Assembly: GCF_905120355.1 (NCBI RefSeq)
Contig: NZ_CAJHOB010000006.1
Location: 62,001-126,000, forward strand
Length of the DNA: 64,000 nucleotides
DNA from: Azonexus hydrophilus
GTDB taxonomy: Bacteria; Pseudomonadota; Gammaproteobacteria; Burkholderiales; Rhodocyclaceae
Direction of reading: 5' to 3'
Position 1 is the stretch's first letter, and each line of letters starts with the position of its first letter. The position numbers were made by a program, and so were the translations under genes. Below are positions 1 through 64,000 of the stretch, one piece after another. The notes beneath the pieces are model-generated. The model was not told where the DNA came from, did not search any database, and worked only from the letters and a program-made list of their open reading frames with translations.

Positions 1-1
1 C

Positions 2-430
2 GATGTCATCAATCGTGCCGGGGCGGAAGCCTTCCGCCTGGCGACCGGGGCGATTCCCATGCTGGTACTGTCCCTGGTTGCCGTCAGCGTGCTGCGTGCC
101 TACGGTGCGATTGACGCCCTGACGGCCCTGCTGGCGCCGCTGCTGGACTGGGCAGGCATCGATCGGATGCTGGTGCTGCCGGCGCTGACCAAGTACCTGG
201 CGGGGGGTACGGCGATGATGGGCGTGGTCGATGAAATGCGCCGTGCCGGGCAGATCAGCATTGAACTGCTCAACCAGAGTGCCGGTTTCCTTATTTCTCC
301 ATTCGATTTGCCCGGTGTGGCCGTGCTCATTTCTGCCGGCCCGCGCATCGCTCAGGTTTGGAAGCCGGCCGCCTGCGGTGCCTGTGTCGGCATTGCCCTG
401 CGTACGCTGGGGCATGTCTGCATGGGCTGA
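2..430 (+). CDS. Nucleoside-recognition (spore maturation-like) membrane protein, 5' end missing
   Basis: The reading frame is already open at base 2, so the N-terminus lies outside the window; 142 codons remain. The visible part is hydrophobic, with segments such as the stretch translated from about 59 to 170, and has the small-residue-rich pattern (AGGTAMMG, ISAGPRIAQVW) of the nucleoside recognition/Gate domain family that includes SpmA and SpmB. In non-sporulating bacteria these are inner-membrane proteins of unclear substrate. It ends 32 bases before the thioesterase gene and may be cotranscribed with it. The family call is from motif memory; substrate unknown. Confidence 0.72.
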   Translation, partial: DVINRAGAEAFRLATGAIPMLVLSLVAVSVLRAYGAIDALTALLAPLLDWAGIDRMLVLPALTKYLAGGTAMMGVVDEMRRAGQISIELLNQSAGFLISPFDLPGVAVLISAGPRIAQVWKPAACGACVGIALRTLGHVCMG

Positions 431-462
431 AGGCGACAGTTACAGTCAGCAAAGGAAGCCAC

Positions 463-891
463 ATGGCGCGTATCAAGATCGTAGTCCCGGATGAATTCGT
501 TTTTTCCACCGAACTGCCGCTCTACATCCAGCACATCAATTATGGTCAGCATCTCGATAACGCTGCGTTGTTGATGCTGGTTGCCGAAGCGCGCGTGCGG
601 TTTTTCCGTCACTTCGGCTGGAGCGAACTCGATGTCGATGGCGTCGGTATCGTCGTTGCTGATGCCGCCGTGCAATACCGTTCGGAAGCCTTCTACGGCG
701 ACACGCTGCGCCTGTCGCTGGCGACCGCCGATTTCAACGATTACGGCTGCGATCTGGTCTGGCTCGCGGTGGAAACCAGCAGTGGCCGCGAGGTCGCACG
801 GGGCAAGCAGGGCATCGTTTTCTTCGATTACAGCGCCCGCTGCAAGGCCAGGGTGCCAGACGTATTCCGGGCCCGGACGGCAGGCGCATGA
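463..891 (+). CDS. Hotdog-fold acyl-CoA thioesterase family protein
   Basis: 142-residue protein. The ATG at 463 is chosen over an upstream in-frame start because AAAGGAAG (451-458) sits at a good distance and the product then has normal family length. The N-terminal HINYGQHLDNAA segment and the downstream long helix (LLMLVAEARVRFFRHFGW) match the FadM/YbgC-like 4-hydroxybenzoyl-CoA thioesterase family, which hydrolyses acyl-CoA in the cytoplasm. The usual catalytic Asp near the start of the helix is replaced by the N-Y-G-Q-H-L-D pattern, where the Asp lies slightly later. It overlaps the next gene by 4 bases (ATGA), so translation is probably coupled. Actual substrate is unknown. Confidence 0.8.
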   Translation: MARIKIVVPDEFVFSTELPLYIQHINYGQHLDNAALLMLVAEARVRFFRHFGWSELDVDGVGIVVADAAVQYRSEAFYGDTLRLSLATADFNDYGCDLVWLAVETSSGREVARGKQGIVFFDYSARCKARVPDVFRARTAGA

Positions 892-1772
892 TTCCGATCC
901 GTTACGTCGAACCGGTCTACCGTCCGCCTTCTGAAGCGGAGTCCCTGATTCTGCCGGTGACTGATGGCTGCTCCTGGAATCAATGTACTTTCTGCGAGAT
1001 GTACACTGCGCCGCAGAAGAAATTCCGGGCGCGTAGCGAAGCGGAAGTGCTGGACAACATCCGGGCCCTGGGCGCGCGTTACGGTAGCCAGCTGCGGCGG
1101 ATTTTTCTGGCCGATGGCGACGCTCTGGTTCTGCCTACCCGGCGTCTGCTGAACATTCTTGCGGCCATTCGCGAACATCTGCCGGCAGTGCGCCGCGTTT
1201 CCAGCTACTGTCTGGCGCGCAACCTGGCCAAGAAGAGCGTTTCCGAATTGCAGGCTCTGGCTGCGGCCGGACTCGGACTGGTCTATCTGGGTGCTGAATC
1301 GGGGGATGACGAGGTGCTGGCGGCGGTCAACAAGGGTGAAACCTATGCCACGACTCTGGATGCCCTGGAAAAACTTGGCGCGGCGGGCATCAGCCGCTCG
1401 GTAATGATCCTGAATGGTCTGGGCGGGCAGTCGTTGTCGTTGCAGCATGCTGAAAACTCAGCCCGTCTGATCAATGCGGCGCAGCCGGAATATCTGTCTA
1501 CCCTGGTGGTCAGTTTTCCCCTCGGCGAAGCCCGTTTCCGTGCCGGTTTCCCGAACTGGGAACCTCTGGAACAGCCGGCGTTGTTTGCCGAAATGCGGCA
1601 TTTCATCAGCGCGCTGGAACTCCGGCGTACTGTTTTCCGCTCCGACCATGCCTCCAACTGGTTGATCCTGAAAGGCACCCTGGGGGCTGACAAGGCGCGT
1701 TTGCTGGCCGAGATCGACGCCGCCCAGGCAGGCCAGGCACCGTTACGACCCGCCTGGGCCCGCGGTTTGTAG
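888..1772 (+). CDS. Radical SAM protein with CX4CX2C cluster motif
   Basis: 294-residue cytoplasmic protein. Cys28, Cys33 and Cys36 (GCSWNQCTFCEMY) form an Fe4S4-binding motif with X4 between the first two cysteines rather than the canonical CX3CX2C. After it come a radical SAM barrel with a GAESGDDEVL segment at about residue 137 and ILNGLGG at about 175, typical of Elp3/MiaB-type radical SAM domains that bind S-adenosylmethionine. No TRAM, B12 or SPASM domain is visible. Its start overlaps the thioesterase stop by 4 bases. It converges on the larger radical SAM gene ending at 1908. Reaction and substrate are not known to me. Confidence 0.85.
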   Translation: MIPIRYVEPVYRPPSEAESLILPVTDGCSWNQCTFCEMYTAPQKKFRARSEAEVLDNIRALGARYGSQLRRIFLADGDALVLPTRRLLNILAAIREHLPAVRRVSSYCLARNLAKKSVSELQALAAAGLGLVYLGAESGDDEVLAAVNKGETYATTLDALEKLGAAGISRSVMILNGLGGQSLSLQHAENSARLINAAQPEYLSTLVVSFPLGEARFRAGFPNWEPLEQPALFAEMRHFISALELRRTVFRSDHASNWLILKGTLGADKARLLAEIDAAQAGQAPLRPAWARGL

Positions 1773-1907
1773 CCGTTAGCGCGTATGATCTGACAGAATT
1801 TGTGCATGCCTTCACTTTGCCAATTCCCTGGCGTGGCATGTTTTCAACCGTTCGGGCGCTATTGGTCAGGAGGGAGGCTGGCTATATAGGCAACTGCAGC
1901 CAGGCAC

Positions 1908-3812
1908 TTAGAGTGCCAGCGCGCGGGCGATGAAATCGCGTTTGACGCGGGGGCGGGGAACGCGTTGTTCAAACCAGCCACGCACATCGTCGTCCAGGCA
2001 GACGCCATGCATGTAGTTGTAGAGCGCTTTATTCAGGGCGCGCCCGAGACTGTCGTGGTCGACGCCGCCGGGGTCGGAAAAAGCCACATCGTTTTTGGCA
2101 AAACCGGCGAAAGGTGCGGGGTGCAGGGTGACGCCATACTCGGCAGGGTTTTTACCGACCGGTGAATGCACCGTGCAGGCAAAGCGGTGGAAGAAGCCGG
2201 ACTGGATGCAACCGGCGGCAAACAGCTGGCGTACGTATTCCAGCGCATCGACCGTGTCCTGTACGGTCTGGCTGGGGAAACCGTACATCAGGTAGGCGTG
2301 CACCAGAATGCCGGCGTCGCTGAAGGCCCGTGTCACCCGTGCCACCTGATCAACCGAGACGCCTTTTTTCATCAACGCCAGCAAGCGGTCGGAGGCGACT
2401 TCCAGACCGCCGGAAACCGCGATGCAGCCGCTCGCGGCGAGCTCCTGGCAGACTTCCGGCGTAAAGGCTTTCTCGAAGCGGACATTACCCCACCACGAGA
2501 CCACCCGCTGCCGCGCCTTGAGTTCCGCCGCCATGGCGCGCAAAGCTTTGGGCGGGGCGGCCTCATCGACGAAATGAAAGCCGCTGCGGCCAGTTTCAGC
2601 GCTGATGCGCTCCATCCGGTCCACCAGCTGGCTGGCATTGATGGCTTCGAAGCGGGAGATGTAATCGAGGCTGATGTCGCAGAAGCTGCATTTCTTCCAG
2701 TAGCACCCATGGGCGACCGTGAGTTTGTTCCAGCCCCCGTCGGACCACAGGCGGTGCATGGGGTTGAGCAGGTCGAGCAGGGACAGGTAGCGATCCAGGG
2801 GTAGCCCGTCCCAGGTCGGCGTGCCGGTGTCGGCAAAGGGAATGTCGGGTTCGCCGCAGTGGATGTAGCGGACGCGGCCCGCTGTACGCACATAGGTGCG
2901 CACCAGCTGTTCCTGCGGGCGACTGCCGGCAAGGTGTTCGAGCAGGGCAAGCAAGGGTTTTTCGCCGTCATCGAGGGTGACGTAATCGAAAAAGTCGAAT
3001 ACCTGGGGCTCGGCAAGTTCGCGCAATTCGGTGTTGACCCAGCCACCGCCAAGCACGGTGACGATGTCCGGGTGCTTTTCCTTGATGCTCCGGGCCATGC
3101 GGAAAGCGGCATAGACGGAGCCGGGGAAAGGGACCGAGAACAGGACCAGCTGTGGCATGTCTTCTGCCAGCACACTCAGCAGGCGACGCTCGAGACTCGC
3201 ATCGACCAGGCTCGGTGCTGCCGCCAGCGCAGCGGCGAGTGGCGCGAAACTCCCCTGGCTTTGCGCCAGCGATTCGCCGTAGCGGATGAATTCGAAACGT
3301 GGATCACCGGCATCGCGGATGACGTCTGCCAGGTCGTTGAGGAACAGTGTCGCGAAATGGCGTGCCCGATCATGTAGGCCGAGTGCGCCAAAGGCCCAGG
3401 CCAGCGGGTCGCCGCTGCCATCGTCGAGATAGTGATCGAGGGCCGAAAAACGCGGTCCTTCCGGCAGAAAGCTGCGCGACACGATGCGTTGCGCCAGTGA
3501 AGGGTCACGCCCTTGCAGAAAGGCCAGGGTCGGGCCGGTGACTTGCAGATAACGGGGAAATTCGTTGAGGAAGCCTTTCAGGCTTGCCGAACGGCGTTTG
3601 CGCGGTAGGGCCTCTGCCGCCTCGCGCAAGGTCCCCAGTCCCGACGGTGAGAGCAGATCAAGTACCAGCAGGATGGCCAGGTCGGCCTGCCGTGCGGGAT
3701 AACCCCGATCACGCAGGAATCCGGTCAGATAGGCAGTGGCCGGGTAGGGGACGTTCAACTGTGTCATCGGTGGGATGAGCGACAGGATGTGGGGGCGTTC
3801 GGTAGGCTGCAT
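1908..3812 (-). CDS. B12-binding-type radical SAM protein
   Basis: 634 residues. The N-terminal region (about 1-310) has the layout of a cobalamin-binding domain: the start PPMTQLNVPYPATAYL, and later VLGGGWVNTELRE and the DYVTLDDGEKPL block seen before the radical SAM core in B12-dependent enzymes. The canonical B12-binding DxHxxG is not obvious, so cobalamin binding is inferred from architecture. Around residue 369 lies HGCYWKKCSFCDIS, again CX4CX2C, followed by a radical SAM barrel with SGGLEVASDRLL and LMYGFPSQT. Homologues I recall are uncharacterised. It starts 77 bases from a divergent small gene, so the two share a promoter region. Confidence 0.82.
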   Translation of the reverse strand: MQPTERPHILSLIPPMTQLNVPYPATAYLTGFLRDRGYPARQADLAILLVLDLLSPSGLGTLREAAEALPRKRRSASLKGFLNEFPRYLQVTGPTLAFLQGRDPSLAQRIVSRSFLPEGPRFSALDHYLDDGSGDPLAWAFGALGLHDRARHFATLFLNDLADVIRDAGDPRFEFIRYGESLAQSQGSFAPLAAALAAAPSLVDASLERRLLSVLAEDMPQLVLFSVPFPGSVYAAFRMARSIKEKHPDIVTVLGGGWVNTELRELAEPQVFDFFDYVTLDDGEKPLLALLEHLAGSRPQEQLVRTYVRTAGRVRYIHCGEPDIPFADTGTPTWDGLPLDRYLSLLDLLNPMHRLWSDGGWNKLTVAHGCYWKKCSFCDISLDYISRFEAINASQLVDRMERISAETGRSGFHFVDEAAPPKALRAMAAELKARQRVVSWWGNVRFEKAFTPEVCQELAASGCIAVSGGLEVASDRLLALMKKGVSVDQVARVTRAFSDAGILVHAYLMYGFPSQTVQDTVDALEYVRQLFAAGCIQSGFFHRFACTVHSPVGKNPAEYGVTLHPAPFAGFAKNDVAFSDPGGVDHDSLGRALNKALYNYMHGVCLDDDVRGWFEQRVPRPRVKRDFIARALAL

Positions 3813-3889
3813 GGGCGTTAGTTTACTGGACGATTTGCGTCGATCGTGTAGACTGAGGGCGTAAGTTGATTGCAGTAAAGGAGTCGATC

Positions 3890-4084
3890 ATGGATATCGC
3901 AAGCGTTGGCGCATCGGGTGCATATGTTCCTGCCACAACTACCGTAACGGGTGGCGTGCAGGCTGCGCAGCCGGTTCCGGTCGAGCAGCCGCGTCCTGTC
4001 GAAGCGAGTAATAGCGAAGCGCCGCGCATGGTGGTCAATGCGCAAGGGCAGGAAACAGGGAAGATCATCAGTACCACAGCCTGA
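3890..4084 (+). CDS. Small Ala/Val/Pro-rich hypothetical protein
   Basis: 64 residues. ATG at 3890 is preceded by AAAGGAG (3877-3883), a strong Shine-Dalgarno, and the gene is followed by a clean intrinsic terminator at 4106, which together support a real monocistronic gene. The protein is low in complexity: an Ala/Gly/Thr/Val start, then PVPVEQPRPVEAS, then a short polar end. There is no signal peptide, membrane segment or known motif that I can see. It is divergent from the B12-type radical SAM gene. Function unknown. Confidence 0.65.
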   Translation: MDIASVGASGAYVPATTTVTGGVQAAQPVPVEQPRPVEASNSEAPRMVVNAQGQETGKIISTTA

Positions 4085-4105
4085 TTGTGGTTTTCTCTGG
4101 TGTAG

Positions 4106-4131
4106 AGGGCGCTACGGCGCCCTTTTTTTTT
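4106..4131 (+). terminator. Intrinsic terminator after the small hypothetical gene
   Basis: Perfect 7-bp stem AGGGCGC/GCGCCCT with a TACG loop (4106-4123), followed by a run of T. It ends transcription 22 bases after the stop of the 64-residue gene. Confidence 0.9.
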
Positions 4132-4209
4132 GTGCAGTCCGGGCACAGTGTCTTTTAACTGTTTCGGCGCTCTGGTAATGTGCCTGCTTTTGGCGAAGGG
4201 TGGAATCAG

Positions 4210-4593
4210 GTGCTGGACGGTCATTGGTGTGCTTCGGTGGATGCGACGATACAGCTGCGGACCGGCTGTCATCACCTGGAAAAACATGGTCCGCAAGCGG
4301 TCGCCGTGCATGTTGACGCCTGGGCGCCGGTGACGGCGATTCGTAATCCGCATGACATCAACGAGGTCATCAATTACGAGGTGATCTTCCTGGCTATTCG
4401 CAAGCTGGAAGAAAATGGGCACTGCGAGTGCCTGGAGTCGAGCATTCTGGAGTTGATGGGGGCGATTTTTGCCATTGCGCCAGTCAGCATGGCGACCGTC
4501 AGGATGCAGAAGCCGCATGTCTATAAAGGTCAGGCCGTGCCAGCGATCACGCTGACGCTGACACGCGAGCAGTGGCTGCAAACGCAGGCATGA
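4210..4593 (+). CDS. Dihydroneopterin aldolase-like protein (FolB/FolX family)
   Basis: About 127 residues from a GTG at 4210; an upstream in-frame GTG at 4180 is also possible. I prefer 4210 because GAAGGG lies just before it. The C-terminal two thirds matches FolB-type tunnelling-fold enzymes: a VDA strand, then INYEVIFLAIRKLEENGHCECLESSILELMGAI, where the conserved Glu after the INYE helix and the later L-E-S correspond to the pterin-anchoring region, then VRMQKPHVYKG, the usual K-P strand. FolB converts dihydroneopterin to hydroxymethyl-dihydropterin in folate synthesis. It overlaps folA by 4 bases. The N-terminus is divergent, and a FolX-like epimerase role is not excluded. Confidence 0.75.
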   Translation: MLDGHWCASVDATIQLRTGCHHLEKHGPQAVAVHVDAWAPVTAIRNPHDINEVINYEVIFLAIRKLEENGHCECLESSILELMGAIFAIAPVSMATVRMQKPHVYKGQAVPAITLTLTREQWLQTQA

Positions 4594-5117
4594 TTGCCGC
4601 CATCGCCGCTGTTGCTGCCAATGGCATGCTGGGGCGCGAACAGTGGCTACCCTGGGATATTCCGGAGGAACTGGCGTATTTCGAACGTACTGTTGCGGGT
4701 GCGGCGCTGGTGATGGGCCGGTTGACCTATGCGTCAATGGACGTGGTGCCAGAGGATTCCTTTGTGTTGTCCCGTGCTGCCGACCTGCCGCTACGAGCCG
4801 GCTGTCGTCGCATGCCGGATATTGAAAGTGCTCTGCATGCCGCCTGCGCAACGGGAAAACAGGTATTCGTGATTGGCGGGGCGTCGATCTATGCGGCAGC
4901 CTGGCCATATTGCCGTTATTTCTACCTGACCCGAATTGAAGCAGATTTTGCCGGGGATACGCTCTTGCCCGCGGCGATTCCCCTGGCCGACTGGGGGCTG
5001 GTGCAGGAGCGGCAGGCGAGATACCTGGAGCGGATTTCCGGGCAATCGGTGAATTGCCGCTTCCAGGTGTACGAGCAGGGTAATCCGCGGGTGTTGCCAA
5101 GGAGGGGGTACGGGTGA
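4590..5117 (+). CDS. folA: Dihydrofolate reductase
   Basis: 175 residues. The ATG at 4590 overlaps the folB-like stop (ATGA), giving the normal DHFR start MIAAIAAVAANGMLG. Landmarks in order: LPWDIPEELAYF (the folate-binding helix; the acidic residue is Glu where E. coli has Asp27), LVMGRLTY (NADPH-binding), VFVIGGASIYAAAWPYC, and the C-terminal YLTRIEADFAGDTLLP. It reduces dihydrofolate to tetrahydrofolate with NADPH. The segment between MGR and IGG is shorter than in E. coli, but the total length is in family range. Its TGA overlaps the GTG start of a c-di-GMP signalling protein, an unusual partner. Confidence 0.9.
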   Translation: MIAAIAAVAANGMLGREQWLPWDIPEELAYFERTVAGAALVMGRLTYASMDVVPEDSFVLSRAADLPLRAGCRRMPDIESALHAACATGKQVFVIGGASIYAAAWPYCRYFYLTRIEADFAGDTLLPAAIPLADWGLVQERQARYLERISGQSVNCRFQVYEQGNPRVLPRRGYG

Positions 5118-6961
5118 AACGTAAAACGCTGTTCACGCTTTGGGTCTGGTGTGCGTTTTTCCTGCTGGCCTGCATGCTGCCGCTTTATTGGTTGGGCTGG
5201 CTGCCTTTGTTTGCTGTTTTGCTGCTGTGTCTGGGCATTGTTTCGCTCACGGTTTTTGCCTTGCAATGGCAGGTGAGCGAGTGGTTGAAGGAGCGTGTCG
5301 GTCTGTTGCATCAGGTTTTCGAGCATAGTGGTGAAGCGGTGATGATTACTGATCCGGGCAATCGCATCCTCGACGTCAATCCCACTTTCTCTGAGCTGAC
5401 GGGGTATGCCAGGAACGATGTGCTGGGAAAGAATCCGCGCCTCTTGTCGTCCGGGCGTACCAGCCGCGCGGAGTATGAGGCCATGTGGGCAGCCCTGCAG
5501 AGCACCGGCCGGTGGCAGGGCGAAATCTGGGATCGGCGCAAGGATGGTGCGGTTTATCCCAAGCTGTTGGCGATATCCGTGGTCTACGACGAGGTCGGGG
5601 CGGTGCAATACCACATCGCCAACTTCAAGGATATTTCTGCTGAGAAAGCCACCCAGGCCAAGCTTGAATACATCGCCCATCATGACATGTTGACCGGCCT
5701 GAACAACCGTTTCAGCCTGGATGACCGGCTTGATCATGCGTTGGCCGTGGCTCGCCGCGAAACGCATCATGTGGCGCTGCTGTTCATCGATCTTGACCGC
5801 TTCAAGGTGATCAACGAAACCTTGGGGCACCCCGTCGGTGATGAGTTGTTGATTCAGGTCAGCCAGCGTCTGCGGCGGACGGTACGCGAGAGCGACCTGG
5901 TGGCTCGCCTGGGCGGCGATGAATTCGTTGTCATGCTGACGGGAGTGGGCTATGCCAACACTGCGGCCCAGGTGGCGGAAAAATTGCTGAAAGTACTGGG
6001 CGAGGCTTATGTTCTCGGGGAACACACCCTGTATGCCACGCCCAGTATTGGTGTGGCAATTTTCCCGAATGACGGGCCGGATCGTGAAACCTTGATGAAA
6101 AATGCTGAGGCAGCGATGTATCACGCCAAGGCAGAAGGAAGGAACGGCTTCCAGTTTTTCGACAGCCGCATGAACAGCGTGGCGGTGGAACGCCTGGAAA
6201 TCGAGCACGCCCTGCGCCAGGCGCTGGGCGCGGATGAGTTCGTGCTGCATTACCAGCCGGTGATCGATGCTGAAAGTGGAGCGGTGGCCAGCGTCGAAGC
6301 CTTGATTCGCTGGCAGCATCCGGCACGCGGTTTGCTGCCGCCAGGGATGTTCATTGGTGTGGCAGAAGAAACCGGGCTGATCGAACCGATCGGTGCCTGG
6401 GTGATGGCCGAGGCTTTCCGGCAACTGGCAGAGTTTCGTCGCCAGGGGCTGCAGAACGTGAATATGGCGATCAATATTTCCGCTGTGCAGATTCGCAGTG
6501 GTGAGTTGCTGGCGCGGGCCGAAGCCCTGATCGAACGCTTCGAACTGGATCCTTCCTGGCTGATTTTTGAAATCACCGAATCGGTTGCCATGGCGCAGCC
6601 AGATGAAACCGTCCGCATTCTCGACCAGTTGCGCGCGATGGGGATTCAGGTCGCTCTGGACGATTTCGGCACGGGTTATTCCTCGCTCGCCTATCTGCGC
6701 ATGTTCGCGCTCGACAAATTGAAGCTGGATCGCTCCTTCGTTACCGACATTGGCCAGAATGCCGATGGTGAGGTGATCTGCGATGCCACTATCGGCCTCG
6801 GGCATGCACTTAATCTGGAGTTGGTGGCCGAGGGGGTGGAAACTGAGTCACAATTTGATTACCTGAAATTGCGCGGTTGCCAGTTGGTACAGGGCTATTA
6901 TTTCAGCCGGCCGCTACCGGCCGAAGAGGTGATTGCTTTCATCCGTCAGCGTGCTGCCTGA
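5114..6961 (+). CDS. Membrane PAS-GGDEF-EAL c-di-GMP signalling protein
   Basis: 615 residues from a GTG at 5114, with AAGGAGG just upstream. Two hydrophobic segments (about 5-26 and 30-50) anchor the N-terminus. A PAS domain (about 58-180) is followed by a GGDEF domain with an intact GGDEF at 267-271 and an RESD inhibitory site five residues earlier, so it can probably make c-di-GMP with product inhibition. The EAL domain follows, with EALIRWQHP from residue 395 and DDFGTGYSSLAYL, both intact, so phosphodiesterase activity is also plausible. The start overlaps folA by 4 bases. The gene ends only 3 bases from the stop of the convergent minus-strand gene. Confidence 0.92.
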   Translation: MKRKTLFTLWVWCAFFLLACMLPLYWLGWLPLFAVLLLCLGIVSLTVFALQWQVSEWLKERVGLLHQVFEHSGEAVMITDPGNRILDVNPTFSELTGYARNDVLGKNPRLLSSGRTSRAEYEAMWAALQSTGRWQGEIWDRRKDGAVYPKLLAISVVYDEVGAVQYHIANFKDISAEKATQAKLEYIAHHDMLTGLNNRFSLDDRLDHALAVARRETHHVALLFIDLDRFKVINETLGHPVGDELLIQVSQRLRRTVRESDLVARLGGDEFVVMLTGVGYANTAAQVAEKLLKVLGEAYVLGEHTLYATPSIGVAIFPNDGPDRETLMKNAEAAMYHAKAEGRNGFQFFDSRMNSVAVERLEIEHALRQALGADEFVLHYQPVIDAESGAVASVEALIRWQHPARGLLPPGMFIGVAEETGLIEPIGAWVMAEAFRQLAEFRRQGLQNVNMAINISAVQIRSGELLARAEALIERFELDPSWLIFEITESVAMAQPDETVRILDQLRAMGIQVALDDFGTGYSSLAYLRMFALDKLKLDRSFVTDIGQNADGEVICDATIGLGHALNLELVAEGVETESQFDYLKLRGCQLVQGYYFSRPLPAEEVIAFIRQRAA

Positions 6962-6964
6962 TTT

Positions 6965-7354
6965 TTAGGCATCCTTCAAATCCATGACCCAGGCCCGCAT
7001 CGCCTGATTGGCCGGCACCATCGGTGCTTCCATGAAGCTGATGACAAAGCGTTCTCCCAGATCGGCGATGCCGATTGCACGTGGGCGCACCGCCAGTACC
7101 AGCGGATTGGGAATGGCAAAGCCAAAGCAGAATACGATGTCGACGGCCCCTACCAGGCCGGGCATGATTTCGCCTCCGATCCGGCTGGTATGGGCGAAAT
7201 GGTCGAATACGGTGAGGAACTGTACCTTGGGGTTTTCTGCAATTTTTTCCTTGAAGTAATCGATCAAGGCGGGAAGCGAGCGGTAGCGGATTTCGCTTTT
7301 CTCGATCTCCAGCGAAAAAACGGGGTATTTGTCGTTGAGAAGGGTGTGTTTCAT
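6965..7354 (-). CDS. Small conserved protein at the end of the Rieske/NifX-like operon
   Basis: 129 residues. The ATG at 7354 has GAGGAAAA upstream (7361-7370) and overlaps the NifX-like stop by 4 bases. The protein is soluble, with mixed alpha/beta character (KYPVFSLEIEKSEI; VDIVFCFGFAIPNPLVLAVRPRAIGIAD) and no transmembrane helix or signal peptide. I do not recognise a characterised family. Translational coupling to the NifX-like gene suggests a shared process. There are only 3 bases between its stop and the stop of the convergent EAL gene, so no dedicated terminator separates them. Confidence 0.75.
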   Translation of the reverse strand: MKHTLLNDKYPVFSLEIEKSEIRYRSLPALIDYFKEKIAENPKVQFLTVFDHFAHTSRIGGEIMPGLVGAVDIVFCFGFAIPNPLVLAVRPRAIGIADLGERFVISFMEAPMVPANQAMRAWVMDLKDA

Positions 7355-7737
7355 GGTGTGTTTTCCTCGCAATCGTAGTGGTGGTCATGATGCCGGGCGT
7401 GTGGTGCGTTCGGGCTACAGGTGAACAGCTTGCCGGTGAGAAAATCCTGCACCGCGCGATCTGGATCGTCCTCGCAGGCAATCAGCGGAAGGATGCCCTG
7501 TTCGCGCAGGCGCAGATACAGGGGGCGTCCCATGCTGCCGCTAATCAGCACGTTGATGTCCGATAGTGCCGTCGGTAGACCGTTTTTTTGGGCATGCAGG
7601 CTCTGTCCGCCGGGGAGTTCGACAAGTTGCTTGTTTGTCACTCGCTGTTCCCGGACGTCGTAAATCCAGAATTTGCGGCATTTGCCGGCGTGTTCGGTGA
7701 TGCTGTGGCGGTTTTGGCTGGTGATGGCGATGCGCAT
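7351..7737 (-). CDS. NifX/NifB-C-terminal-like (dinitrogenase iron-molybdenum cofactor-type) protein
   Basis: 128 residues if started at MRIAIT (7737); an upstream ATG at 7779 overlaps the Rieske stop and is possible. The fold markers are MRIAITSQNRHSITEHAGKC, the usual start of the NifX/NafY/NifB C-terminal domain that binds iron-sulfur or FeMo-co precursors, and LISGSMGRPLYLRL, the equivalent of the GxxGxxA segment. The C-terminus is His/Cys-rich (CSPNAPHARHHDHHYDC), which could bind metal. No other nif gene is in the window, so a role in nitrogenase assembly is unlikely from context alone. It lies between the Rieske gene and a small unknown gene in one operon. Confidence 0.82.
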   Translation of the reverse strand: MRIAITSQNRHSITEHAGKCRKFWIYDVREQRVTNKQLVELPGGQSLHAQKNGLPTALSDINVLISGSMGRPLYLRLREQGILPLIACEDDPDRAVQDFLTGKLFTCSPNAPHARHHDHHYDCEENTP

Positions 7738-7759
7738 GGTGTTTTCTGGGGTTGAGGAT

Positions 7760-8386
7760 TCAGGTTTTGCTGGCTTCATCGCTGCCGATGAGCAGGCGGG
7801 TGTCGCTTAGATATTGGTGCGGCGGCACCTCCAGATTGGTCGGCGCGGGCTTGTTCTTGAACACGCGCCCGGCGAAATCGAAGGTGGAACCGTGGCAGGG
7901 GCAGAGAAATCCGCCGGGCCAATCGGCCCCAAGGGCGGGATCGCCCGGTGTGAAAGCATTGGAAGGAGAGCAGCCAAGATGGGTGCAGATGCCGATGACG
8001 ACGAGCATCTCCGGCACCCGTGAACGGGTGGGATTGGCTGCGTACTCCGGTTGCTGTGAGGCGACGCGGGAGGCGGGGTCGGCCAGCATGGGTTCGGCTT
8101 TTTTTAGGGCTGCGAGCATTTCCGGCGTGCGGTTGAGAATCCACACCGGCTTGCCGCGCCATTCGACCACCAGCATTTCGCCCGCTTGCAGGCGGCCAAT
8201 GTCGACTTCCACCGGTGCGCCGGCGGCCAGGGCACGCTCGGAAGGGAGCAGGCTGGAAACGAAGGGGATCAGCGCCGTCATGCCGAGAATGCCGCCCACG
8301 CCGGCAGTGGCTATGATCCACTGGCGGCGGGCCGGGTCGATGTTGCCAGTGGTAAAGGAATTTCCGTGACACATGCAGTGCGACAT
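7760..8386 (-). CDS. petA: Rieske iron-sulfur protein (ubiquinol-cytochrome c reductase type)
   Basis: 208 residues; AGGAGG lies just before the ATG. The N-terminus has ARRQW followed by a hydrophobic helix (about 22-46), the membrane/Tat-type anchor of Rieske proteins. CTHLGC (about 136) and CPCHGS (about 161) hold the ligands of the 2Fe-2S cluster and the disulfide cysteines. In the bc1 complex this subunit moves electrons from quinol to cytochrome c1. No bc1 cytochrome b or c1 gene follows, as it does in the usual petABC operon. Instead a NifX-like gene follows, and a b-type cytochrome lies upstream. It may be a second, specialised Rieske protein, but the rest of the genome cannot be seen. 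Confidence 0.9.
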   Translation of the reverse strand: MSHCMCHGNSFTTGNIDPARRQWIIATAGVGGILGMTALIPFVSSLLPSERALAAGAPVEVDIGRLQAGEMLVVEWRGKPVWILNRTPEMLAALKKAEPMLADPASRVASQQPEYAANPTRSRVPEMLVVIGICTHLGCSPSNAFTPGDPALGADWPGGFLCPCHGSTFDFAGRVFKNKPAPTNLEVPPHQYLSDTRLLIGSDEASKT

Positions 8387-8442
8387 ATTGCCTCCTGTGA
8401 GAACGAAGCCGCGATGAGGGGCCGGCTGGTATGGATGGCTTT

Positions 8443-8459
8443 ATCAAGAGTTGTGCCAA
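8443..8459 (-). promoter_or_regulatory. Weak sigma-54-like element upstream of the Rieske gene
   Basis: On the minus strand the bases read TTGGCAC, five bases, TTGAT. This matches the -24 element exactly, but the -12 element has GA where GC is expected. It lies about 60 bases before the Rieske start. Treat as a candidate only. Confidence 0.25.
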
Positions 8460-8586
8460 GTTTTTTATTTGCTAATTCTGTGATTTGAAAGGTTTTTATG
8501 GCGTGTTGCCTGTTCCGTGGTGGCTTGCTTGCCTTTTTGTGTGACACAAACGTCAGTCGCGTCATTATTGGCAAAAAATTTCCATG

Positions 8587-8609
8587 AAAAAGGCAGACCG
8601 CAGCCTGCC
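8587..8609 (-). terminator. Intrinsic terminator after the b-type cytochrome gene
   Basis: On the minus strand GGCAG and CTGCC pair around a short loop and are followed by TTTTT. It sits 24-46 bases downstream of the cytochrome b stop and separates that gene from the Rieske operon. Confidence 0.55.
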
Positions 8610-8632
8610 CGGGGAAGTGGGATTGCAGTCAA

Positions 8633-9250
8633 TCAGTGTTTGCTGTTTTCTTCGATTTCCTCCCAGCCGGTAATCATCGCCTTGATGTGCGCGAAGACGG
8701 TGTGGCCGGTGGTGGTGAGGTAGACGTGCACGAAAAAGAAGGCAGTGATGAGAAATGCGCCCAGGGTATGGGTTACGGCCACCCACTCCAGACTCAGGTA
8801 TTTGTCCAGCCCGAAATTTCCCCATTCGGCATAAAACAGGTAGAGCAGGCCAGAGCCCCAGATCAGCGGTGAGATCACCGCCAGCAACGCGAGGTAGGTC
8901 AGGCGTTGCAGCGGATTGTGTTTCTGGGCAGCAGTTTTGTGGTAGGGCGAATGTTCCCCCTTGAATATTCCGTAAGCGTAAAAACGGATCATGGCCGGGA
9001 TGTTCTGCAGTGAAGGCAGGTATTGCCGCCATTCGCCGGTGGTGAATTGCCAGAAAATGGTGAAGGCCCAGATGACGAGCAGGGTCCACGCGGCCAGACT
9101 GTGCCAGTGCACCGCCTGGCCGAAACCGAGCAGGTGATAACTGCCGTGTACTTCAAAACCGGTAACCATCATGGCGATGATGAGCAGGGCTTGTGACCAG
9201 TGCCAGAAACGCTCGTAGCGCTTGTAGATGTAGATGCGTTCGGCGCTCAT
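8633..9250 (-). CDS. Membrane b-type cytochrome (b561/Ni-hydrogenase cytochrome b-like)
   Basis: 205 residues. ATG at 9250 is preceded by AAGGAG and overlaps the octaheme gene stop by 4 bases; the longer reading frame upstream is rejected. Four membrane helices are visible (about 18-38, 55-75, 118-138, 155-178). Candidate haem ligand histidines lie in RFWHWSQ, AVHWHS and VTHTLGAF/FVHVYL. The family usually exchanges electrons between quinones and a periplasmic redox partner. Translational coupling to the octaheme cytochrome strongly suggests it is that protein's membrane quinone module. Confidence 0.87.
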   Translation of the reverse strand: MSAERIYIYKRYERFWHWSQALLIIAMMVTGFEVHGSYHLLGFGQAVHWHSLAAWTLLVIWAFTIFWQFTTGEWRQYLPSLQNIPAMIRFYAYGIFKGEHSPYHKTAAQKHNPLQRLTYLALLAVISPLIWGSGLLYLFYAEWGNFGLDKYLSLEWVAVTHTLGAFLITAFFFVHVYLTTTGHTVFAHIKAMITGWEEIEENSKH

Positions 9251-10884
9251 TGTGCATTCTCCTTGCGGCGGCGGGTCAGGATGCGGATCAGTCCATGCAC
9301 GGTACTGCCGCCGATGGCGCCGACGATGGCGAGGGTGCCGAACAGATCGACCCAGCGATTGCGGTCGCGCCCGGGTAAGTACAGGTCGGTAATGGCTGCC
9401 AGGCGCCCTTGTTCGCCACGCATGTGGCACTCGGCGCAGGGAACGGCTTTTTCCTTGGGGGCAACCATGTGGGTGATGAACCAGTTCATGCGTGTTTCAA
9501 TGAAGCCGAACTTGCCACTGTAGGGCAGACCGGCATAATCCATACCAGCCTGAATCGACTTGGAGAAATCGTAGTTTTTCCACAACGACGTATCGTCGTC
9601 ACCGTATACGTGATTGACCACCAGGGTTTTGTTTTCTGTGTCGTAGGCCTGTTTGCCCAGCATTACCTTGAACGGCCAGATGCGGGCGTTGGGGTCTTGG
9701 GCCGAACCTTCTACCCGGTTGAGCTCGAGGACTTTGGTGTCGTCAATCCGGTCGGTAAAAGTGAGTTGATGTACGACGCCGTTGTACCACTTGTATTCCG
9801 GACGCACGTTTTCACCATAGGCAAAATCGCCTTTGGCAGCCGAATATTTCAGGTGGCCGTGGTCATCCTTGATGAACAGGGGCTTGCCGTTGGCATCCCT
9901 CTTGCCGGCGGTAGACCAGTCCCACAGGGTTTTTGTGGCGACACCTCCACGGGCAAATGCGGGAATGTGACAGGTCTGACAGGCGAGCTTGCCTGTGTGC
10001 ATGTTCAGCCTGGCTTGCTGGTGGGGCGAGCTGCTATGGCAGGATTCGCAGGTTGCCTGGTTGTGATCGTTCCGGGGCAGGTCGAGACCGTGCGGATCTT
10101 TGGCCGTTGCTGCATAGCGGCTGCCGGATGGCTGGTGGCTGTTGAACGTATGGCAATCAGAACAGACCATGTTGGCACCGTCTTTGGCCATGTGTACATC
10201 AAGTTCTTTCGGCGGGTTCTTCAAGGATGAATCGAGGTCGCCGTGCTTTACGGCATCTCCACCACCGCCGTTGAAGTGGCAGTTGCCGCAGTTGCTACGC
10301 CCTGATGGGCCGACATGCTGGGCAATATTGGTCAGATCGGGGGCCTTGAAGGATTTCGCGCCAGGCGGTCCTTCCATCGGCTCAAAACTGTCGATATCCT
10401 CGTACAGTGGATGGCCGGCGTTGGTGCTGAATTTCCGGTAAGTGCCAGTAGTGTCGTGGCAGGCCAGACAGTCGACATTTTCCTGGTTGCTGAAATCGAA
10501 GTTCTTGTCTGTCCAGCCGTAACCCGCGTGACAACTGGTGCAGCGGCTTTCGTTGGAAAGAATGGAGCCGCAGAAATTATTGGCGACCAGTTTTTTGCCC
10601 AGGGTTTTGTCAATGGTTGGATTCTTTGCTTCCCAGGTCCAGTGAATGCTTTTCATCACCTGGTGACCCGCTGTGTTGTGGCAACTCAGACAGGCTTTGG
10701 TGACTTCGGGGCCATTCTTGAAGGGACCTTTGAGCGCCTCCAGCGTACCGTGGTCAGTGGTGGCTTCGCGCTCGCTGTGAGCCGCTTTTCCTGCCTGCGG
10801 CACAGAGGGAATGTCTCTGGCATGGGTTGCAAGGGGGGCTAATGCCAGGCACAGCACTGCCGCCATCGCTACATGAATATTCAT
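9247..10884 (-). CDS. Octaheme c-type cytochrome, tetrathionate reductase (OTR) family, with C-terminal anchor
   Basis: 545 residues with a signal peptide (about 1-22). Eight CxxCH motifs are present: CLSCH, CTSCH, CLACH, CGNCH, CSDCH, CESCH, CQTCH and CAECH. Their order and the intervening segments (KSIHWTWEAKNP, NNFCGS) match the octaheme cytochromes related to Shewanella OTR, which reduce tetrathionate, nitrite or hydroxylamine in vitro. Near the C-terminus a hydrophobic segment (about 512-533) followed by RRRK suggests a membrane anchor, which soluble OTR lacks. It forms an operon with the b-type cytochrome and has an FNR-like box upstream. Physiological substrate unknown. Confidence 0.92.
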   Translation of the reverse strand: MNIHVAMAAVLCLALAPLATHARDIPSVPQAGKAAHSEREATTDHGTLEALKGPFKNGPEVTKACLSCHNTAGHQVMKSIHWTWEAKNPTIDKTLGKKLVANNFCGSILSNESRCTSCHAGYGWTDKNFDFSNQENVDCLACHDTTGTYRKFSTNAGHPLYEDIDSFEPMEGPPGAKSFKAPDLTNIAQHVGPSGRSNCGNCHFNGGGGDAVKHGDLDSSLKNPPKELDVHMAKDGANMVCSDCHTFNSHQPSGSRYAATAKDPHGLDLPRNDHNQATCESCHSSSPHQQARLNMHTGKLACQTCHIPAFARGGVATKTLWDWSTAGKRDANGKPLFIKDDHGHLKYSAAKGDFAYGENVRPEYKWYNGVVHQLTFTDRIDDTKVLELNRVEGSAQDPNARIWPFKVMLGKQAYDTENKTLVVNHVYGDDDTSLWKNYDFSKSIQAGMDYAGLPYSGKFGFIETRMNWFITHMVAPKEKAVPCAECHMRGEQGRLAAITDLYLPGRDRNRWVDLFGTLAIVGAIGGSTVHGLIRILTRRRKENAQ

Positions 10885-10961
10885 GTCGTCTCCGGTGTGT
10901 GGCTGCGGCGTCCAGTTTCCCCAAACCGGAGTAGCCGCTATCGCAGGCTTGTTTGTTGCGA

Positions 10962-11002
10962 ATTATAAGTGCTTGATGATTTTCTGCAATGATTTGTATC
11001 AA
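10962..11002 (-). promoter_or_regulatory. Class II FNR/ANR-type promoter of the octaheme operon
   Basis: On the minus strand TTGAT-ACAA-ATCAT (10989-11002) matches the FNR box TTGAT-N4-ATCAA except for the last base. A perfect TATAAT (10962-10967) lies 21 bases further on, placing the box centre about 41 bases before the likely start site, the class II activator position. This predicts oxygen-limited expression of the octaheme/cytochrome b genes. Confidence 0.65.
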
Positions 11003-11084
11003 TTCGTTGTTACCCTTGAAAAATATGGAATGCGGCCGTAAATGATGTCGTGCGCGGCGTGCGCAGGAGTCTGGGAGTTGTTCC

Positions 11085-11318
11085 ATGAACGTCGTTTACA
11101 ACAGTGAGCATTTTTCAGTTCTGGCCTATCCGGTGTGCCAGGGGTTCGAACTGGTGGATAAAACCAGTGGCCGGATGCTGTTCCTGCACGGTATCGAAGC
11201 CAATTGTTTTGAGGCAGCGATCAACCAGATCCCCGCCGGGCGGCGCGATATCGAGACCATTGATGAATTCCTCGATGATTACTGCAGCGGCAGTGCAGCA
11301 CCGATCTACCTGCATTGA
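11085..11318 (+). CDS. DUF3567 family protein
   Basis: 77 residues. It matches the betaproteobacterial DUF3567 family: the start MNVVYNSEHFSVL, then GFELVDKTSGRMLFLHG, then IDEFLDDYC near the end. Family members are small soluble proteins of unknown function found mostly in Burkholderiales and Rhodocyclales. It is the first of two small genes before the terminator at 11599, and is divergent from the octaheme operon. Confidence 0.85.
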   Translation: MNVVYNSEHFSVLAYPVCQGFELVDKTSGRMLFLHGIEANCFEAAINQIPAGRRDIETIDEFLDDYCSGSAAPIYLH

Positions 11319-11365
11319 CGTGCTAGAATCGCAGCCATTATTTTTTGCTGGATAGCGAGGAAGAA

Positions 11366-11575
11366 ATGGGTGTCGTCGATAGTGGCTACGTGTCCGATCA
11401 CACGCGCTGGATGAATGAGCAGCTGGAAAAAAATCCGTCCTGGGTCGCCAGTCAGAAGGAAGGCCGCGCCCTGTGGTGGGACAAGCAGCAGGATACCGAT
11501 ACCACGGCGCGTAATAATGCGTCGAAGGTGCCCCAGAAGCCTTACCCTTACGACGTGAATTTCTTCGGCGAGTAA
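11366..11575 (+). CDS. DUF3460 family protein
   Basis: 69 residues from ATG 11366, with GCGAGGAAG just upstream. YVSDHTRWMNEQLEKNP and KEGRALWWDK are the DUF3460 signature, again a betaproteobacterial family without a known function. It lies 47 bases after DUF3567. The last codons (FFGE, stop) are followed at once by a near-copy, TTCGGCGAAGTAA, which looks like a small local duplication at the edge of the 80-bp repeat. Confidence 0.85.
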   Translation: MGVVDSGYVSDHTRWMNEQLEKNPSWVASQKEGRALWWDKQQDTDTTARNNASKVPQKPYPYDVNFFGE

Positions 11576-11578
11576 TTC

Positions 11579-11658
11579 GGCGAAGTAAGTTCGAGCAGAA
11601 AAAAACCGGCGCTAGCGCCGGTTTTTTGTTGTCGCGAAGAACGCATCAGCCTGTCAGC
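11579..11658. repeat. 80-bp direct repeat, left copy (terminator plus 3' remnant)
   Basis: About 78 of 81 aligned positions match 12852-12932: two substitutions and one indel. The copy contains the ACCGGCGC/GCGCCGGT terminator and, at its right end, bases corresponding to the last codons and stop of the acyl-CoA synthetase/acetyltransferase gene, which is intact only at the right copy. This copy is therefore probably derived from the right one, and the two bracket the nitronate monooxygenase-like gene. Confidence 0.9.
11599..11627 (+). terminator. Intrinsic terminator after DUF3460
   Basis: A run of A, the self-complementary stem ACCGGCGCTAGCGCCGGT, then TTTTTT. The flanking A and T runs make it work in both directions. 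Part of the 80-bp repeat. Confidence 0.88.
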
Positions 11659-11734
11659 TGCGTCCATTCCGCAGCTTGGACTGGTTTTTCATCTTTCTGC
11701 ATAATCGGACCTGTTACGATAGGAGCTCGACCGA

Positions 11735-12778
11735 ATGTCACTATGCGAAATGCTCGGAATAAAACTTCCGATCCTGCAATCACCGATGGCCGGCGTCCAG
11801 GGGCCGCGTCTGGCCGCCGCCGTCAGTGGTGCCGGAGGACTCGGCGCCATACCTGCCGCGGCCTATTCGCCCGAAACCCTGAGCAAGGCGCTGATGGAGT
11901 TGCAGGCACAGAGCACTCAGCCCTACAACCTCAATTTCTTCTGCCACTCTCCTCCACAGGAAGATATTGGACCGGACTCGGCTTGGTTCAGGCAGCTGCA
12001 ACCGGAATACCGTCAGTGGGGCATTGATCCGGCGCATATCCCAACACCTTCGGGATACCTCCCTTTCAATCAGACTCTGGCCGAAGTGCTGGACGCCTTT
12101 CGTCCTGCCGTGGTCAGTTTTCACTTTGGCCTGCCGGCGCCTGAGCTATTGGCCCGGGTCAAGGCGCTCGGATGCAAGGTGTTGTCCTCGGCTACCACCC
12201 TGGAGGAAGCCGTGTGGCTGGAGAAACAGGGTGTTGATGCCATCATCGCCCAGGGAGCGGAAGCCGGCGGGCATCGCGGTATGTTTCTGACCGATGACCT
12301 GACCACGCAGGTGGGTACTTTCGCGCTGCTGCCGCAAATCGTCGCGGCGGTGCGTGTGCCGGTCATTGCTGCCGGAGGCATTGCTGATGCGCGCACTGTC
12401 CGTGCCGCGCTTGCTCTGGGAGCGTCCGCTGTACAGGCAGGCACCGCCTATCTGCTATGTCCTGAAGCCGATACCCGCCCGTTGCACCGACAGGCGCTGC
12501 AAAGTCCGAGCCGGGTGCATACGGCCCTGACCAACGTGTTCAGTGGCCGCCCCGCGCGGGGTATTGTCAATCACGCCATCCGCCGCTGGGGACCGATCCA
12601 TCCGGATGCGCCGCCCTTTCCTCTGGGCGTGCCGTACATGGCTCCACTGCGCGCGGCGGCCGAGGCCCATGGCAGCAGCGACTATTCGCCGCTATGGTGC
12701 GGCCAGAACGCCAGCGGCTGCCGTGAAATCCCGGCGGCCGCGTTGACGCGCGAACTGGCCGGCCTTGCCCCGGTCTGA
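11735..12778 (+). CDS. Nitronate monooxygenase-family FMN oxidoreductase
   Basis: 347 residues, with AGGAG at 11721-11725. TIM-barrel FMN protein of the nitronate monooxygenase/2-nitropropane dioxygenase family: QSPMAGVQGP near residue 15 binds FMN, GLGAIPAA is the next phosphate-contact loop, and AQGAEAGGHRG (about 178) holds the conserved His of class I enzymes. VPVIAAGGIADARTV and LGASAVQAGTAYL complete the barrel. It probably oxidises alkyl nitronates or serves as an NAD(P)H quinone reductase. It has its own promoter region and is bracketed by the two copies of the 80-bp repeat, which suggests it was inserted between DUF3460 and the neighbouring minus-strand gene. Confidence 0.87.
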   Translation: MSLCEMLGIKLPILQSPMAGVQGPRLAAAVSGAGGLGAIPAAAYSPETLSKALMELQAQSTQPYNLNFFCHSPPQEDIGPDSAWFRQLQPEYRQWGIDPAHIPTPSGYLPFNQTLAEVLDAFRPAVVSFHFGLPAPELLARVKALGCKVLSSATTLEEAVWLEKQGVDAIIAQGAEAGGHRGMFLTDDLTTQVGTFALLPQIVAAVRVPVIAAGGIADARTVRAALALGASAVQAGTAYLLCPEADTRPLHRQALQSPSRVHTALTNVFSGRPARGIVNHAIRRWGPIHPDAPPFPLGVPYMAPLRAAAEAHGSSDYSPLWCGQNASGCREIPAAALTRELAGLAPV

Positions 12779-12851
12779 GGGCAGGGGGAGGCAGATTTGG
12801 AAACGGGCCGATCAGAGCTTCAAACTAGTTGATATCCTTTTTGACCCTCTT

Positions 12852-12932
12852 GGCGAAATAAGTTCGCAGCAGAAAAAAACCGGCGCTAGCACCGGTTTTT
12901 TGTTGTCGCGAAGAACGCATCAGCCTGTCAGC
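12852..12932. repeat. 80-bp direct repeat, right copy (terminator plus acetyltransferase 3' end)
   Basis: Partner of 11579-11658. It contains a slightly imperfect version of the same terminator and the last codons of the minus-strand acyl-CoA synthetase/acetyltransferase gene (stop at 12920-12922), so this is probably the original location. Confidence 0.9.
12873..12901. terminator. Bidirectional terminator between convergent genes
   Basis: A run of A, ACCGG-CGCTAGCA-CCGGT, then a run of T. It serves the plus-strand nitronate monooxygenase gene and the convergent minus-strand gene ending at 12920. Confidence 0.8.
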
Positions 12933-15616
12933 GGCTTGACTACACGCTTTACCGCGGTGTCGTCAGGGTGCGGATGAATGGAGAAGCCGAGACTGGTCAT
13001 CAGGCGGAACATCTTGCTGTTGGTTGACAGCACGTCACCTACCACGGCGCGATAGCCTTTGGTGCGGGCGCAGTCGATGATGGCCGTCATCAAGCGGCGG
13101 CCAACACCGCATTTCTGCCAGTCGTCACCGACGGCGAGGGCGAATTCCACGGATTCTCCATCCGGGTTGAGAACGTAGCGGGCGACGCCGATCTGTTCGT
13201 CCTTGCCGGTTTCTTCATTTTGAATGGTGGCGATCATCGCCATTTCGCGGTCGTAGTCAATCTGCGTGAAGCGGACCAGCATGGTCTGCGTCAGCTCGCG
13301 CAGCGTATCCATGAAGCGGTAGTAGCGGGATTCGTCGGACATGCTCTTGACGAATTCCTGCTCCATTTCAGCGTCTTCCGGGCGGATCGGACGAATGATG
13401 ACCTGCTTGCCGTCGTTCATTGTCCATTCCTGGATCAGATGCACCGGGTAGGGGTAGATCGCCATATGCGAGTAGCGGTCGCCAGACGTATTGGTGGCGT
13501 GGTCAATGACGATGCGTGCATCAGCAGCGATGGCGCCATGCTCGTCGACGATCAGCGGATTGAGGTCCATTTCAACAATCCACGGCAACTCGCAGACCAT
13601 TTCGGAGATGCACAGGAGAACTTCCTTCAGTGCGTCACGATCCACGGGCGGCAGGTTGCGGAACTGATCGAGTATTTTCGACGTGCGGGTCGATTCGATC
13701 AGGTCCTTGGCCAGGAATTTGTTGAGCGGCGGCAAGGCGACCGAGCGGTCGGAGAAGATTTCGTTGTCGAAACCGCCGGCACCGAAAGTGATGACCGGCC
13801 CGAAGATTGGATCGCGCAAGACGCCGATCATGATTTCGCGGCCGTGCGGGCGGGACAGGAAGGGTTCGATCGAGACGCCGTTGATCTTGGCTTCCGGATG
13901 GCGCTTTTGCACGGTGTCCACGATGTCGTGGTAGGCATTGCGGACAGCCGGGGCATTGAGGATGTTCAGGCGGACGCCGCCGGCATCCGATTTGTGGCGC
14001 AGATCGGGGGAGTCCACCTTCATGGCCACCGGGAAACCGATCTGTTCCGCCAGCAGCAAGGCTTCGGTGGCGGTGCGGGCGACCATGGTCTGGGCAACTG
14101 GCACCTTGAAGGCGCGCAGGATGGCCTTTGATTCCATTTCCGACAGCACCTTGCGCCGCTCGGCGAGCAGGGCCTCGATCAGCATCTTGGCCCCTTCGGT
14201 TTCGGGGCGGCCATGCTGGCGGGTGGGTTCCGGCGTCTGCAGCAACAATTTCTGGTTACGGTAATACTTGGAAATGTGATGGAACAGTTCGATGGCGGTT
14301 TCCGGCATGCGGAAGGCTGGGATCCCCGAATCCTCGAGCAGTTTGCGCGCCTCAGCGACCTGTGCTTCACCCATCCAGCAGCAGATGACACGCCGGTTGA
14401 GCTTGTCGGAAATGCTGATGATGGCCTGGGCCACGCCCATGGGGTCGGTCATGGCTTGTGGTGACAGCATGACCAGGGTGCTGTCCACGTTGGGGTCCTG
14501 CGAAATGGCGAGCAGGGCGTCACGGTAGCGTTCCGGCGTGGCATCACCGCCAATGTCGATGGGATTATTGTGCGACCAATGGGGAGGCAGCACCTTGTTC
14601 AGGTTGCCGATGGTTTCGGTAGACAGGGCGGCGAGCGGAATGTCCAGATCTCCGGCACGGTCGGCGGCCATGGCGCCCGGGCCGCCACCGTTGGTGATGA
14701 TGGCCAGGCGGTCGCCTTGCGGCCGGAATTTGGAGGCCAGCGCTTTGGCGGCATAGAACAGTTGGCCAACGTTCTTAACACGGACGACGCCGGCGCGGCG
14801 GATGGCAGCATCGAACACGGTGTCGGAGACGGCACTCATCCCCGAGTGCACACGCGCCGCGTGCGAGCCAGCCTCATGTCGGCCGGCCTTGAGCAGGATG
14901 ATCGGCTTGATCCGTGCCGCCGAGCGCAGAGCGCTCATGAAGCGGCGGGCGTGGCGGATGCCTTCGACGTACATCAGGATGTAGTGGGTGCGACTGTCGT
15001 AGATCAGGTAGTCGAGGATTTCCCCGAAGTCGACATCGGCGGTCATGCCCAGCGAGATCACCGACGAGAAGCCGACCTGGTTGGCCTTGGCCCAGTCGAG
15101 CACGGCCGAGCACATCGCACCGGATTGCGAGACCAGAGCGAGATTGCCTGGATCGGCGGTGATCTTGGTGAAGGTGGCATTCAGGCCCAGTTCGGGGCGG
15201 ATGATGCCCAGGCAGTTGGGGCCGAGTACACGCACGCTGTAGGAGCGGGCGATTTCCATCACCTTGCGTTCCAGCGCGGCGCCAACGTGGCCACTTTCGG
15301 AAAAGCCGGCGGCGATGATGATGACGTTCTTGACGCCGCTGCGGCCGCACTGTTCGATGATCTGCGGCACCGTTTGCGGGCGGGTGGCGATCACCGCCAT
15401 TTCGACGCGGGCGCCGATTTCCTCGATCGATTTGTAGGCCGGCTGGCCCTGGATGGTCTCATGCTTGGGGTTGATGGCGTACAGACGCCCTTTGTAACCG
15501 GAGCTGAGGATGTTTTTGAAAATGATGTTGCCAACCGAATTTTCCCGATCCGAAGCACCGATGACGGCAACGGACTTGGGTTCGAATAGTGCGGTCAGGT
15601 AATGCTGTTCCAACAT
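12920..15616 (-). CDS. ADP-forming acyl-CoA synthetase / GNAT protein acetyltransferase (Pat/YfiQ-like)
   Basis: 898 residues in three parts: a CoA-binding Rossmann domain (about 1-130, VAVIGASDRENSVGN), a succinyl-CoA ligase-like and ATP-grasp region (about 130-690, with DSPDLRHKSDAGGVRLN and the GGFDNEIFSD segment), and a C-terminal GNAT domain (about 725-890, VGDDWQKCGVGRRLM as the acetyl-CoA loop). This is the architecture of YfiQ/PatZ lysine acetyltransferases, which modify metabolic enzymes such as acetyl-CoA synthetase. The conserved catalytic His of active ADP-forming synthetases is not obvious at GPNCLG...SQSGAM, so I favour the acetyltransferase role. It has its own promoter region near 15620-15690. 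Confidence 0.88.
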   Translation of the reverse strand: MLEQHYLTALFEPKSVAVIGASDRENSVGNIIFKNILSSGYKGRLYAINPKHETIQGQPAYKSIEEIGARVEMAVIATRPQTVPQIIEQCGRSGVKNVIIIAAGFSESGHVGAALERKVMEIARSYSVRVLGPNCLGIIRPELGLNATFTKITADPGNLALVSQSGAMCSAVLDWAKANQVGFSSVISLGMTADVDFGEILDYLIYDSRTHYILMYVEGIRHARRFMSALRSAARIKPIILLKAGRHEAGSHAARVHSGMSAVSDTVFDAAIRRAGVVRVKNVGQLFYAAKALASKFRPQGDRLAIITNGGGPGAMAADRAGDLDIPLAALSTETIGNLNKVLPPHWSHNNPIDIGGDATPERYRDALLAISQDPNVDSTLVMLSPQAMTDPMGVAQAIISISDKLNRRVICCWMGEAQVAEARKLLEDSGIPAFRMPETAIELFHHISKYYRNQKLLLQTPEPTRQHGRPETEGAKMLIEALLAERRKVLSEMESKAILRAFKVPVAQTMVARTATEALLLAEQIGFPVAMKVDSPDLRHKSDAGGVRLNILNAPAVRNAYHDIVDTVQKRHPEAKINGVSIEPFLSRPHGREIMIGVLRDPIFGPVITFGAGGFDNEIFSDRSVALPPLNKFLAKDLIESTRTSKILDQFRNLPPVDRDALKEVLLCISEMVCELPWIVEMDLNPLIVDEHGAIAADARIVIDHATNTSGDRYSHMAIYPYPVHLIQEWTMNDGKQVIIRPIRPEDAEMEQEFVKSMSDESRYYRFMDTLRELTQTMLVRFTQIDYDREMAMIATIQNEETGKDEQIGVARYVLNPDGESVEFALAVGDDWQKCGVGRRLMTAIIDCARTKGYRAVVGDVLSTNSKMFRLMTSLGFSIHPHPDDTAVKRVVKPLTG

Positions 15617-15691
15617 GAGACCCTCTCAACAAGCGGATGTGTCAGGAATTTTGGCGTGCGGAATTGTCGCATATCCGCACAGCGATCAGGG

Positions 15692-16099
15692 TTATGGTGT
15701 GAGGCTGCAATCAAGCAGGAAAGATTGCGACAACGCCCGATGCACCGGACATTTATTGGCAATTTCCAGCAGCCGTTGACGCTGCTCGGCGGTCAGGTCG
15801 CCATCCAGGGTGATGCTGCGCTGGATGCAGTCGCGTTTGACGCCATCGATCTCGACCTTGTGGTGTGAGAGTTCGACCGTGACCTGGCGCAGAGGTAATT
15901 CCTTGCGCTCGGCGTACATGCGCAAGGTCATCGAGGTGCAGGCACCCAGACCGGACATGATGAAATCGAAAGGGGCCGGGCCGGCATCAGCCCCTCCCAT
16001 GTCGACGGGTTCGTCGGCGAGATACTGATGCTTGCCGGCACGGATTTCCTGTTGATACCGGCCCTGGCCATTTTCCTTGACGGTGACTGTGCTCGACAT
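15692..16099 (-). CDS. OsmC/Ohr family peroxiredoxin-like protein
   Basis: 135 residues. ATG 16099 is chosen because GGAG lies 7 bases upstream; longer starts at 16111 and 16132 are possible. The two redox cysteines are in GLGACTSMTLRMYAERK and ANKCPVHRAL, the OsmC pattern, in which a Cys pair reduces organic peroxides. MGGADAGPAPFD corresponds to the conserved GxxxGPSP-type loop before the first cysteine. It lies 50 bases downstream of the AckA-PduL fusion on the same strand and may be cotranscribed. Confidence 0.88.
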   Translation of the reverse strand: MSSTVTVKENGQGRYQQEIRAGKHQYLADEPVDMGGADAGPAPFDFIMSGLGACTSMTLRMYAERKELPLRQVTVELSHHKVEIDGVKRDCIQRSITLDGDLTAEQRQRLLEIANKCPVHRALSQSFLLDCSLTP

Positions 16100-16183
16100 G
16101 ATGCGCTCCATGAATGAACCAGCAGGCATCATACCGGTTCTGCTTGCGCACGGTGTGTCCCGTCGCGGCGGTAACTGTTTCGG

Positions 16184-18499
16184 CTAAGGCCGGCTCTCGA
16201 TGCCCTCGATGTACCCCAGCATGCCGGTGCGGATATTGCCGGCGTTGCCTTCGTCGGTATCGATATGCATGGCCAGGCGGAAAGCCGGATTCACGCGGAC
16301 GACGACGTCACCGAAAATGAGTTCCCGTTCACCGGCGATGCGCACGCGCACCACGGTGTTGTCACGCACCCGGAAACGCAGGGCGTCATCCGGCGACATG
16401 TGGATATGGCGTTGGGCGCAGATGACGCCGCGTTCGATCTGGGTGCTGCCGTGCGGTCCTTCGAGTGTCAGCCCGGGGGTGCCGGTGAGATCGCCCGACT
16501 GGCGGATGGGCGGCTGAACACCCAGCTTGAATTGCTCGGTCATGGCGATTTCGACCTGGGTTTCCTTGCGGGTCGGGCCAAGCACGCGCACGTTGGCAAT
16601 TCGCCCTTTGGGGCCGACCAGGTGCACCTTTTCCTCGCAGGCATACTGGCCGGGTTGAGACAATTCGTGCATCGGTGTCAGCTGATGGCCGGGGCCGAAC
16701 AAAGCTTCCACGTCGGCTTGCGAGAGGTGTACGTGGTGGGCGGAAATTTCCACCGGAATGGCCGGGGTATCTTCCGCCTGCGCTTCCTGCAGCAAGCTGT
16801 TGCGCTCGATGGCGCGCAATGCTTCCCAGGCGACCAGGCGCTCGTCGTCGTTGGCGATGACCATGATCTTGACCGGCGAGTCGTCGGCTGAAATCAGGGC
16901 GTGCGATTCGAATTTTCCGAGGTTCTTGCCCAGTGCGCGGTTCTTTTCCTCATCCAGGCGGATACCCATCCAGGCCAGTCCCTGGCACGCCAGGCTGCGC
17001 ACGGTGGCGCTGCTTTCACCGATGTCGCCAGTGAAGGCCAGAACGTCGATGCCGCCCATGGCTGCTGCGTAGGCACCGATGTTCTTGCGCACTTGGTAGC
17101 AGAAGGCTTTGTGTGCCAGCAAGGCGCGGTGGTCGCCTGCCGCAGCGGCTGCCTCGATGGCGTGAATGTCCCCGGAAATGCCGGAAATTCCCTTCATGCC
17201 GCTTTCGCAGTTGATCAGGTTCGACAGCGCTGCTGGTGTCATGCCGTGTGCTTCGATCAGGTGCAGCATGACTGCTGGGTCAATGCTGCCAGAGCGGCTG
17301 GGCATGATCAGGCCGTCAGTCGGTGTCATGCCCATGCTGGTGTCGACCGAGCGGCCATGGTCGATGGCGCACAGCGAGGCGCCGATGCCAAGATGGCAGG
17401 AGACGATTTCCAGCTCACCCAGCGGCCGGCCTAGCACTTCCGCCGCCTTCAGCGATACGTAGCGGTGCGAACTGCCGTGAAAGCCGTAGCGGCGGATGCC
17501 ATGCTGCTTGTACAACTCGTAGGGCAAGCCATAAAGGTACGCGTAGGGGGCGAGTGTCTGGTGAAAGGCTGTGTCGAATACGGCGACCTGCGGTACGTTG
17601 GGAAATGCTTTTTGTGCCACGCGGATGCCGGCGATATTGGCCGGGTTGTGCAGCGGCGCAAAGGTCGCCAGTGTTTCGATGTCGGCAATCACCTCTGGTG
17701 TGATGACGACGGCGCTGGCAAAGCGGTTGCCGCCATGCACCACGCGGTGGCCGATCGCCACGACATCGGCCGGGTGGAAGGTGAACGCTTGACCGAGCAG
17801 GGCGGTCGCTTCGGTAATTGCAGCAAACAGGCCAGATAGCCTGAATTCGGAGCACTGCAGGGTTTTTTGTTGCGGCCCGACGCGGACCGTGAGATGGGCT
17901 GCAGGCGTATCCGCTGCTTCCACCACGCCGAGGATGTCGGCGCCGCTTTCGCGCGTGTCGTAGATGCCAAAATGAATCTGCTGCAAACCCACATTCAGGG
18001 CCACTACCTTGCCCGCCTGTGCGCTGTGCAGTGCGAGCAGGCCGGACCCGCCCAGTTGTTCCGCTTTTTCACTTGCCGTCATGGCGCGGGTGCGTTCTGC
18101 CAGTTGCCGAGAGAGATACGCCACGGCTTTCGGATTGGCCAGAATGTGTGAGGCAAACACGGTTTGCGGTACCAACAGGACAAAACAACGATTACCGGCA
18201 ATCACGTCGGCGGCGATTTTTTCCGCCGTCAGCAAGGCCATCACGCCAAACACATCACCCGGTCCCAATTGCGCCACGACGTGGCGGGAACCGGTGTTGT
18301 CGCTGGTTGAAACCTCGGCATGGCCACTGATCATCACCCCGAAATGCTGCGTTTCATCACCGGTTTCCAGCATTGCCTCATTGCCTTCGAATGTAGCCAG
18401 GCGGGAACGGGTGAGGATTTCCTCGATTTTTTCTGCCGAGAAACTGGAAAACAGGGGGACTTGTTCGAGAAAGAACTGTTTCAGATCAATGTCGCTCAT
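16184..18499 (-). CDS. Three-domain fusion: cNMP-binding-like, acetate kinase-like (AckA), PduL phosphotransacylase
   Basis: 771 residues, GGAG upstream. Residues 1-130 resemble a cyclic-nucleotide-binding fold (FSAEKIEEIL; LGPGDVFGVMALL), but the phosphate-binding cassette lacks the usual Glu and Arg. Residues 165-570 are an acetate kinase fold: HRVVHGG (251-257), FDTAFHQ (308), YGFHGSSHRYV (338) and Glu553 remain, but the first loop reads NVGLQQIH instead of NxGSSSxK, HLGNG is HLGIG, TRSGDID is SRSGSID, and FTGGIGEN is FTGDIGES. Residues 580-765 are PduL, with HHVHLS (588) and RHIHMS (697) zinc motifs. PduL swaps acyl-CoA and acyl-phosphate, and AckA makes ATP from acyl-phosphate. The kinase may be altered or inactive. 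Confidence 0.92.
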   Translation of the reverse strand: MSDIDLKQFFLEQVPLFSSFSAEKIEEILTRSRLATFEGNEAMLETGDETQHFGVMISGHAEVSTSDNTGSRHVVAQLGPGDVFGVMALLTAEKIAADVIAGNRCFVLLVPQTVFASHILANPKAVAYLSRQLAERTRAMTASEKAEQLGGSGLLALHSAQAGKVVALNVGLQQIHFGIYDTRESGADILGVVEAADTPAAHLTVRVGPQQKTLQCSEFRLSGLFAAITEATALLGQAFTFHPADVVAIGHRVVHGGNRFASAVVITPEVIADIETLATFAPLHNPANIAGIRVAQKAFPNVPQVAVFDTAFHQTLAPYAYLYGLPYELYKQHGIRRYGFHGSSHRYVSLKAAEVLGRPLGELEIVSCHLGIGASLCAIDHGRSVDTSMGMTPTDGLIMPSRSGSIDPAVMLHLIEAHGMTPAALSNLINCESGMKGISGISGDIHAIEAAAAAGDHRALLAHKAFCYQVRKNIGAYAAAMGGIDVLAFTGDIGESSATVRSLACQGLAWMGIRLDEEKNRALGKNLGKFESHALISADDSPVKIMVIANDDERLVAWEALRAIERNSLLQEAQAEDTPAIPVEISAHHVHLSQADVEALFGPGHQLTPMHELSQPGQYACEEKVHLVGPKGRIANVRVLGPTRKETQVEIAMTEQFKLGVQPPIRQSGDLTGTPGLTLEGPHGSTQIERGVICAQRHIHMSPDDALRFRVRDNTVVRVRIAGERELIFGDVVVRVNPAFRLAMHIDTDEGNAGNIRTGMLGYIEGIESRP

Positions 18500-18589
18500 G
18501 CGATGGCTCCGGAAAGACAGGATATTCGGTGGGGTGCTTTGCTCGCCGGCAAGCTCGGGCGAAGCAGCAATTCAGCAAACCATAAGGGA

Positions 18590-18614
18590 TATTATGCTGC
18601 AACGCAACATAATA
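18590..18614. promoter_or_regulatory. Palindromic operator upstream of the AckA-PduL fusion
   Basis: Arms TATTATG and CATAATA enclose an inner TGC-AAC-GCA dyad, giving a 25-base interrupted palindrome about 90 bases before the fusion gene. Its core ATGCTGCAACGCA (18594-18606) differs at only two positions from the core in the phaR promoter at 25305-25317. It fits the CTGC-N3-GCAG type of site reported for PhaR, so PhaR control is inferred. Confidence 0.6.
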
Positions 18615-18719
18615 GTCTTGCCATCGTTATCGCTGGCTACGCAACGGTGTTGGTTTTTCCCGCCAAGGACGCGGGAAGTCTCGATTGCGGATGGGGAAAT
18701 ATGTCATGTGGGAAACTGT

Positions 18720-18746
18720 TTGACTTGCATATGGCATGCGTATAGT
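18720..18746 (+). promoter_or_regulatory. Candidate promoter of the 75-residue gene
   Basis: TTGACT (18720-18725) and TATAGT (18741-18746) with a 15-base gap, slightly short for sigma-70, about 40 bases before the ATG at 18785. Confidence 0.35.
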
Positions 18747-18784
18747 GTTCGCGCCTGCGGGTTCTGATATTTCCTGGAGGTGGT

Positions 18785-19012
18785 ATGGCGGCAAACGAGA
18801 GCAGTAAACCCCGAGGGCGGAAAAGCAAAACGATACCGAAAAAGCGGGGCGATTACATTGCGGCTGCGCGCTTCAATGACAACCAAACGCAGCTGTATTT
18901 TGTGCGCAATGCCGATGATATCAACGACGCGCGGCGCATGGTGCTGGAGGAAGTGGGGTACGAGAATGTGCGCTGTCTACTGGTTTCTGAACGCAAGACG
19001 GACAACGGGTAG
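18785..19012 (+). CDS. Small basic hypothetical protein
   Basis: 75 residues; TGGAGGTGG lies just before ATG 18785, a strong ribosome binding site. The N-terminal 25 residues are Lys/Arg-rich (KPRGRKSKTIPKKRG), and the remainder looks like a small alpha/beta unit (YIAAARFNDNQTQLYFVRNADDINDARRMV). The basic tail suggests nucleic-acid contact, but I recognise no family. It is divergent from the AckA-PduL fusion. Confidence 0.7.
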   Translation: MAANESSKPRGRKSKTIPKKRGDYIAAARFNDNQTQLYFVRNADDINDARRMVLEEVGYENVRCLLVSERKTDNG

Positions 19013-19084
19013 ATGTATGGAAAAAGGCGAACTCAGGTAAGCAGGTCGTCCGGTAAAAATCGGTGTGATGATCGGGCAATGCGC

Positions 19085-20002
19085 CTAGCCCGTTCCCCCC
19101 AGTGCCGTTTGTAGCATGTCGATGAAGGCCCGGGTTTTGGCGGGCATCAGACGGCGGCCGGGGAAGACGGCCCAGGCGGTGTGGCTGGGGAGGGACCAGG
19201 TGGGCAGGATGCGACGTAGTCCGCCCTGGCGTACCCAGGGCAGGGCGAAGTAATCGGGGACGGCGGTGATGCCGGCACCGGCGCGGGCCAGCTGGATCAG
19301 GAGTTCGGGCGAGTTGGCCTGCAGGCGGGCGGGTGGTGCGCCGCGCCAGTGCTGCTGGGCGGTGGGCAGTTGCGGACAGTGAAGTTGCCAGACGTCCGCT
19401 TCGTTGCTGCGTGCAAAAAGGCGCAGGGTGTGGTGGCGCATGAGGTCATCCGGGTGCTGCGGCTCGCCGTGCTCGGCGAGGTAGTGCGGGGCAGCGTAGA
19501 GGCCGCCGGGAAATTCGGCCAGTTTGCGCGCCGCCAGTAGGCTGTCGTCCGGCAGATCGCCCATGCGGATGGCCAGGTCGATGTTGTCGGCGAGAAGGTC
19601 GACGCGCCGCGGGGACAGGTCGAGTTCGAGCGTGACCGCCGGATGTAGGGTGATGAAGGCCGCCAGCATGTCGCTGAGGAGCAGGGTGGCGAAATCGTTG
19701 GGCATGGAGACCCGCAATCGGCCGCTGGGGCGGGCCTGGCGGAATTCGCTGAGGGCGCGCACGGCATCGACTTCGGCGACGACCTGGCGGGCGTGTTCGA
19801 GCAATTGCTGGCCATAGTCGGTCAGGCTCAGGCGGCGGGTACTGCGCAGAAGGAGTCGTTCCCCCAGCCGTTCTTCGAGCAGACTGATCCGCCGCGACAG
19901 GGTGGACTTGGGAAGGTCGAGCTGCTCGGCCGCGCGGCTGAAACTGCCGGTATCAGCGACGCGGGCGAAGATGAGCAGATCGTTGGCGTTAAATTGTTCC
20001 AT
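19085..20002 (-). CDS. LysR-family transcription regulator
   Basis: 305 residues if started at MEQFNAND (20002); an ATG at 20023 is also possible, and neither has a clear ribosome binding site. The winged helix (about 5-65: FARVADTGSFSRAAEQL, PKSTLSRRISLLEERLG) is typical of LysR activators/repressors, followed by an effector-binding domain (SGRLRVSMPNDFAT). It is divergent from an azoreductase and a pirin gene, the usual arrangement for a LysR regulator controlling its neighbours in response to quinone or electrophile stress. Two inverted repeats lie in the shared 92-base gap. Confidence 0.92.
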   Translation of the reverse strand: MEQFNANDLLIFARVADTGSFSRAAEQLDLPKSTLSRRISLLEERLGERLLLRSTRRLSLTDYGQQLLEHARQVVAEVDAVRALSEFRQARPSGRLRVSMPNDFATLLLSDMLAAFITLHPAVTLELDLSPRRVDLLADNIDLAIRMGDLPDDSLLAARKLAEFPGGLYAAPHYLAEHGEPQHPDDLMRHHTLRLFARSNEADVWQLHCPQLPTAQQHWRGAPPARLQANSPELLIQLARAGAGITAVPDYFALPWVRQGGLRRILPTWSLPSHTAWAVFPGRRLMPAKTRAFIDMLQTALGGTG

Positions 20003-20011
20003 ATACGGAAC
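19996..20011. promoter_or_regulatory. Inverted repeat GTTCC-N6-GGAAC at the LysR start
   Basis: Perfect 5-bp arms spanning the preferred LysR start codon, which would permit autorepression. If the longer start at 20023 is used, the repeat lies inside the coding region. Confidence 0.45.
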
Positions 20012-20023
20012 AATGTTACCCAT

Positions 20024-20040
20024 TTGATTGGGTTAATCAA
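20024..20040. promoter_or_regulatory. LysR-type inverted repeat TTGATT-N5-AATCAA
   Basis: Perfect 6-bp arms with an AT-rich centre of the T-N11-A type, in the middle of the LysR/azoreductase gap. Probable LysR operator. Confidence 0.55.
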
Positions 20041-20094
20041 CTTATTTTCGGGTAATACAATGACTCCGTGCCAATTTTCCAGATGGAGAAAAAA

Positions 20095-20694
20095 ATGAAC
20101 ATTCTGCAAATCAATGCCAGCATCCGTGCGACGGATGCCAATTCCACTCGCGTTGCCAACAGTATCGTGGCCCGGCTGCAGGCCAAGCATCCGGCTGCCC
20201 GCCTCACTGTGCGCGATCTCGGTGCCACCCCGCCGGCCATCCTGGACGGTACGGCGCTGGCGGCCTTGTTCACGCCTGCCGAGCAGCGCAGCCCGGAGCA
20301 GGCCGCCCGCGTGGCGCTCGACGATGCGCTGATTGCCGAGTTGCAGGCAGCAGACGTGCTGGTGCTGGCGGTGCCGATGTACAACTTCGGCATTCCGGCG
20401 CAGCTGAAGAACTGGTTCGATGCCATTGCCCGCAACGGCGTCACTTTCCGCTATACCGCCAACGGGCCGGAAGGTTTGCTCAAGGGCAAGCGTGCTTACA
20501 TCGGCCTGGCACGGGGCGGGCGCTATCGCGATACGCCACTGGACAGCCAGGTGCCGTATCTGAAAACCATTCTTGGTTTCGTGGGCATTAGCGAGATCGA
20601 TTTTGTGCACGCGGAAGGTCTCAACATGGGGCCCGAGGCGACGGCGCAGGGTTTTGCCGAAGCTGAAGCCGATCTGGCGCGCCTGTTCGATTGA
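20095..20694 (+). CDS. azoR: FMN-dependent NADH:quinone oxidoreductase / azoreductase
   Basis: 199 residues from ATG 20095, with TGGAGA upstream; the nine residues before it in the open frame are rejected. Flavodoxin-like fold: [17 protein letters not shown] binds the FMN phosphate, [19 protein letters not shown] contacts the isoalloxazine ring, and RGGRY is the later flavin loop. The enzyme reduces quinones and azo compounds by two electrons with NADH, protecting against thiol stress. It is divergent from a LysR regulator, and the pirin gene follows after 35 bases. Confidence 0.92.
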
Positions 20695-20729
20695 GCACCC
20701 GCCGCAGTAAATAAGCCAAGGAGAACACC

Positions 20730-21602
20730 ATGCTTGCCGCCGAACTGTCACCGCCGCTCCAGCGCAGTCGTCGGATCGAGGCGCTGGTGGCCGGCTACGC
20801 CACTTCCGATGGGGCAGGGGTCCGCCTGACCCGTCTGCTGACGCAGAAGCTGCAACGCCGGCTCGATCCTTTCCTGATGCTTGATGCCTTCGGCAGCGAC
20901 GATGCGGAGGATTACATCGCCGGTTTTCCTGATCACCCGCACCGTGGTTTTGAAACCATCACCTACATGCTCGATGGTCGCATGCGCCATCGCGACAGTG
21001 CCGGGCATGAAGGGGTGCTGGGGCCTGGTGGCGTGCAATGGATGACGGCCGGGCGTGGCGTCATCCATTCCGAGATTCCCGAACAGACGGCCGGGCGCAT
21101 GGAAGGTTTTCAGCTCTGGCTCAACCTGCCGGCAGCCGACAAGATGTGCGTGCCGTGGTATCGGGATTTTGCAGCTGCCGAACTGCCGGCCTATCGCACT
21201 GCGGCAGGGGCTGCCGTGACGGTGATTGCCGGTACCAGCCGCGATGTACAGGGGGCCGTCAGTCGCCCGCAGACGCAGCCTTTGTATCTGGACATCGCCT
21301 TGCCCGCGGGTGTGGCTTTCGAGGAACGGCTGGCGGCAGAGCTCAACGCCTTCATCGTCGTTTACCGTGGGGCGGTGACGGTTGCTGACGAGATGGTGAC
21401 TGCCTTGCAGCTGGGGGTGCTCGACACTGATCCAGCGGCCGATGGCGTGCGCCTGTTGGCCAGGGAAGACAGCCGTCTGCTGCTGGTGGCGGGGAAGCCG
21501 TTGCAGGAGCCCATTGTGCAGCACGGCCCGTTCGTGATGAATGATGAGCAGGAAATCTATCAGGCCATCAGCGATTATCGCCAGGGGCGTCTGGGCGTTT
21601 GA
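20730..21602 (+). CDS. Pirin family protein
   Basis: 290 residues, with AAGGAG before the ATG. Bicupin pirin: DPFLMLDAFG, FPDHPHRGFETITYMLDG (metal-binding His pair), GPGGVQWMTAGRGVIHSE, and QLWLNLPAADK are all conserved. Bacterial pirins can act as quercetin-like dioxygenases. The metal ligands of the first cupin (two His, one His further on, one Glu in HSE) are visible. It forms a probable operon with azoR under the LysR regulator. Confidence 0.92.
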   Translation: MLAAELSPPLQRSRRIEALVAGYATSDGAGVRLTRLLTQKLQRRLDPFLMLDAFGSDDAEDYIAGFPDHPHRGFETITYMLDGRMRHRDSAGHEGVLGPGGVQWMTAGRGVIHSEIPEQTAGRMEGFQLWLNLPAADKMCVPWYRDFAAAELPAYRTAAGAAVTVIAGTSRDVQGAVSRPQTQPLYLDIALPAGVAFEERLAAELNAFIVVYRGAVTVADEMVTALQLGVLDTDPAADGVRLLAREDSRLLLVAGKPLQEPIVQHGPFVMNDEQEIYQAISDYRQGRLGV

Positions 21603-21674
21603 GTAGCAGGGGCGCCGGTGTCGGCAGTCTGTTGCAAAGGCGAGTGGGGCGCTGTCTTGCCTGCCAGTGATGAT

Positions 21675-23594
21675 TCAGCGCAGTGCTGTGCGCCCGCCGC
21701 TGGCCTGCGACCCGAGATCCGGTTTCAGCAAAAAGCGGCCGGGATCAATGGCGGCCACGAGATCGGTTTCCAGAGGCAAGGGTTCGCCTTCGAGGCGCGA
21801 CAGCAGCAGATCTGCCATCAGCGCCGACCAGACGATGCCACGGCTACCGAAGCCCTGGACACACCATAAACCGGGTTGTCGGGGCAGGGCGGGCAGGCGC
21901 GGGGTGCCGTGGATGGATTGCGGGGCAGGCACTGCGCCGACGATCGGTAGCCGGTCCGGCGACATCGGGCGCCAGCCTACCCGGCCCGTCAGCGTTGCCG
22001 GATCGAGTGCTGCTGTCGCAGCGTAGGCCGGCAGGCCAAGCTGCAGCCGGGCAAGATTGTCGGCGTGGTCGGTCGTGCGCACGGAGGGATCGCTGTCGGC
22101 GTATTGCAGGGTGGCTCCGATCAGGCGGTGCGCATCAATCTGCGGCAGGGCATAAGCATAGCGATTGACGACAAACGGCAGCGACGGCCCGGCAGGAAGA
22201 TGGCTGACCTGCCCGCGGGCGGACTTCTGCGGCAACCAGTTCAACTGCGCAAAATCGGTGGCGCCGACCCCCGCCGCGATGATGAGGGTCGGGACGGGGC
22301 TGCTGGCCGAGCCGTCTGCCGCATGCAGGCGCCAGCCTTCGGGGGTGTGTTCGAAGTGCGTGATCGGCACGGCATAGTGGCTGCGGATGCGCTCCGGAAA
22401 AGCAGCCAGCGCAGCACGACAGACGGAAGCTGGATTCACCCAGCCGCCACCGGGAAACCACCAGCCGCCGATATCGACCGGCCAGCCGAGCAGTTCGCTG
22501 GCCTGGTCGCGGTCGAGAAACTGCAGTAGTTCGGCGGGCTGCTGCAGGTTGTCCACCACCCGCTGCTGCGTTGCTGCGTGCATGGTTTCGCGCGCCAGGT
22601 GGAGGACCCCGCACGGCGCCCAGCGAGCTGCCGGTAGTTCGGCGAGCAAGGCGCGGGTGGCAAGAAAGCCAGCGCGGGTGAGGCGGGAGAGATAGTTGTC
22701 ATCGGCACTGGGTAGGGGGCGCAGCATCCCGGCCAGATTGCAGGACGCGCCGGTGGCCGGCGCCGCCGCCTGGTCGTAAATGTCCACTTGCCAGCCGGCG
22801 GCGGCCAGGGCGTGGGCGGTGGTGCAACCGGCGATGCCGGCACCGATGATGGCCGCTCGGCGTTCGTCAGGCGGCTGATGGCGGTCGGGGCGGCGCGAGC
22901 GTAGCTGGCCGCAGAGCATCTCGCGTTTGCCGGCAAAGCCAGGGCGTTTGTGCAGATCGAATTCGGCTGCCCGCAGTGCTTCCCGCAAGGCGCCGGCGAC
23001 CGACCAGGTGGCCAGGGTGGCGCCGGGCGCAGCCAGACGGGAAATGGCCTTGCACACGTTGTCTGACCACAGGTCAGGGTTTTTTGCCGGCGAGAAACCA
23101 TCTAGATAGAAGGCGTCGACGGCGGCATCGGTGGCGCGCAGCAAGTGGCTGGCATCACCGAAAAAGAGTGTCAGAACGACCTGGCGTTGGGCAAAATAGA
23201 GGCGATGTACGCCGGGCGTCAGCACCGGCCACTGCTGCTGCAGCTGTGCGGCGAGGGCGGAAAATTCAGGCCAGGCCCGCTGGGCAATGGCCAGATCAGC
23301 GGCGCTGAAAGGGTGCTTTTCGTAGGAAACGAAGTGCAGCCGTCGGCTACGTAGTGGGTCGGCCTGCCAGGCGTGCCAGGTGGCGAGGAAATTCAAGCCG
23401 AGGCCGAAGCCGGTTTCCAGAATGACAAAGCGATCCCTGCCTTGCCAGCGCCGGGGCAGGTCGTTGCCGGCAAGAAAGACATGCCGTGCCTGCGCTGGGC
23501 CGCCGTGGGCGGAATGATAAACATCGCCGTAGGCGGCGGACACCGGCGTGCCATCCGGGTTGAATTCGAGGCGCGCCGGGGTCAGGACTGCCAT
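21675..23594 (-). CDS. mnmC: Bifunctional tRNA mnm5s2U biosynthesis protein MnmC
   Basis: 639 residues. The N-terminal methyltransferase domain (1-235) has the SAM loop [14 protein letters not shown] and [17 protein letters not shown]. The C-terminal FAD oxidoreductase (about 245-630) has [19 protein letters not shown], the GxGxxG binding motif, and [14 protein letters not shown]. The oxidase removes the carboxymethyl group from cmnm5(s2)U34, and the methyltransferase then makes mnm5(s2)U34 in tRNAs for Lys, Glu and Gln. It lies next to lysS on the same strand, a functional link through tRNA-Lys. Full length for the family. Confidence 0.93.
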
Positions 23595-23615
23595 GGGATG
23601 TGCCGTCGGTCGTCC

Positions 23616-25127
23616 TTATTCGGGACGCATCTGCGGGAACAGAATGACGTCGCGGATGGCCGGGCTGTCGGTCAGCAGCATGATCAGTCGATCGATGCCG
23701 ATGCCGCAGCCACCCGTCGGCGGCAGGCCGTATTCGAGAGCGCGGATGAAGTCGGCGTCGTAGTACATGGCTTCTTCGTCGCCAGCGTCCTTGGCCTTGG
23801 CCTGCTCCAGGAAGCGGGCCGCCTGATCTTCTGGGTCGTTCAGCTCGGAGAAGCCGTTGGCGATTTCGCGGCCGACGATGAACAGCTCGAAGCGTTCGGT
23901 GATTTCGGGGTTGCTGTCGGAGGCGCGGGCCAGCGGCGACACTTCGACCGGATAATCGATGATGAAGGTTGGCTCCCAGCACTTGGCTTCAGCGCAGGCT
24001 TCGAACAGCTGCAGCTGCAGACTGCCGAGGCCGCCTGGCTTGACTGGCTCGCCAAAGGCCTTGATCTTGGTTTTGAGGAATTCCGGGTCGGCCAACTGCG
24101 CATCGGTGAAATCCGGTTGTTCGCGCTGGATGGCCTGGCAGATCGTCAGGCGGTGGAAGGGTTTGGACAGGTCGAGTACCCGCCCCTGATATTCAAAAAC
24201 TTCCTTGCCCAGAGCTTCGCGGGCGGACTGGCGGATCAGCCCTTCGGTGAAATCCATCAGCGTGTGGTAGTTCGCATACGCCTCGTAGAATTCCATCATG
24301 GTGAATTCGGGATTGTGGCGCGGCGACAGCCCTTCGTTGCGGAAGTTGCGGTTGATTTCAAACACTTTTTCGAAACCGCCAACCACCAGACGCTTGAGGT
24401 ACAGCTCCGGGGCGATGCGCAGGAACTGCTGCATGTCGAGTGCGTTGTGGTGCGTCACGAAGGGTTTGGCGGAAGCGCCGCCGGGGATCGGGTGCATCAT
24501 CGGCGTCTCCACTTCCATGAAGCCGTGGCCGAGCATGTAATTGCGGATCGAGGCGACGATGGCGGAGCGGGCGCGGAAAACGAAGCGTGTTTCTTCGTTC
24601 ATGATGAGGTCGACGTAGCGTTGCCGGTATTTCATTTCCTGGTCGGCCAGACCGTGGAATTTATCGGGCAGCGGCCGCAGTGATTTGGTCAGTAGACGGA
24701 TTTCGCTGGCGGCAACCGTGAGTTCGCCGGTCTTGGTTTTCATCAGCGTACCGACCACGCCGAGGATGTCACCCAGGTCCCAGGTCTTGAAGCCAGCGTA
24801 GATTTCCTCGCCCACCTTGTCGCGTGCGACATAGATTTGGATGCGGCCGGAGACGTCCTGCAGCGTGGCAAAGGCTGCCTTGCCCATGACCCGTTTCAGC
24901 ATCATGCGGCCGGCAATCTTGACTTCGACCGGCAGGCTTTCCAGTTCTTCCGCCGTTTTTGCGCCGTAACCGTCGTGCACCTTCTGCGCGAGGTTTTCGC
25001 GCAGGAAATCATTGGGGAAGGCGATGCCTGCTTGGCGCAGCTCGGCCAACTTGGCGCGGCGTTCGGCCATGATGTGGTTTTCGTCGAGATGCTGATCAGC
25101 GGCGTTGGATTGCGAGGGTGCGGACAT
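23616..25127 (-). CDS. lysS: Lysyl-tRNA synthetase, class II
   Basis: 503 residues from ATG 25127, with AAGGA upstream; the upstream in-frame extension is rejected. An N-terminal OB-fold for the anticodon (about 60-165) precedes the class II core: motif 2 in [23 protein letters not shown] (about 275) and motif 3 in [18 protein letters not shown] (about 470). It charges tRNA-Lys in the cytoplasm. Length matches E. coli LysS. Divergent from phaR. Confidence 0.96.
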
Positions 25128-25300
25128 GAATAATCCTTGGTGAATCGGTTGGCAGATAGGGCAGCAAGCTGCGAAACGGGTAATTTTCGCCGATTCGGCG
25201 CAGTGGAACAAGGAGAAAGCGGGAGGAAAGGCGACTATAAACAGAGGGTTTGACCTGCGCGGAGTGGCAAATCACGCTTTTTTCGCCTGCTGGATGGGGC

Positions 25301-25317
25301 TATAATGCTGCATTGCA
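25301..25317. promoter_or_regulatory. phaR promoter -10 with overlapping PhaR-type operator
   Basis: TATAAT (25301-25306) runs directly into ATGCTGCATTGCA (25305-25317), a core shared with 18594-18606. A site on the -10 of the phaR gene suggests autorepression. Confidence 0.6.
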
Positions 25318-25342
25318 CACAAAGGTATTTGAGGCATTCGGC

Positions 25343-25888
25343 ATGTCTGAACCGGTTCGTTTGATCAAGAAGTACCCCAATCGTCGTCTTTATGACACCA
25401 AAACCAGTGCGTACATTACCTTGGGTGACGTCAAGGAGCTGGTGCTGAAATACGAAGGCTTCAAGGTGCTTGATGCCAAAACTGCCGAAGATCTGACGCG
25501 CAGCATCCTGCTGCAGATCATCCTGGAAGAGGAAACTGGCGGTGTGCCCCTGTTTTCCTGTGAATTGCTTTCCGGTTTCATCCGTTTCTACGGTAGTGCC
25601 TCGCAGAACATGCTGGGCCGCTACCTGGAAAACAACATGCGTACCTTTATCGAGTTCCAGCAGAAACTGCAGGAGCAGACGCGCAATGTCTATGGCAGCG
25701 ATGCCTCGCATATCCAGGCTGATTTCTGGAACCAGTTCCTCAACTTCCAGCAGCCGGCCATGCAGAATGTGATGTCTACCTACATGGATCAGTCGAAGAA
25801 AATGTTCCAGTCCATGCAGGATCAGCTGCAAACCCAGACGCGCTCAATGTTTACCGGCTTTCCGACGGCGGACAAGGAAGACAAGTAA
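25343..25888 (+). CDS. phaR: Polyhydroxyalkanoate synthesis regulator PhaR
   Basis: 181 residues from ATG 25343. The N-terminal domain starts VRLIKKYPNRRLYDTKTSAYITL, the PHB/PHA accumulation DNA-binding signature. A second PHB-accumulation domain follows (about 60-115: ILLQIILEEE, LFSCELLSGFIRFYG). The C-terminal 60 residues are Gln/Met-rich. PhaR represses phasin and its own gene and is released by PHA granules. No pha synthase gene is in the window. The promoter has an overlapping palindrome that recurs before the AckA-PduL fusion. Confidence 0.95.
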   Translation: MSEPVRLIKKYPNRRLYDTKTSAYITLGDVKELVLKYEGFKVLDAKTAEDLTRSILLQIILEEETGGVPLFSCELLSGFIRFYGSASQNMLGRYLENNMRTFIEFQQKLQEQTRNVYGSDASHIQADFWNQFLNFQQPAMQNVMSTYMDQSKKMFQSMQDQLQTQTRSMFTGFPTADKEDK

Positions 25889-25972
25889 TCTCCTGTCCAG
25901 CCGGAAAACCGCTCTCCCGGCGCACTATTTCCGTGCCAGGCCCGCCTCCGGCCAGGCTGGACTGCGGCAGGC

Positions 25973-28090
25973 TCAGCCGCCGAGCAGCAACATCAGTTCC
26001 CCTTGCGCGTTGTGTGGTTTGCTGCGCGGCTTGCGTCGCCGCTGGTAGTGCCCGTTGCCGTCCATGTCCCAGTTCAGCTGATTGTCCTGCAGGTAAGGCT
26101 TCAGGCCTTCGTTGATGACCCGCTTTTTCAGTTTGGGATCGAGCATCGGGAAGGCGAGTTCGATGCGGCGGAAGAAATTGCGTTCCATCCAGTCGGCGGA
26201 GGAGAGATAAACCAGTTCCTGTCCGCCCGCGTAGAAATAAAACACCCGGTGGTGTTCCAGGAAGCGGCCGATGACCGAACAGACGTGGATGTTCTCCGAC
26301 AGACCGGGTACGCCGGGGCGCAGCATGCAGATGCCGCGCACGATCAGTTCAACCGTCACGCCAGCCTGTGAGGCGTCATAGAGCGCCTGGATGACTTCGC
26401 GTTCGACCAGCGAGTTCATCTTGGCGATGATGTGTGCCTTTTCGCCGCGTTTGGCAGCCTCCGTTTCGGCCTGGATGGCAGCGACGATATTCGGTTGCAG
26501 GGTGAACGGGGCCTGCCACAGATGGCGCAGGGTACGAGCCTTGCCTAGACCGGTCAGCTGCTTGAAGACTTCCGATACGTCGTGGGTGAGTTCTTCATTG
26601 GCGGTAAGCAGGCCGAAATCGGAATAGAGGCGGGCGGTACGCGGGTGGTAATTGCCGGTGCCGAGGTGGGCATAGTGGCGCAGCTGTCCGTCCTCACGGC
26701 GCACGATCAGGAGCGCTTTGGCGTGCACCTTGTAACCGACGACGCCATACACCACGTGTGCGCCGACCTGCTCGAGTTTGGTGGCCCAGCCGATGTTGGC
26801 TTCTTCGTCAAAGCGTGCCATCAGTTCCACTACTACCGTCACTGCCTTACCATTCTGCGCGGCGCGGATGAGCGATTCCATCAGTACCGAATCGGTGCCG
26901 GTGCGGTACACCGTCATCTTGATGGCGACCACGCTGGGGTCGACGGCGGCCTGGCTGAGCAGGTCGATGACCGGGACGAACGATTGGTATGGATGGTGCA
27001 GCAGGATGTCGCCACGGCGGATGCTGGCGAAAATGTTGCTTCCCTTGCCCAGGTTTTTCGGAATGCCGGGCAGGAAAGAGGAAAACTTCATGTCCGGGCG
27101 GTCCACCCGGTCTGGCACCTGCATCAGGCGGACCAGGTTGACCGGGCCATTGACCCGGTAAAGGTCGACCTCCTGCAGCCCGAACTGGGCGAGCAGGAAA
27201 TCGGTGATGGGGGGCGAGCAGTTGTTGGCGACTTCGAGCCGAACGGCATCGCCAAAATGGCGCTGCGGCAATTCTCCCTGCAGCTTGGTGCGCAGATTGG
27301 TGATTTCCTCTTCATCGACGAATAGATCGGAGTTGCGGGTGGCGCGGAACTGGTAGCAGCCCAGCACGCTCATGCCGACAAACAGCTCGTTGACGAACTC
27401 GTGCAGGATGGACGAAAGAAAAACAAATCCGTAAGCACAGCCGGCAAGTTCCTCCGGCAGCTGGATGACTCGCGGCAGGACGCGCGGCGCCTGGACGATG
27501 GCGATCTTGGAGCTGCGGCCGAAGGCATCCTTGCCTTCCAGTTCCACAGCAAAATTAAGACTCTTGTTGAGTACGCGCGGGAAGGGGTGCGACGGATCGA
27601 GTCCGATCGGGGTTAGGACCGGCACCATTTCGCGCTGGAAAAAATTGCGTATCCACTCTCGTTGCGCTTCATTCCAGGCCGCGCGGGGGAAAAAGCGAAT
27701 ACCTTCCTGCGCCAGCGCGGGCAGAATGACTTCGTTCAACAGAGCGTACTGTTCCTCGACGATGGCGTGCGTTTCAGCGGCGACCAGACGAAAGGTCTCC
27801 TGCGCGGTCTTGCCATCGATGGTGGCGAGCGACATCTGTGAGCGAATCTGCTCTTTCAGCCCGGAGACACGGATCTCGAAAAATTCGTCGAGATTGCTGG
27901 AGACGATGGAAAGGAAACGCAGTCGTTCCAGCAGCGGTATCCGTTCATCAGCAGCCTGTGCCAGCACCCGGCGGTTGAATGCCAGCAGGCACAGTTCACG
28001 GTTGAGGTAGTTCTGTGGCGGGAAGCGAGGCGGAGCAACGGGAATCATGGCGCATGGATTGGAGGGCAATGGCGCAAGTATAGGCGTCAT
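25973..28090 (-). CDS. ppk1: Polyphosphate kinase 1
   Basis: 705 residues from ATG 28090; an ATG at 28048 is also possible, and no clear ribosome binding site decides. After a 25-residue extension comes NYLNRELCLLAFNRRVL, the PPK N domain. The phospholipase D-like catalytic region shows KVHAKALLIVRRED and the autophosphorylated His in AHLGTGNYHPRTARLYSDF (about 475), and a second His loop is in VCSVIGRFLEHHRVFYF. It makes polyphosphate from ATP at the membrane. Next to phaR it suggests linked carbon and phosphate storage, though the two genes converge and are probably independent. Confidence 0.95.
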   Translation of the reverse strand: MTPILAPLPSNPCAMIPVAPPRFPPQNYLNRELCLLAFNRRVLAQAADERIPLLERLRFLSIVSSNLDEFFEIRVSGLKEQIRSQMSLATIDGKTAQETFRLVAAETHAIVEEQYALLNEVILPALAQEGIRFFPRAAWNEAQREWIRNFFQREMVPVLTPIGLDPSHPFPRVLNKSLNFAVELEGKDAFGRSSKIAIVQAPRVLPRVIQLPEELAGCAYGFVFLSSILHEFVNELFVGMSVLGCYQFRATRNSDLFVDEEEITNLRTKLQGELPQRHFGDAVRLEVANNCSPPITDFLLAQFGLQEVDLYRVNGPVNLVRLMQVPDRVDRPDMKFSSFLPGIPKNLGKGSNIFASIRRGDILLHHPYQSFVPVIDLLSQAAVDPSVVAIKMTVYRTGTDSVLMESLIRAAQNGKAVTVVVELMARFDEEANIGWATKLEQVGAHVVYGVVGYKVHAKALLIVRREDGQLRHYAHLGTGNYHPRTARLYSDFGLLTANEELTHDVSEVFKQLTGLGKARTLRHLWQAPFTLQPNIVAAIQAETEAAKRGEKAHIIAKMNSLVEREVIQALYDASQAGVTVELIVRGICMLRPGVPGLSENIHVCSVIGRFLEHHRVFYFYAGGQELVYLSSADWMERNFFRRIELAFPMLDPKLKKRVINEGLKPYLQDNQLNWDMDGNGHYQRRRKPRSKPHNAQGELMLLLGG

Positions 28091-28165
28091 GGTCGGTGTG
28101 AGGGGGCAAATTGCAGTAGTCTGCGTGCCGTGTGTTACACCCTGATGACGAAGCGCGTGCCGCTG

Positions 28166-28663
28166 TCAGCGCATGTTGCGGCTCAGTTGCATGACGTCGC
28201 TTTCCAGGACCGATGTGTCGATGCCGGCACATCCCGCGAGCTCGATTTCCTCGATATCCGGCAAAGTGAAAGGGGCGAGCTTGGGTATGCGGGCATGGCC
28301 GTCACGTTGTGCCTTCCAGCGGGCAATCATGATTTCGTTGGCAGATAGGCCGCAGGGCAGATCGTCTGGCAATTCCGCCCCCAGCTCGAGCAGAAGGCGG
28401 ACCGTTTCCGGCTGTTTGCCGCGAATGGCCATGCTCAGCGGTGAGGTGGGATGACGGTTGTCGGGCAGGTTGAGCGGAACGCCACGCGTAAATAGCTCGC
28501 GCACGATTTCCTTGTGCCCCATGTGACAGGCCATGCCCATTGCCAGCGCGGCGTCACCCTGCAGGTCGTGCAGGTCCAGTTGCAGACCGGCGTCAAAGAG
28601 GCGGCGCAGTGCATTGAGACGGCCGCTGCGAATAATCTGGATGAATTTGTGTGAGAGATTCAT
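28166..28663 (-). CDS. Ankyrin-repeat protein
   Basis: 165 residues from MNLSHKFIQ (28663). Three ankyrin-like units (about 10-110) are visible: LNALRRLFDAGLQLDLHDLQGDAAL, GHKEIVRELFTRGVPLN, and QPETVRLLLELGAEL. No signal peptide. Ankyrin repeats mediate protein contacts; the partner is unknown. It lies 75 bases beyond the ppk1 start, on the same strand, and may share transcription with it. Confidence 0.85.
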   Translation of the reverse strand: MNLSHKFIQIIRSGRLNALRRLFDAGLQLDLHDLQGDAALAMGMACHMGHKEIVRELFTRGVPLNLPDNRHPTSPLSMAIRGKQPETVRLLLELGAELPDDLPCGLSANEIMIARWKAQRDGHARIPKLAPFTLPDIEEIELAGCAGIDTSVLESDVMQLSRNMR

Positions 28664-28842
28664 GGTGCTGCATGGAAAAGCATCGCAGCATGTTAGCGGC
28701 CGCTGGGCCATGGCTATGTCAAGAACTGTAAATGAAATGTGAGGTTTTCATGGCAAAAAGCGGCGGGTGTGACCTTTTGTACTATCCATAAACTGGCGCA
28801 GAAGGTATCCTTGCCCGGGTTTGGTCGGAGGAACCTATAACG

Positions 28843-29778
28843 ATGAAAATTCTCCTGGTGGATGATTCGCGCGCGATTGCCATGATTACGACGGCACGTC
28901 TGGAGTCGTTCGGGCACGAAGTGCGTCATGCCATCAATGGGCCGACGGCGATCGAACTCTTCCAGAAAGAAAGTTTCGATCTCATCCTGATGGACATCGA
29001 AATGCCGGGCATGAACGGGTTCGAGACCACGACCCGGATTCGCAGTCTGGAAGGGCATGAGCAGTGGGCATGGACGCCGATCATCTTCGTGACCGCCACT
29101 GACAGCGATGACAATCTGGTAACTGCGATCGAAGCCGGCGGTGACGATTTCATCTCCAAGGGGGTGGCCGAGAGCGTGCTGCAGGCCAAGATGAAGGCAA
29201 TGAGCCGCATTGCCACCCTGCGTTCGCGCCTGGCTCAGGCCAACAACCGGCTGCAGGATCAGGCCAATCACGACGGCCTGACGGGGTTGTACAACCGCCG
29301 GGCCATGGACATGCGGGTCGACCTGCTGTGGGAAAGTGCCGTACAGAACGGTTATTCCTTCGGTTTGCTGATGATCGACGTCGATCATTTCAAGAAATAC
29401 AACGACCACTACGGCCATCTGGCGGGCGACGATTGCTTGTGCAAGGTGGCGGCCCGTCTGGAAGAAGTGGCCGAACAGATCAACGCCGAAGGTTGGGCTC
29501 GCGGCGTGTTTGCAGCCCGTTACGGTGGCGAGGAGTTCGCCATCGTGATCCCGGAGGCGGGTGTGGACGGCCACCAGCGTGCCGGCAAATTGGTGGTGGA
29601 CGCGGTGGCGGCGCTCAATCTGCCGCACGAAAAGAATGAAGCCGGTCGCGTGACGGTTTCTGTCGGCGCCATTCGCGTCATGCCGGCAGTTGGCTGGGTC
29701 AAGGAAACCTTCCGCATGGCGGATGATCTGCTGTATGAGGCGAAATCCGGCGGCCGTAACCGCTGTGTTGCAAACTGA
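28843..29778 (+). CDS. Response regulator with GGDEF output (diguanylate cyclase)
   Basis: 311 residues. A receiver domain (1-125) holds the acidic pair in LLVDDSRA, phosphoacceptor Asp51 (LILMDIEMPG) and the Lys in ISKGV. A GGDEF domain (about 145-308) contains GGEEF in ARYGGEEFAIV, the active form, with NHDGLTGLYNRRAM at its start. The RxxD inhibitory site five residues before GGEEF is absent. Phosphorylation should trigger dimerisation and c-di-GMP synthesis. No histidine kinase is adjacent, so the partner is elsewhere. Confidence 0.93.
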   Translation: MKILLVDDSRAIAMITTARLESFGHEVRHAINGPTAIELFQKESFDLILMDIEMPGMNGFETTTRIRSLEGHEQWAWTPIIFVTATDSDDNLVTAIEAGGDDFISKGVAESVLQAKMKAMSRIATLRSRLAQANNRLQDQANHDGLTGLYNRRAMDMRVDLLWESAVQNGYSFGLLMIDVDHFKKYNDHYGHLAGDDCLCKVAARLEEVAEQINAEGWARGVFAARYGGEEFAIVIPEAGVDGHQRAGKLVVDAVAALNLPHEKNEAGRVTVSVGAIRVMPAVGWVKETFRMADDLLYEAKSGGRNRCVAN

Positions 29779-29844
29779 GGCGGAAGCCCCGTTTATGTTG
29801 GGTCCATTGCGCCGATGCAGGCGCCAGGCAGGGCGAAAACTTGC

Positions 29845-30813
29845 CTAGTCGTGGCAGAAAAAGGCGAGCGGTGCGTGTCCGGTTTCGCGGTAGATTTCAC
29901 AGCGAGAAATGTATTCGCGCGTGCTTTTCGGCATGGGTGTGCGGGCGCGGGTGATGTAGAAGATCAGATCACGGCCCTGGCGTAGAAGGTGCAAGCCTTC
30001 CATCGCGTCGTGGCAGACACTGCAGCCGGTTGCTGCCGTCGGTTGTGGCACCAGATTGGTCAGGCGTTCGCCAGCGGTGACCATGCTTGACCAGACATCA
30101 AAGATATCCGGGTCGGTGCGCAAGGTTTCCGTCTTGATCTTCGCCGTGCTGGCCAGTTCGATAATGGCGGGCTCGGCGGCAGTAAAGGCGGGCAGACGGG
30201 CCAGGTTACCGATCATGGCTGCAGCGATCCGGTCAATGTCGCGCATGGTCTGGCCGATCTTGATGTAACGGCTCTCGTAGAAGTCTTCCAGCGGAATCGA
30301 AAAGGCGCGGAAGGGCTCGCCCCAAAGCTCGTCGATGCCTTCCTCGCCGCTGCGGTGCAGGACATTCTTGCCCAGTTCCATGGCTTCCAGGAGGCAGCGT
30401 CCGCATTCACGCATGAGCGGATTGTCGCTCAGGATTTCGATGCCGCAGGTCTGTAACTCAACCAGCTTGCGGAAGATATCTGCTGCCCGGTTGAACAGAG
30501 CGCCCGCCAGCATGGCGCCCTTGATGCGGCGACGGGCCGGATCGGTTTCCCGCTCGAATGCCAGGCGCGCTTCTCCCAGCCGGGTACCGGGAATGTTCAG
30601 GCCATGCTCGGTATGATTGAAGAGGCGGCGGGTGAGCGCATCGATCAGGCGTTTTTTCGCTTCGAGCGTATCCGCCGGGACGACATAGACCTTGATCCAG
30701 TAGCCGTCGTAAAACACGCGCTCGGCACCATCGATGATGCGCCGAGTGCCTTCGGCAGGGGTGTCGTTCTGGTTGTGCTGCTCGGGCAGCACGAGGGGAA
30801 TGGCCGGACTCAT
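29845..30813 (-). CDS. Uncharacterised protein with a single CxxCH motif
   Basis: 322 residues from ATG 30813; a TTG start 9 bases earlier is less likely. Mostly helical, with conserved-looking motifs such as DGYWIKVYVVPADTLEAKKRLIDAL and ETDPARRRIKGAMLAGALFNRAADI. Near the C-terminus GCSVCHDA (about 262-269) matches the haem c motif, and CGRC occurs at about 132, but there is no signal peptide, so covalent haem is doubtful and the cysteines may bind metal or form a disulfide. I do not recognise a family. It stands alone between the response regulator and the SIMPL gene. Confidence 0.75.
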   Translation of the reverse strand: MSPAIPLVLPEQHNQNDTPAEGTRRIIDGAERVFYDGYWIKVYVVPADTLEAKKRLIDALTRRLFNHTEHGLNIPGTRLGEARLAFERETDPARRRIKGAMLAGALFNRAADIFRKLVELQTCGIEILSDNPLMRECGRCLLEAMELGKNVLHRSGEEGIDELWGEPFRAFSIPLEDFYESRYIKIGQTMRDIDRIAAAMIGNLARLPAFTAAEPAIIELASTAKIKTETLRTDPDIFDVWSSMVTAGERLTNLVPQPTAATGCSVCHDAMEGLHLLRQGRDLIFYITRARTPMPKSTREYISRCEIYRETGHAPLAFFCHD

Positions 30814-30961
30814 GGGCGGCAAGTATTACAAAAGGCAGGGGTGGGGACAAGGAAAACGAGTCATATCGTTTTAGAGGCAACAAGTTTTTACCTTTTTCCC
30901 CACACTACTCCTGTCACTGCTGGTTAAGATGGCCGCTTTCCAATTGTGCAGGAGTGTTCCC

Positions 30962-31630
30962 ATGCGTCGTGTTTCCCTGGTTCTGGCCGGTTATCTGCTG
31001 GCTTCACCCGTGTGGGCAGGCCCGCTCATCGATCTGGCGGCAGAAGCGTCGCGGACGGCAAGCAACGATCAGGTGCGCGCCGTCGTTTATAGCGAAGCGC
31101 AGGGCAGCAACCCCGCCGACATTGCCCGGCAGGTGAATCGGGACATCGATGCAGCCTTGCAATTGATCGGCAGCCGGCCGCAGGTTTCGGTTAAGAGCGG
31201 CAATCAGTCGACTTATCCGGTCTATGGCGAAAAACAGAAAATCGAGACCTGGCGCATGCGCAGCGAGTTGGTGCTGGAGTCGCGCGATCTGGCCGCCGTG
31301 TCACATCTCATCGGCGAATTACAGCAGCGTCGGCTGGCGGTGGCGCAGGTGGTGCAGATGCCTTCGCCTGAAACCCGCCGCCGTACCGAAGACGATGCGA
31401 CCCGTGACGCCATCAAGGCATTTCAGTCGCGGGCCGAGGTGATTGCCTCTGCCCTGGGTAAATCCTGGAAGATCAAGCAGCTTACCGTAGCGCAACAGGG
31501 CGGGCAGGTGCCGATGCCGGTGTTTCGTGCGGCCAGGATGATGGCGGCCGATGCTGCACCAGCGCCGCTGGAAGCCGGAGAGAGTCTATTGACGACCCAG
31601 GTCAGCGGGCAGATTGAACTGAACGACTGA
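30962..31630 (+). CDS. SIMPL (DUF541) family exported protein
   Basis: 222 residues from ATG 30962, with AGGAG upstream. A signal peptide is clear (MRRVSLVLAGYLLASPVWA). The mature part is the SIMPL domain: repeated alpha/beta units with QVNRDIDAALQLIG, TYPVYGEKQKIETWRMRSELVLESRDL, and the typical end TQVSGQIEL. Members are periplasmic or outer-membrane-associated proteins of uncertain function. It is divergent from the CxxCH gene, with a 148-base gap. Confidence 0.87.
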   Translation: MRRVSLVLAGYLLASPVWAGPLIDLAAEASRTASNDQVRAVVYSEAQGSNPADIARQVNRDIDAALQLIGSRPQVSVKSGNQSTYPVYGEKQKIETWRMRSELVLESRDLAAVSHLIGELQQRRLAVAQVVQMPSPETRRRTEDDATRDAIKAFQSRAEVIASALGKSWKIKQLTVAQQGGQVPMPVFRAARMMAADAAPAPLEAGESLLTTQVSGQIELND

Positions 31631-31697
31631 GTCCGCTTACGTCCAGCCAGACCATCAGCCTGAGTTGCGCCCGGACCGGTACGCCGTTCCGGGGGGG

Positions 31698-32909
31698 CTA
31701 GTTTGCAAGCGCCTGCAGGGCCGCCAGCAGGCCGTCGATGTCAGCCGGCGTGTGGGCTGCAGAGAGTGAGATGCGCAGGCGTGCGCTCCCTTGCGGGACG
31801 GTGGGCGGGCGGATGGCAGGCACCCAGAATCCTTTTTCCATCAAGGCGTTGGCCAGTTGCAGGCAGGCTTCATTGGGGCCGATGATGAGCGGCTGAATGG
31901 CGCTCAGCGACGCCGGCAGGCGCCAGGCGCTGGCTGCGGTCAGTGCTTGCAGGCCCAGGCGCAATTGCTGGATGCGTGCAAACAGGGCCTGACGCAGCGC
32001 ATCACCCTGTTCGATCAGGCGCAGGCTCGCCAGCAGCGCACAGGAAATGGCTGGCGGGCTGGCGGTGGTGAAGATGTAGCTGCGGGCGCGGCAGATCAGG
32101 GTCTCGATGACTTCTGCCGAAGCCGCGACAAAGGCACCGCCGACGCCGGCGGCCTTGCCCAGAGTCCCCATGAGGATCAGGCGTGGATCTGCTGGCAGCG
32201 CAAAATGCGCCAGGCTGCCCCGGCCTTGCGGCCCCAATACACCAAAACCGTGCGCGTCATCGACGATGAGGAAGGCGTCGTAAGTGCGGGCCAGGGCAAG
32301 CAGCGCCGGCAGGGGCGCCAGGTCGCCGTCCATGCTGAAAATGCTGTCGGTGACGATCAGTTTGCGCTGGGCGGTGCTGTCGGCAAGCAGCCGTTCCAGG
32401 GTCGCCAGATCGGCGTGGGGGTAGCGTTGTACGTGCGCGCCCTGGGTTTTTGCCAGTTGCATGGCGTCGATCAGGGAGGCGTGGTTGAGTTTGTCGGCAA
32501 ACACGGCGGCACCGCGCCCGGCCAGGGTGGGTGTGACAGCCAGGTTGGCGAGGTAGCCGCTGCTGAAGGTAAGTGCTCGGGCAAAACCGGTGAAGTCTGC
32601 CAATGCCGCTTCCAGCTCGGAGTGTGGCGTCAGGTGACCGCTCAGCAGGTGCGCAGCACCGCTGCCGGCACCCCAGCGCTGGGCTCCTTCTGCGAGCGCC
32701 GTCGCCAGCACCGGATGGGCGGCCAGTCCGAGGTAGTCGTTGCTGGCGAAGTTGATGAGTTTTTGCCCGGCCACCTGGATTTCCCGTCCGCAGGGTGACT
32801 CCAGGATGCGGTGCTGGCGGTGCAGACCGGCAGCGGCGAGGGTGTCGAGTTCTTGCCGCAGCGCCGCACTCAAGGTACAGCTGACAGGCGCGGCGGCGGA
32901 TCCGGTCAT
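31698..32909 (-). CDS. bioF: 8-amino-7-oxononanoate synthase
   Basis: 403 residues. PLP-dependent alpha-oxoamine synthase: NFASNDYLGLAAHP, SSGYLANLAV, DSIFSMDGDLAPL, VDDAHGFGVLG (the Asp/His contacts to PLP), and GTLGKAAGVGGAF with the Schiff-base Lys. It condenses pimeloyl-ACP with alanine in biotin synthesis. Other bio genes are not in the window. It lies 24 bases downstream of a small gene with a strong ribosome binding site and is probably cotranscribed with it. Confidence 0.93.
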   Translation of the reverse strand: MTGSAAAPVSCTLSAALRQELDTLAAAGLHRQHRILESPCGREIQVAGQKLINFASNDYLGLAAHPVLATALAEGAQRWGAGSGAAHLLSGHLTPHSELEAALADFTGFARALTFSSGYLANLAVTPTLAGRGAAVFADKLNHASLIDAMQLAKTQGAHVQRYPHADLATLERLLADSTAQRKLIVTDSIFSMDGDLAPLPALLALARTYDAFLIVDDAHGFGVLGPQGRGSLAHFALPADPRLILMGTLGKAAGVGGAFVAASAEVIETLICRARSYIFTTASPPAISCALLASLRLIEQGDALRQALFARIQQLRLGLQALTAASAWRLPASLSAIQPLIIGPNEACLQLANALMEKGFWVPAIRPPTVPQGSARLRISLSAAHTPADIDGLLAALQALAN

Positions 32910-32932
32910 GAAATCTCGGTGCGGGGCAAGAC

Positions 32933-33127
32933 TCAGGCCGCTTGCAGCGGCAGCAGCGCGCGTTGCGAAACGATCATGCGTTTCTTGATGCCGGCAGCGA
33001 TTTCACGCTCCACTTCCCACATGGCCAAACCTTTGACGACCGCCACTTGTTCCACGGCGATGACGATCTCGCCGATCTTGGTGCACAGGTAGCGGGTACC
33101 ACGTTGAATCGTTGCCTTGACCTTCAT
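32933..33127 (-). CDS. Small hypothetical protein upstream of bioF
   Basis: 64 residues. AAGGAG is well placed before the ATG at 33127, which supports a real gene. The sequence is a mix of beta and amphipathic helix (MKVKATIQRGTRYLC; VAVVKGLAMWEVEREIAAGIKKRMIV). No motif known to me. It is divergent from the arginase-family gene and leads into bioF. Confidence 0.7.
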   Translation of the reverse strand: MKVKATIQRGTRYLCTKIGEIVIAVEQVAVVKGLAMWEVEREIAAGIKKRMIVSQRALLPLQAA

Positions 33128-33203
33128 GAACGAACTCCTTAGGGTGGGTGCGTGGAAACTCGATCCTAGCCGCAGGGCAGGTTAAATGCAAATGGAGCGC
33201 AGC

Positions 33204-34079
33204 ATGTCGGAAGGACGGCGATTTCGGGTGATCGGTGCGGCCAGTGGTGTCGGGGCGCAGGATCAAGGTTGCGCTGCGGGGCCGCTAGCCTTTCATCGCT
33301 CACATGCCTGGCAGGTGATGAGCGGGCGGGCGCATGTGCACTGGGGTGAAACCTTGTTTGCGCCGCAGGAGGCATCGCCCATACAGCGCATTGCCAGCGT
33401 GTGCCGCAGGCTGGCAGATGTTGTGGCGACCACACTGGATGCGGGGGATTTTCCGCTGGTGCTGGGGGGAGATCATTCGGTGGCGATTGGCACCTGGAGC
33501 GGTGTCGCGCGTCATCTCGGCACTCCCCCGGGGCTACTGTGGATTGACGCCCATCTCGACAGCCATACGCCGGCCAGCAGCTATTCCGGTGCAGTACATG
33601 GCATGCCGCTCGCCTGTTTGCTGGGACAAGGTGACAAACGCCTGTTGCACCTGGGAATCCCCGGTAGGCAGATCGATCCTGGACGCAGTGTGGTGTTTGG
33701 TGCGCGCAGCTTCGAGCCCGAGGAATGTCAGCTGCTGCAGCGCCTGGGGGTGCGGGTGATTGCCGCTGGCGAGCTGGAGCGCGACGGTTTCTCGGCTTGC
33801 CTGGATCGTGCTCTGGCGATTGTGACTACCGGGGGCGGGCCATTCGGCGTCACACTTGACCTCGATGCCATCGACCCCCAGTTGGCCCCTGGCGTCGGTT
33901 CGCCCGAGCCTGACGGTTTAAGTGCCGAGGATGTGCGGACGGCGCTCAGGTGGATTGCCGGTCTGCCAGGTTTCACGGCACTCGAAATCGTCGAATACAA
34001 CCCTGATCGTGACCGCTTTGCGAGTACGGCCAATCTACTGGCTGCCTTGCTGGCAAGTGTGATCGAGGTGGCGCGCTGA
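33204..34079 (+). CDS. Arginase/ureohydrolase family protein
   Basis: 291 residues from ATG 33204, preceded by TGGAG. All binuclear Mn ligands are visible: His in GGDHSVAIGT, the DAHLD triad (Asp, His, Asp) in WIDAHLDSHTP, and DLD in TLDLDAIDP. VHGMPLACLLG and the later GVGSPEPDGLS are the usual arginase loops. It most resembles arginases that split arginine to ornithine and urea, but agmatinase or formimidoglutamase activity is not excluded. It stands alone, so the pathway cannot be set from context. Confidence 0.9.
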   Translation: MSEGRRFRVIGAASGVGAQDQGCAAGPLAFHRSHAWQVMSGRAHVHWGETLFAPQEASPIQRIASVCRRLADVVATTLDAGDFPLVLGGDHSVAIGTWSGVARHLGTPPGLLWIDAHLDSHTPASSYSGAVHGMPLACLLGQGDKRLLHLGIPGRQIDPGRSVVFGARSFEPEECQLLQRLGVRVIAAGELERDGFSACLDRALAIVTTGGGPFGVTLDLDAIDPQLAPGVGSPEPDGLSAEDVRTALRWIAGLPGFTALEIVEYNPDRDRFASTANLLAALLASVIEVAR

Positions 34080-34100
34080 ATCGTGTTCGGACAGTCAGCG

Positions 34101-34922
34101 TTATCCTGCCGGGGAGCCGAAGCGGAAACTTGATGCCGCAACCCCTCCCATGAAGTCATCCTCGTGATAGACCACATGCATGGGTTCTTCTTCAGCGGCG
34201 CCAACGGCGAAGAAGAGAGGGAGCAAATGTTCTTCCCGGGGATGCGCTTGCCGAGCGGCGGGGGCGTTTTCCCAGTTGAGCAGGGCTTGCGTGCGCTCAG
34301 CGGGGGAAAGCCGCAGGGTGTCCTGCAACCAGGTGTCGAAACGCTTTGAAACATCGGCCGCGGCTGGACCGAAGGCGCGTAGATTGTGATAACTTAAGCC
34401 GCTGCCGATCAGCAGCACACCTTCGTCACGCAGCGGTGCCAGGGCACGGCCCAGTTGGAGATGCGTTGCGGGGTCGAGATTCTGCAGCAGGGAAAGCTGC
34501 ACGACTGGCATGTCGGCAGCGGGGTAGGCGACAGCCATGGGCGTGTACATACCGTGATCGTAACCTCGCTGCGGATCGACGGTTGCAGGCAGGTCGGCTG
34601 CGCGCAGCAACTGCACCACCTGCGCCGCCAGTTCCGGGTTGCCTGGGGCGCTGTAGTGAATCCGGTAGGTGTACTCCGGGAAACCGTAATAGTCGTAGAT
34701 CATGCCCGGTTGAGGATGACTTTGTGCGGTGAATGCCGGCGCCTCCCAGTGTGCCGACAGCATCAGGATGGCGCGTGGCTGACCGCCGGCATCGGCGGCC
34801 ATGCGGCGCAGTGAATCGGCCAGGGCAGCATAGGGGCCTTCGACCATCCCCGCCATCCAGGGCCAGGGACCGCCCCCGTGGGAAATGAAGAAGGTCGGTA
34901 AACGGGCAGCGTGTGTGGCCAT
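34101..34922 (-). CDS. DODA-type extradiol ring-opening dioxygenase (YgiD-like)
   Basis: 273 residues. LigB-superfamily class III dioxygenase: PTFFISHGGGPWPW holds the first metal His, SAHWEAP the second, and YDHGMYTPM the third, with VQLSLLQNLDP and GSGLSYHNLR later. E. coli YgiD is a 4,5-DOPA dioxygenase. The substrate here is unknown. Convergent with the arginase-family gene, with a 21-base gap. Confidence 0.9.
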   Translation of the reverse strand: MATHAARLPTFFISHGGGPWPWMAGMVEGPYAALADSLRRMAADAGGQPRAILMLSAHWEAPAFTAQSHPQPGMIYDYYGFPEYTYRIHYSAPGNPELAAQVVQLLRAADLPATVDPQRGYDHGMYTPMAVAYPAADMPVVQLSLLQNLDPATHLQLGRALAPLRDEGVLLIGSGLSYHNLRAFGPAAADVSKRFDTWLQDTLRLSPAERTQALLNWENAPAARQAHPREEHLLPLFFAVGAAEEEPMHVVYHEDDFMGGVAASSFRFGSPAG

Positions 34923-35090
34923 GGGGGCTCCGGTTGATTGACGGTCGGTGGATGCCAGCTTACGATCTGAAGCAGGAATTTACAAAGCCGGGCATTGCGG
35001 CGTAAGGGCAATCGTAGGCAGTACCGAATGCTGCCTGCGTGTTGTTAGGTGTGGGCGGTGTGCGCTCGGTGCTTACCAAGGAGAGAACTC

Positions 35091-35297
35091 ATGACGCACG
35101 AACAGATCAGGGATGCGATCCGTTCCGGTTGGCCATTTTTTGGCGTCAGCCGGCAAGGGCAGGTGCTGGCGCGGTACGTGCCGTTCGGGCCGGTTTTCCG
35201 CTGGAAGCAGAACCAGATGATTCCCACCCCGCTGCAAGGTGAGGATTTGCTGTGGTGGTTGCAGGCGAACGACGAGGATGAAGCCGAAGGCGGCTGA
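35091..35297 (+). CDS. Small hypothetical protein
   Basis: 68 residues; AAGGAGAG (35078-35085) fits ATG 35091. HEQIRDAIRSGWPFFGVSRQGQVLARYVPFGPVF, then an acidic tail NDEDEAEGG. No known domain. It sits between two minus-strand genes, with no partner on its strand. Confidence 0.65.
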   Translation: MTHEQIRDAIRSGWPFFGVSRQGQVLARYVPFGPVFRWKQNQMIPTPLQGEDLLWWLQANDEDEAEGG

Positions 35298-35349
35298 TCT
35301 GACACCGTCGCCCCTGCGCCTATCGTGGCGGTTTTTCCTGCTGGTTGGC

Positions 35350-35877
35350 TTATTCGGGGCGGGGGTGCGGGTTGAAGGCAAAGCGTTGCGGTAGTTCGGC
35401 GGCGTCGATCAGGGTGAGCGGCAGATCACGCCAGGTGATGCGGATCGCTTTCCCGGCCAGCAGGGCGTCCCAGCTTGCGTCGTCGCCAGGCTGGCATTCG
35501 CCGAGCCAGGACGCCAGATCGCGGTCGTCGAGCAGCCCGAAACCAAGCGTGGTTTGCAGGTACAGGCTGCCTTCGCGATCCAGGAAGAGCGCATGAATCT
35601 CGCCCGCACTGGCGCCCGTGTGTGCCAGCACGGCGTCTCCTTCGCGATGGAATACCCACGGTGTCGCCGCCAGGTCGACGTACACCTTTTGTGGCCCGTT
35701 CTGTACGAACCAGCAGCCGTCCGGAGCGCTCTGATAGTGCTGCTGCAGGAATGCGAGCAGGCCGGGATGGCTGATGCGCTCGCCTTGCAGTCGCCACTGT
35801 CCGCGTCGGTCAAGCGACAGCCACTGGTAGCAGGCGGGTACCTGCGGCCAGTGGCTGGGGAAGGGTGCAGCGGGCAC
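35350..35877 (-). CDS. Conserved hypothetical protein downstream of gcvH
   Basis: 175 residues from a GTG at 35877, only 3 bases after the gcvH stop, so it is probably cotranscribed with it. YQWLSLDRRGQWRLQGERISHPGLLAFL, GCWFVQNGPQKVYVDLAATPWVF, and LQTTLGFGLLDDRDLASW suggest a soluble beta-rich protein. I do not recognise a named family with certainty. Function unknown. Confidence 0.75.
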   Translation of the reverse strand: MPAAPFPSHWPQVPACYQWLSLDRRGQWRLQGERISHPGLLAFLQQHYQSAPDGCWFVQNGPQKVYVDLAATPWVFHREGDAVLAHTGASAGEIHALFLDREGSLYLQTTLGFGLLDDRDLASWLGECQPGDDASWDALLAGKAIRITWRDLPLTLIDAAELPQRFAFNPHPRPE

Positions 35878-35880
35878 GGC

Positions 35881-36261
35881 TCAGGTCGTAGTGTTCAGGT
35901 AAGCAGCTGCCGATAGAAGCTGCTCAAGTTCGGCCGGGTCATCCAGGCGCAGTTTGAACAACCAGGCAGCATAGGCGTCCTGATTGACCAGTTCGGGGTT
36001 ATCCATCACCGCTGCGTTGATCTCCGTGACCGTACCGGAGAGTGGCGCGTACACGTCGGAGGCCGATTTGACGGATTCAACGACGGCAATCTGCGCCTCT
36101 GCGGCGACATGCGCCCCGATGGCCGGCAATTCGACAAACACCAGGTCGCCCAGCGTTTCTTGCGCGTGGTCGGTAATGCCGACGCTGACGGTGCCGTCGG
36201 CATGGTCCAGCACCCAAGCGTGGGCAGCGGTGTATTTGAGATGTTCGGGCAGATTGGCCAT
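35881..36261 (-). CDS. gcvH: Glycine cleavage system H protein
   Basis: 126 residues from ATG 36261; GAGGA lies upstream. The lipoyl domain is clear, with the lipoylated Lys in [13 protein letters not shown] and [14 protein letters not shown] at the start. It shuttles the aminomethyl group among the P, T and L proteins of glycine cleavage. No gcvT or gcvP neighbours are in the window, and the next gene is an unknown. It may serve the complex encoded elsewhere, or act as a spare lipoyl carrier. Confidence 0.92.
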
Positions 36262-36493
36262 GGTCATTCCTCGAATAATCAACAACAGAGCAGCAGCCCG
36301 CTGGCCACCGTTCATAGGGCGCGTAGTGTGCCACAAAGCCCGTGGGGGTTTGCGCCTGGGGCATTGAGGCGGTTTATGCCGGGCGAAAAATCAGTATGCC
36401 GATTACGCTTTCTTACACGCCGGCGGCAACGATCTGCGCTGGGATGTCGTAAGCTTGCGGGCATTTTCCAATTTTGCATGCAGGTCTAACACC

Positions 36494-37123
36494 ATGAACA
36501 AGACACCTTCGCTGAGTCGCCTGGCTCTGGGCACGCTTCTCATCTTTTCGCCGTTGCTGGCGCTGGCGGGTTCGGTTGAGCAGTTGCAGGCGTTTCTCAA
36601 TGAAACGCAGAGTTTCCAGGCGCAATTCCGGCAGACGATCAGCAACCGTCAGGGCGTGCAGGCACAGGAATCCTGGGGCGTGTTGTCGGTCGTGCGGCCG
36701 GGCAAGCTGCGCTGGGAGGTGAGCAAGCCTTATCCGCAACTGGTGGTGGGCAATAACGAAAAAGTCTGGGTGTACGATCCGGAACTGGCGCAGGTGACCA
36801 TTCGCCAGAACGACCTGAATTCCGGGGATTCTCCGGCCGCGCTGCTGGCTGGGCGCACGGCGCTGGAAAAGAATTTCACCCTGCGTGAGGACGGTGAGAG
36901 CGATGGCCTGAATTGGGTCGAGGCCGTACCCAAGGCAAGCGACAGCAATTTCGAGAAAATCCGCATCGGTCTGGCCGGCAAGGAATTGCGGGTCATGGCG
37001 CTGCACGACAATTTCGGCCAGGTGACGCGCATATATTTCAGCAAGCACGAGCGCAATCCCAAGCTGCCGGCCAGTTTGTTCACCTTTACCCCGCCGCCCG
37101 GAGCGGATGTCATCGGCGAGTGA
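36494..37123 (+). CDS. lolA: LolA-family periplasmic lipoprotein carrier
   Basis: 209 residues from ATG 36494. Signal peptide (about 1-25, LALGTLLIFSPLLALA). The mature part matches LolA: FQAQFRQTISNRQGVQAQESWGVLSVVRPGKLRWEV, the hydrophobic barrel strand, and the conserved IYFSKHERNPKLPASLFTFTPPPGADV end. LolA carries outer-membrane lipoproteins from LolCDE to LolB. It converges with tesA, 9 bases apart. Confidence 0.92.
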   Translation: MNKTPSLSRLALGTLLIFSPLLALAGSVEQLQAFLNETQSFQAQFRQTISNRQGVQAQESWGVLSVVRPGKLRWEVSKPYPQLVVGNNEKVWVYDPELAQVTIRQNDLNSGDSPAALLAGRTALEKNFTLREDGESDGLNWVEAVPKASDSNFEKIRIGLAGKELRVMALHDNFGQVTRIYFSKHERNPKLPASLFTFTPPPGADVIGE

Positions 37124-37132
37124 GGCGCTGCC

Positions 37133-37747
37133 TCACTTCTTGAGCAAGGGGCGCAGTGCTGGCCAGATGTGGTCGAGCAGTAACGGCTGCGCCGCCGCGT
37201 TAGGGTGCAGGCGGTCATTCTGAAAGAGCTCGGGGCGGGTGTTGAGCGGTTCGAGCAGGAAAGGCAGGTAAGCTGTTTTTTCGCTGTCTGCCAGACGCGC
37301 AAAACGCTGAAAGAAATCCTCCGCATAGGGGCCGTAGTTAGGCGGAAGGCGCATCCCGATCAGCAGGACCCGGGCGCCGCTCTGGCGGCCGGCGCGGATC
37401 ATGGCGCGCAGGTTGTCCTGCATCTGGGTGAGCGGAAGACCGCGCAAGCCGTCATTGGCGCCGAGGGCGATGATGAGGATCTGCGGCTTGTCTTTCTGCA
37501 GCGCTGTTGCCAGGCGGGAACGCCCGCCGGCGGTCGTTTCGCCGGAGATCGAATGGTTGACGACGCTATAATTCGCGCCTTGTTGCCGCAGACGCTGCTG
37601 TAGCAGCGACGGCCAGGCTTCACTCTGGGCGATGCCGTAACCTGCGGAAAGTGAATCGCCCAGCACCACAATGGTGGCCGGGGCAGCCAGGGCAGGGGAG
37701 AAGACGCAGGTGGCGAACAGGGCCAGGACAACAAGGAGAAAACGCAT
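37133..37747 (-). CDS. tesA: Periplasmic SGNH acylhydrolase (TesA, thioesterase I)
   Basis: 204 residues. Signal peptide (about 1-21) then VLGDSLSAGYG (catalytic Ser), the Gly/Asn blocks in ALGANDGLRG, and DRLHPNA (catalytic Asp and His). This is the GDSL/SGNH fold of E. coli TesA, which hydrolyses acyl thioesters and esters in the periplasm. Its start codon overlaps the start codon of the divergent YbbA-like ATPase gene, as if the two are controlled together; tesA-ybbA adjacency is also known in E. coli. Confidence 0.93.
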   Translation of the reverse strand: MRFLLVVLALFATCVFSPALAAPATIVVLGDSLSAGYGIAQSEAWPSLLQQRLRQQGANYSVVNHSISGETTAGGRSRLATALQKDKPQILIIALGANDGLRGLPLTQMQDNLRAMIRAGRQSGARVLLIGMRLPPNYGPYAEDFFQRFARLADSEKTAYLPFLLEPLNTRPELFQNDRLHPNAAAQPLLLDHIWPALRPLLKK

Positions 37748-38420
37748 GTCGGATCAGCTCGTGCTGGAAGTGAGGGAGTTGGGCAAGGAGGTCGATAACG
37801 GCGGAATGCCGCTGGTGATTCTGCAGCAGATTTCCTTTTCCGTCATGTCGGGGGAAACGGTGGCGATCATTGGTGCCTCCGGTTCGGGAAAGTCGACCCT
37901 GCTCGGTTTGCTGGCCGGACTCGATGTGGCGACGGCAGGTGAGGTGGTGCTGGCCGGGCAGCCGCTCTCTGGTCTGGACGAAGACGCTCGTGCCGCCTTG
38001 CGCGGGCGCGGGCTGGGGTTTGTCTTTCAATCCTTCCAGCTGCTGCCGGCGCTGACCGCTCTGGAGAACGTGATGCTGCCGCTGGAACTGGCGGGCCGCA
38101 GCGATGCCTCAACCGTGGCGCACACCTGGCTGCAGCGCGTCGGGCTGGGCGAGCGCCTGCATCACTATCCGAAACATCTTTCTGGCGGAGAGCAGCAGCG
38201 CGTGGCTCTGGCGCGTGCTTTTGCGCCGCAGCCCTCGCTGGTTCTGGCCGATGAGCCGACCGGCAATCTCGATGCGGTGACCGGCGCCCAGATCATCGAT
38301 CTGATGTTTGAATTGAACGCCCGCGAAGGCACGACGCTGATTCTGGTCACGCACGATGCCGCCCTTGCCGCCCGTTGTCAGCGGGTGTTGCAGCTTCAGG
38401 CCGGGCGCTTGCTGGCCTGA
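37746..38420 (+). CDS. ABC transporter ATPase, YbbA-like
   Basis: 224 residues from ATG 37746, with AAGGAG at 37733-37738. Walker A is GASGSGKST, followed by the Q-loop, LSGGEQQRVALARAF signature, LADEPTGNLD Walker B, and the H-loop LVTHDAAL. It belongs to the LolD/MacB-like group, and the divergent TesA neighbour points to YbbA. The matching permease gene (YbbP in E. coli) is not next to it; instead hpnE converges on it, and the two 3' ends overlap by 25 bases. Confidence 0.9.
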   Translation: MSDQLVLEVRELGKEVDNGGMPLVILQQISFSVMSGETVAIIGASGSGKSTLLGLLAGLDVATAGEVVLAGQPLSGLDEDARAALRGRGLGFVFQSFQLLPALTALENVMLPLELAGRSDASTVAHTWLQRVGLGERLHHYPKHLSGGEQQRVALARAFAPQPSLVLADEPTGNLDAVTGAQIIDLMFELNAREGTTLILVTHDAALAARCQRVLQLQAGRLLA

Positions 38421-39628
38421 ATGGCGGCAAACGCTGCACGCCGGCCGCTGCGGACGGCGCCTTCCAGTGTGGCAGGGTAATCGGCCCAGGTGTAATCGCC
38501 TGCTAGAAAAACGCACGGGTGATCCGTCCGGTAATCCGGACGGCGCAGGCCAGGGCGGGCGCTGAAGGTGGCGCGTTTTTCCCGGATGACCTGCTGCCAG
38601 TGCGGTGCTCCCAGTCCCAATGCGTCCGCCATGCGGGCCGCGAGGGCGTTGTCGGCAAGGGTTTCCCAGTCGCCATGGCCACTGATGGCACAGCCGATCA
38701 TGCCTTGGCCGCGATCGACCGCCCAGGCCGCCGTACCAGCGCCGAGGTGGCGGAGCGGGAAGGGCAGTACGGTCTGGGCGCCGTAATCGAGGTAGACCGT
38801 GGCGATGGGTTCGTAGCTGAATGTGTCGGGCACTGCCGGCAGCAGGCGGCTGAGGTGGTGCGGTGCCACCGCGACGATGACGGCGGAAAAGTCCTCGTCA
38901 TCGATCCGGGTTCCGGCCAGCTGGCGTACGCGCTGCCCCAGCCGAAGATCGGCTCCGCGCTGCGCCAGCCAGGCGAGAGCCGGTTCCGGTAGCAGTTCGC
39001 CAAACGGAACACGTGGCAGCAGGAGGTCGGTAGCTTCTCGCTGCGGGCTGCCCAGACTGTCACGCAGGACATGCGCAAAGAGCTGCGCGCAGGCCTGCTC
39101 GGGAGCTGTGTTCAGTGCAGCCAGGCAGAGCGGTTCCCATAAATGCCGGCGTAACGCACCGGTTTGCCCGGCGGCGTCGAGCCATTCGGCGACACTCTGT
39201 GTTTGGTCGAGGCGGAATTTTCGCCACTTGATGCCCTGCATCCAGAGTGCAGTGCGGATTTTTTCCCGCCAGCTGACCCCGTGCGCCCCGAGCAGACCGG
39301 CGGCAAGATGTAGCGGGGCAGGCAGGTTGGGCAGGCGTAGCTGGAAAGTGTCGCCTTCCAGCAGGCAGAGCGGCCGACGGCTGAACATGCGCTGTGGGTC
39401 GGCGCCCACCTGGCGCATCAGTGCGAGCGTTTCGTGATAGGCGCCGAGCAGGATGTGCTGGCCATTGTCCAGCGTGCGCCCGGCAATATTCACCGAGCGG
39501 GCACGTCCGCCCGCGCCCCGGCCGGCTTCGAACAGGGTAACCGCCGCGCCGGCGTCGGCACAGGTCACCGCCGCCGCGATGCCAGCCCAGCCGGCGCCGA
39601 TGACGGCGATGCGCGCCTGCTCGCCCAA
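38396..39628 (-). CDS. hpnE: Hydroxysqualene dehydroxylase
   Basis: 410 residues from a TTG at 39628, two bases after the hpnD stop. An N-terminal FAD-binding motif AVIGAGWAGIAAAVTCADAG and ARSVNIAGRTLDNGQHILLGAY are typical of HpnE, a flavin amine oxidase-like enzyme that reduces hydroxysqualene to squalene. The C-terminal FLAGDYTWADYPATLEGAVRSGR is the usual FAD-contact end. It is the last gene of an hpnC-hpnD-hpnE operon. The 3' end overlaps the YbbA-like gene by 25 bases. Confidence 0.93.
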   Translation of the reverse strand: MGEQARIAVIGAGWAGIAAAVTCADAGAAVTLFEAGRGAGGRARSVNIAGRTLDNGQHILLGAYHETLALMRQVGADPQRMFSRRPLCLLEGDTFQLRLPNLPAPLHLAAGLLGAHGVSWREKIRTALWMQGIKWRKFRLDQTQSVAEWLDAAGQTGALRRHLWEPLCLAALNTAPEQACAQLFAHVLRDSLGSPQREATDLLLPRVPFGELLPEPALAWLAQRGADLRLGQRVRQLAGTRIDDEDFSAVIVAVAPHHLSRLLPAVPDTFSYEPIATVYLDYGAQTVLPFPLRHLGAGTAAWAVDRGQGMIGCAISGHGDWETLADNALAARMADALGLGAPHWQQVIREKRATFSARPGLRRPDYRTDHPCVFLAGDYTWADYPATLEGAVRSGRRAAFAAIQASKRPA

Positions 39629-39629
39629 T

Positions 39630-40463
39630 TCAGCCCTTGATCCAGGTTTTGGCTGCCAGCCAGAGTTTGCGCGTGGGCGGCAGGGAGATGCGTTGGTGCA
39701 GCACCTGGAAGTTTTCGGCGCGGATTTCTTCCAGCAAGGTACGGTAAATCGCCGCCATGATCAGGCCGGGACGCTGGCTCTTGCGGTCACAGGCAGGCAG
39801 ATGCGCGAGTGCATCCTGGTAATAGCGTTCTGCCCGTTGATACTGGAACTGCATCAGGGCAGTGAAATTGTCGGAGTAGCGGGCGTTCAGGATATCGGCG
39901 GCCGGCACGTTGAACTGCTTGAGTTCATCGATGGGCAGGTAAATCCTGCCGCGTCGGGCATCTTCGCCGACATCGCGGATGATGTTGGTGAGTTGGAAAG
40001 CCATGCCCAGGTCGTGCGCGTATTTTTCCGTTTGCGCATCCCGATAACCAAAAATTCCGGCGGCGAGCAGGCCGACCACACTGGCGACCCGATAGCAGTA
40101 CAGCGACAGTCCGGTGAAATCGAGATAGCGGGTTTGCTGCAGGTCCATTTCCATGCCGTCGATGATTTCGTTGAGACGGGCTGCGCTAATCTCGATTTCG
40201 GGGGAAACCGCCTGCAAGGCCAGCCCCACCGGGTGCGTCGCCTGCTTGCTGGCGATGCGCTCCACTTCCATCCGCCACCAGGCAAGTTTGGTGGATGCCA
40301 GCGCCGGGTCGTTGCATTCGTCCACCACGTCATCGACTTCGCGGCAGAAGGCATACAGGGCCATGATCGCCTGGCGGCGGGCCGGGGGCAGGAACAGAAA
40401 GCTGTAATAAAAGGAGGAGCCGCTGGTGGCGCACTTCTCCTGGCAGTATTGGTCTGGAGTCAT
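39630..40463 (-). CDS. hpnD: Presqualene diphosphate synthase
   Basis: 277 residues from ATG 40463, 4 bases after the hpnC stop; the upstream in-frame extension is rejected. Prenyl synthase fold with the Mg-binding aspartate clusters FCREVDDVVDE and LTNIIRDVGEDARRGRIYLP. It joins two farnesyl diphosphates to presqualene diphosphate. Middle gene of the squalene operon. Confidence 0.94.
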   Translation of the reverse strand: MTPDQYCQEKCATSGSSFYYSFLFLPPARRQAIMALYAFCREVDDVVDECNDPALASTKLAWWRMEVERIASKQATHPVGLALQAVSPEIEISAARLNEIIDGMEMDLQQTRYLDFTGLSLYCYRVASVVGLLAAGIFGYRDAQTEKYAHDLGMAFQLTNIIRDVGEDARRGRIYLPIDELKQFNVPAADILNARYSDNFTALMQFQYQRAERYYQDALAHLPACDRKSQRPGLIMAAIYRTLLEEIRAENFQVLHQRISLPPTRKLWLAAKTWIKG

Positions 40464-40467
40464 GGGC

Positions 40468-41277
40468 TCACATTCTAAATGATCGCCACAAGAGCACCAG
40501 CCAGTCAGATGCTGTGAGTTGCGGGCGATGTGCGAATACATCGCCCGCAACGGCATCGATGCGTTCGAGAATGCGCAGACCGCCCTGTACAGTCAGGCGG
40601 ATTTCCCAACCCAGGCGGCCGGGGAGATGGTGCACCAGGGGGGCGCCGGCGAGCATCAGTTGCCGCGCCCGCTCGCATTCGAATGCCAGCAACTCGCGCA
40701 TTGCGGGGGTCATGCGGCCAGCCGCGATGTCGCTTTCGCCCACGCCAAAGCGCGTCAAATCTTCCTGCGGCAGGTAGACCCGGTCTTTTTTCCAGTCGAT
40801 CGCCACGTCCTGCCAGAAGTTGATCAGCTGCAGGGCAGTACAGATGGCATCGGATTCCTGCAGGCGGGCACTTTCCGTGCGCCCGAACAGATGCAGTACC
40901 AGCCGCCCGACCGGATTGGCCGAGCGTCGGCAGTAATCGAGCAGTTCCGTATAGTTCGCATAACGGGTTTTCACGACGTCCTGCGCGAACGCATCGAGCA
41001 AATCGTGAAAGAGCTGCAGTGGAAGCTTGTGGTCGCGGATGACCTGCGCCAAATCGGCAAACAGTGGTAACTGCGGCAGTGTTCCTGCGGCAATCCGTTC
41101 CAGCTCCGCGCGATACGCCGCCAGGGCCGCCAGTCGTGCAGCCGGCGGATCCGTCCCTTCGTCGGCCAGATCATCGGCGCTGCGCGCAAAATGGTAGATC
41201 ACCGCAATCGGTCGACGTAAATGCGGCGGCACCAGCAACGATGCCACGGGGAAGTTTTCGTAATGATCAACACTCAT
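40468..41277 (-). CDS. hpnC: Hydroxysqualene synthase
   Basis: 269 residues. Squalene/phytoene synthase family: aspartate clusters FARSADDLADEG (about 30) and LINFWQDVAIDWKKDRVYLP (about 155). HpnC converts presqualene diphosphate to hydroxysqualene. First gene of the operon; it starts 40 bases from the tRNA-Leu gene on the opposite strand. Hopanoid cyclisation genes are not in the window. Confidence 0.93.
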   Translation of the reverse strand: MSVDHYENFPVASLLVPPHLRRPIAVIYHFARSADDLADEGTDPPAARLAALAAYRAELERIAAGTLPQLPLFADLAQVIRDHKLPLQLFHDLLDAFAQDVVKTRYANYTELLDYCRRSANPVGRLVLHLFGRTESARLQESDAICTALQLINFWQDVAIDWKKDRVYLPQEDLTRFGVGESDIAAGRMTPAMRELLAFECERARQLMLAGAPLVHHLPGRLGWEIRLTVQGGLRILERIDAVAGDVFAHRPQLTASDWLVLLWRSFRM

Positions 41278-41316
41278 GGGTTTTTGTCAGGCTCGATGCT
41301 AGAATGCGTCCCGCCC

Positions 41317-41401
41317 GCCCAGGTGGCGAAATTGGTAGACGCACCAGATTTAGGTTCTGGCGTAGCAATACGTGGGGGTTCGAGTCCCTTCCTGGGCACC
41401 A
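41317..41401 (+). tRNA. tRNA-Leu (anticodon UAG)
   Basis: 85 bases. The acceptor stem GCCCAGG pairs with CCTGGGC, then A and an encoded CCA. The anticodon stem CCAGA/TCTGG encloses TTTAGGT, so the anticodon is TAG (41351-41353), reading CUN leucine codons. A variable arm (CGTAGCAATACG) and GGTTCGAGTCC T-arm are present. TAGAAT at 41300-41305 is a possible -10. Confidence 0.97.
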
Positions 41402-41412
41402 TGGAAAAAAAC

Positions 41413-41440
41413 AGGCTCTTGATTTTCAAGGGCCTTTTTT
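41413..41440 (+). terminator. Intrinsic terminator after tRNA-Leu
   Basis: AGGCTCTTGA and TCAAGGGCCT pair over 10 positions with one G-T pair and a TTT loop, followed by TTTTTT. It begins 12 bases after the tRNA. Confidence 0.88.
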
Positions 41441-41585
41441 GTGCACTGTTCCGCCTTTTGTGCTCCGCAGCGAGGCGATGGGGGAGGGCGGCGTGCTTGG
41501 TCAGGTGCCGAGCTCCCGGGCAGCGTGTGATGCTAAGGCGCCCAAATCGCCGGACTACGCCTGTGTATGCCTGCTGAATAGGGCA

Positions 41586-41617
41586 GAAAAAACCGGGGCT
41601 GGTTTGCTTGCCCCGGT
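41586..41617 (-). terminator. Intrinsic terminator after rho
   Basis: On the minus strand ACCGGGGC and GCCCCGGT pair around a 10-base loop and are followed by TTTTT, 31 bases beyond the rho stop. Confidence 0.85.
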
Positions 41618-41647
41618 TTCTGGTGTCGGTCATACGATTTGTCTGAT

Positions 41648-42907
<1,260 letters not shown>

Positions 42908-43053
42908 GGGGAATGTAGGGAAGACGCCAGGCAGCAGAAAAGGATGCGGCGGTTGCCGGCAGGGCTGTGGCGTAAAGCAGGCGCTTTGGGGTGTGTTGAA
43001 TGAGGACGCTGGGGGAGCAGGGGCGTTATTGCTGTTTGGACCTGCTGGCGTCA

Positions 43054-43082
43054 GCCTGAAAGTGCGGATTGCACTTTCAGGC
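43054..43082. other. Perfect 12-bp hairpin in the trxA-rho gap
   Basis: GCCTGAAAGTGC and GCACTTTCAGGC pair perfectly around GGATT. No T run follows on either strand, so it is not a simple intrinsic terminator. It lies 17 bases after the trxA stop in the leader of rho. Possible attenuator or RNA processing site. Confidence 0.7.
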
Positions 43083-43098
43083 GGCAAGACTAAGGGGA

Positions 43099-43425
43099 TT
43101 ACAGTGCGCTGTCAATGAAAGCGGCAAGTTGCGATTTGGAGAGGGCGCCAACCTTGGTGGCTTCGATGTTGCCGTTCTTGAACACCATCAACGTGGGAAT
43201 GCCACGGATGCCGTATTTGGCGGGGGTTTCCTGGTTGTCGTCGATGTTGACCTTGGCGACTTTGAGTTTGCCTGCGTATTCGGTGGCAATTTCGTCCAGG
43301 ATGGGGGAGATCATCTTGCACGGGCCACACCATTCGGCCCAGTAATCGACGAGCACTGGTTGCTCGGACTGGAGGACTTCGGCCTCGAACGTGGCGTCAG
43401 TGACGTAGTGGATATGTGCGCTCAT
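43099..43425 (-). CDS. trxA: Thioredoxin 1
   Basis: 108 residues with the WCGPCK active site ([15 protein letters not shown]), the cis-Pro in [10 protein letters not shown], and the usual full-length thioredoxin fold. It reduces protein disulfides and supplies ribonucleotide reductase. It lies directly upstream of rho on the same strand, a conserved pairing. Confidence 0.96.
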
Positions 43426-43556
43426 GATGGCCTTTCAGTGGGAAGGTGGAGCCGGGTCGGGCCCGGGGATGCTGACGGGATTTCCACGTCAGAAAGCGTG
43501 GCGGAATGCTAGCGAAAAAAAACCGGCATGGGAAGCAGGAATATGGGCAGGGCGAT

Positions 43557-44162
43557 TCATGCCTGAGGGGATTTCAGCAGATTAGCCAGTTCTACTGCAG
43601 TCTTGACCTGCATTTTCTCGAACAGGTTGGCGCGGTGGACTTCAACCGTGCGCATGCTGATGTTGAGTTCATCGGCAATCACCTTGTTGTATTTGCCGGC
43701 GAGGATGCCGTCCATGATCTGCCGTTCCCGGGGGGACAGACTCTGGATGCGGAGATTGATCGAATCGGCGCTGGCGTGCACGGCGCGCCGGTGGGCGTCG
43801 TGCACCATGGCTTCGCCGACACGGGTGGCAAGTTCGTTGTCGTTGAAGGGTTTTTCGAAGAAATCGAAGGCGCCGCGTTTGAGTGTGGCGACGGCCAGCG
43901 GAACATCGCCGTGGCCGGTGAGGAAAATGACGGGCAAGGCTGCGCCACGCGCCAGCAGGGCATCGAAGCAATCCAGACCGCTCATGCCTTCCATGCGCAT
44001 GTCGAGCAGCAGGCAGCCGCAGGTGTCCGGAGTCCAGCTGGCAAGAAAATCTTCAGCGCTGGCGTAAGTGGCCGTGGGTAGACCGCGCGATTTGAGCAGC
44101 CAGGCGAGGGCATCGCGGATGGCGTCGTCGTCGTCGACCAGGTGGGCTTGCGGGGTGTTCAT
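43557..44162 (-). CDS. FixJ/DctR-type response regulator
   Basis: 201 residues. Receiver domain with the acidic pocket HLVDDDDA, phosphoacceptor Asp54 (LLLDMRMEG), and FEKPFND with the Lys. A LuxR-type HTH follows (about 138-195: LSPRERQIMDGILAGKYNKVIADELNISMRTVEVHRANLF). It overlaps the kinase stop by 4 bases. The position before divergent dctPQM points to control of dicarboxylate uptake, as with DctSR of Rhodobacter. Confidence 0.9.
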   Translation of the reverse strand: MNTPQAHLVDDDDAIRDALAWLLKSRGLPTATYASAEDFLASWTPDTCGCLLLDMRMEGMSGLDCFDALLARGAALPVIFLTGHGDVPLAVATLKRGAFDFFEKPFNDNELATRVGEAMVHDAHRRAVHASADSINLRIQSLSPRERQIMDGILAGKYNKVIADELNISMRTVEVHRANLFEKMQVKTAVELANLLKSPQA

Positions 44163-46168
44163 TCAGGCGTGGGCTCCAGAGGGAGGGAGAACGTGAAGAG
44201 GGTACCGCTGCCGCTCGGTGAGTCCGGGTGCTTTTCCGCCCACAGGCGGCCACGGTGAAATTCGATGATGGAGCGGCAGATCGATAGGCCGATGCCCATG
44301 CCTTCACTTTTGGTCGTAAAGAATGCGGTATAGAGCTTGTCTTCGATTTCAGCTGGGATGCCGCAGCCATAGTCGCCGACAGTCAGGCGTACTTCCTGCG
44401 GTGTGAGGTGGACGCTGAGTTGCAGCAGGCGGTGAGGAGCCGGGGTGTCGGCCATGGCATCGAGGCCATTACGCAAGAGGTTGAGCAGGACTTGTTCGAT
44501 CAGCAGGCGATCGACGAATACTGTGGGGAGGGCGGGCAGGATGGTTTCGATGCGGATCTGCCGCTTGCGTGCTTCCGGTTCGATGAAGGCGAGGCAGTCG
44601 TCGATGATGTCGCGCAGTTTGCAGGGCGCCCGCTTTGGTTCGCTACGGCGGACGAAATCATGCACGCGGCGGATGATGCGGCCGGCGCGTTGTGCCTGGG
44701 TGGCGATTTTTTCCAGGGTGGGGCGCAATTCGGCGCAGGAGAAGTTTTCTGTGGACAGCAGGTTAAGGCAGCCGGTGTTGTAGCTGGCAATGGCAGCCAG
44801 CGGCTGGTTCAGTTCGTGCGCCAGGGTGGAGGCCATTTCGCCCAGGGTCACTAGGCGGGCGGTGAACTGCAGTTGTTCCTGCTGCTGGCGGGCCAGTTCC
44901 TCTGCCCGTTTGCGTTCGGTGATGTCGAGCACCGAGGCCATCCACCCGGTATGTCGGCCGTTGCCATCGATCAATTTGGCTTCATAGACCAGCGCTTCGA
45001 AGCGTTCTCGATTCTTGCGCATGAAGGTGAGTTCGAAACCTTCCTCCGGCGCCAGTCCGGCGAGCACGGTCTGGTGCATGGCACGGGCTTCGTCCATGTG
45101 TTCAGGTGCCCAGTAGGGCATGGGAGGGTCGTGGTTGACCAGTTCGCTGGCACTGAAACCGGTCATCTTGCAGAAGGCCGGGTTGACGTAAATGATCCGT
45201 CCTTCGAGATCGCGGGCGCGCATGCCGACCGTGAGCGAGTTTTCCATGGCGGTGCGAAAAGCGTGTTCGGCGCGCAGGGCGGCTTCGGCACGGGTGCTCT
45301 TCTTCATCAGGCCGCGCACCAGCCACAGGCTGGCAAATACCCCCAGAGCCAGAAGCAGGATGGCAACGGTGAGCATGTTCTGCAGCGGGCTCTGGGTACT
45401 TGGGTAGTCGCTGATTTTCAAGCGTAAACCCTGCCCCGGCGGATCGAAGGGAATCAGGTAGGAGTCGCTGCTGGTGCCTTCGATGTGCGTTTTACTGGCT
45501 AACACCTGGTCGTTGTCATCCACGATCTCGACCTTGTATTTTTCGGTAAACCACCAGGGAATCTGGCTGCTCAACAGTACATTCAGGCGGTAGGTGATCT
45601 GCAGCATGCCGATCAGCTGGTCGTGCCGGTAGATGGGAAGCAGCAGGTGGATCTGCCCTTCCAGTGGCGCATTCAGGTATGGCAGGCTGTACACCGCCTT
45701 GCCCAGTCGGCGGGCGATGTCGAAGCTGTCGTGCAGAAGTTGTGCCTGCGGTGAGTTTGCCGACTGGGGACGATGCGCGGGCAGGGTGATGATGTTTTCT
45801 GCAGTGGCATCCAGCCAGCCCAGGCGGGCAATATCGGGATTGTTCTTCAGGAAATGCGCTGCGCGCAGACGAAAAAGTGATGTTTGTTCGCTGCTGCGGG
45901 GCTCTTCGGATAGCTCACTGGCCAGTTGCTGCAACTGTTCGCGGTGATTCTGCAGGTGAAAACGCAGGCTTTGTTCCAGCCACAGCACGTCCTTGACCAG
46001 AATGTTGTGCCTTTCTTCACGGTCGCTCTTCTGCAACAGCCAGAGTAGGGTGATCAGGGCCAGGATGAGTAGCGCCACTGCCAGCTTGGGGAAAACGAGC
46101 AGCCAGGACAGGCGGCGTTTGCTCGGCGGCGGGTCTAAAGGGTGCGCGGGATGGGGAAGGGCAGACAT
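44159..46168 (-). CDS. DctS/FixL-like membrane sensor histidine kinase
   Basis: 669 residues. Two membrane helices (about 22-44 and 263-288) bracket a periplasmic sensor region. A PAS domain (about 305-425) is followed by a HisKA domain with phospho-acceptor His451 in LAHELNQPLAAI and a HATPase with NLLRNGLDAM (N box), VGDYGCGIP and TKSEGMGIGLSICRSI (G boxes). This is the layout of C4-dicarboxylate sensor kinases. It is 4-base coupled to the regulator gene and divergent from dctPQM. Confidence 0.91.
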   Translation of the reverse strand: MSALPHPAHPLDPPPSKRRLSWLLVFPKLAVALLILALITLLWLLQKSDREERHNILVKDVLWLEQSLRFHLQNHREQLQQLASELSEEPRSSEQTSLFRLRAAHFLKNNPDIARLGWLDATAENIITLPAHRPQSANSPQAQLLHDSFDIARRLGKAVYSLPYLNAPLEGQIHLLLPIYRHDQLIGMLQITYRLNVLLSSQIPWWFTEKYKVEIVDDNDQVLASKTHIEGTSSDSYLIPFDPPGQGLRLKISDYPSTQSPLQNMLTVAILLLALGVFASLWLVRGLMKKSTRAEAALRAEHAFRTAMENSLTVGMRARDLEGRIIYVNPAFCKMTGFSASELVNHDPPMPYWAPEHMDEARAMHQTVLAGLAPEEGFELTFMRKNRERFEALVYEAKLIDGNGRHTGWMASVLDITERKRAEELARQQQEQLQFTARLVTLGEMASTLAHELNQPLAAIASYNTGCLNLLSTENFSCAELRPTLEKIATQAQRAGRIIRRVHDFVRRSEPKRAPCKLRDIIDDCLAFIEPEARKRQIRIETILPALPTVFVDRLLIEQVLLNLLRNGLDAMADTPAPHRLLQLSVHLTPQEVRLTVGDYGCGIPAEIEDKLYTAFFTTKSEGMGIGLSICRSIIEFHRGRLWAEKHPDSPSGSGTLFTFSLPLEPTPE

Positions 46169-46293
46169 CCGGCGATGTTAACCCGGCGTGCCGGATGTGG
46201 AAAACCACAATATCCAAGATTTCTGCCCTTCGTAATACTTTGCGCCGCCAGCAATGGTTCTTTGCGGCATTCCATTACAAAGAGGAGAAATCA

Positions 46294-47298
46294 ATGAAAA
46301 TTTCCAAGCTTCTGGTCGGCCTGTTTGCCTGCACCGTGTCGCTGGGTGTCTATGCGCAGCAACCTATCGTCATCAAGTTCAGCCACGTTGTTGCAGGCGA
46401 TACGCCCAAGGGCAAGGCTGCCGAGTTCTTTGCCAAGAAGGCTGCCGAACTGACGCAGGGTAAGGTCAAGGTTGAGGTCTACGCCAATTCGACCTTGTAC
46501 AAGGACAAGGAAGAAATGGAAGCACTGCAGCTGGGCGCTGTCCAGATGCTGGCGCCGTCGCTGGCTAAATTTGGCCCGCTGGGCGTACGTGAATTCGAAG
46601 TGTTCGATTTGCCCTACATCTTCGATAACTACGATGACCTGCACAAGGTGACCAACGGTCCGGTGGGCAAGCAGTTGCTGGCCAAGCTCGAACCCAAGGG
46701 TATCAGCGGCCTGGCGTTCTGGGACAACGGTTTCAAGTCGTTCTCGGCGAATACGCCGATCCGCATGCCGGAAGACATGAAGGGCAAGAAGATCCGTATC
46801 CAGTCTTCGAAAGTACTGGAAGAGCAGGTTCGTGCCCTCAAGGCGCTGCCGCAGGTCATGGCGTTCTCCGAGGTCTATCAGGCACTGCAGACGGGTGTGG
46901 TCGATGGTACGGAAAACCCAATTTCCAACCTCTACACCCAGAAGATGCATGAAGTGCAAAAGCACCTGACGCTGACCGACCACGGTTACCTGGGCTATGC
47001 CGTGATCGTGAACAAGAAGTTCTGGGACGGTTTGCCGGCTGATGTTCGCAAGCAACTGGATGAGGCCATGGTGCAGTCCACCCGCTATGCCAACCAGATT
47101 GCCAAGGTGGAGAACGATCAGTCGCTGGAAGCGGTGAAGAAGAGCGGCCGTACCGCAATTCATACCCCGACGGCGGCCGAGCGTGCGGCGTTCAAGAAGG
47201 CGCTGGTGCCGGTGCACAAGAAGATGGAAAGCCGCGTTGGCAAGCAGACCATCGAGTCGGTTTACCAGGCTACGGGCTTCAATCCGAACGCGCTGTAA
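46294..47298 (+). CDS. dctP: TRAP transporter solute-binding protein DctP
   Basis: 334 residues from ATG 46294, with AGAGGAGA upstream. Signal peptide (about 1-21), then IKFSHVVAGDTPKGKAAEFFAKKAAEL, the DctP start, and the conserved carboxylate-binding Arg in KIRIQSSKVLEEQ, followed by EVYQALQTGVVDGTENPISNLYTQK. It binds C4-dicarboxylates in the periplasm. First gene of dctPQM. Confidence 0.95.
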   Translation: MKISKLLVGLFACTVSLGVYAQQPIVIKFSHVVAGDTPKGKAAEFFAKKAAELTQGKVKVEVYANSTLYKDKEEMEALQLGAVQMLAPSLAKFGPLGVREFEVFDLPYIFDNYDDLHKVTNGPVGKQLLAKLEPKGISGLAFWDNGFKSFSANTPIRMPEDMKGKKIRIQSSKVLEEQVRALKALPQVMAFSEVYQALQTGVVDGTENPISNLYTQKMHEVQKHLTLTDHGYLGYAVIVNKKFWDGLPADVRKQLDEAMVQSTRYANQIAKVENDQSLEAVKKSGRTAIHTPTAAERAAFKKALVPVHKKMESRVGKQTIESVYQATGFNPNAL

Positions 47299-47364
47299 AC
47301 CGCAGCGATTCAGGTACTTCCGCCGGAGATTTCCGGCGGAAGTTGTTTACAACGAGGAGGTTTC

Positions 47365-48078
47365 ATGAAATTTCTCGATCATCTGGAGGAGTGGCTGATT
47401 GCCTTCCTCATGGGCGCCGCGACGCTGATCATTTTTTTATCGGTGGTGCATCGCTTCGGTAGCGGCTGGGACATTCCCGGCGTGCAGGACTGGCTCTTGG
47501 AAATCAACATGGGATGGGCGCAGGAGCTGACCATCATCATGTTCGTGTGGATGGCCAAATTTGGCGCGGCTTACGGTGTGCGGACCGGTATTCACGTCGG
47601 GGTTGATGTGCTGATCAACCGCCTGAAGGCAAATAATCGCAAAAAATTCATCATCTTCGGCTTGTCGGCCGGTGCTTTCTTTACCTTTATCGTCGGCACC
47701 CTGGGGGCGACCTTCGTGCTCGAAAACGGTGCGCACTACCAGATTTTTTCCTGGTTTGGCCTCGATACCGGCGACATGTACGAAGGCCCGGTCACGCCCG
47801 ACCTTGAATGGCCGACCTGGATCGTTTATTCCGCCGTGCCGCTCGGCTCCTACCTGATGTGCTTCCGTTTCCTGCAGGTGATCCATTCCTTCGTGCGTAC
47901 CGGTGAGCTGCCGCACCACGATCATGGCCATGTCGACGGGATCGAGGAAGAAGTGCTACCGGTAGATGCCAATCCTTACGATATGGGCGACGATCTGCAT
48001 CCGCACGACATGAAGCACCAACAGTATGGCGACGAGGGCAGCAAGGACAATGCTGCTGCCCGCAAGGAGGACAAATAA
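47365..48078 (+). CDS. dctQ: TRAP transporter small permease DctQ with a His/Asp-rich tail
   Basis: 237 residues; GAGGAGG upstream. Four membrane helices (about 12-32, 50-70, 92-116, 148-170), with WAQELTIIMFVWMAKFGAAYG as the DctQ core. The C-terminal 55 residues are a hydrophilic extension with HHDHGH and HPHDMKH, rich in His and Asp, absent from short DctQ proteins. Its last base overlaps the dctM start. Confidence 0.93.
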   Translation: MKFLDHLEEWLIAFLMGAATLIIFLSVVHRFGSGWDIPGVQDWLLEINMGWAQELTIIMFVWMAKFGAAYGVRTGIHVGVDVLINRLKANNRKKFIIFGLSAGAFFTFIVGTLGATFVLENGAHYQIFSWFGLDTGDMYEGPVTPDLEWPTWIVYSAVPLGSYLMCFRFLQVIHSFVRTGELPHHDHGHVDGIEEEVLPVDANPYDMGDDLHPHDMKHQQYGDEGSKDNAAARKEDK

Positions 48079-49361
48079 TGAGCGCCCTCATCATTTTCGC
48101 TCTCCTGGCTGTCTTGATGCTGACCGGGATGCCCATTTCCATCTCGCTCGGTCTGACCGTGCTGACCTTCCTGTTCACCATGACGCAGGTGCCGATCGAG
48201 TCGGTGGCCTTGAAGCTGTTCACGGGGATCGAGAAGTTCGAGATCATGGCGATTCCGTTCTTCATCCTCGCCGGTAACTTTCTGACTCATGGCGGTGTGG
48301 CGCGGCGAATGATCAACTTCGCCACCTCGATGGTCGGCCACTGGCACGGCGGTCTGGGGCTGGGCGGTGTGGTCGCCTGTGCGCTGTTTGCTGCCGTATC
48401 GGGCTCCAGCCCGGCGACCGTGGTGGCGATCGGCGCCATCATCCTGCCGGCTATGGTCAAGCAGGGTTTCCCGAACAAGTTCGGGGCCGGTGTGATTACC
48501 ACTTCTGGGGCGCTGGGTATCCTGATTCCGCCGTCCATCGTCATGGTGATGTACTCGGTGTCGACCAACACGTCGGTGGGCGCCCTGTTCATGGCGGGGG
48601 TCATTCCTGGCCTGATGCTGGCAGCTTTCCTTGGCTTCGTGACTTGGAACCGGGCGCGCAAGTTCGGTTATCCGCGCATGAAGAAAGCGACCTGGAAAGA
48701 GCGTCTGCTGGCACTCAAGGAATCGGCCTGGGGGCTGTTCCTGATCGTGGTGGTGATGGGCGGTATCTATAGCGGTATCTTCACGCCGACCGAAGCAGCT
48801 GCAATGAGCGCGGTGTATGCCTTCATCGTGGCCGTGTTCATCTACAAGGACCTGCGCCTCTCCGATGTGCCGAAGGTATTGCTCAATTCGGCCAACATGA
48901 GCGCCATGCTGCTGTACATCATCACCAATGCGGTGCTGTTCTCCTTCCTCATGACGCACGAGAACATTCCGCAGGCCATGGCTGACTTTATGATGGGCAC
49001 GGGTATCGGCGTGATCGGATTCCTGATCATGGCCAATATCCTGATGCTGATCATGGGCAACTTCATGGAGCCGTCTTCGATCGTCCTGATCTTGGCGCCG
49101 ATCCTGTTCCCGATCGCCATGACCCTGGGGATTGATCCGGTGCACTTCGGCATCATCATGGTGGTGAATATGGAAGTTGGCATGTGCCACCCGCCGGTCG
49201 GTCTGAATCTGTATGTGGCTTCTGGCATCACCAAGATGGGGATTACCGAATTGACGATCGCGGTCTGGCCGTGGCTGCTGTCGATGCTGGTGTTCCTGGT
49301 GCTGGTGACCTATGTGCCGGAAATCTCCCTCTGGCTGCCGCGTACGCTAGGCATGCTGTAG
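48078..49361 (+). CDS. dctM: TRAP transporter large permease DctM
   Basis: 427 residues, about 11-12 membrane helices. PFFILAGNFLTHGGVARRMINFA, AVSGSSPATVVAIGAIILPAMV, GILIPPSIVMVMY and the late MVVNMEVGMCHPPVGLNLYVAS are DctM hallmarks. It couples dicarboxylate import to a sodium or proton gradient. Followed by a strong terminator. Confidence 0.95.
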   Translation: MSALIIFALLAVLMLTGMPISISLGLTVLTFLFTMTQVPIESVALKLFTGIEKFEIMAIPFFILAGNFLTHGGVARRMINFATSMVGHWHGGLGLGGVVACALFAAVSGSSPATVVAIGAIILPAMVKQGFPNKFGAGVITTSGALGILIPPSIVMVMYSVSTNTSVGALFMAGVIPGLMLAAFLGFVTWNRARKFGYPRMKKATWKERLLALKESAWGLFLIVVVMGGIYSGIFTPTEAAAMSAVYAFIVAVFIYKDLRLSDVPKVLLNSANMSAMLLYIITNAVLFSFLMTHENIPQAMADFMMGTGIGVIGFLIMANILMLIMGNFMEPSSIVLILAPILFPIAMTLGIDPVHFGIIMVVNMEVGMCHPPVGLNLYVASGITKMGITELTIAVWPWLLSMLVFLVLVTYVPEISLWLPRTLGML

Positions 49362-49404
49362 AACCAACACCTGCGGAAGCGGACGCAAGGCCGCTGCCCC
49401 GTAC

Positions 49405-49442
49405 AAACCCCGGATACATGGAGGTGTATCCGGGGTTTTTTT
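49405..49442 (+). terminator. Intrinsic terminator of dctPQM
   Basis: AACCCCGGATACA and TGTATCCGGGGTT form a 13-bp stem with a TGGAGG loop, followed by TTTTTT, 44 bases after dctM. Confidence 0.93.
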
Positions 49443-49762
49443 GCTGATTTCGTTCCATGACGTGCCGCGCCCATCAACAACTGCGCCACGTGTAAATGGT
49501 GTGGCAACACCAGCAGCACGAATGCAATGAGCGGTTTCTCATTGCTGGCACATCGAAGCGGCACACAGTGATGGACGGTGAAGTTCCGCTATCCCGATTT
49601 TGCCGAGGTCGTCAGCCTGTCGGGCGTCTGAGTGGCAATCCGGCGGCATCGTAGCGCTATCTCGCGTGACGTCAATGAATGTTGGCGCCGGCAGGCTGTT
49701 GCGAGCGATGCGATTGCCAACAGGTATGGGCGAGACAGTTTGCCTGCGCCAGTGGTAAGGGC
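49443..49762. other. Gene-free spacer between dctM and the chemoreceptor
   Basis: 320 bases with only short frames lacking ribosome binding sites or recognisable motifs. I see no tRNA, repeat or transposon remnant. A decayed gene is possible, but I have no evidence for one. Confidence 0.5.
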
Positions 49763-49792
49763 GAAAAAAAGCCATCCAGTAGTGGATGGCTT
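49763..49792 (-). terminator. Intrinsic terminator after the chemoreceptor gene
   Basis: AAGCCATCCA and TGGATGGCTT pair over 10 bp around a 4-base loop, with a run of T on the minus strand, 20 bases beyond the stop. Confidence 0.88.
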
Positions 49793-49812
49793 GATTTTTC
49801 TGGTGCTTGTTG

Positions 49813-51432
49813 TCAGGTCTTGAACTGGGCTACAGCAGCGTGGAGTTCGCCGGAGAGCTGGTGCAGGCGGCGGGCGGCATCTGCCGTGTGACGGACGGCG
49901 GCGGCACTTTCTTCCGACATCTGGGCGATGGTTTCGATTTTGTGCGCAATGTCGTTGCTGGCGTGGCTTTGCTCGGAAATTGAATCGGAAATGCTGTTGA
50001 CCACCTGGCTGACGCGCTGCGCGCCATCACGGATACTGTTGATCGACTCACCCGCCTGGCTGGCCAACTCGACGCCGCTGCCAACTTTGGCTACACCGGC
50101 TTGCATGCTCGCTACCGCGCCGCGCGTGCCTTGCTGGATGCGTGTCACCATGGTGGCGATTTCGGTGGTGGACAGGCTGGTGCGTTCGGCGAGTTTGCGC
50201 ACTTCATCGGCTACCACGGCAAAGCCGCGGCCTTGCTCACCGGCCCGTGCCGCTTCGATGGCTGCATTGAGGGCGAGCAGGTTGGTCTGGTCGGCAATTT
50301 CGCGGATGGTATTGACGATGGAAGTGATCTGGTCAGATTGGCGGCCGAGGTCTTCGACGATTTCGGAAGATGCCTGCACGGCTTCGGAAATCTGGCGCAT
50401 TTCGCTGGCGGCGGAGTGAATGACGGCGGCGCCTTTTTCCGAAACGCTGGCTGAGTTTTCCGAAATGCTGTGCGCTTCGGTGGCGTTCTCCCGCACCTGG
50501 TCAATACTTACGGCCATTTCCTCAACCGAAGCTGCCATTGAGGACGCCGCATCGCTCTGGCGTTGCGAGCGGTCGGCAACTTCTTCGGCAGCGCTCAGCA
50601 GTTGATTAGCGGCTGAGGAGACGTGCTCGGCATTATCCAGGATGGTGGAAATCATGGCGCGCAAGGTGTCCTGCATGCGGCCGATGTCGGCGAGCAGGCT
50701 GTCGCCCGGAGGGCAGCTGACATTGGTGGACAGGTCGCCGGCAGCGATGCGCCGGGTCACCGAGGTGGCAACCGCCGGGTCACCGCCCAGGGTGTTGATG
50801 ATGTTGCGCGAGACGAGTAACAGCGAAATGGCGATGAAGCCGCCAATGGCTGCGCCCCACAGGCCAAGCTTGAGGGCGTCGCGGCGGAAGGCGGCATCGA
50901 CGTCGTCGATGTAAATGCCGGAACCGATGACCCAGCCCCACGGCTGGAAGCCGGCGACGTAAGAAATTTTGGGCACACCGTCGTTGTTTGCGGCGCCGGG
51001 TTTGGGCCAGAGGTAATCGACAAACCCGGCCCCTTGGGCGCGGACGACCTTGTTGAATTCAAGGAACAGCAGCTTGCCGTTGGCGTCTTTCATCTGGTCC
51101 AGCTTTTTGCCATCCAGTTCCGGCTTGTACGGATGCATGACCATGATGTCGTTCAGGTCATTGATCCAGAAGTACTCGATCTTGTCGTAACGCATGTCGC
51201 GGATGGCGGCCATGGCACTACGCTTCGCCTCGGCTTCGTCCATGCGTCCGGCGCGCGCTTCCGCCTCGAAATGAGCTGCCGTGGCATGCGCGACTTCGAC
51301 CAGGTTGCGCACCTTGTCCTGGCGGTCCAACATCATGCGCTGCTTGCCGTCAATGAGAAGAAAAACGAACAACACGACGAGGGCGATAATGGTGGCCAAT
51401 GTCATCGCGGTCAGCTTGCCGCGCAGCGTCAA
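49813..51432 (-). CDS. Methyl-accepting chemotaxis protein with a Cache sensor domain
   Basis: 539 residues. TM1 (about 8-28), a periplasmic single-Cache domain (about 35-185: [54 protein letters not shown]), TM2 (about 192-212), HAMP, then the conserved signalling hairpin ([41 protein letters not shown]). sCache_2 sensors often bind small carboxylates, in line with the dct genes nearby, but the ligand is not known. It lies upstream of clpB on the other strand. Confidence 0.93.
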
Positions 51433-51549
51433 GGTCGAGCCAGGTATGAGTTTTTCCCTTACACGAACGGTTTTTATGTGATTAGCCGGCCTTGGCCGGA
51501 CTCTGCTCGGCGGATTTTAGCTTTTCAATAGGGATTTGGGGTGAAATTA

Positions 51550-51562
51550 TGACAAATTGTCA
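51550..51562. promoter_or_regulatory. Palindrome TGACAA-A-TTGTCA before clpB
   Basis: Perfect 6-bp arms, immediately upstream of the sigma-32 -35 element and about 65 bases before the clpB start. It does not match CIRCE. Possible operator of an unknown regulator. Confidence 0.5.
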
Positions 51563-51590
51563 CTTGAAATTGATCAATTCTCCCTTATCT
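51563..51590 (+). promoter_or_regulatory. Sigma-32 heat-shock promoter of clpB
   Basis: CTTGAAA (51563-51569) matches the -35 consensus and CCCTTATCT (51582-51590) the -10, with a 12-base spacer. It lies 36 bases before the clpB start. Confidence 0.8.
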
Positions 51591-51626
51591 GACATCCATT
51601 CGAACTGACTGGGTAAGGAGATTTTC

Positions 51627-54209
<2,583 letters not shown>

Positions 54210-54228
54210 AAGCGGGCGCCGATAAGCA

Positions 54229-54259
54229 GGGCGGGCCAGTGTGGCCCGCCTTGTTGTTT
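54229..54259 (+). terminator. Intrinsic terminator after clpB
   Basis: GGCGGGCC and GGCCCGCC form an 8-bp stem with an AGTGT loop, followed by TTGTTGTTT, 20 bases after the stop. Confidence 0.8.
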
Positions 54260-54283
54260 GCGCAGGAAGAATAAGGGATTGCG

Positions 54284-55063
54284 ATGACTTTGGAGCAATG
54301 GCGACAAGCGCGCCACGCGGAACTTGCCGGGCCGGACAGCTGGCTTGGTCTGGTTGGTTTGTTCTGGCTAGATGCTGAAACCAGTGCGGTGGGCAGTGAT
54401 GCCGGCTGCACGGTTCGCTTGCCCTCGGGGCCGGCATTTTTGGGGGATCTGATCCGGCGTGACGGTGCGGTTTTCTGGCAACCGGCTGGTGGCAGGGCAC
54501 AGCGGTTGCGGACGGATCGCGGTGTCCAGCCAGATCATGTCGAGCAAGGTGCGTTGTCTATTTTCGTGATCGAACGCCAGGGCCGTTTTGCTGCCCGGAT
54601 TCGCGACCGTGCCTGGGCGGCGCGGCAGCCGTTTGCCGGGGTCGGACATTATCCGGAAGACCCGGCCTGGATTGTTGATGCCGCATGGTTGCCGCTGGAG
54701 ACGCCCCTGGTTCTGCAGGTGCCGGATGTGACGGGGGAATTGCAGCCGGTGACGGTGGCGCACAAGGCCGTGTTTAGGGTGGCCGGTCAGCAAGTCGAGC
54801 TGCTGCCGACGTCGGTGAGCGAACATGAGGTTTTCTTTGTTTTCCGCGACCGCAGTAGCGGCCGCGAAACCTATGGTGCCGGGCGTTTCCTCAAGGCAGG
54901 GCCGGCGGAGGCGGGCAGGATTCGCCTTGATTTCAACCGGGCCTTCAATCCGCCTTGCGCGTTCACTGCGTTTGCCACCTGTCCGCTGGCGCCCGCAGAA
55001 AACAGGCTGCCATTTGTTGTCCCTGCCGGAGAGCTCAAATGGCAAGGCGCGGACGCGGCCTGA
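54284..55063 (+). CDS. DUF1684 family protein
   Basis: 259 residues. The family signature is present: WLGLVGLFWLDAETSAVGSD near the start, FRDRSSGRETYGAGRFL, and the strongly conserved end LDFNRAFNPPCAFTAFATCPLAPAENRLPF. DUF1684 proteins are soluble or exported and of unknown function; no signal peptide is seen here. It is convergent with glnD, 52 bases apart. Confidence 0.88.
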   Translation: MTLEQWRQARHAELAGPDSWLGLVGLFWLDAETSAVGSDAGCTVRLPSGPAFLGDLIRRDGAVFWQPAGGRAQRLRTDRGVQPDHVEQGALSIFVIERQGRFAARIRDRAWAARQPFAGVGHYPEDPAWIVDAAWLPLETPLVLQVPDVTGELQPVTVAHKAVFRVAGQQVELLPTSVSEHEVFFVFRDRSSGRETYGAGRFLKAGPAEAGRIRLDFNRAFNPPCAFTAFATCPLAPAENRLPFVVPAGELKWQGADAA

Positions 55064-55115
55064 GCAAGGCCTTGAAGCTTTGGGTGTGGCGGGAACAGAG
55101 GGCTGGCGTCCTGGC

Positions 55116-57677
55116 TCAGACCTGCAGTCGTTCCATGAGCACGGTTTCCAGACGGATGCGGCGAGCGGGGTCGTTCAGGTCGTCACCACTGACGAGGAAG
55201 ACGTCTTCGGCCCGTTCGCCGAGGGTGGCAATTTTTGCGGTGTGGACCTGTACCCCGTGTTCGGCCAGGGTCTGCGCGATGCTGTAGAGCAGCCCGGGGC
55301 GGTCGGCAGCGACCAGTGACAGGATGTACTGGGTGCCCTTGTCGTCTGGCCGGATACGGACTTCCGGCTTGATCGGAAAATGCCGTAGCTGGCGTGACAG
55401 ACGCACGGGGGCGGGTGCTTCCGGCGGCAACTGGCGACGCAGGTGTTCTTCCAGTTCGTGTTCGATGTAATCCAGAGTTTCGCGCTGCACTTCCTGGGCG
55501 TCCACTGCCAGCAGGATGAAACTGTCGAGCGCGTAGCCATGAGCGGTGGTGTGGATCTTGGCGTCAACAACGCTGTAGCCGGCGCGGGCGAAGAAGCCCG
55601 CCAGTCGGGCAAAGAGGTCGGGCTGGTCGAGGGTGTACACCATCACCTGGACGCTGTTGCTGAGTTCGCCCAGGCGGGCACGGACGACCGGCTGCTGGTT
55701 ATGGATGCGGTAGTGCAGGGCGCGCGTGTGCCAGGCGATTTCCTCGGCCGAGTGGCGCAGGAAATAAACGGTATCGAGCTGGCTCCACAGGCGTTCATGC
55801 ACGGTATCGGAAAGAGCAAAGAAGCGCAGCTGCCGCATCGCTTCTGCCTGACGTTCGGCGATGATGCCGTGTGCGGCGGGCTCGTCGGTATCGCCGCTGA
55901 GATGGTGCAGGGTGGCGTGGTAGAGATCGGCAAGGAGTTTGCCTTTCCATTCATTCCACACCTTCGGACTGGTGCCGCGGATATCGGCATGCGTCAGCAG
56001 ATAGAGTGCCTGCAAGTGGCGCACGTCACCGACCAGGCCGGCGAACCGGGTAATCACTTCCGGGTCGTGTGTGTCTTCCTTTTGCGCAATCAGTGACATG
56101 CGCAGGTGCTGGCGTACCAGCCACACCACCAGTTCGCTGTCGTCTGTGGACAGGCCATGCTGGCTGCAGAATTCGGCTGCATCAACGGTGCCTTTTTCTG
56201 AATGATCGCCGCCGCGCCCTTTGGCGATGTCATGAAAGAGGGCGGCGATGTAGAGTAGCCAGGGCCGCTCGAATTCGTTGATGATGCGCGAGCATTCCGG
56301 GTATTCGTGGGCAAACTCGCTCTGGGTGAAGCGGCGCAGGTTGCGCAGCACCTGCAGGGTATGTTGATCGACGGTGTAAACATGGAACAGGTCGTGCTGC
56401 ATCTGGCCGACGATGCGCCCGAAATTGGGCAGGTAGGCGCCGAGGATGTCGAGCTGATTCATGCGCGTGAATTCGCTGACGACACCGTTGTCGTTTTGCA
56501 GCAATTCGAGGAAAAGGGCTCGGTTGTTCTGGTCAGCGCGGAACGTGTCGTCGATCACCTGGCGGGCATGCCACAGACTGCGTAGCGTCGGCGCCGTCAT
56601 GCCCTGCAGGGCCGGATTCTGCTGCAGGATGCGGAAAGCCTTGAAAATCAGCTGCGGCCGGGCTTTGAAATCTTCCAGTCGGCGGATGGCGAGCTGATTG
56701 CCGACCAGTTCAAAATCGGCGTCGTAGTCGCGGGCGTGCTGGCGGTTTTCCGGAAACAGTGCATCTTCCATGTTCTGCAGCACGATGGCGTTGAACATGA
56801 CCAGGGTCTTGGCGTTGCGGTAATAGGCTTGCATCAGTTGCTCGGAGGCGAGCTTCTCTCTGCTGTCCGTATAGCCGTAACGTTCGGCCAGGGCACGCTG
56901 GTAATCGAAGCGCAGCCGTTCCTCGCGACGCCCGGCCAGCAGATGCAGGCGGATGCGCAGATGGCGCAGGAAGTCTTCCAGCTGTTGCCCGAGTACCTGT
57001 CCTTCCGGACTGACCATGCCGCTGGCGGCCAGCTCGGCCCAGGTGGTGCCGAAGCCGGCGGCGTGCGCGATCCAGAGCAAGGTGTGCAGGTCGCGTAGCC
57101 CGCCCGGTGCTTCCTTGATGTTGGGTTCCAGGTTGTAAGGGGTTTCGTCGTGGCGCTGGTGGCGGTCTTTCTGTTCGAGCAGCTTGGCATCGAAAAAGCT
57201 GCGCACGTTGAGATGGCGGCTGAAATTTTTCTGAAAGCGATTGAAATTCTTGCTGTTGCCGGCCAGAAAGCGTGCTTCCGAGAGCGCGGTCTGGATCGAC
57301 AGGTCGGCGGCAGCCTCGATCAGGCATTCGTCGATGGTGCGGACGCTGTGGCCGATTTCCAGGCCGAGATCCCACAGGCAGGCGAGCAGGGCGTCGATTT
57401 TTCGTGCCGTACTGGCACTGGCCGGTTGTGGCAGGAGAATCAGGAGATCAATGTCGGAGGCCGGGTACAGTTCGCCCCGGCCATAACCGCCCACTGCCGC
57501 CAGTGTGGCAGCCACGGGAAAGCTGCTGGCCGCCCATAATTCGCTCAGTAGCGCATCGACATCGGCCGCCCGCGCCCGGAGCAGGGCCGGCGCATCGTTG
57601 TCCTGCAGATAGCGCGTTTCCCGGGCGCTTTGCTGCGCCTTGCATTGCTGGCGTAGAGCGGCGACCGGGAAGGGCAT
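55116..57677 (-). CDS. glnD: Bifunctional uridylyltransferase/uridylyl-removing enzyme GlnD
   Basis: 853 residues from ATG 57677, which overlaps the map stop by one base (TGATG); the upstream extension is rejected. Nucleotidyltransferase domain with [20 protein letters not shown] (residues 62-81), an HD domain with [17 protein letters not shown] (about 480), and two C-terminal ACT domains (about 670-745 and 780-853) that sense glutamine. It uridylylates PII when nitrogen is short and removes the UMP when glutamine is high. Coupled to map. Confidence 0.96.
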
Positions 57678-58477
57678 CAGGTGATCCAGTTGGGCTTGGG
57701 CCGGCTGCCGGTGGAGGCGGTGAGTACTTCGTAGCCGCTGTCGGTGACCAGCACCGTGTGTTCCCACTGGGCAGACAGGCTGCGATCCTTGGTGACGATG
57801 GTCCAGCCGTCGGGCATTTCACGGATGGCGGCCTTGCCGGCGTTGATCATCGGTTCGATGGTGAAAATCATCCCCGGTTCGAGCACCGGCCCCGAACCAG
57901 CTTTGCCGTAGTGCAGCACCTGCGGGTCTTCGTGAAACTTTTCCCCAATGCCGTGGCCGCAGAATTCACGCACTACCGAATAGCCGTTTTTTTCAGCGTA
58001 TTTCTGAATGACCGCGCCGATGTCGCCCAGATGAGCGCCCGGGCGCACGGCAGAAATGCCCAGCCACATGCACTCGAAGGTGATTTCGCACAGGCGTTTG
58101 GCCTGGATCGAGCCTTCTCCGGCAATGAACATGCGGCTGGTGTCGCCGTGCCAGCCATCCTTGATGGTCGTGATGTCAAGGTTGATGATGTCGCCATTTT
58201 TCAGCGCCCGGTCGCCGGGTACGCCGTGGCAGACCTGCTGGTTGATCGAGGTACAGATGGATTTGGGGTAGGGGTCGTAGCCGGAAGGCGCGTAATTGAG
58301 CGGTGCTGGAATGCAGCCCTGGACATTCACCATGTAATCGTGACAGAGGCGGTCCAGTTCTTCCGTGGTGACGCCGACTTTGACGAAAGGCTCGATGTAA
58401 TCGAGGACCTCGCCGGCCAGGCGGCAGGCGAGACGCATTTTTTCGATCTGTTCCGGCGTTTTGATGCTGATGCTCAT
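57677..58477 (-). CDS. map: Methionine aminopeptidase, type I
   Basis: 266 residues. All five metal ligands are visible: Asp in [19 protein letters not shown] (two), His in [18 protein letters not shown], and Glu in [12 protein letters not shown] and WEHTVL. The substrate His is in [10 protein letters not shown]. It removes the N-terminal Met from new proteins. Neighbour of glnD with a one-base overlap. Confidence 0.97.
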
Positions 58478-58599
58478 TTTTTTGCAGGTGCGTTGGGGAA
58501 GGGCAGAGGATAAATGAAGCGCCTGCGATAAGCAAAAAGCCCTGCCGTGGGGCCGGCGTGAATGGCATACTTGCCGCCCGCTGTGATGGCAAGGGATGA

Positions 58600-59493
58600 A
58601 TGATGAAGATTTTGCTGCTGGGGAAAAACGGTCAGGTGGGCTGGCAACTGCAACGCGCCTTGGCGCCTCTGGGCGAAGTGGTGGCCTGGGGGCGTGCGGC
58701 CTGCGATGTGGCCGATACGGTGACGCTGGGGGAACGGGTGGCCGCCGTGGCGCCCGACGTGATTGTGAACGCCACGGCGTACACTGCGGTGGATAAGGCC
58801 GAAAGCGAACCGGCTCTGGCGCATGCCATCAACGCCGAAGCGCCTCGCCAGCTGGCCCTGGCGGCACGCGCCTGTGGCGCCCGCCTGGTGCACTATTCGA
58901 CCGATTACGTTTTCGATGGAACGAAACCCGGGCCTTACCGTGAAGATGATCCGACTGCGCCACACAGTGTGTATGGTCGCAGCAAATTGGCTGGGGAACA
59001 GGGTATCCAGACGGTGGATGGCCTGCAGTCACTGATTTTCCGCACCAGTTGGGTATTTGGCGAACATGGCGCCAACTTCGTCAAGACCATTCTGCGCCTG
59101 GCCGGTGAGCGCGAGCAGTTGACGGTGGTGGATGATCAGATCGGCAGCCCGACGCCGGCCGCGCTGATTGCCGATGTGACGGCGCTGGCTTTGCAGCAGT
59201 GGCTGCATGCCGGAGCGCACACCCCGGCGCATCGGTTGTACCACTTGAGTGCTGCCCAGCCGGTGAGTTGGTGTGCTTTTGCGCGGGAGATCGTCCGTCT
59301 GGCCAGCGAACAGGGGCGGGCATTGCGGTTGCACGCCGACGCTATCCAGCCGATTCCCAGTTCGGCCTATCCGACGCCGGCGCGCCGTCCGGCCAATTCA
59401 CGACTGGATTGCCGGCAGTTGGAACGGGATTTCTGCCTGCAGCTTCCCGGCTGGCAACCTTATCTGGAGCGCATGTTGCCGCTACTGCCGTGA
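58600..59493 (+). CDS. rfbD: dTDP-4-dehydrorhamnose reductase
   Basis: 297 residues. Short-chain reductase fold: ILLLGKNGQVGWQL binds NADPH, the catalytic motif is STDYVFDGTKPGPYREDD with SVYGRSKLAGE (Tyr and Lys), and WVFGEHGANFVKTI follows. It makes dTDP-L-rhamnose for lipopolysaccharide or exopolysaccharide. rfbA, rfbB and rfbC are not adjacent, so this copy stands alone. ATG at 58600 or 58603 is possible. Confidence 0.93.
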   Translation: MMKILLLGKNGQVGWQLQRALAPLGEVVAWGRAACDVADTVTLGERVAAVAPDVIVNATAYTAVDKAESEPALAHAINAEAPRQLALAARACGARLVHYSTDYVFDGTKPGPYREDDPTAPHSVYGRSKLAGEQGIQTVDGLQSLIFRTSWVFGEHGANFVKTILRLAGEREQLTVVDDQIGSPTPAALIADVTALALQQWLHAGAHTPAHRLYHLSAAQPVSWCAFAREIVRLASEQGRALRLHADAIQPIPSSAYPTPARRPANSRLDCRQLERDFCLQLPGWQPYLERMLPLLP

Positions 59494-59524
59494 TACGCCC
59501 CAAAGAAGGGGAGGCAAATAGTGT

Positions 59525-59553
59525 TTGTGTGCGCAATATTGGCAAGTTATAAT
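59525..59553 (+). promoter_or_regulatory. Sigma-70 promoter of the DUF4395 gene
   Basis: TTGTGT (59525-59530), a 17-base spacer, then TATAAT (59548-59553), 35 bases before the ATG, in an AT-rich stretch. Confidence 0.55.
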
Positions 59554-59588
59554 ATAAGCGTTCTATTATTAAACGCGGAGTAATTACC

Positions 59589-60008
59589 ATGTTGCGCTTC
59601 GATATTGCCCCTGTCTGCTCCAACGCCTACCGCCTGCAGGCATTGATGAGCATGACCATCGCCGCCATTTATCTGTTCACTCCCTACAAGTGGGTGGCGA
59701 TTTTTCTTGCCCTGGGCGGCTTCATCCGCGGCTTTGTCTCGCCGCACAAGTGCTTGTCTTACAAGCTCTTTGCCAGCATCACCAGAACGCTGAAGCTGAG
59801 CAAGATGCAGAATGCCGGCTCCAAAATGTTTGCCGACAAGATTGCCTGCGTGGCCGGTACGGCAATGTTTGTTACCTGGCTACTTGATTCCAGCATCGGC
59901 ATGATTCCTGGATGGGCCATCCTGATTTTTGCTTTTCTCGATGTGACCACCGGCTTTTGTGCTGCCTGTTGGGCCTATCTTGCTTATTACAAGATGAAAG
60001 GCGCTTGA
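59589..60008 (+). CDS. DUF4395 family membrane protein
   Basis: 139 residues with two pairs of membrane helices (about 14-48 and 88-132). The family pattern includes NAYRLQALMS, FIRGFVSPHKCLSYKLFA and LLDSSIGMIPGWAILIFAFLDVTTGFCAACW. DUF4395 proteins are inner-membrane proteins that often lie near thiosulfate or sulfur-transfer genes; none is seen here. Function unknown. It has its own promoter. Confidence 0.82.
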   Translation: MLRFDIAPVCSNAYRLQALMSMTIAAIYLFTPYKWVAIFLALGGFIRGFVSPHKCLSYKLFASITRTLKLSKMQNAGSKMFADKIACVAGTAMFVTWLLDSSIGMIPGWAILIFAFLDVTTGFCAACWAYLAYYKMKGA

Positions 60009-60033
60009 GACGTCAGGCTTTTTCTGCTGCCAG

Positions 60034-60074
60034 AGATCAGCGTGCGGACAGCTTTTTTGCATCCACGCTGATCT
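60034..60074. other. Long stem-loop between DUF4395 and the cytochrome c gene
   Basis: AGATCAGCGTG and CACGCTGATCT pair perfectly over 11 bp with a 19-base loop containing TTTTTT. Could act as the DUF4395 transcript end or as an RNA processing site. Confidence 0.45.
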
Positions 60075-60107
60075 TTGCGACACAGATCAAGGAAATTTGC
60101 CTGACGG

Positions 60108-60161
60108 CTCCCGAAAATAACGCACAGGGTCGAGCGAGTGCTCGGTCGTCATTTTCGGGAG
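60108..60161 (+). promoter_or_regulatory. 5' UTR hairpin covering the cytochrome c ribosome binding site
   Basis: CTCCCGAAAAT (60108-60118) pairs perfectly with ATTTTCGGGAG (60151-60161), and CGAGC/GCTCG pair inside. The right arm includes the CGGGAG that precedes ATG 60168, so the structure would hide the Shine-Dalgarno. Confidence 0.6.
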
Positions 60162-60167
60162 AGAGAA

Positions 60168-60521
60168 ATGAAAAAATTGCACAAAACCACCTCCGTACTG
60201 GTTGCCGGTGTTGCTGCAGCCCTGTTCGCTACCGGGGCGCAGGCCTTTGATGAAGCTGCCGCCAAGGACTTGATGAAGCAAAACAAGTGTACCCAGTGCC
60301 ACGGCATGGACAAGGACAAGGATGGCCCCTCGTTCAAGAAGATCGCTGGCAAATTCAAGGGCAAGGCTGATTCGGAAAGTAAATTGCTCACCCACCTGAC
60401 GACCGCTCCCAAGGTCAAGTTGTCGGATGGTTCGGAAGAGGAACATAAGATCGTGAAGACCTCGCCAGCCAAAGATGAAGCTCAGGTCAAGAACATGATC
60501 CAGTACATCCTGTCACTGTAA
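60168..60521 (+). CDS. Class I cytochrome c (c551/c5-like), exported
   Basis: 117 residues from ATG 60168. Signal peptide (about 1-24, ending TGAQA), then a single haem motif CTQCHG and the later Met-type ligand region, with lysine-rich DKDKDGPSFKKIAGKFKGKADSESKLL. Length and haem position fit a small monohaem electron carrier. It precedes the NapC-like gene by 53 bases, so it may accept electrons from it. A hairpin covers its ribosome binding site. Confidence 0.9.
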   Translation: MKKLHKTTSVLVAGVAAALFATGAQAFDEAAAKDLMKQNKCTQCHGMDKDKDGPSFKKIAGKFKGKADSESKLLTHLTTAPKVKLSDGSEEEHKIVKTSPAKDEAQVKNMIQYILSL

Positions 60522-60574
60522 GAGACAGTCCGGTGCCCCGCCGGGCGGGACACCAAAAACGCCTGGGGGGCGAA

Positions 60575-61177
60575 ATGAATCAAGACAATCAAGGCGCATT
60601 GCGCCGCTGCTGGGGGGCCTTGCGCCGGCCCAGCGTGAAGTATTCGCTGCTGACACTGCTGGTGGCCGGTTTCTTTTCCGGAATCCTGTTCTGGGGGGGC
60701 TTTAACACGGCGATGGAAGCCACTAATACGATGGAGTTCTGCATCGGCTGTCACGAAATGCGCGACAACGTGTATGTGGAATACAAGGAAACCATCCACT
60801 ACAAGAACCGCAGCGGTGTGCGCGCGGTGTGTTCGGATTGCCATGTGCCCAAAGACTGGACGCACAAGATCATCCGCAAGATCAAGGCGAGCAAGGAAGT
60901 CTGGGGCAAGATCACTGGCGTCATCGATACCAAGGAAAAATTCGAAGGCCACCGCATGGAAATGGCGAGCCGCGAGTGGGAACGCATGAAGAGCAGCGAT
61001 TCGCGCGAATGCCGCAATTGTCACAATTTCGATGCCATGAGCGAGGAATTGCAGCGCAAGACGCCGTACAAGAAACACATGGCAGCCAAGGCCGAAGGCA
61101 AGACCTGCATCGATTGCCACAAGGGGATTGCGCACCGTCTGCCGGCTGAATTTGAGGAAGACGAAGAAGAGGAGTGA
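60575..61177 (+). CDS. NapC/NirT-type tetraheme membrane cytochrome c
   Basis: 200 residues from ATG 60575; the 14 residues before it in the open frame are rejected. An N-terminal anchor helix (about 20-43) is followed by four haem motifs, CIGCH, CSDCH, CRNCH and CIDCH, and a very acidic C-terminus (EFEEDEEEE). NapC/NirT proteins oxidise menaquinol or ubiquinol and pass electrons to periplasmic reductases. No nap or nir reductase lies beside it; the small cytochrome c upstream is a candidate partner. Confidence 0.92.
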   Translation: MNQDNQGALRRCWGALRRPSVKYSLLTLLVAGFFSGILFWGGFNTAMEATNTMEFCIGCHEMRDNVYVEYKETIHYKNRSGVRAVCSDCHVPKDWTHKIIRKIKASKEVWGKITGVIDTKEKFEGHRMEMASREWERMKSSDSRECRNCHNFDAMSEELQRKTPYKKHMAAKAEGKTCIDCHKGIAHRLPAEFEEDEEEE

Positions 61178-61198
61178 TCTGCCCGTGCTGGCAGTGAC

Positions 61199-61224
61199 AA
61201 AAACCCGGCCGCGGCCGGGTTTTT
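61199..61224 (+). terminator. Intrinsic terminator after the NapC-like gene
   Basis: AAACCCGGCC and GGCCGGGTTT pair over 10 bp around GC, followed by more T. Confidence 0.9.
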
Positions 61225-61331
61225 GTTGCGCCTTGGCAGGGCGCCCCGGAGCGATGCAGCGCGCTTCACCTTGACGCACAACACCAAGCCGTTACGATGC
61301 CGGGTATCAGGAACAAAAAAAGAGGTTCGGC

Positions 61332-61658
61332 ATGCCAGAGCGGTTGCGCTTTTTGTCCATGGCTGAGGTGGTGGAGGGGATGGTTCTGGGCAAGCCGCTG
61401 GTAGTGACCAAGCAGGGAATCATCGATTTCACCTTGCCGGCGGGACATGCGCTGACTGAAACGAACCTGCGTCAGATGAGGCTGCGTCAAGTCGAGTTTG
61501 TCTGCATCCGCGCTGAGGATGAACGCACCGAAGCGGAGCGCGAAGCTGAATTGGCGGCTGATGCCGAGCGTCTGACCTGCATTTTTTCCCAGGCGGACCT
61601 GCGCGATCCGGCGCTGGCGGGTTTGCACGCTGCCGTGCTGGCTTACCGGAGTTTGTGA
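61332..61658 (+). CDS. Hypothetical protein upstream of an HDOD gene
   Basis: 108 residues. The start FLSMAEVVEGMVLGKPLVVTKQGIIDFTLPAGHALTETNLRQM resembles the small beta domain that often precedes HD-GYP or HDOD domains (DUF3391-like), so it could be a split regulatory module. The second half is helical. It overlaps the HDOD gene by one base (TGATG). Confidence 0.7.
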   Translation: MPERLRFLSMAEVVEGMVLGKPLVVTKQGIIDFTLPAGHALTETNLRQMRLRQVEFVCIRAEDERTEAEREAELAADAERLTCIFSQADLRDPALAGLHAAVLAYRSL

Positions 61659-62497
61659 TGCCGTTGCATCTGTTGCCTGGCCAAATTGTGCAGCGCGCCG
61701 TCTTGCTGCCGGCGTTTCCCCTGGTGGTGAAGGACATTCTGCACACACTGGATGATGAGTCTGCCGCGCTATCCACGCTGAGCGATCTGGTCGCCAAGGA
61801 TCCGGTGATCACCGCCCGGATTTTTTCCATGGCCAATGCGGCCGCCTCGGCCGGTTCCGGACGGCGTGAAATTCGTGACATTCAGGTCGCCCTGTCCCTG
61901 ATCGGCATGGCGCGGCTACGAGAAATCGCGCTGACTGTGAGCATCGCCGAGTTTTCGCGGGCCTGCCGCATGGATCGCAATTTCTGGCGTCACAGTGTGG
62001 CGGTGGGGGTCGCGACGCAGGAATTGGCGCGCCAGGGGCAATTTTCTGCTGATATCGCCCTAGTGTGTGGTCTGGTACACGATATCGGCAGTTTGTGGAT
62101 GGCACGTTGTCAGCCGCTGGAATTCCAGATGGTACGCAACAGCATGGAAGCCGATCCTGGCCTCGACATCATTGATGCCGAGCGGCTGCATTTTGGCGCC
62201 GACCATTGCTGGATCGGTGCCGTACTGGCGAGTGCCTGGGGTTTGCCGGAGCCGGTGGTTGCCGCCATTGCCCATCACCACGACCCGGAGCCGCCGCTCG
62301 ACAAGCTGGTTGCTGCGACCCACGTGGGTGAAGTACTGGCCAACGCGCTCGATCTCGCTAGTCCGGCGCCTGCCAGTGTCCGCCATCTGTCTGCGGCGGC
62401 CTGCACCCTGCTGGGGCTGGACTGGAGCCAGGACATGACCTACCTGTTCGGTTGCATCGAAGCGCGTGTACGTCACTTGGGACGGTTTTTCGACTGA
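61658..62497 (+). CDS. HDOD domain protein
   Basis: 279 residues from ATG 61658; a GTG one codon earlier is possible. The HDOD domain (about 15-215) shows PLVVKDILHTLDDESAALSTLSDLVAKDPVITARIFSMAN, ALSLIGMARLREIALTV, and GLVHDIGSLW with the HD pair, then AAIAHHHDPEP. HDOD proteins are signalling hubs in motility and c-di-GMP networks, usually non-catalytic. Coupled to the preceding small gene. Confidence 0.87.
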   Translation: MPLHLLPGQIVQRAVLLPAFPLVVKDILHTLDDESAALSTLSDLVAKDPVITARIFSMANAAASAGSGRREIRDIQVALSLIGMARLREIALTVSIAEFSRACRMDRNFWRHSVAVGVATQELARQGQFSADIALVCGLVHDIGSLWMARCQPLEFQMVRNSMEADPGLDIIDAERLHFGADHCWIGAVLASAWGLPEPVVAAIAHHHDPEPPLDKLVAATHVGEVLANALDLASPAPASVRHLSAAACTLLGLDWSQDMTYLFGCIEARVRHLGRFFD

Positions 62498-62527
62498 GTC
62501 CTTGGCCGGATTTCGCACAGGATATTC

Positions 62528-63076
62528 ATGGCACTGAAAGCAACGATCTTCAAAATCAATCTCACCGTTTCCGATCTGGACCGTGGTCATTTTGCCGATT
62601 ACGCCCTGACGGTGGCGCGTCACCCTTCTGAAAACGACCAGCGCATGATGGTGCGGATCCTGGCCTTTGCCCTGTTCGCCGGGCCGGATCTTGCTTTCGG
62701 CAAGGGGCTCTCAAGTGATGACGAGTGTGCCCTGCAGGCCATTGATGCCGGAGGGGTGTTGCGCCAGTGGGTGGAAGTCGGGCAACCCGATCTGACACGC
62801 ATTCGTAAAGGGGCGCAGCGCGCCGATGCCGCGATTGTCCTCGCGTATGGTGGGCGGGCGGTGGATGTGTGGTGGGAACAGATGGCGCCCGAGGTGGCAC
62901 GCTTTGACAATCTCACCGTGCTGCGCCTCGGTGCCGCCGAGGGTGAAGCGCTCGCCGCGCTGGCGGCACGCAACATGCAGCTGAACTGCACCATTCAGGA
63001 AGGTACGGTCTGGCTGGCCTGTGGTGAGAACAGTGTGGAAATAACGCTGGAAACCCTGCTCTCCCCGGCGGAGTAG
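62528..63076 (+). CDS. YaeQ family protein
   Basis: 182 residues. MALKATIFKINLTVSDLDRGHFADYALTVARHPSENDQRMMVRILAFAL and the following LSSDDECALQAIDAGG match YaeQ, a PD-(D/E)XK-fold protein that can compensate for RfaH loss in E. coli. Biochemical role unknown. It starts 31 bases after the HDOD gene and may be cotranscribed. Confidence 0.9.
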   Translation: MALKATIFKINLTVSDLDRGHFADYALTVARHPSENDQRMMVRILAFALFAGPDLAFGKGLSSDDECALQAIDAGGVLRQWVEVGQPDLTRIRKGAQRADAAIVLAYGGRAVDVWWEQMAPEVARFDNLTVLRLGAAEGEALAALAARNMQLNCTIQEGTVWLACGENSVEITLETLLSPAE

Positions 63077-63117
63077 GAGAGGGGCGTTTTTTTACGCCAG
63101 ACGCACAGTCGTCCGGC

Positions 63118-64000
63118 TCAACCGCAGCCTGCGGTTGAGGGCGCAATGCCGAGATTCAGCGTCACGCCTTTTTTCATCCGGCCAATGACGTGCATTTCGC
63201 AGGCCTGGCAGTCAAATTTGAGGATGAGTTTTTCCTTGCCGTTAATCAGCGTCATCGGGTCCGGCTTGAGATATTTCACCTCTTTCGGACACAGGTTGAA
63301 GCTGTGGCGCAGACAGTGTTTGGTGATCATCAGTGACACCAAGCCTTTCTCCGCGCCGGTTTCATACGCTTCGTCGATCAGACGGACCCCGTGTTTTTCG
63401 TAGAAGGCGCGGGCTTTGGCATTGAAGACGTTACCGAGGTAAGTCAGTTCCTGCTGCGGATAAATGGCCGGCTCGGCGCTGGCGGCGCGGCGCAGGGGCC
63501 GTGGGTGCCGTGCCAGACGTTCTGCCTGCAGGGCTTCAACTGCTTGCCGGCGCAGTGCATTGAGGCTGCTGACTGGAAAGAACCAGTCTTCCTTCAGGTT
63601 GAGCGTCAGGCCGGTGGCGCAAAAGCTGGTGCCACCGAGCTTCTGCAGCTGCTCTTCCAGCTTGCTGCGGGCAGCGGCCGGATTTTGCGCGCCGACGATA
63701 TCCGGGCATGCGTCCCGGTTGAGGTGGGCACTGGCGCAGATGCCATCTTCGTCGCGCAGGGTCAGCGTGAAGGCTGACGGCGTTTCCGTGAAGTCGATCT
63801 GCACGGCGATCAGGCGCTGGGCCGAGTCCTTTTCCAGAGCACGTTCGAATGCCTGGTCGCGGTTACGGAACAGGGTGGTGCCCAGACTCAGATCGGCGGG
63901 CATCTGGGCCAGATGCAGACGCTGGCCGTCAACACGGTTGACCCGCATGCCCTGTACCTCGCCTGCGGCATCGTGGAAGCACAGGCCATCGCCATTGTGA
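63118..64000 (-). CDS. U32 peptidase-like protein (RlhA type), N-terminus outside the window
   Basis: The frame runs to the right edge of the window without a start, so this is the C-terminal 290 or so residues. HNGDGLCFHDAAGE...MRVNRVDG, KEDWFFPVSSLNALRRQAVEAL (a DUF3656-like middle) and the Cys-rich end (SLMITKHCLRHSFNLCPKEV, LKFDCQACEMHVIGRM) match the large U32 proteins such as E. coli RlhA, which hydroxylates C2501 of 23S rRNA. The four conserved cysteines that probably bind a cluster are visible. RlhA itself is the best guess. Confidence 0.8.
   Translation of the reverse strand, partial: HNGDGLCFHDAAGEVQGMRVNRVDGQRLHLAQMPADLSLGTTLFRNRDQAFERALEKDSAQRLIAVQIDFTETPSAFTLTLRDEDGICASAHLNRDACPDIVGAQNPAAARSKLEEQLQKLGGTSFCATGLTLNLKEDWFFPVSSLNALRRQAVEALQAERLARHPRPLRRAASAEPAIYPQQELTYLGNVFNAKARAFYEKHGVRLIDEAYETGAEKGLVSLMITKHCLRHSFNLCPKEVKYLKPDPMTLINGKEKLILKFDCQACEMHVIGRMKKGVTLNLGIAPSTAGCG

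What the first reader, a model, noticed from the sequence alone, without database searches (positions are those of the whole stretch)
16184..18499. cNMP-like/AckA/PduL three-domain fusion with a substituted kinase active site
One 771-residue frame joins a cyclic-nucleotide-binding-like fold, an acetate kinase fold and a complete PduL phosphotransacylase. PduL makes acyl-phosphate from acyl-CoA and AckA would make ATP, so the fusion could channel acetyl-phosphate. Yet the kinase part has lost key residues: NxGSSSxK is NVGLQQIH, HLGNG is HLGIG, TRSGDID is SRSGSID, FTGGIGEN is FTGDIGES, while HRVVHGG, FDTAFH, HGSSH and the late Glu are kept. The sensor part lacks the usual cNMP-binding Glu and Arg. 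It may be an inactive scaffold, an enzyme with another phosphoryl donor (for example diphosphate), or a regulated switch.
Basis: partly seen in the sequence, partly recalled or inferred. Interest (0 to 1): 0.82.

Follow-up and report, generated by a model that had tools for sequence, protein, structure and literature searches.

The report
PHB-linked PduL with altered acetate kinase
A group of bacteria carries one protein that joins a sensor-like domain, an acetate kinase that has lost its ATP-side residues but kept its acetyl-phosphate pocket, and an intact-looking CoA-handling enzyme, and its gene bears the same DNA box as genes for storage-polymer (PHB) granule proteins, which makes it a good test case for how this enzyme family chooses its phosphate donor.

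Summary
In detail: window 16184-18499 (-) is one intact 771-aa frame with cNMP-binding, acetate kinase (AckA) and PduL domains. The fusion is in 33 of 36 genus genomes, one of them split at contig ends, so it is no artefact.

The kinase change is directional. Of 64 AckA columns invariant in 13 canonical sequences, 9 are replaced in this clade; 7 of these are nucleotide/metal-side residues (Ser10, Ser12, Lys14, Asn211, Gly239, Gly331, Glu384), while acyl and phosphoryl-transfer residues stay. A sister three-domain protein has a canonical kinase. PduL zinc ligands are present.

New: the promoter carries TGYTGC-N3-GCARCA (71 of 76 regions with at most one mismatch; 0.19 expected). The same box precedes phasin genes of the genus (27 of 39) and resembles the PhaR operator. 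PhaR itself is encoded at 25343-25888.

Best reading: a PHB-regulated phosphotransacetylase with a non-ATP, acetyl-phosphate-binding, probably regulatory kinase domain. A PPi- or polyphosphate-dependent kinase is not excluded. Enzyme activity and PhaR binding are untested.

The parts
16184..18499 (-). Three-domain fusion gene, 771 aa
   Evidence: ORF and translation; relatives
18149..18394 (-). CAP-type cNMP_binding domain, residues 36-117; cassette Glu is Val86, Arg is Lys94
   Evidence: PF00027 E 1.2e-14; residue counts
16829..18010 (-). Acetate kinase domain, residues 164-557, acyl-side residues kept
   Evidence: PF00871 E 9.1e-127; residue table
17972..17995 (-). PHOSPHATE1 motif NVGLQQIH, residues 169-176 (Ser10, Ser12, Lys14 lost)
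17381..17395 (-). PHOSPHATE2 motif HLGIG, residues 369-373 (Asn211 to Ile372)
17279..17302 (-). LOOP3 PSRSGSID, residues 400-407 (Gly239 to Pro400; Arg241 kept as Arg402)
17012..17035 (-). ADENOSINE motif FTGDIGES, residues 489-496 (Gly331 to Asp492)
   Evidence: pattern hit in own genome
16841..16852 (-). NDDE, residues 550-553 (metal Glu384 to Asp552)
16235..16756 (-). PduL domain, residues 582-755; zinc-ligand counterparts His589, His591, Glu650, His698, His700, His745
   Evidence: PF06130 E 1.8e-78; 5cuo alignment; conservation
18595..18609 (.). PhaR-like box TGTTGC-GTT-GCAGCA (read on the minus strand), at -110 to -96 from the fusion ATG
25343..25888 (+). phaR, polyhydroxyalkanoate synthesis repressor
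   Evidence: TIGR01848 147.1 bits against cut-off 109.45; PF07879 and PF05233
15692..16132 (-). OsmC-like gene directly downstream on the same strand; possibly co-transcribed, not kept beside the fusion in relatives
12920..15616 (-). ADP-forming acyl-CoA synthetase-like protein with C-terminal GNAT; same strand, possibly co-transcribed, not kept beside the fusion in relatives

Best explanation
The protein is a PHB-linked phosphotransacetylase. PduL interconverts acetyl-CoA + Pi and acetyl-phosphate + CoA. The fused AckA domain has lost the canonical ATP and metal side but still holds the acetate/acetyl-phosphate side, and most likely acts as an acetyl-phosphate-binding pseudokinase that regulates PduL or holds its product, with the CAP-type domain as a second input. 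Transcription is most likely switched by PhaR, so the protein would be made with phasins when PHB accumulates. Shown by sequence: domain make-up, complete PduL site, loss confined to the donor/metal half, purifying selection, an operator shared with phasin genes, phaR in the window. Inferred: that PduL is active, that acetyl-phosphate binds, that the kinase domain is regulatory rather than catalytic, that PhaR binds the box. I hold the broad part (not an ordinary ATP-dependent acetate kinase) at about 0.8 and the regulatory role at about 0.45.
For: Donor-side residues Ser10, Ser12, Lys14, Asn211, Gly239, Gly331 and Glu384 are replaced in 90 of 90 rows, while Arg91, Val93, His123, Asp148, Phe179, His180, Pro232 and Arg241 are kept in 90 of 90. 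Of 64 canonical-invariant columns 9 changed, 7 of them among 10 donor/metal positions (Fisher p 6.3e-6; positions listed after seeing the data). The PgAck counterpart of Glu384 is essential (E385A: no detectable activity; PMC6461089, passages). New residues are conserved (QHDD in 80 of 90 rows); AckA dN/dS median 0.21. PduL metal-ligand counterparts conserved. A separate acetate kinase hit is present in 31 of the 33 genus genomes with the fusion (counted). Box upstream of the fusion in 71 of 76 regions and of phasins in 27 of 39; 50 of 54 strict sites in 985 kb lie within 160 bp upstream of the fusion; PhaR in the window.
Against: Conserved transfer residues (Arg91, Asp148, His180, Arg241) are more than a mere ligand site needs and could mean catalysis. 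Asp for Glu384 may still bind metal. No ligand, activity or expression data. The own genome has 16 strict boxes; one precedes the fusion and one a phasin, and several of the rest lie inside long frames, so the box alone does not prove PhaR control. The two-domain AckA-PduL genes of Polaromonas, Paracoccus and S. meliloti lack the box directly upstream (best 9 of 12). Five of 76 fusion promoters score below 11 of 12.
Confidence: 0.45

Rival explanations
1. A PPi-, Pi- or polyphosphate-using acetate kinase fused to PduL: acetate + PPi (or polyP) gives acetyl-phosphate, then acetyl-CoA; or the reverse, acetyl-CoA + 2 Pi giving acetate + PPi.
For: The PPi-dependent Entamoeba enzyme also differs at Asn211, Gly239 and Gly331 (PMC4390882 and PMC5517563). 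Putative non-ATP acetate kinases of Anaerolineaceae carry Asp at 331, donor unknown; this clade has Asp in 82 and Glu in 7 of 90 rows. All transfer residues are kept. The own genome encodes a membrane pyrophosphatase family protein, and ppk1 lies in the window.
Against: No extra PHOSPHATE2 Gly and no Asp at 330, the two marks of the Entamoeba/Anaerolineaceae set. PHOSPHATE1 and Glu384 are lost as well, though the hallmark residues are said to be highly conserved in prokaryotic and eukaryotic enzymes (PMC4390882, passage). Changing single positions towards EhACK did not give PPi use (PMC5517563).
Confidence: 0.2
2. An acetyl-phosphate hydrolase: with the nucleotide site gone, water takes the phosphoryl or acyl group, so PduL plus this domain act as a Pi-dependent acetyl-CoA to acetate valve.
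For: The acyl-phosphate side, Asp148 and His180 are intact, the donor side is closed to ATP by inference; expression with phasins fits an overflow valve.
Against: No precedent was found in the searches made; loss of the metal Glu would also hurt hydrolysis; a futile loss of acetyl-CoA while PHB is made is costly.
Confidence: 0.14
3. Still an ATP-dependent, slow or tuned acetate kinase, channelling acetyl-phosphate from PduL to ADP.
For: Single MtACK changes at Asn211, Gly239 or Gly331 lower but do not abolish ATP use (PMC4390882); PduL-Ack fusions were proposed to channel (PMC4784909, passage).
Against: Seven donor/metal residues invariant in 13 canonical rows are replaced together, including the essential metal-side Glu; a separate acetate kinase hit exists in 31 of 33 genus genomes with the fusion.
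Confidence: 0.1

Closest known systems
PduL-Ack fusion proteins (noted in PMC4784909; here Polaromonas pPNAP02 L145 and a Paracoccus plasmid L147)
   Same: AckA and PduL domains in the same order in one chain
   Different: Those have canonical kinase motifs and no cNMP domain; this clade has the sensor domain and the rebuilt donor site
   Same: Same three Pfam domains in the same order; sister on the AckA tree, 100/100
   Different: Kinase motifs canonical: NCGSSSMK, HLGNG, GTRSG, FTGGIG, Glu384; cassette Glu kept
PPi-dependent acetate kinase of Entamoeba histolytica (4h0o) and the putative Anaerolineaceae enzymes
   Same: Asn211, Gly239 and Gly331 replaced
   Different: No extra PHOSPHATE2 Gly, no Asp at 330; here PHOSPHATE1 and Glu384 are replaced too
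PhaR operator of Ralstonia eutropha phaP1; PhaR regulon of Bradyrhizobium diazoefficiens
   Same: phaP1 target contains TGGTGC-GCC-GCAACA (PMC3570403), one base off TGYTGC-N3-GCARCA (counted by eye); pta and two ackA genes rise in a B. diazoefficiens phaR mutant (PMC10888616)
   Different: The target here is a fusion with a non-canonical kinase; binding is not shown

Membership tests
Acetate kinase family (fold/sequence) | PF00871 above cut-off over the whole domain | tested here: met
   423.4 bits against 22, profile 1-391 of 392
ATP-dependent acetate kinase | Donor/metal residues Ser10, Ser12, Lys14, Asn211, Gly239, Gly331, Glu384 | tested here: not met
   replaced in 90 of 90 rows; invariant in 13 canonical rows
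ATP-dependent acetate kinase | Acyl/transfer residues Arg91, Val93, His123, Asp148, Phe179, His180, Pro232, Arg241 | tested here: met
   90 of 90 rows for each
PPi-dependent acetate kinase (EhACK type) | Gly331 replaced | tested here: met
   D 82, E 7, H 1 of 90
PPi-dependent acetate kinase (EhACK type) | Extra Gly in PHOSPHATE2 and Asp next to position 331 | tested here: not met
   No insertion in HLGIGASLC; position 330 is Gly in 90 of 90; features from PMC5517563
PPi-dependent acetate kinase (EhACK type) | Activity with PPi/Pi | not testable with these tools
   needs assay
PduL phosphotransacylase | PF06130 plus zinc ligands and phosphate Arg | tested here: met
   262.8 bits; His589, His591, Glu650, His698, His700, His745 by alignment to 5cuo with a +32 numbering offset, conserved (one gap at His745); Arg644 invariant in 27 rows
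cNMP-binding domain | PF00027 above cut-off | tested here: met
   54.5 bits against 27.5
cNMP-binding domain | Phosphate-cassette Glu and Arg (recalled motif) | tested here: not met
   Val86 and Lys94 in the window; Glu in 3 of 89, Arg in 69 of 89 relatives' letters
PhaR regulon | PhaR-type box in the promoter, shared with phasin genes | tested here: met
   71 of 76 fusion promoters; 27 of 39 phasin genes
PhaR regulon | PhaR encoded in the genome | tested here: met
   TIGR01848 over cut-off at 25343-25888
PhaR regulon | PhaR binds and represses this promoter | not testable with these tools
   needs gel shift and phaR deletion

The most novel reading that the evidence does not exclude
A bacterial acetate kinase that uses pyrophosphate or polyphosphate instead of ATP, fused to PduL and switched on together with PHB: acetate + PPi/polyP + CoA to acetyl-CoA within one protein, feeding PHB.
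Probability: 0.15. Interest if true: 0.87.

Novelty: new variant of a known kind. Interest (0 to 1): 0.63.

Why it matters
The papers I read describe only one acetate kinase shown not to use ATP, and say that what decides the donor is unsolved. In this clade the donor half of the active site has been rebuilt while the acyl half is unchanged, and a three-domain sister with a canonical kinase exists, so the question can be tested on a matched pair. The operator shared with phasin genes ties the protein to PHB storage and suggests that the acetyl-CoA/acetyl-phosphate balance is adjusted when the polymer accumulates. Automatic names ('acetate kinase') are probably misleading for this clade.

Tried and rejected
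Conserved gene neighbours: none of the window's neighbours tested (cytochrome, NPD-like, acyl-CoA synthetase-GNAT, OsmC, LysR, azoreductase, pirin, MnmC, LysS) is regularly beside the fusion in 79 named loci; LysR-family hits at 30-31% in 4 and one MnmC hit (flanks of at most 6 kb). My clustering of flanking ORFs mixed in antisense frames and gave no constant partner.

Other promoter signals: FNR, CRP, NNR and specific sigma-54 patterns in 0 of 76 upstream regions; generic GG-N10-GC in 61 against 55.4 expected; an AT-rich pattern in 1 against 3.3. Sigma-70 and terminator scans of 15500-18800 gave no more than chance.

Gly331 variants elsewhere: I mistakenly searched the Glu form, then the Asp form. 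Of 8 and 2 matches in 249 phylum genomes each, only the window's own gene gave an acetate kinase hit (tblastn on the ten loci). The patterns are strict and would miss other spellings.

AlphaFold2 model of the whole chain from 27 close relatives: mean pLDDT 67, pTM 0.50, too poor to read pockets; no fold search was run and the second model job was not used.

Assembly artefact: rejected. Genus genomes without the full fusion: G004, G022 (79% and 74% complete) and G023, which shows only a 48-residue PduL-like match.

The first phasin script recognised no phasin because of a bad pattern and was repeated. The 449-gene control (17 strict, 31 with at most one mismatch) probably includes frames whose 'upstream' overlaps the fusion promoter, which I did not check; I lean instead. 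L072 and L075 were dropped from the promoter counts, and L114 and L115 were not put in. The 76 promoters come from related genomes and are not independent.

Statement on print: searches for acetate kinase + PduL + fusion (8 papers; passages read in three), acetate kinase + cyclic nucleotide-binding + phosphotransacetylase (0 papers), PPi-dependent acetate kinase, Dechloromonas + acetate kinase + phosphate acetyltransferase (listing only), acetate kinase/PduL/Rhodocyclales (15 of 43 listed), PhaR + acetate kinase + polyhydroxybutyrate + regulon and Accumulibacter/acetate kinase/pyrophosphate/acetyl phosphate (12 of 107 listed) showed no description of this three-domain protein in what I saw. 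Most subscription papers are not held.

Full report
What is there. The minus-strand frame 16184-18499 encodes 771 residues with an ATG start. Pfam gives cNMP_binding 36-117, Acetate_kinase 164-557 and PTAC (PduL) 582-755, all above cut-off; NCBIfam agrees for the kinase (TIGR00016) and PduL (NF011652). The fusion is full length in 32 of 36 genus genomes and split at contig ends in one more. Named records include Azonexus, Dechloromonas, Zoogloea, Thauera, Azoarcus, Propionivibrio and Rhodocyclus (79 distinct loci kept, 172 relatives found). PF06130 occurs in 8 of 399 order genomes, all 8 in this family and in frames of 777-951 aa. In the family it occurs in 45 of 199 genomes: 36 in long frames, 8 in short frames of 191-327 aa and one fragment. 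The own genome has one further acetate kinase and Pta-type matches at three places.

Which residues changed. I compared the kinase domain with MtACK (1tuu, rows), the genome's own separate AckA, AckA genes next to a separate PduL, two-domain AckA-PduL fusions and a three-domain protein, L135. In 90 aligned rows of the clade, Ser10, Ser12, Lys14, Asn211, Gly239, Gly331 and Glu384 are replaced in all 90, and Arg285 in 83. Arg91, Val93, His123, Asp148, Phe179, His180, Pro232 and Arg241 are kept in all 90. Of 64 columns invariant in 13 canonical rows, 9 are replaced in at least 90% of 29 clade rows: 7 of 10 nucleotide/metal positions, and 2 (Leu119, Thr382) of the other 54 (Fisher p 6.3e-6). I listed the 10 positions from the papers after seeing the alignment, so the p value describes rather than tests.

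What is known of those residues. Changing Asn211, Gly239 or Gly331 in MtACK lowers specific activity about 6- to 200-fold (PMC4390882, parts 1-2 of 4 and one passage). The PPi-dependent Entamoeba enzyme differs at the same positions; putative Anaerolineaceae enzymes have Asp at 331 with unknown donor (PMC5517563, parts 1-3 of 5). The PgAck counterpart of Glu384 is essential and a candidate metal ligand (PMC6461089, passages). The window family shares the 331 change, but has neither the extra PHOSPHATE2 Gly nor the Asp at 330, and has lost PHOSPHATE1 residues and Glu384 as well.

Derived, not decaying. On the AckA tree the 29 clade rows group together (100/100) on a stem of 1.08 changes per column, with L135, whose kinase motifs are canonical, as sister (100/100). 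The tool warned of long branches for other rows, and one row is identical to another. Median pairwise dN/dS is 0.28 (sensor), 0.21 (AckA) and 0.10 (PduL) over 27 sequences. The new residues are conserved: QHDD at positions 12/14/331/384 in 80 of 90 rows, RREN in 4 (L099-L102). Thirty-one of 33 genus genomes with the fusion show a separate acetate kinase hit; the two without, G003 and G021, are 76% and 74% complete (counted). So the fusion does not stand in for the housekeeping enzyme.

PduL and sensor. The rPduL metal ligands and Arg103 (PMC4784909, passages) correspond to His589, His591, Glu650, His698, His700, His745 and Arg644 (alignment, numbering offset worked out by hand). The His and Glu are conserved, with one gap at His745; Arg644 is invariant in 27 rows. 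The sensor's cassette Glu remains in 3 of 89 letters, in deep members such as L111 and L113 and in the sister L135; the basic residue is R or K in 76 of 89. The ancestral domain may have bound a cyclic nucleotide; the present one probably binds something else or nothing.

Regulation: the new finding. The 250 bp upstream of the fusion hold the dyad TGYTGC-N3-GCARCA: strict in 50 of 76 regions, at most one mismatch in 71 of 76, 0.19 expected from shuffles; 69 lie between -90 and -55. In 985 kb from 77 named loci, 50 of 54 strict sites lie within 160 bp upstream of the fusion. The window's site is 18595-18609, at -110, the only strict site in the window. The box also precedes phasin genes of the genus: 27 of 39 with at most one mismatch, 10 strict, 0.08 expected. 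Of the 12 without, 10 are second genes of phasin pairs. In the own genome one phasin (PF09361) has a strict box upstream and another (L184) has 11 of 12; its other phasins were not examined. A Paracoccus phasin two genes before an AckA-PduL gene has a strict box, but the AckA-PduL genes of Paracoccus, Polaromonas and S. meliloti do not. The R. eutropha phaP1 target contains TGGTGC-GCC-GCAACA (PMC3570403, passages). phaR lies in this window at 25343-25888, with only a 9-of-12 box upstream, no better than chance. In B. diazoefficiens, pta and two ackA genes rise in a phaR mutant (PMC10888616, passages). Against: of 16 strict sites in the own genome, one is at the fusion and one at a phasin, and several of the rest lie inside long frames (reversed-pattern control 2). 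PhaR binding is an inference.

How it most likely works (inference). When PHB granules titrate PhaR, the fusion is made together with phasins. PduL equilibrates acetyl-CoA and acetyl-phosphate. The kinase domain keeps the acetate/acetyl-phosphate side without a canonical ATP or metal site, and most likely regulates PduL or retains its product: 0.45. A PPi/polyP-using kinase gets 0.2 (a membrane pyrophosphatase family protein is encoded; ppk1 is next to phaR), an acetyl-phosphate hydrolase 0.14, residual ATP-dependent activity 0.1.

Novelty. PduL-Ack fusions were noted in 2016 with a channelling proposal (PMC4784909, passage). I found no description of the three-domain form, its lost nucleotide site or its PhaR-type box in the searches listed under Tried and rejected. 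I file it as a new variant of a known kind.

Noticed in passing
   Followed up: partly
L146:4998-6795 (S. meliloti plasmid pSmeRU11d): A two-domain AckA-PduL whose frame is broken within PduL, annotated as two genes.
   Followed up: no
L145:424-8456 (Polaromonas plasmid pPNAP02): Two-domain AckA-PduL beside fabI, a DUF3141 gene, a P-type ATPase and ppk2.
   Followed up: no
window 25973-28090 (-): Polyphosphate kinase 1 gene, convergent with phaR.
   Followed up: partly
window 12920-15616 (-): ADP-forming acyl-CoA synthetase-like protein with a C-terminal acetyltransferase domain, on the same strand downstream of the fusion; a possible protein acetyltransferase.
   Followed up: no
window 9247-10884 (-): Octaheme c-type cytochrome of the tetrathionate reductase family (TIGR04315).
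   Followed up: no
L111 and L113, about -101 and -88 before the fusion: These two deep members share a variant dyad TTGTGCGGTGCAGCA with shared flanking bases in place of the usual box.
   Followed up: no
L099-L102: Four donor-side positions differ together from the rest of the clade (12/14/331/384 = R, R, E, N instead of Q, H, D, D), which hints at a salt-bridge network across the old nucleotide cleft. Only L101 is named Thauera.
   Followed up: no
G023:C1:1542507-1542650: A genus genome without the fusion has a 48-residue match to the PduL end at 58% identity, perhaps a remnant.
   Followed up: no
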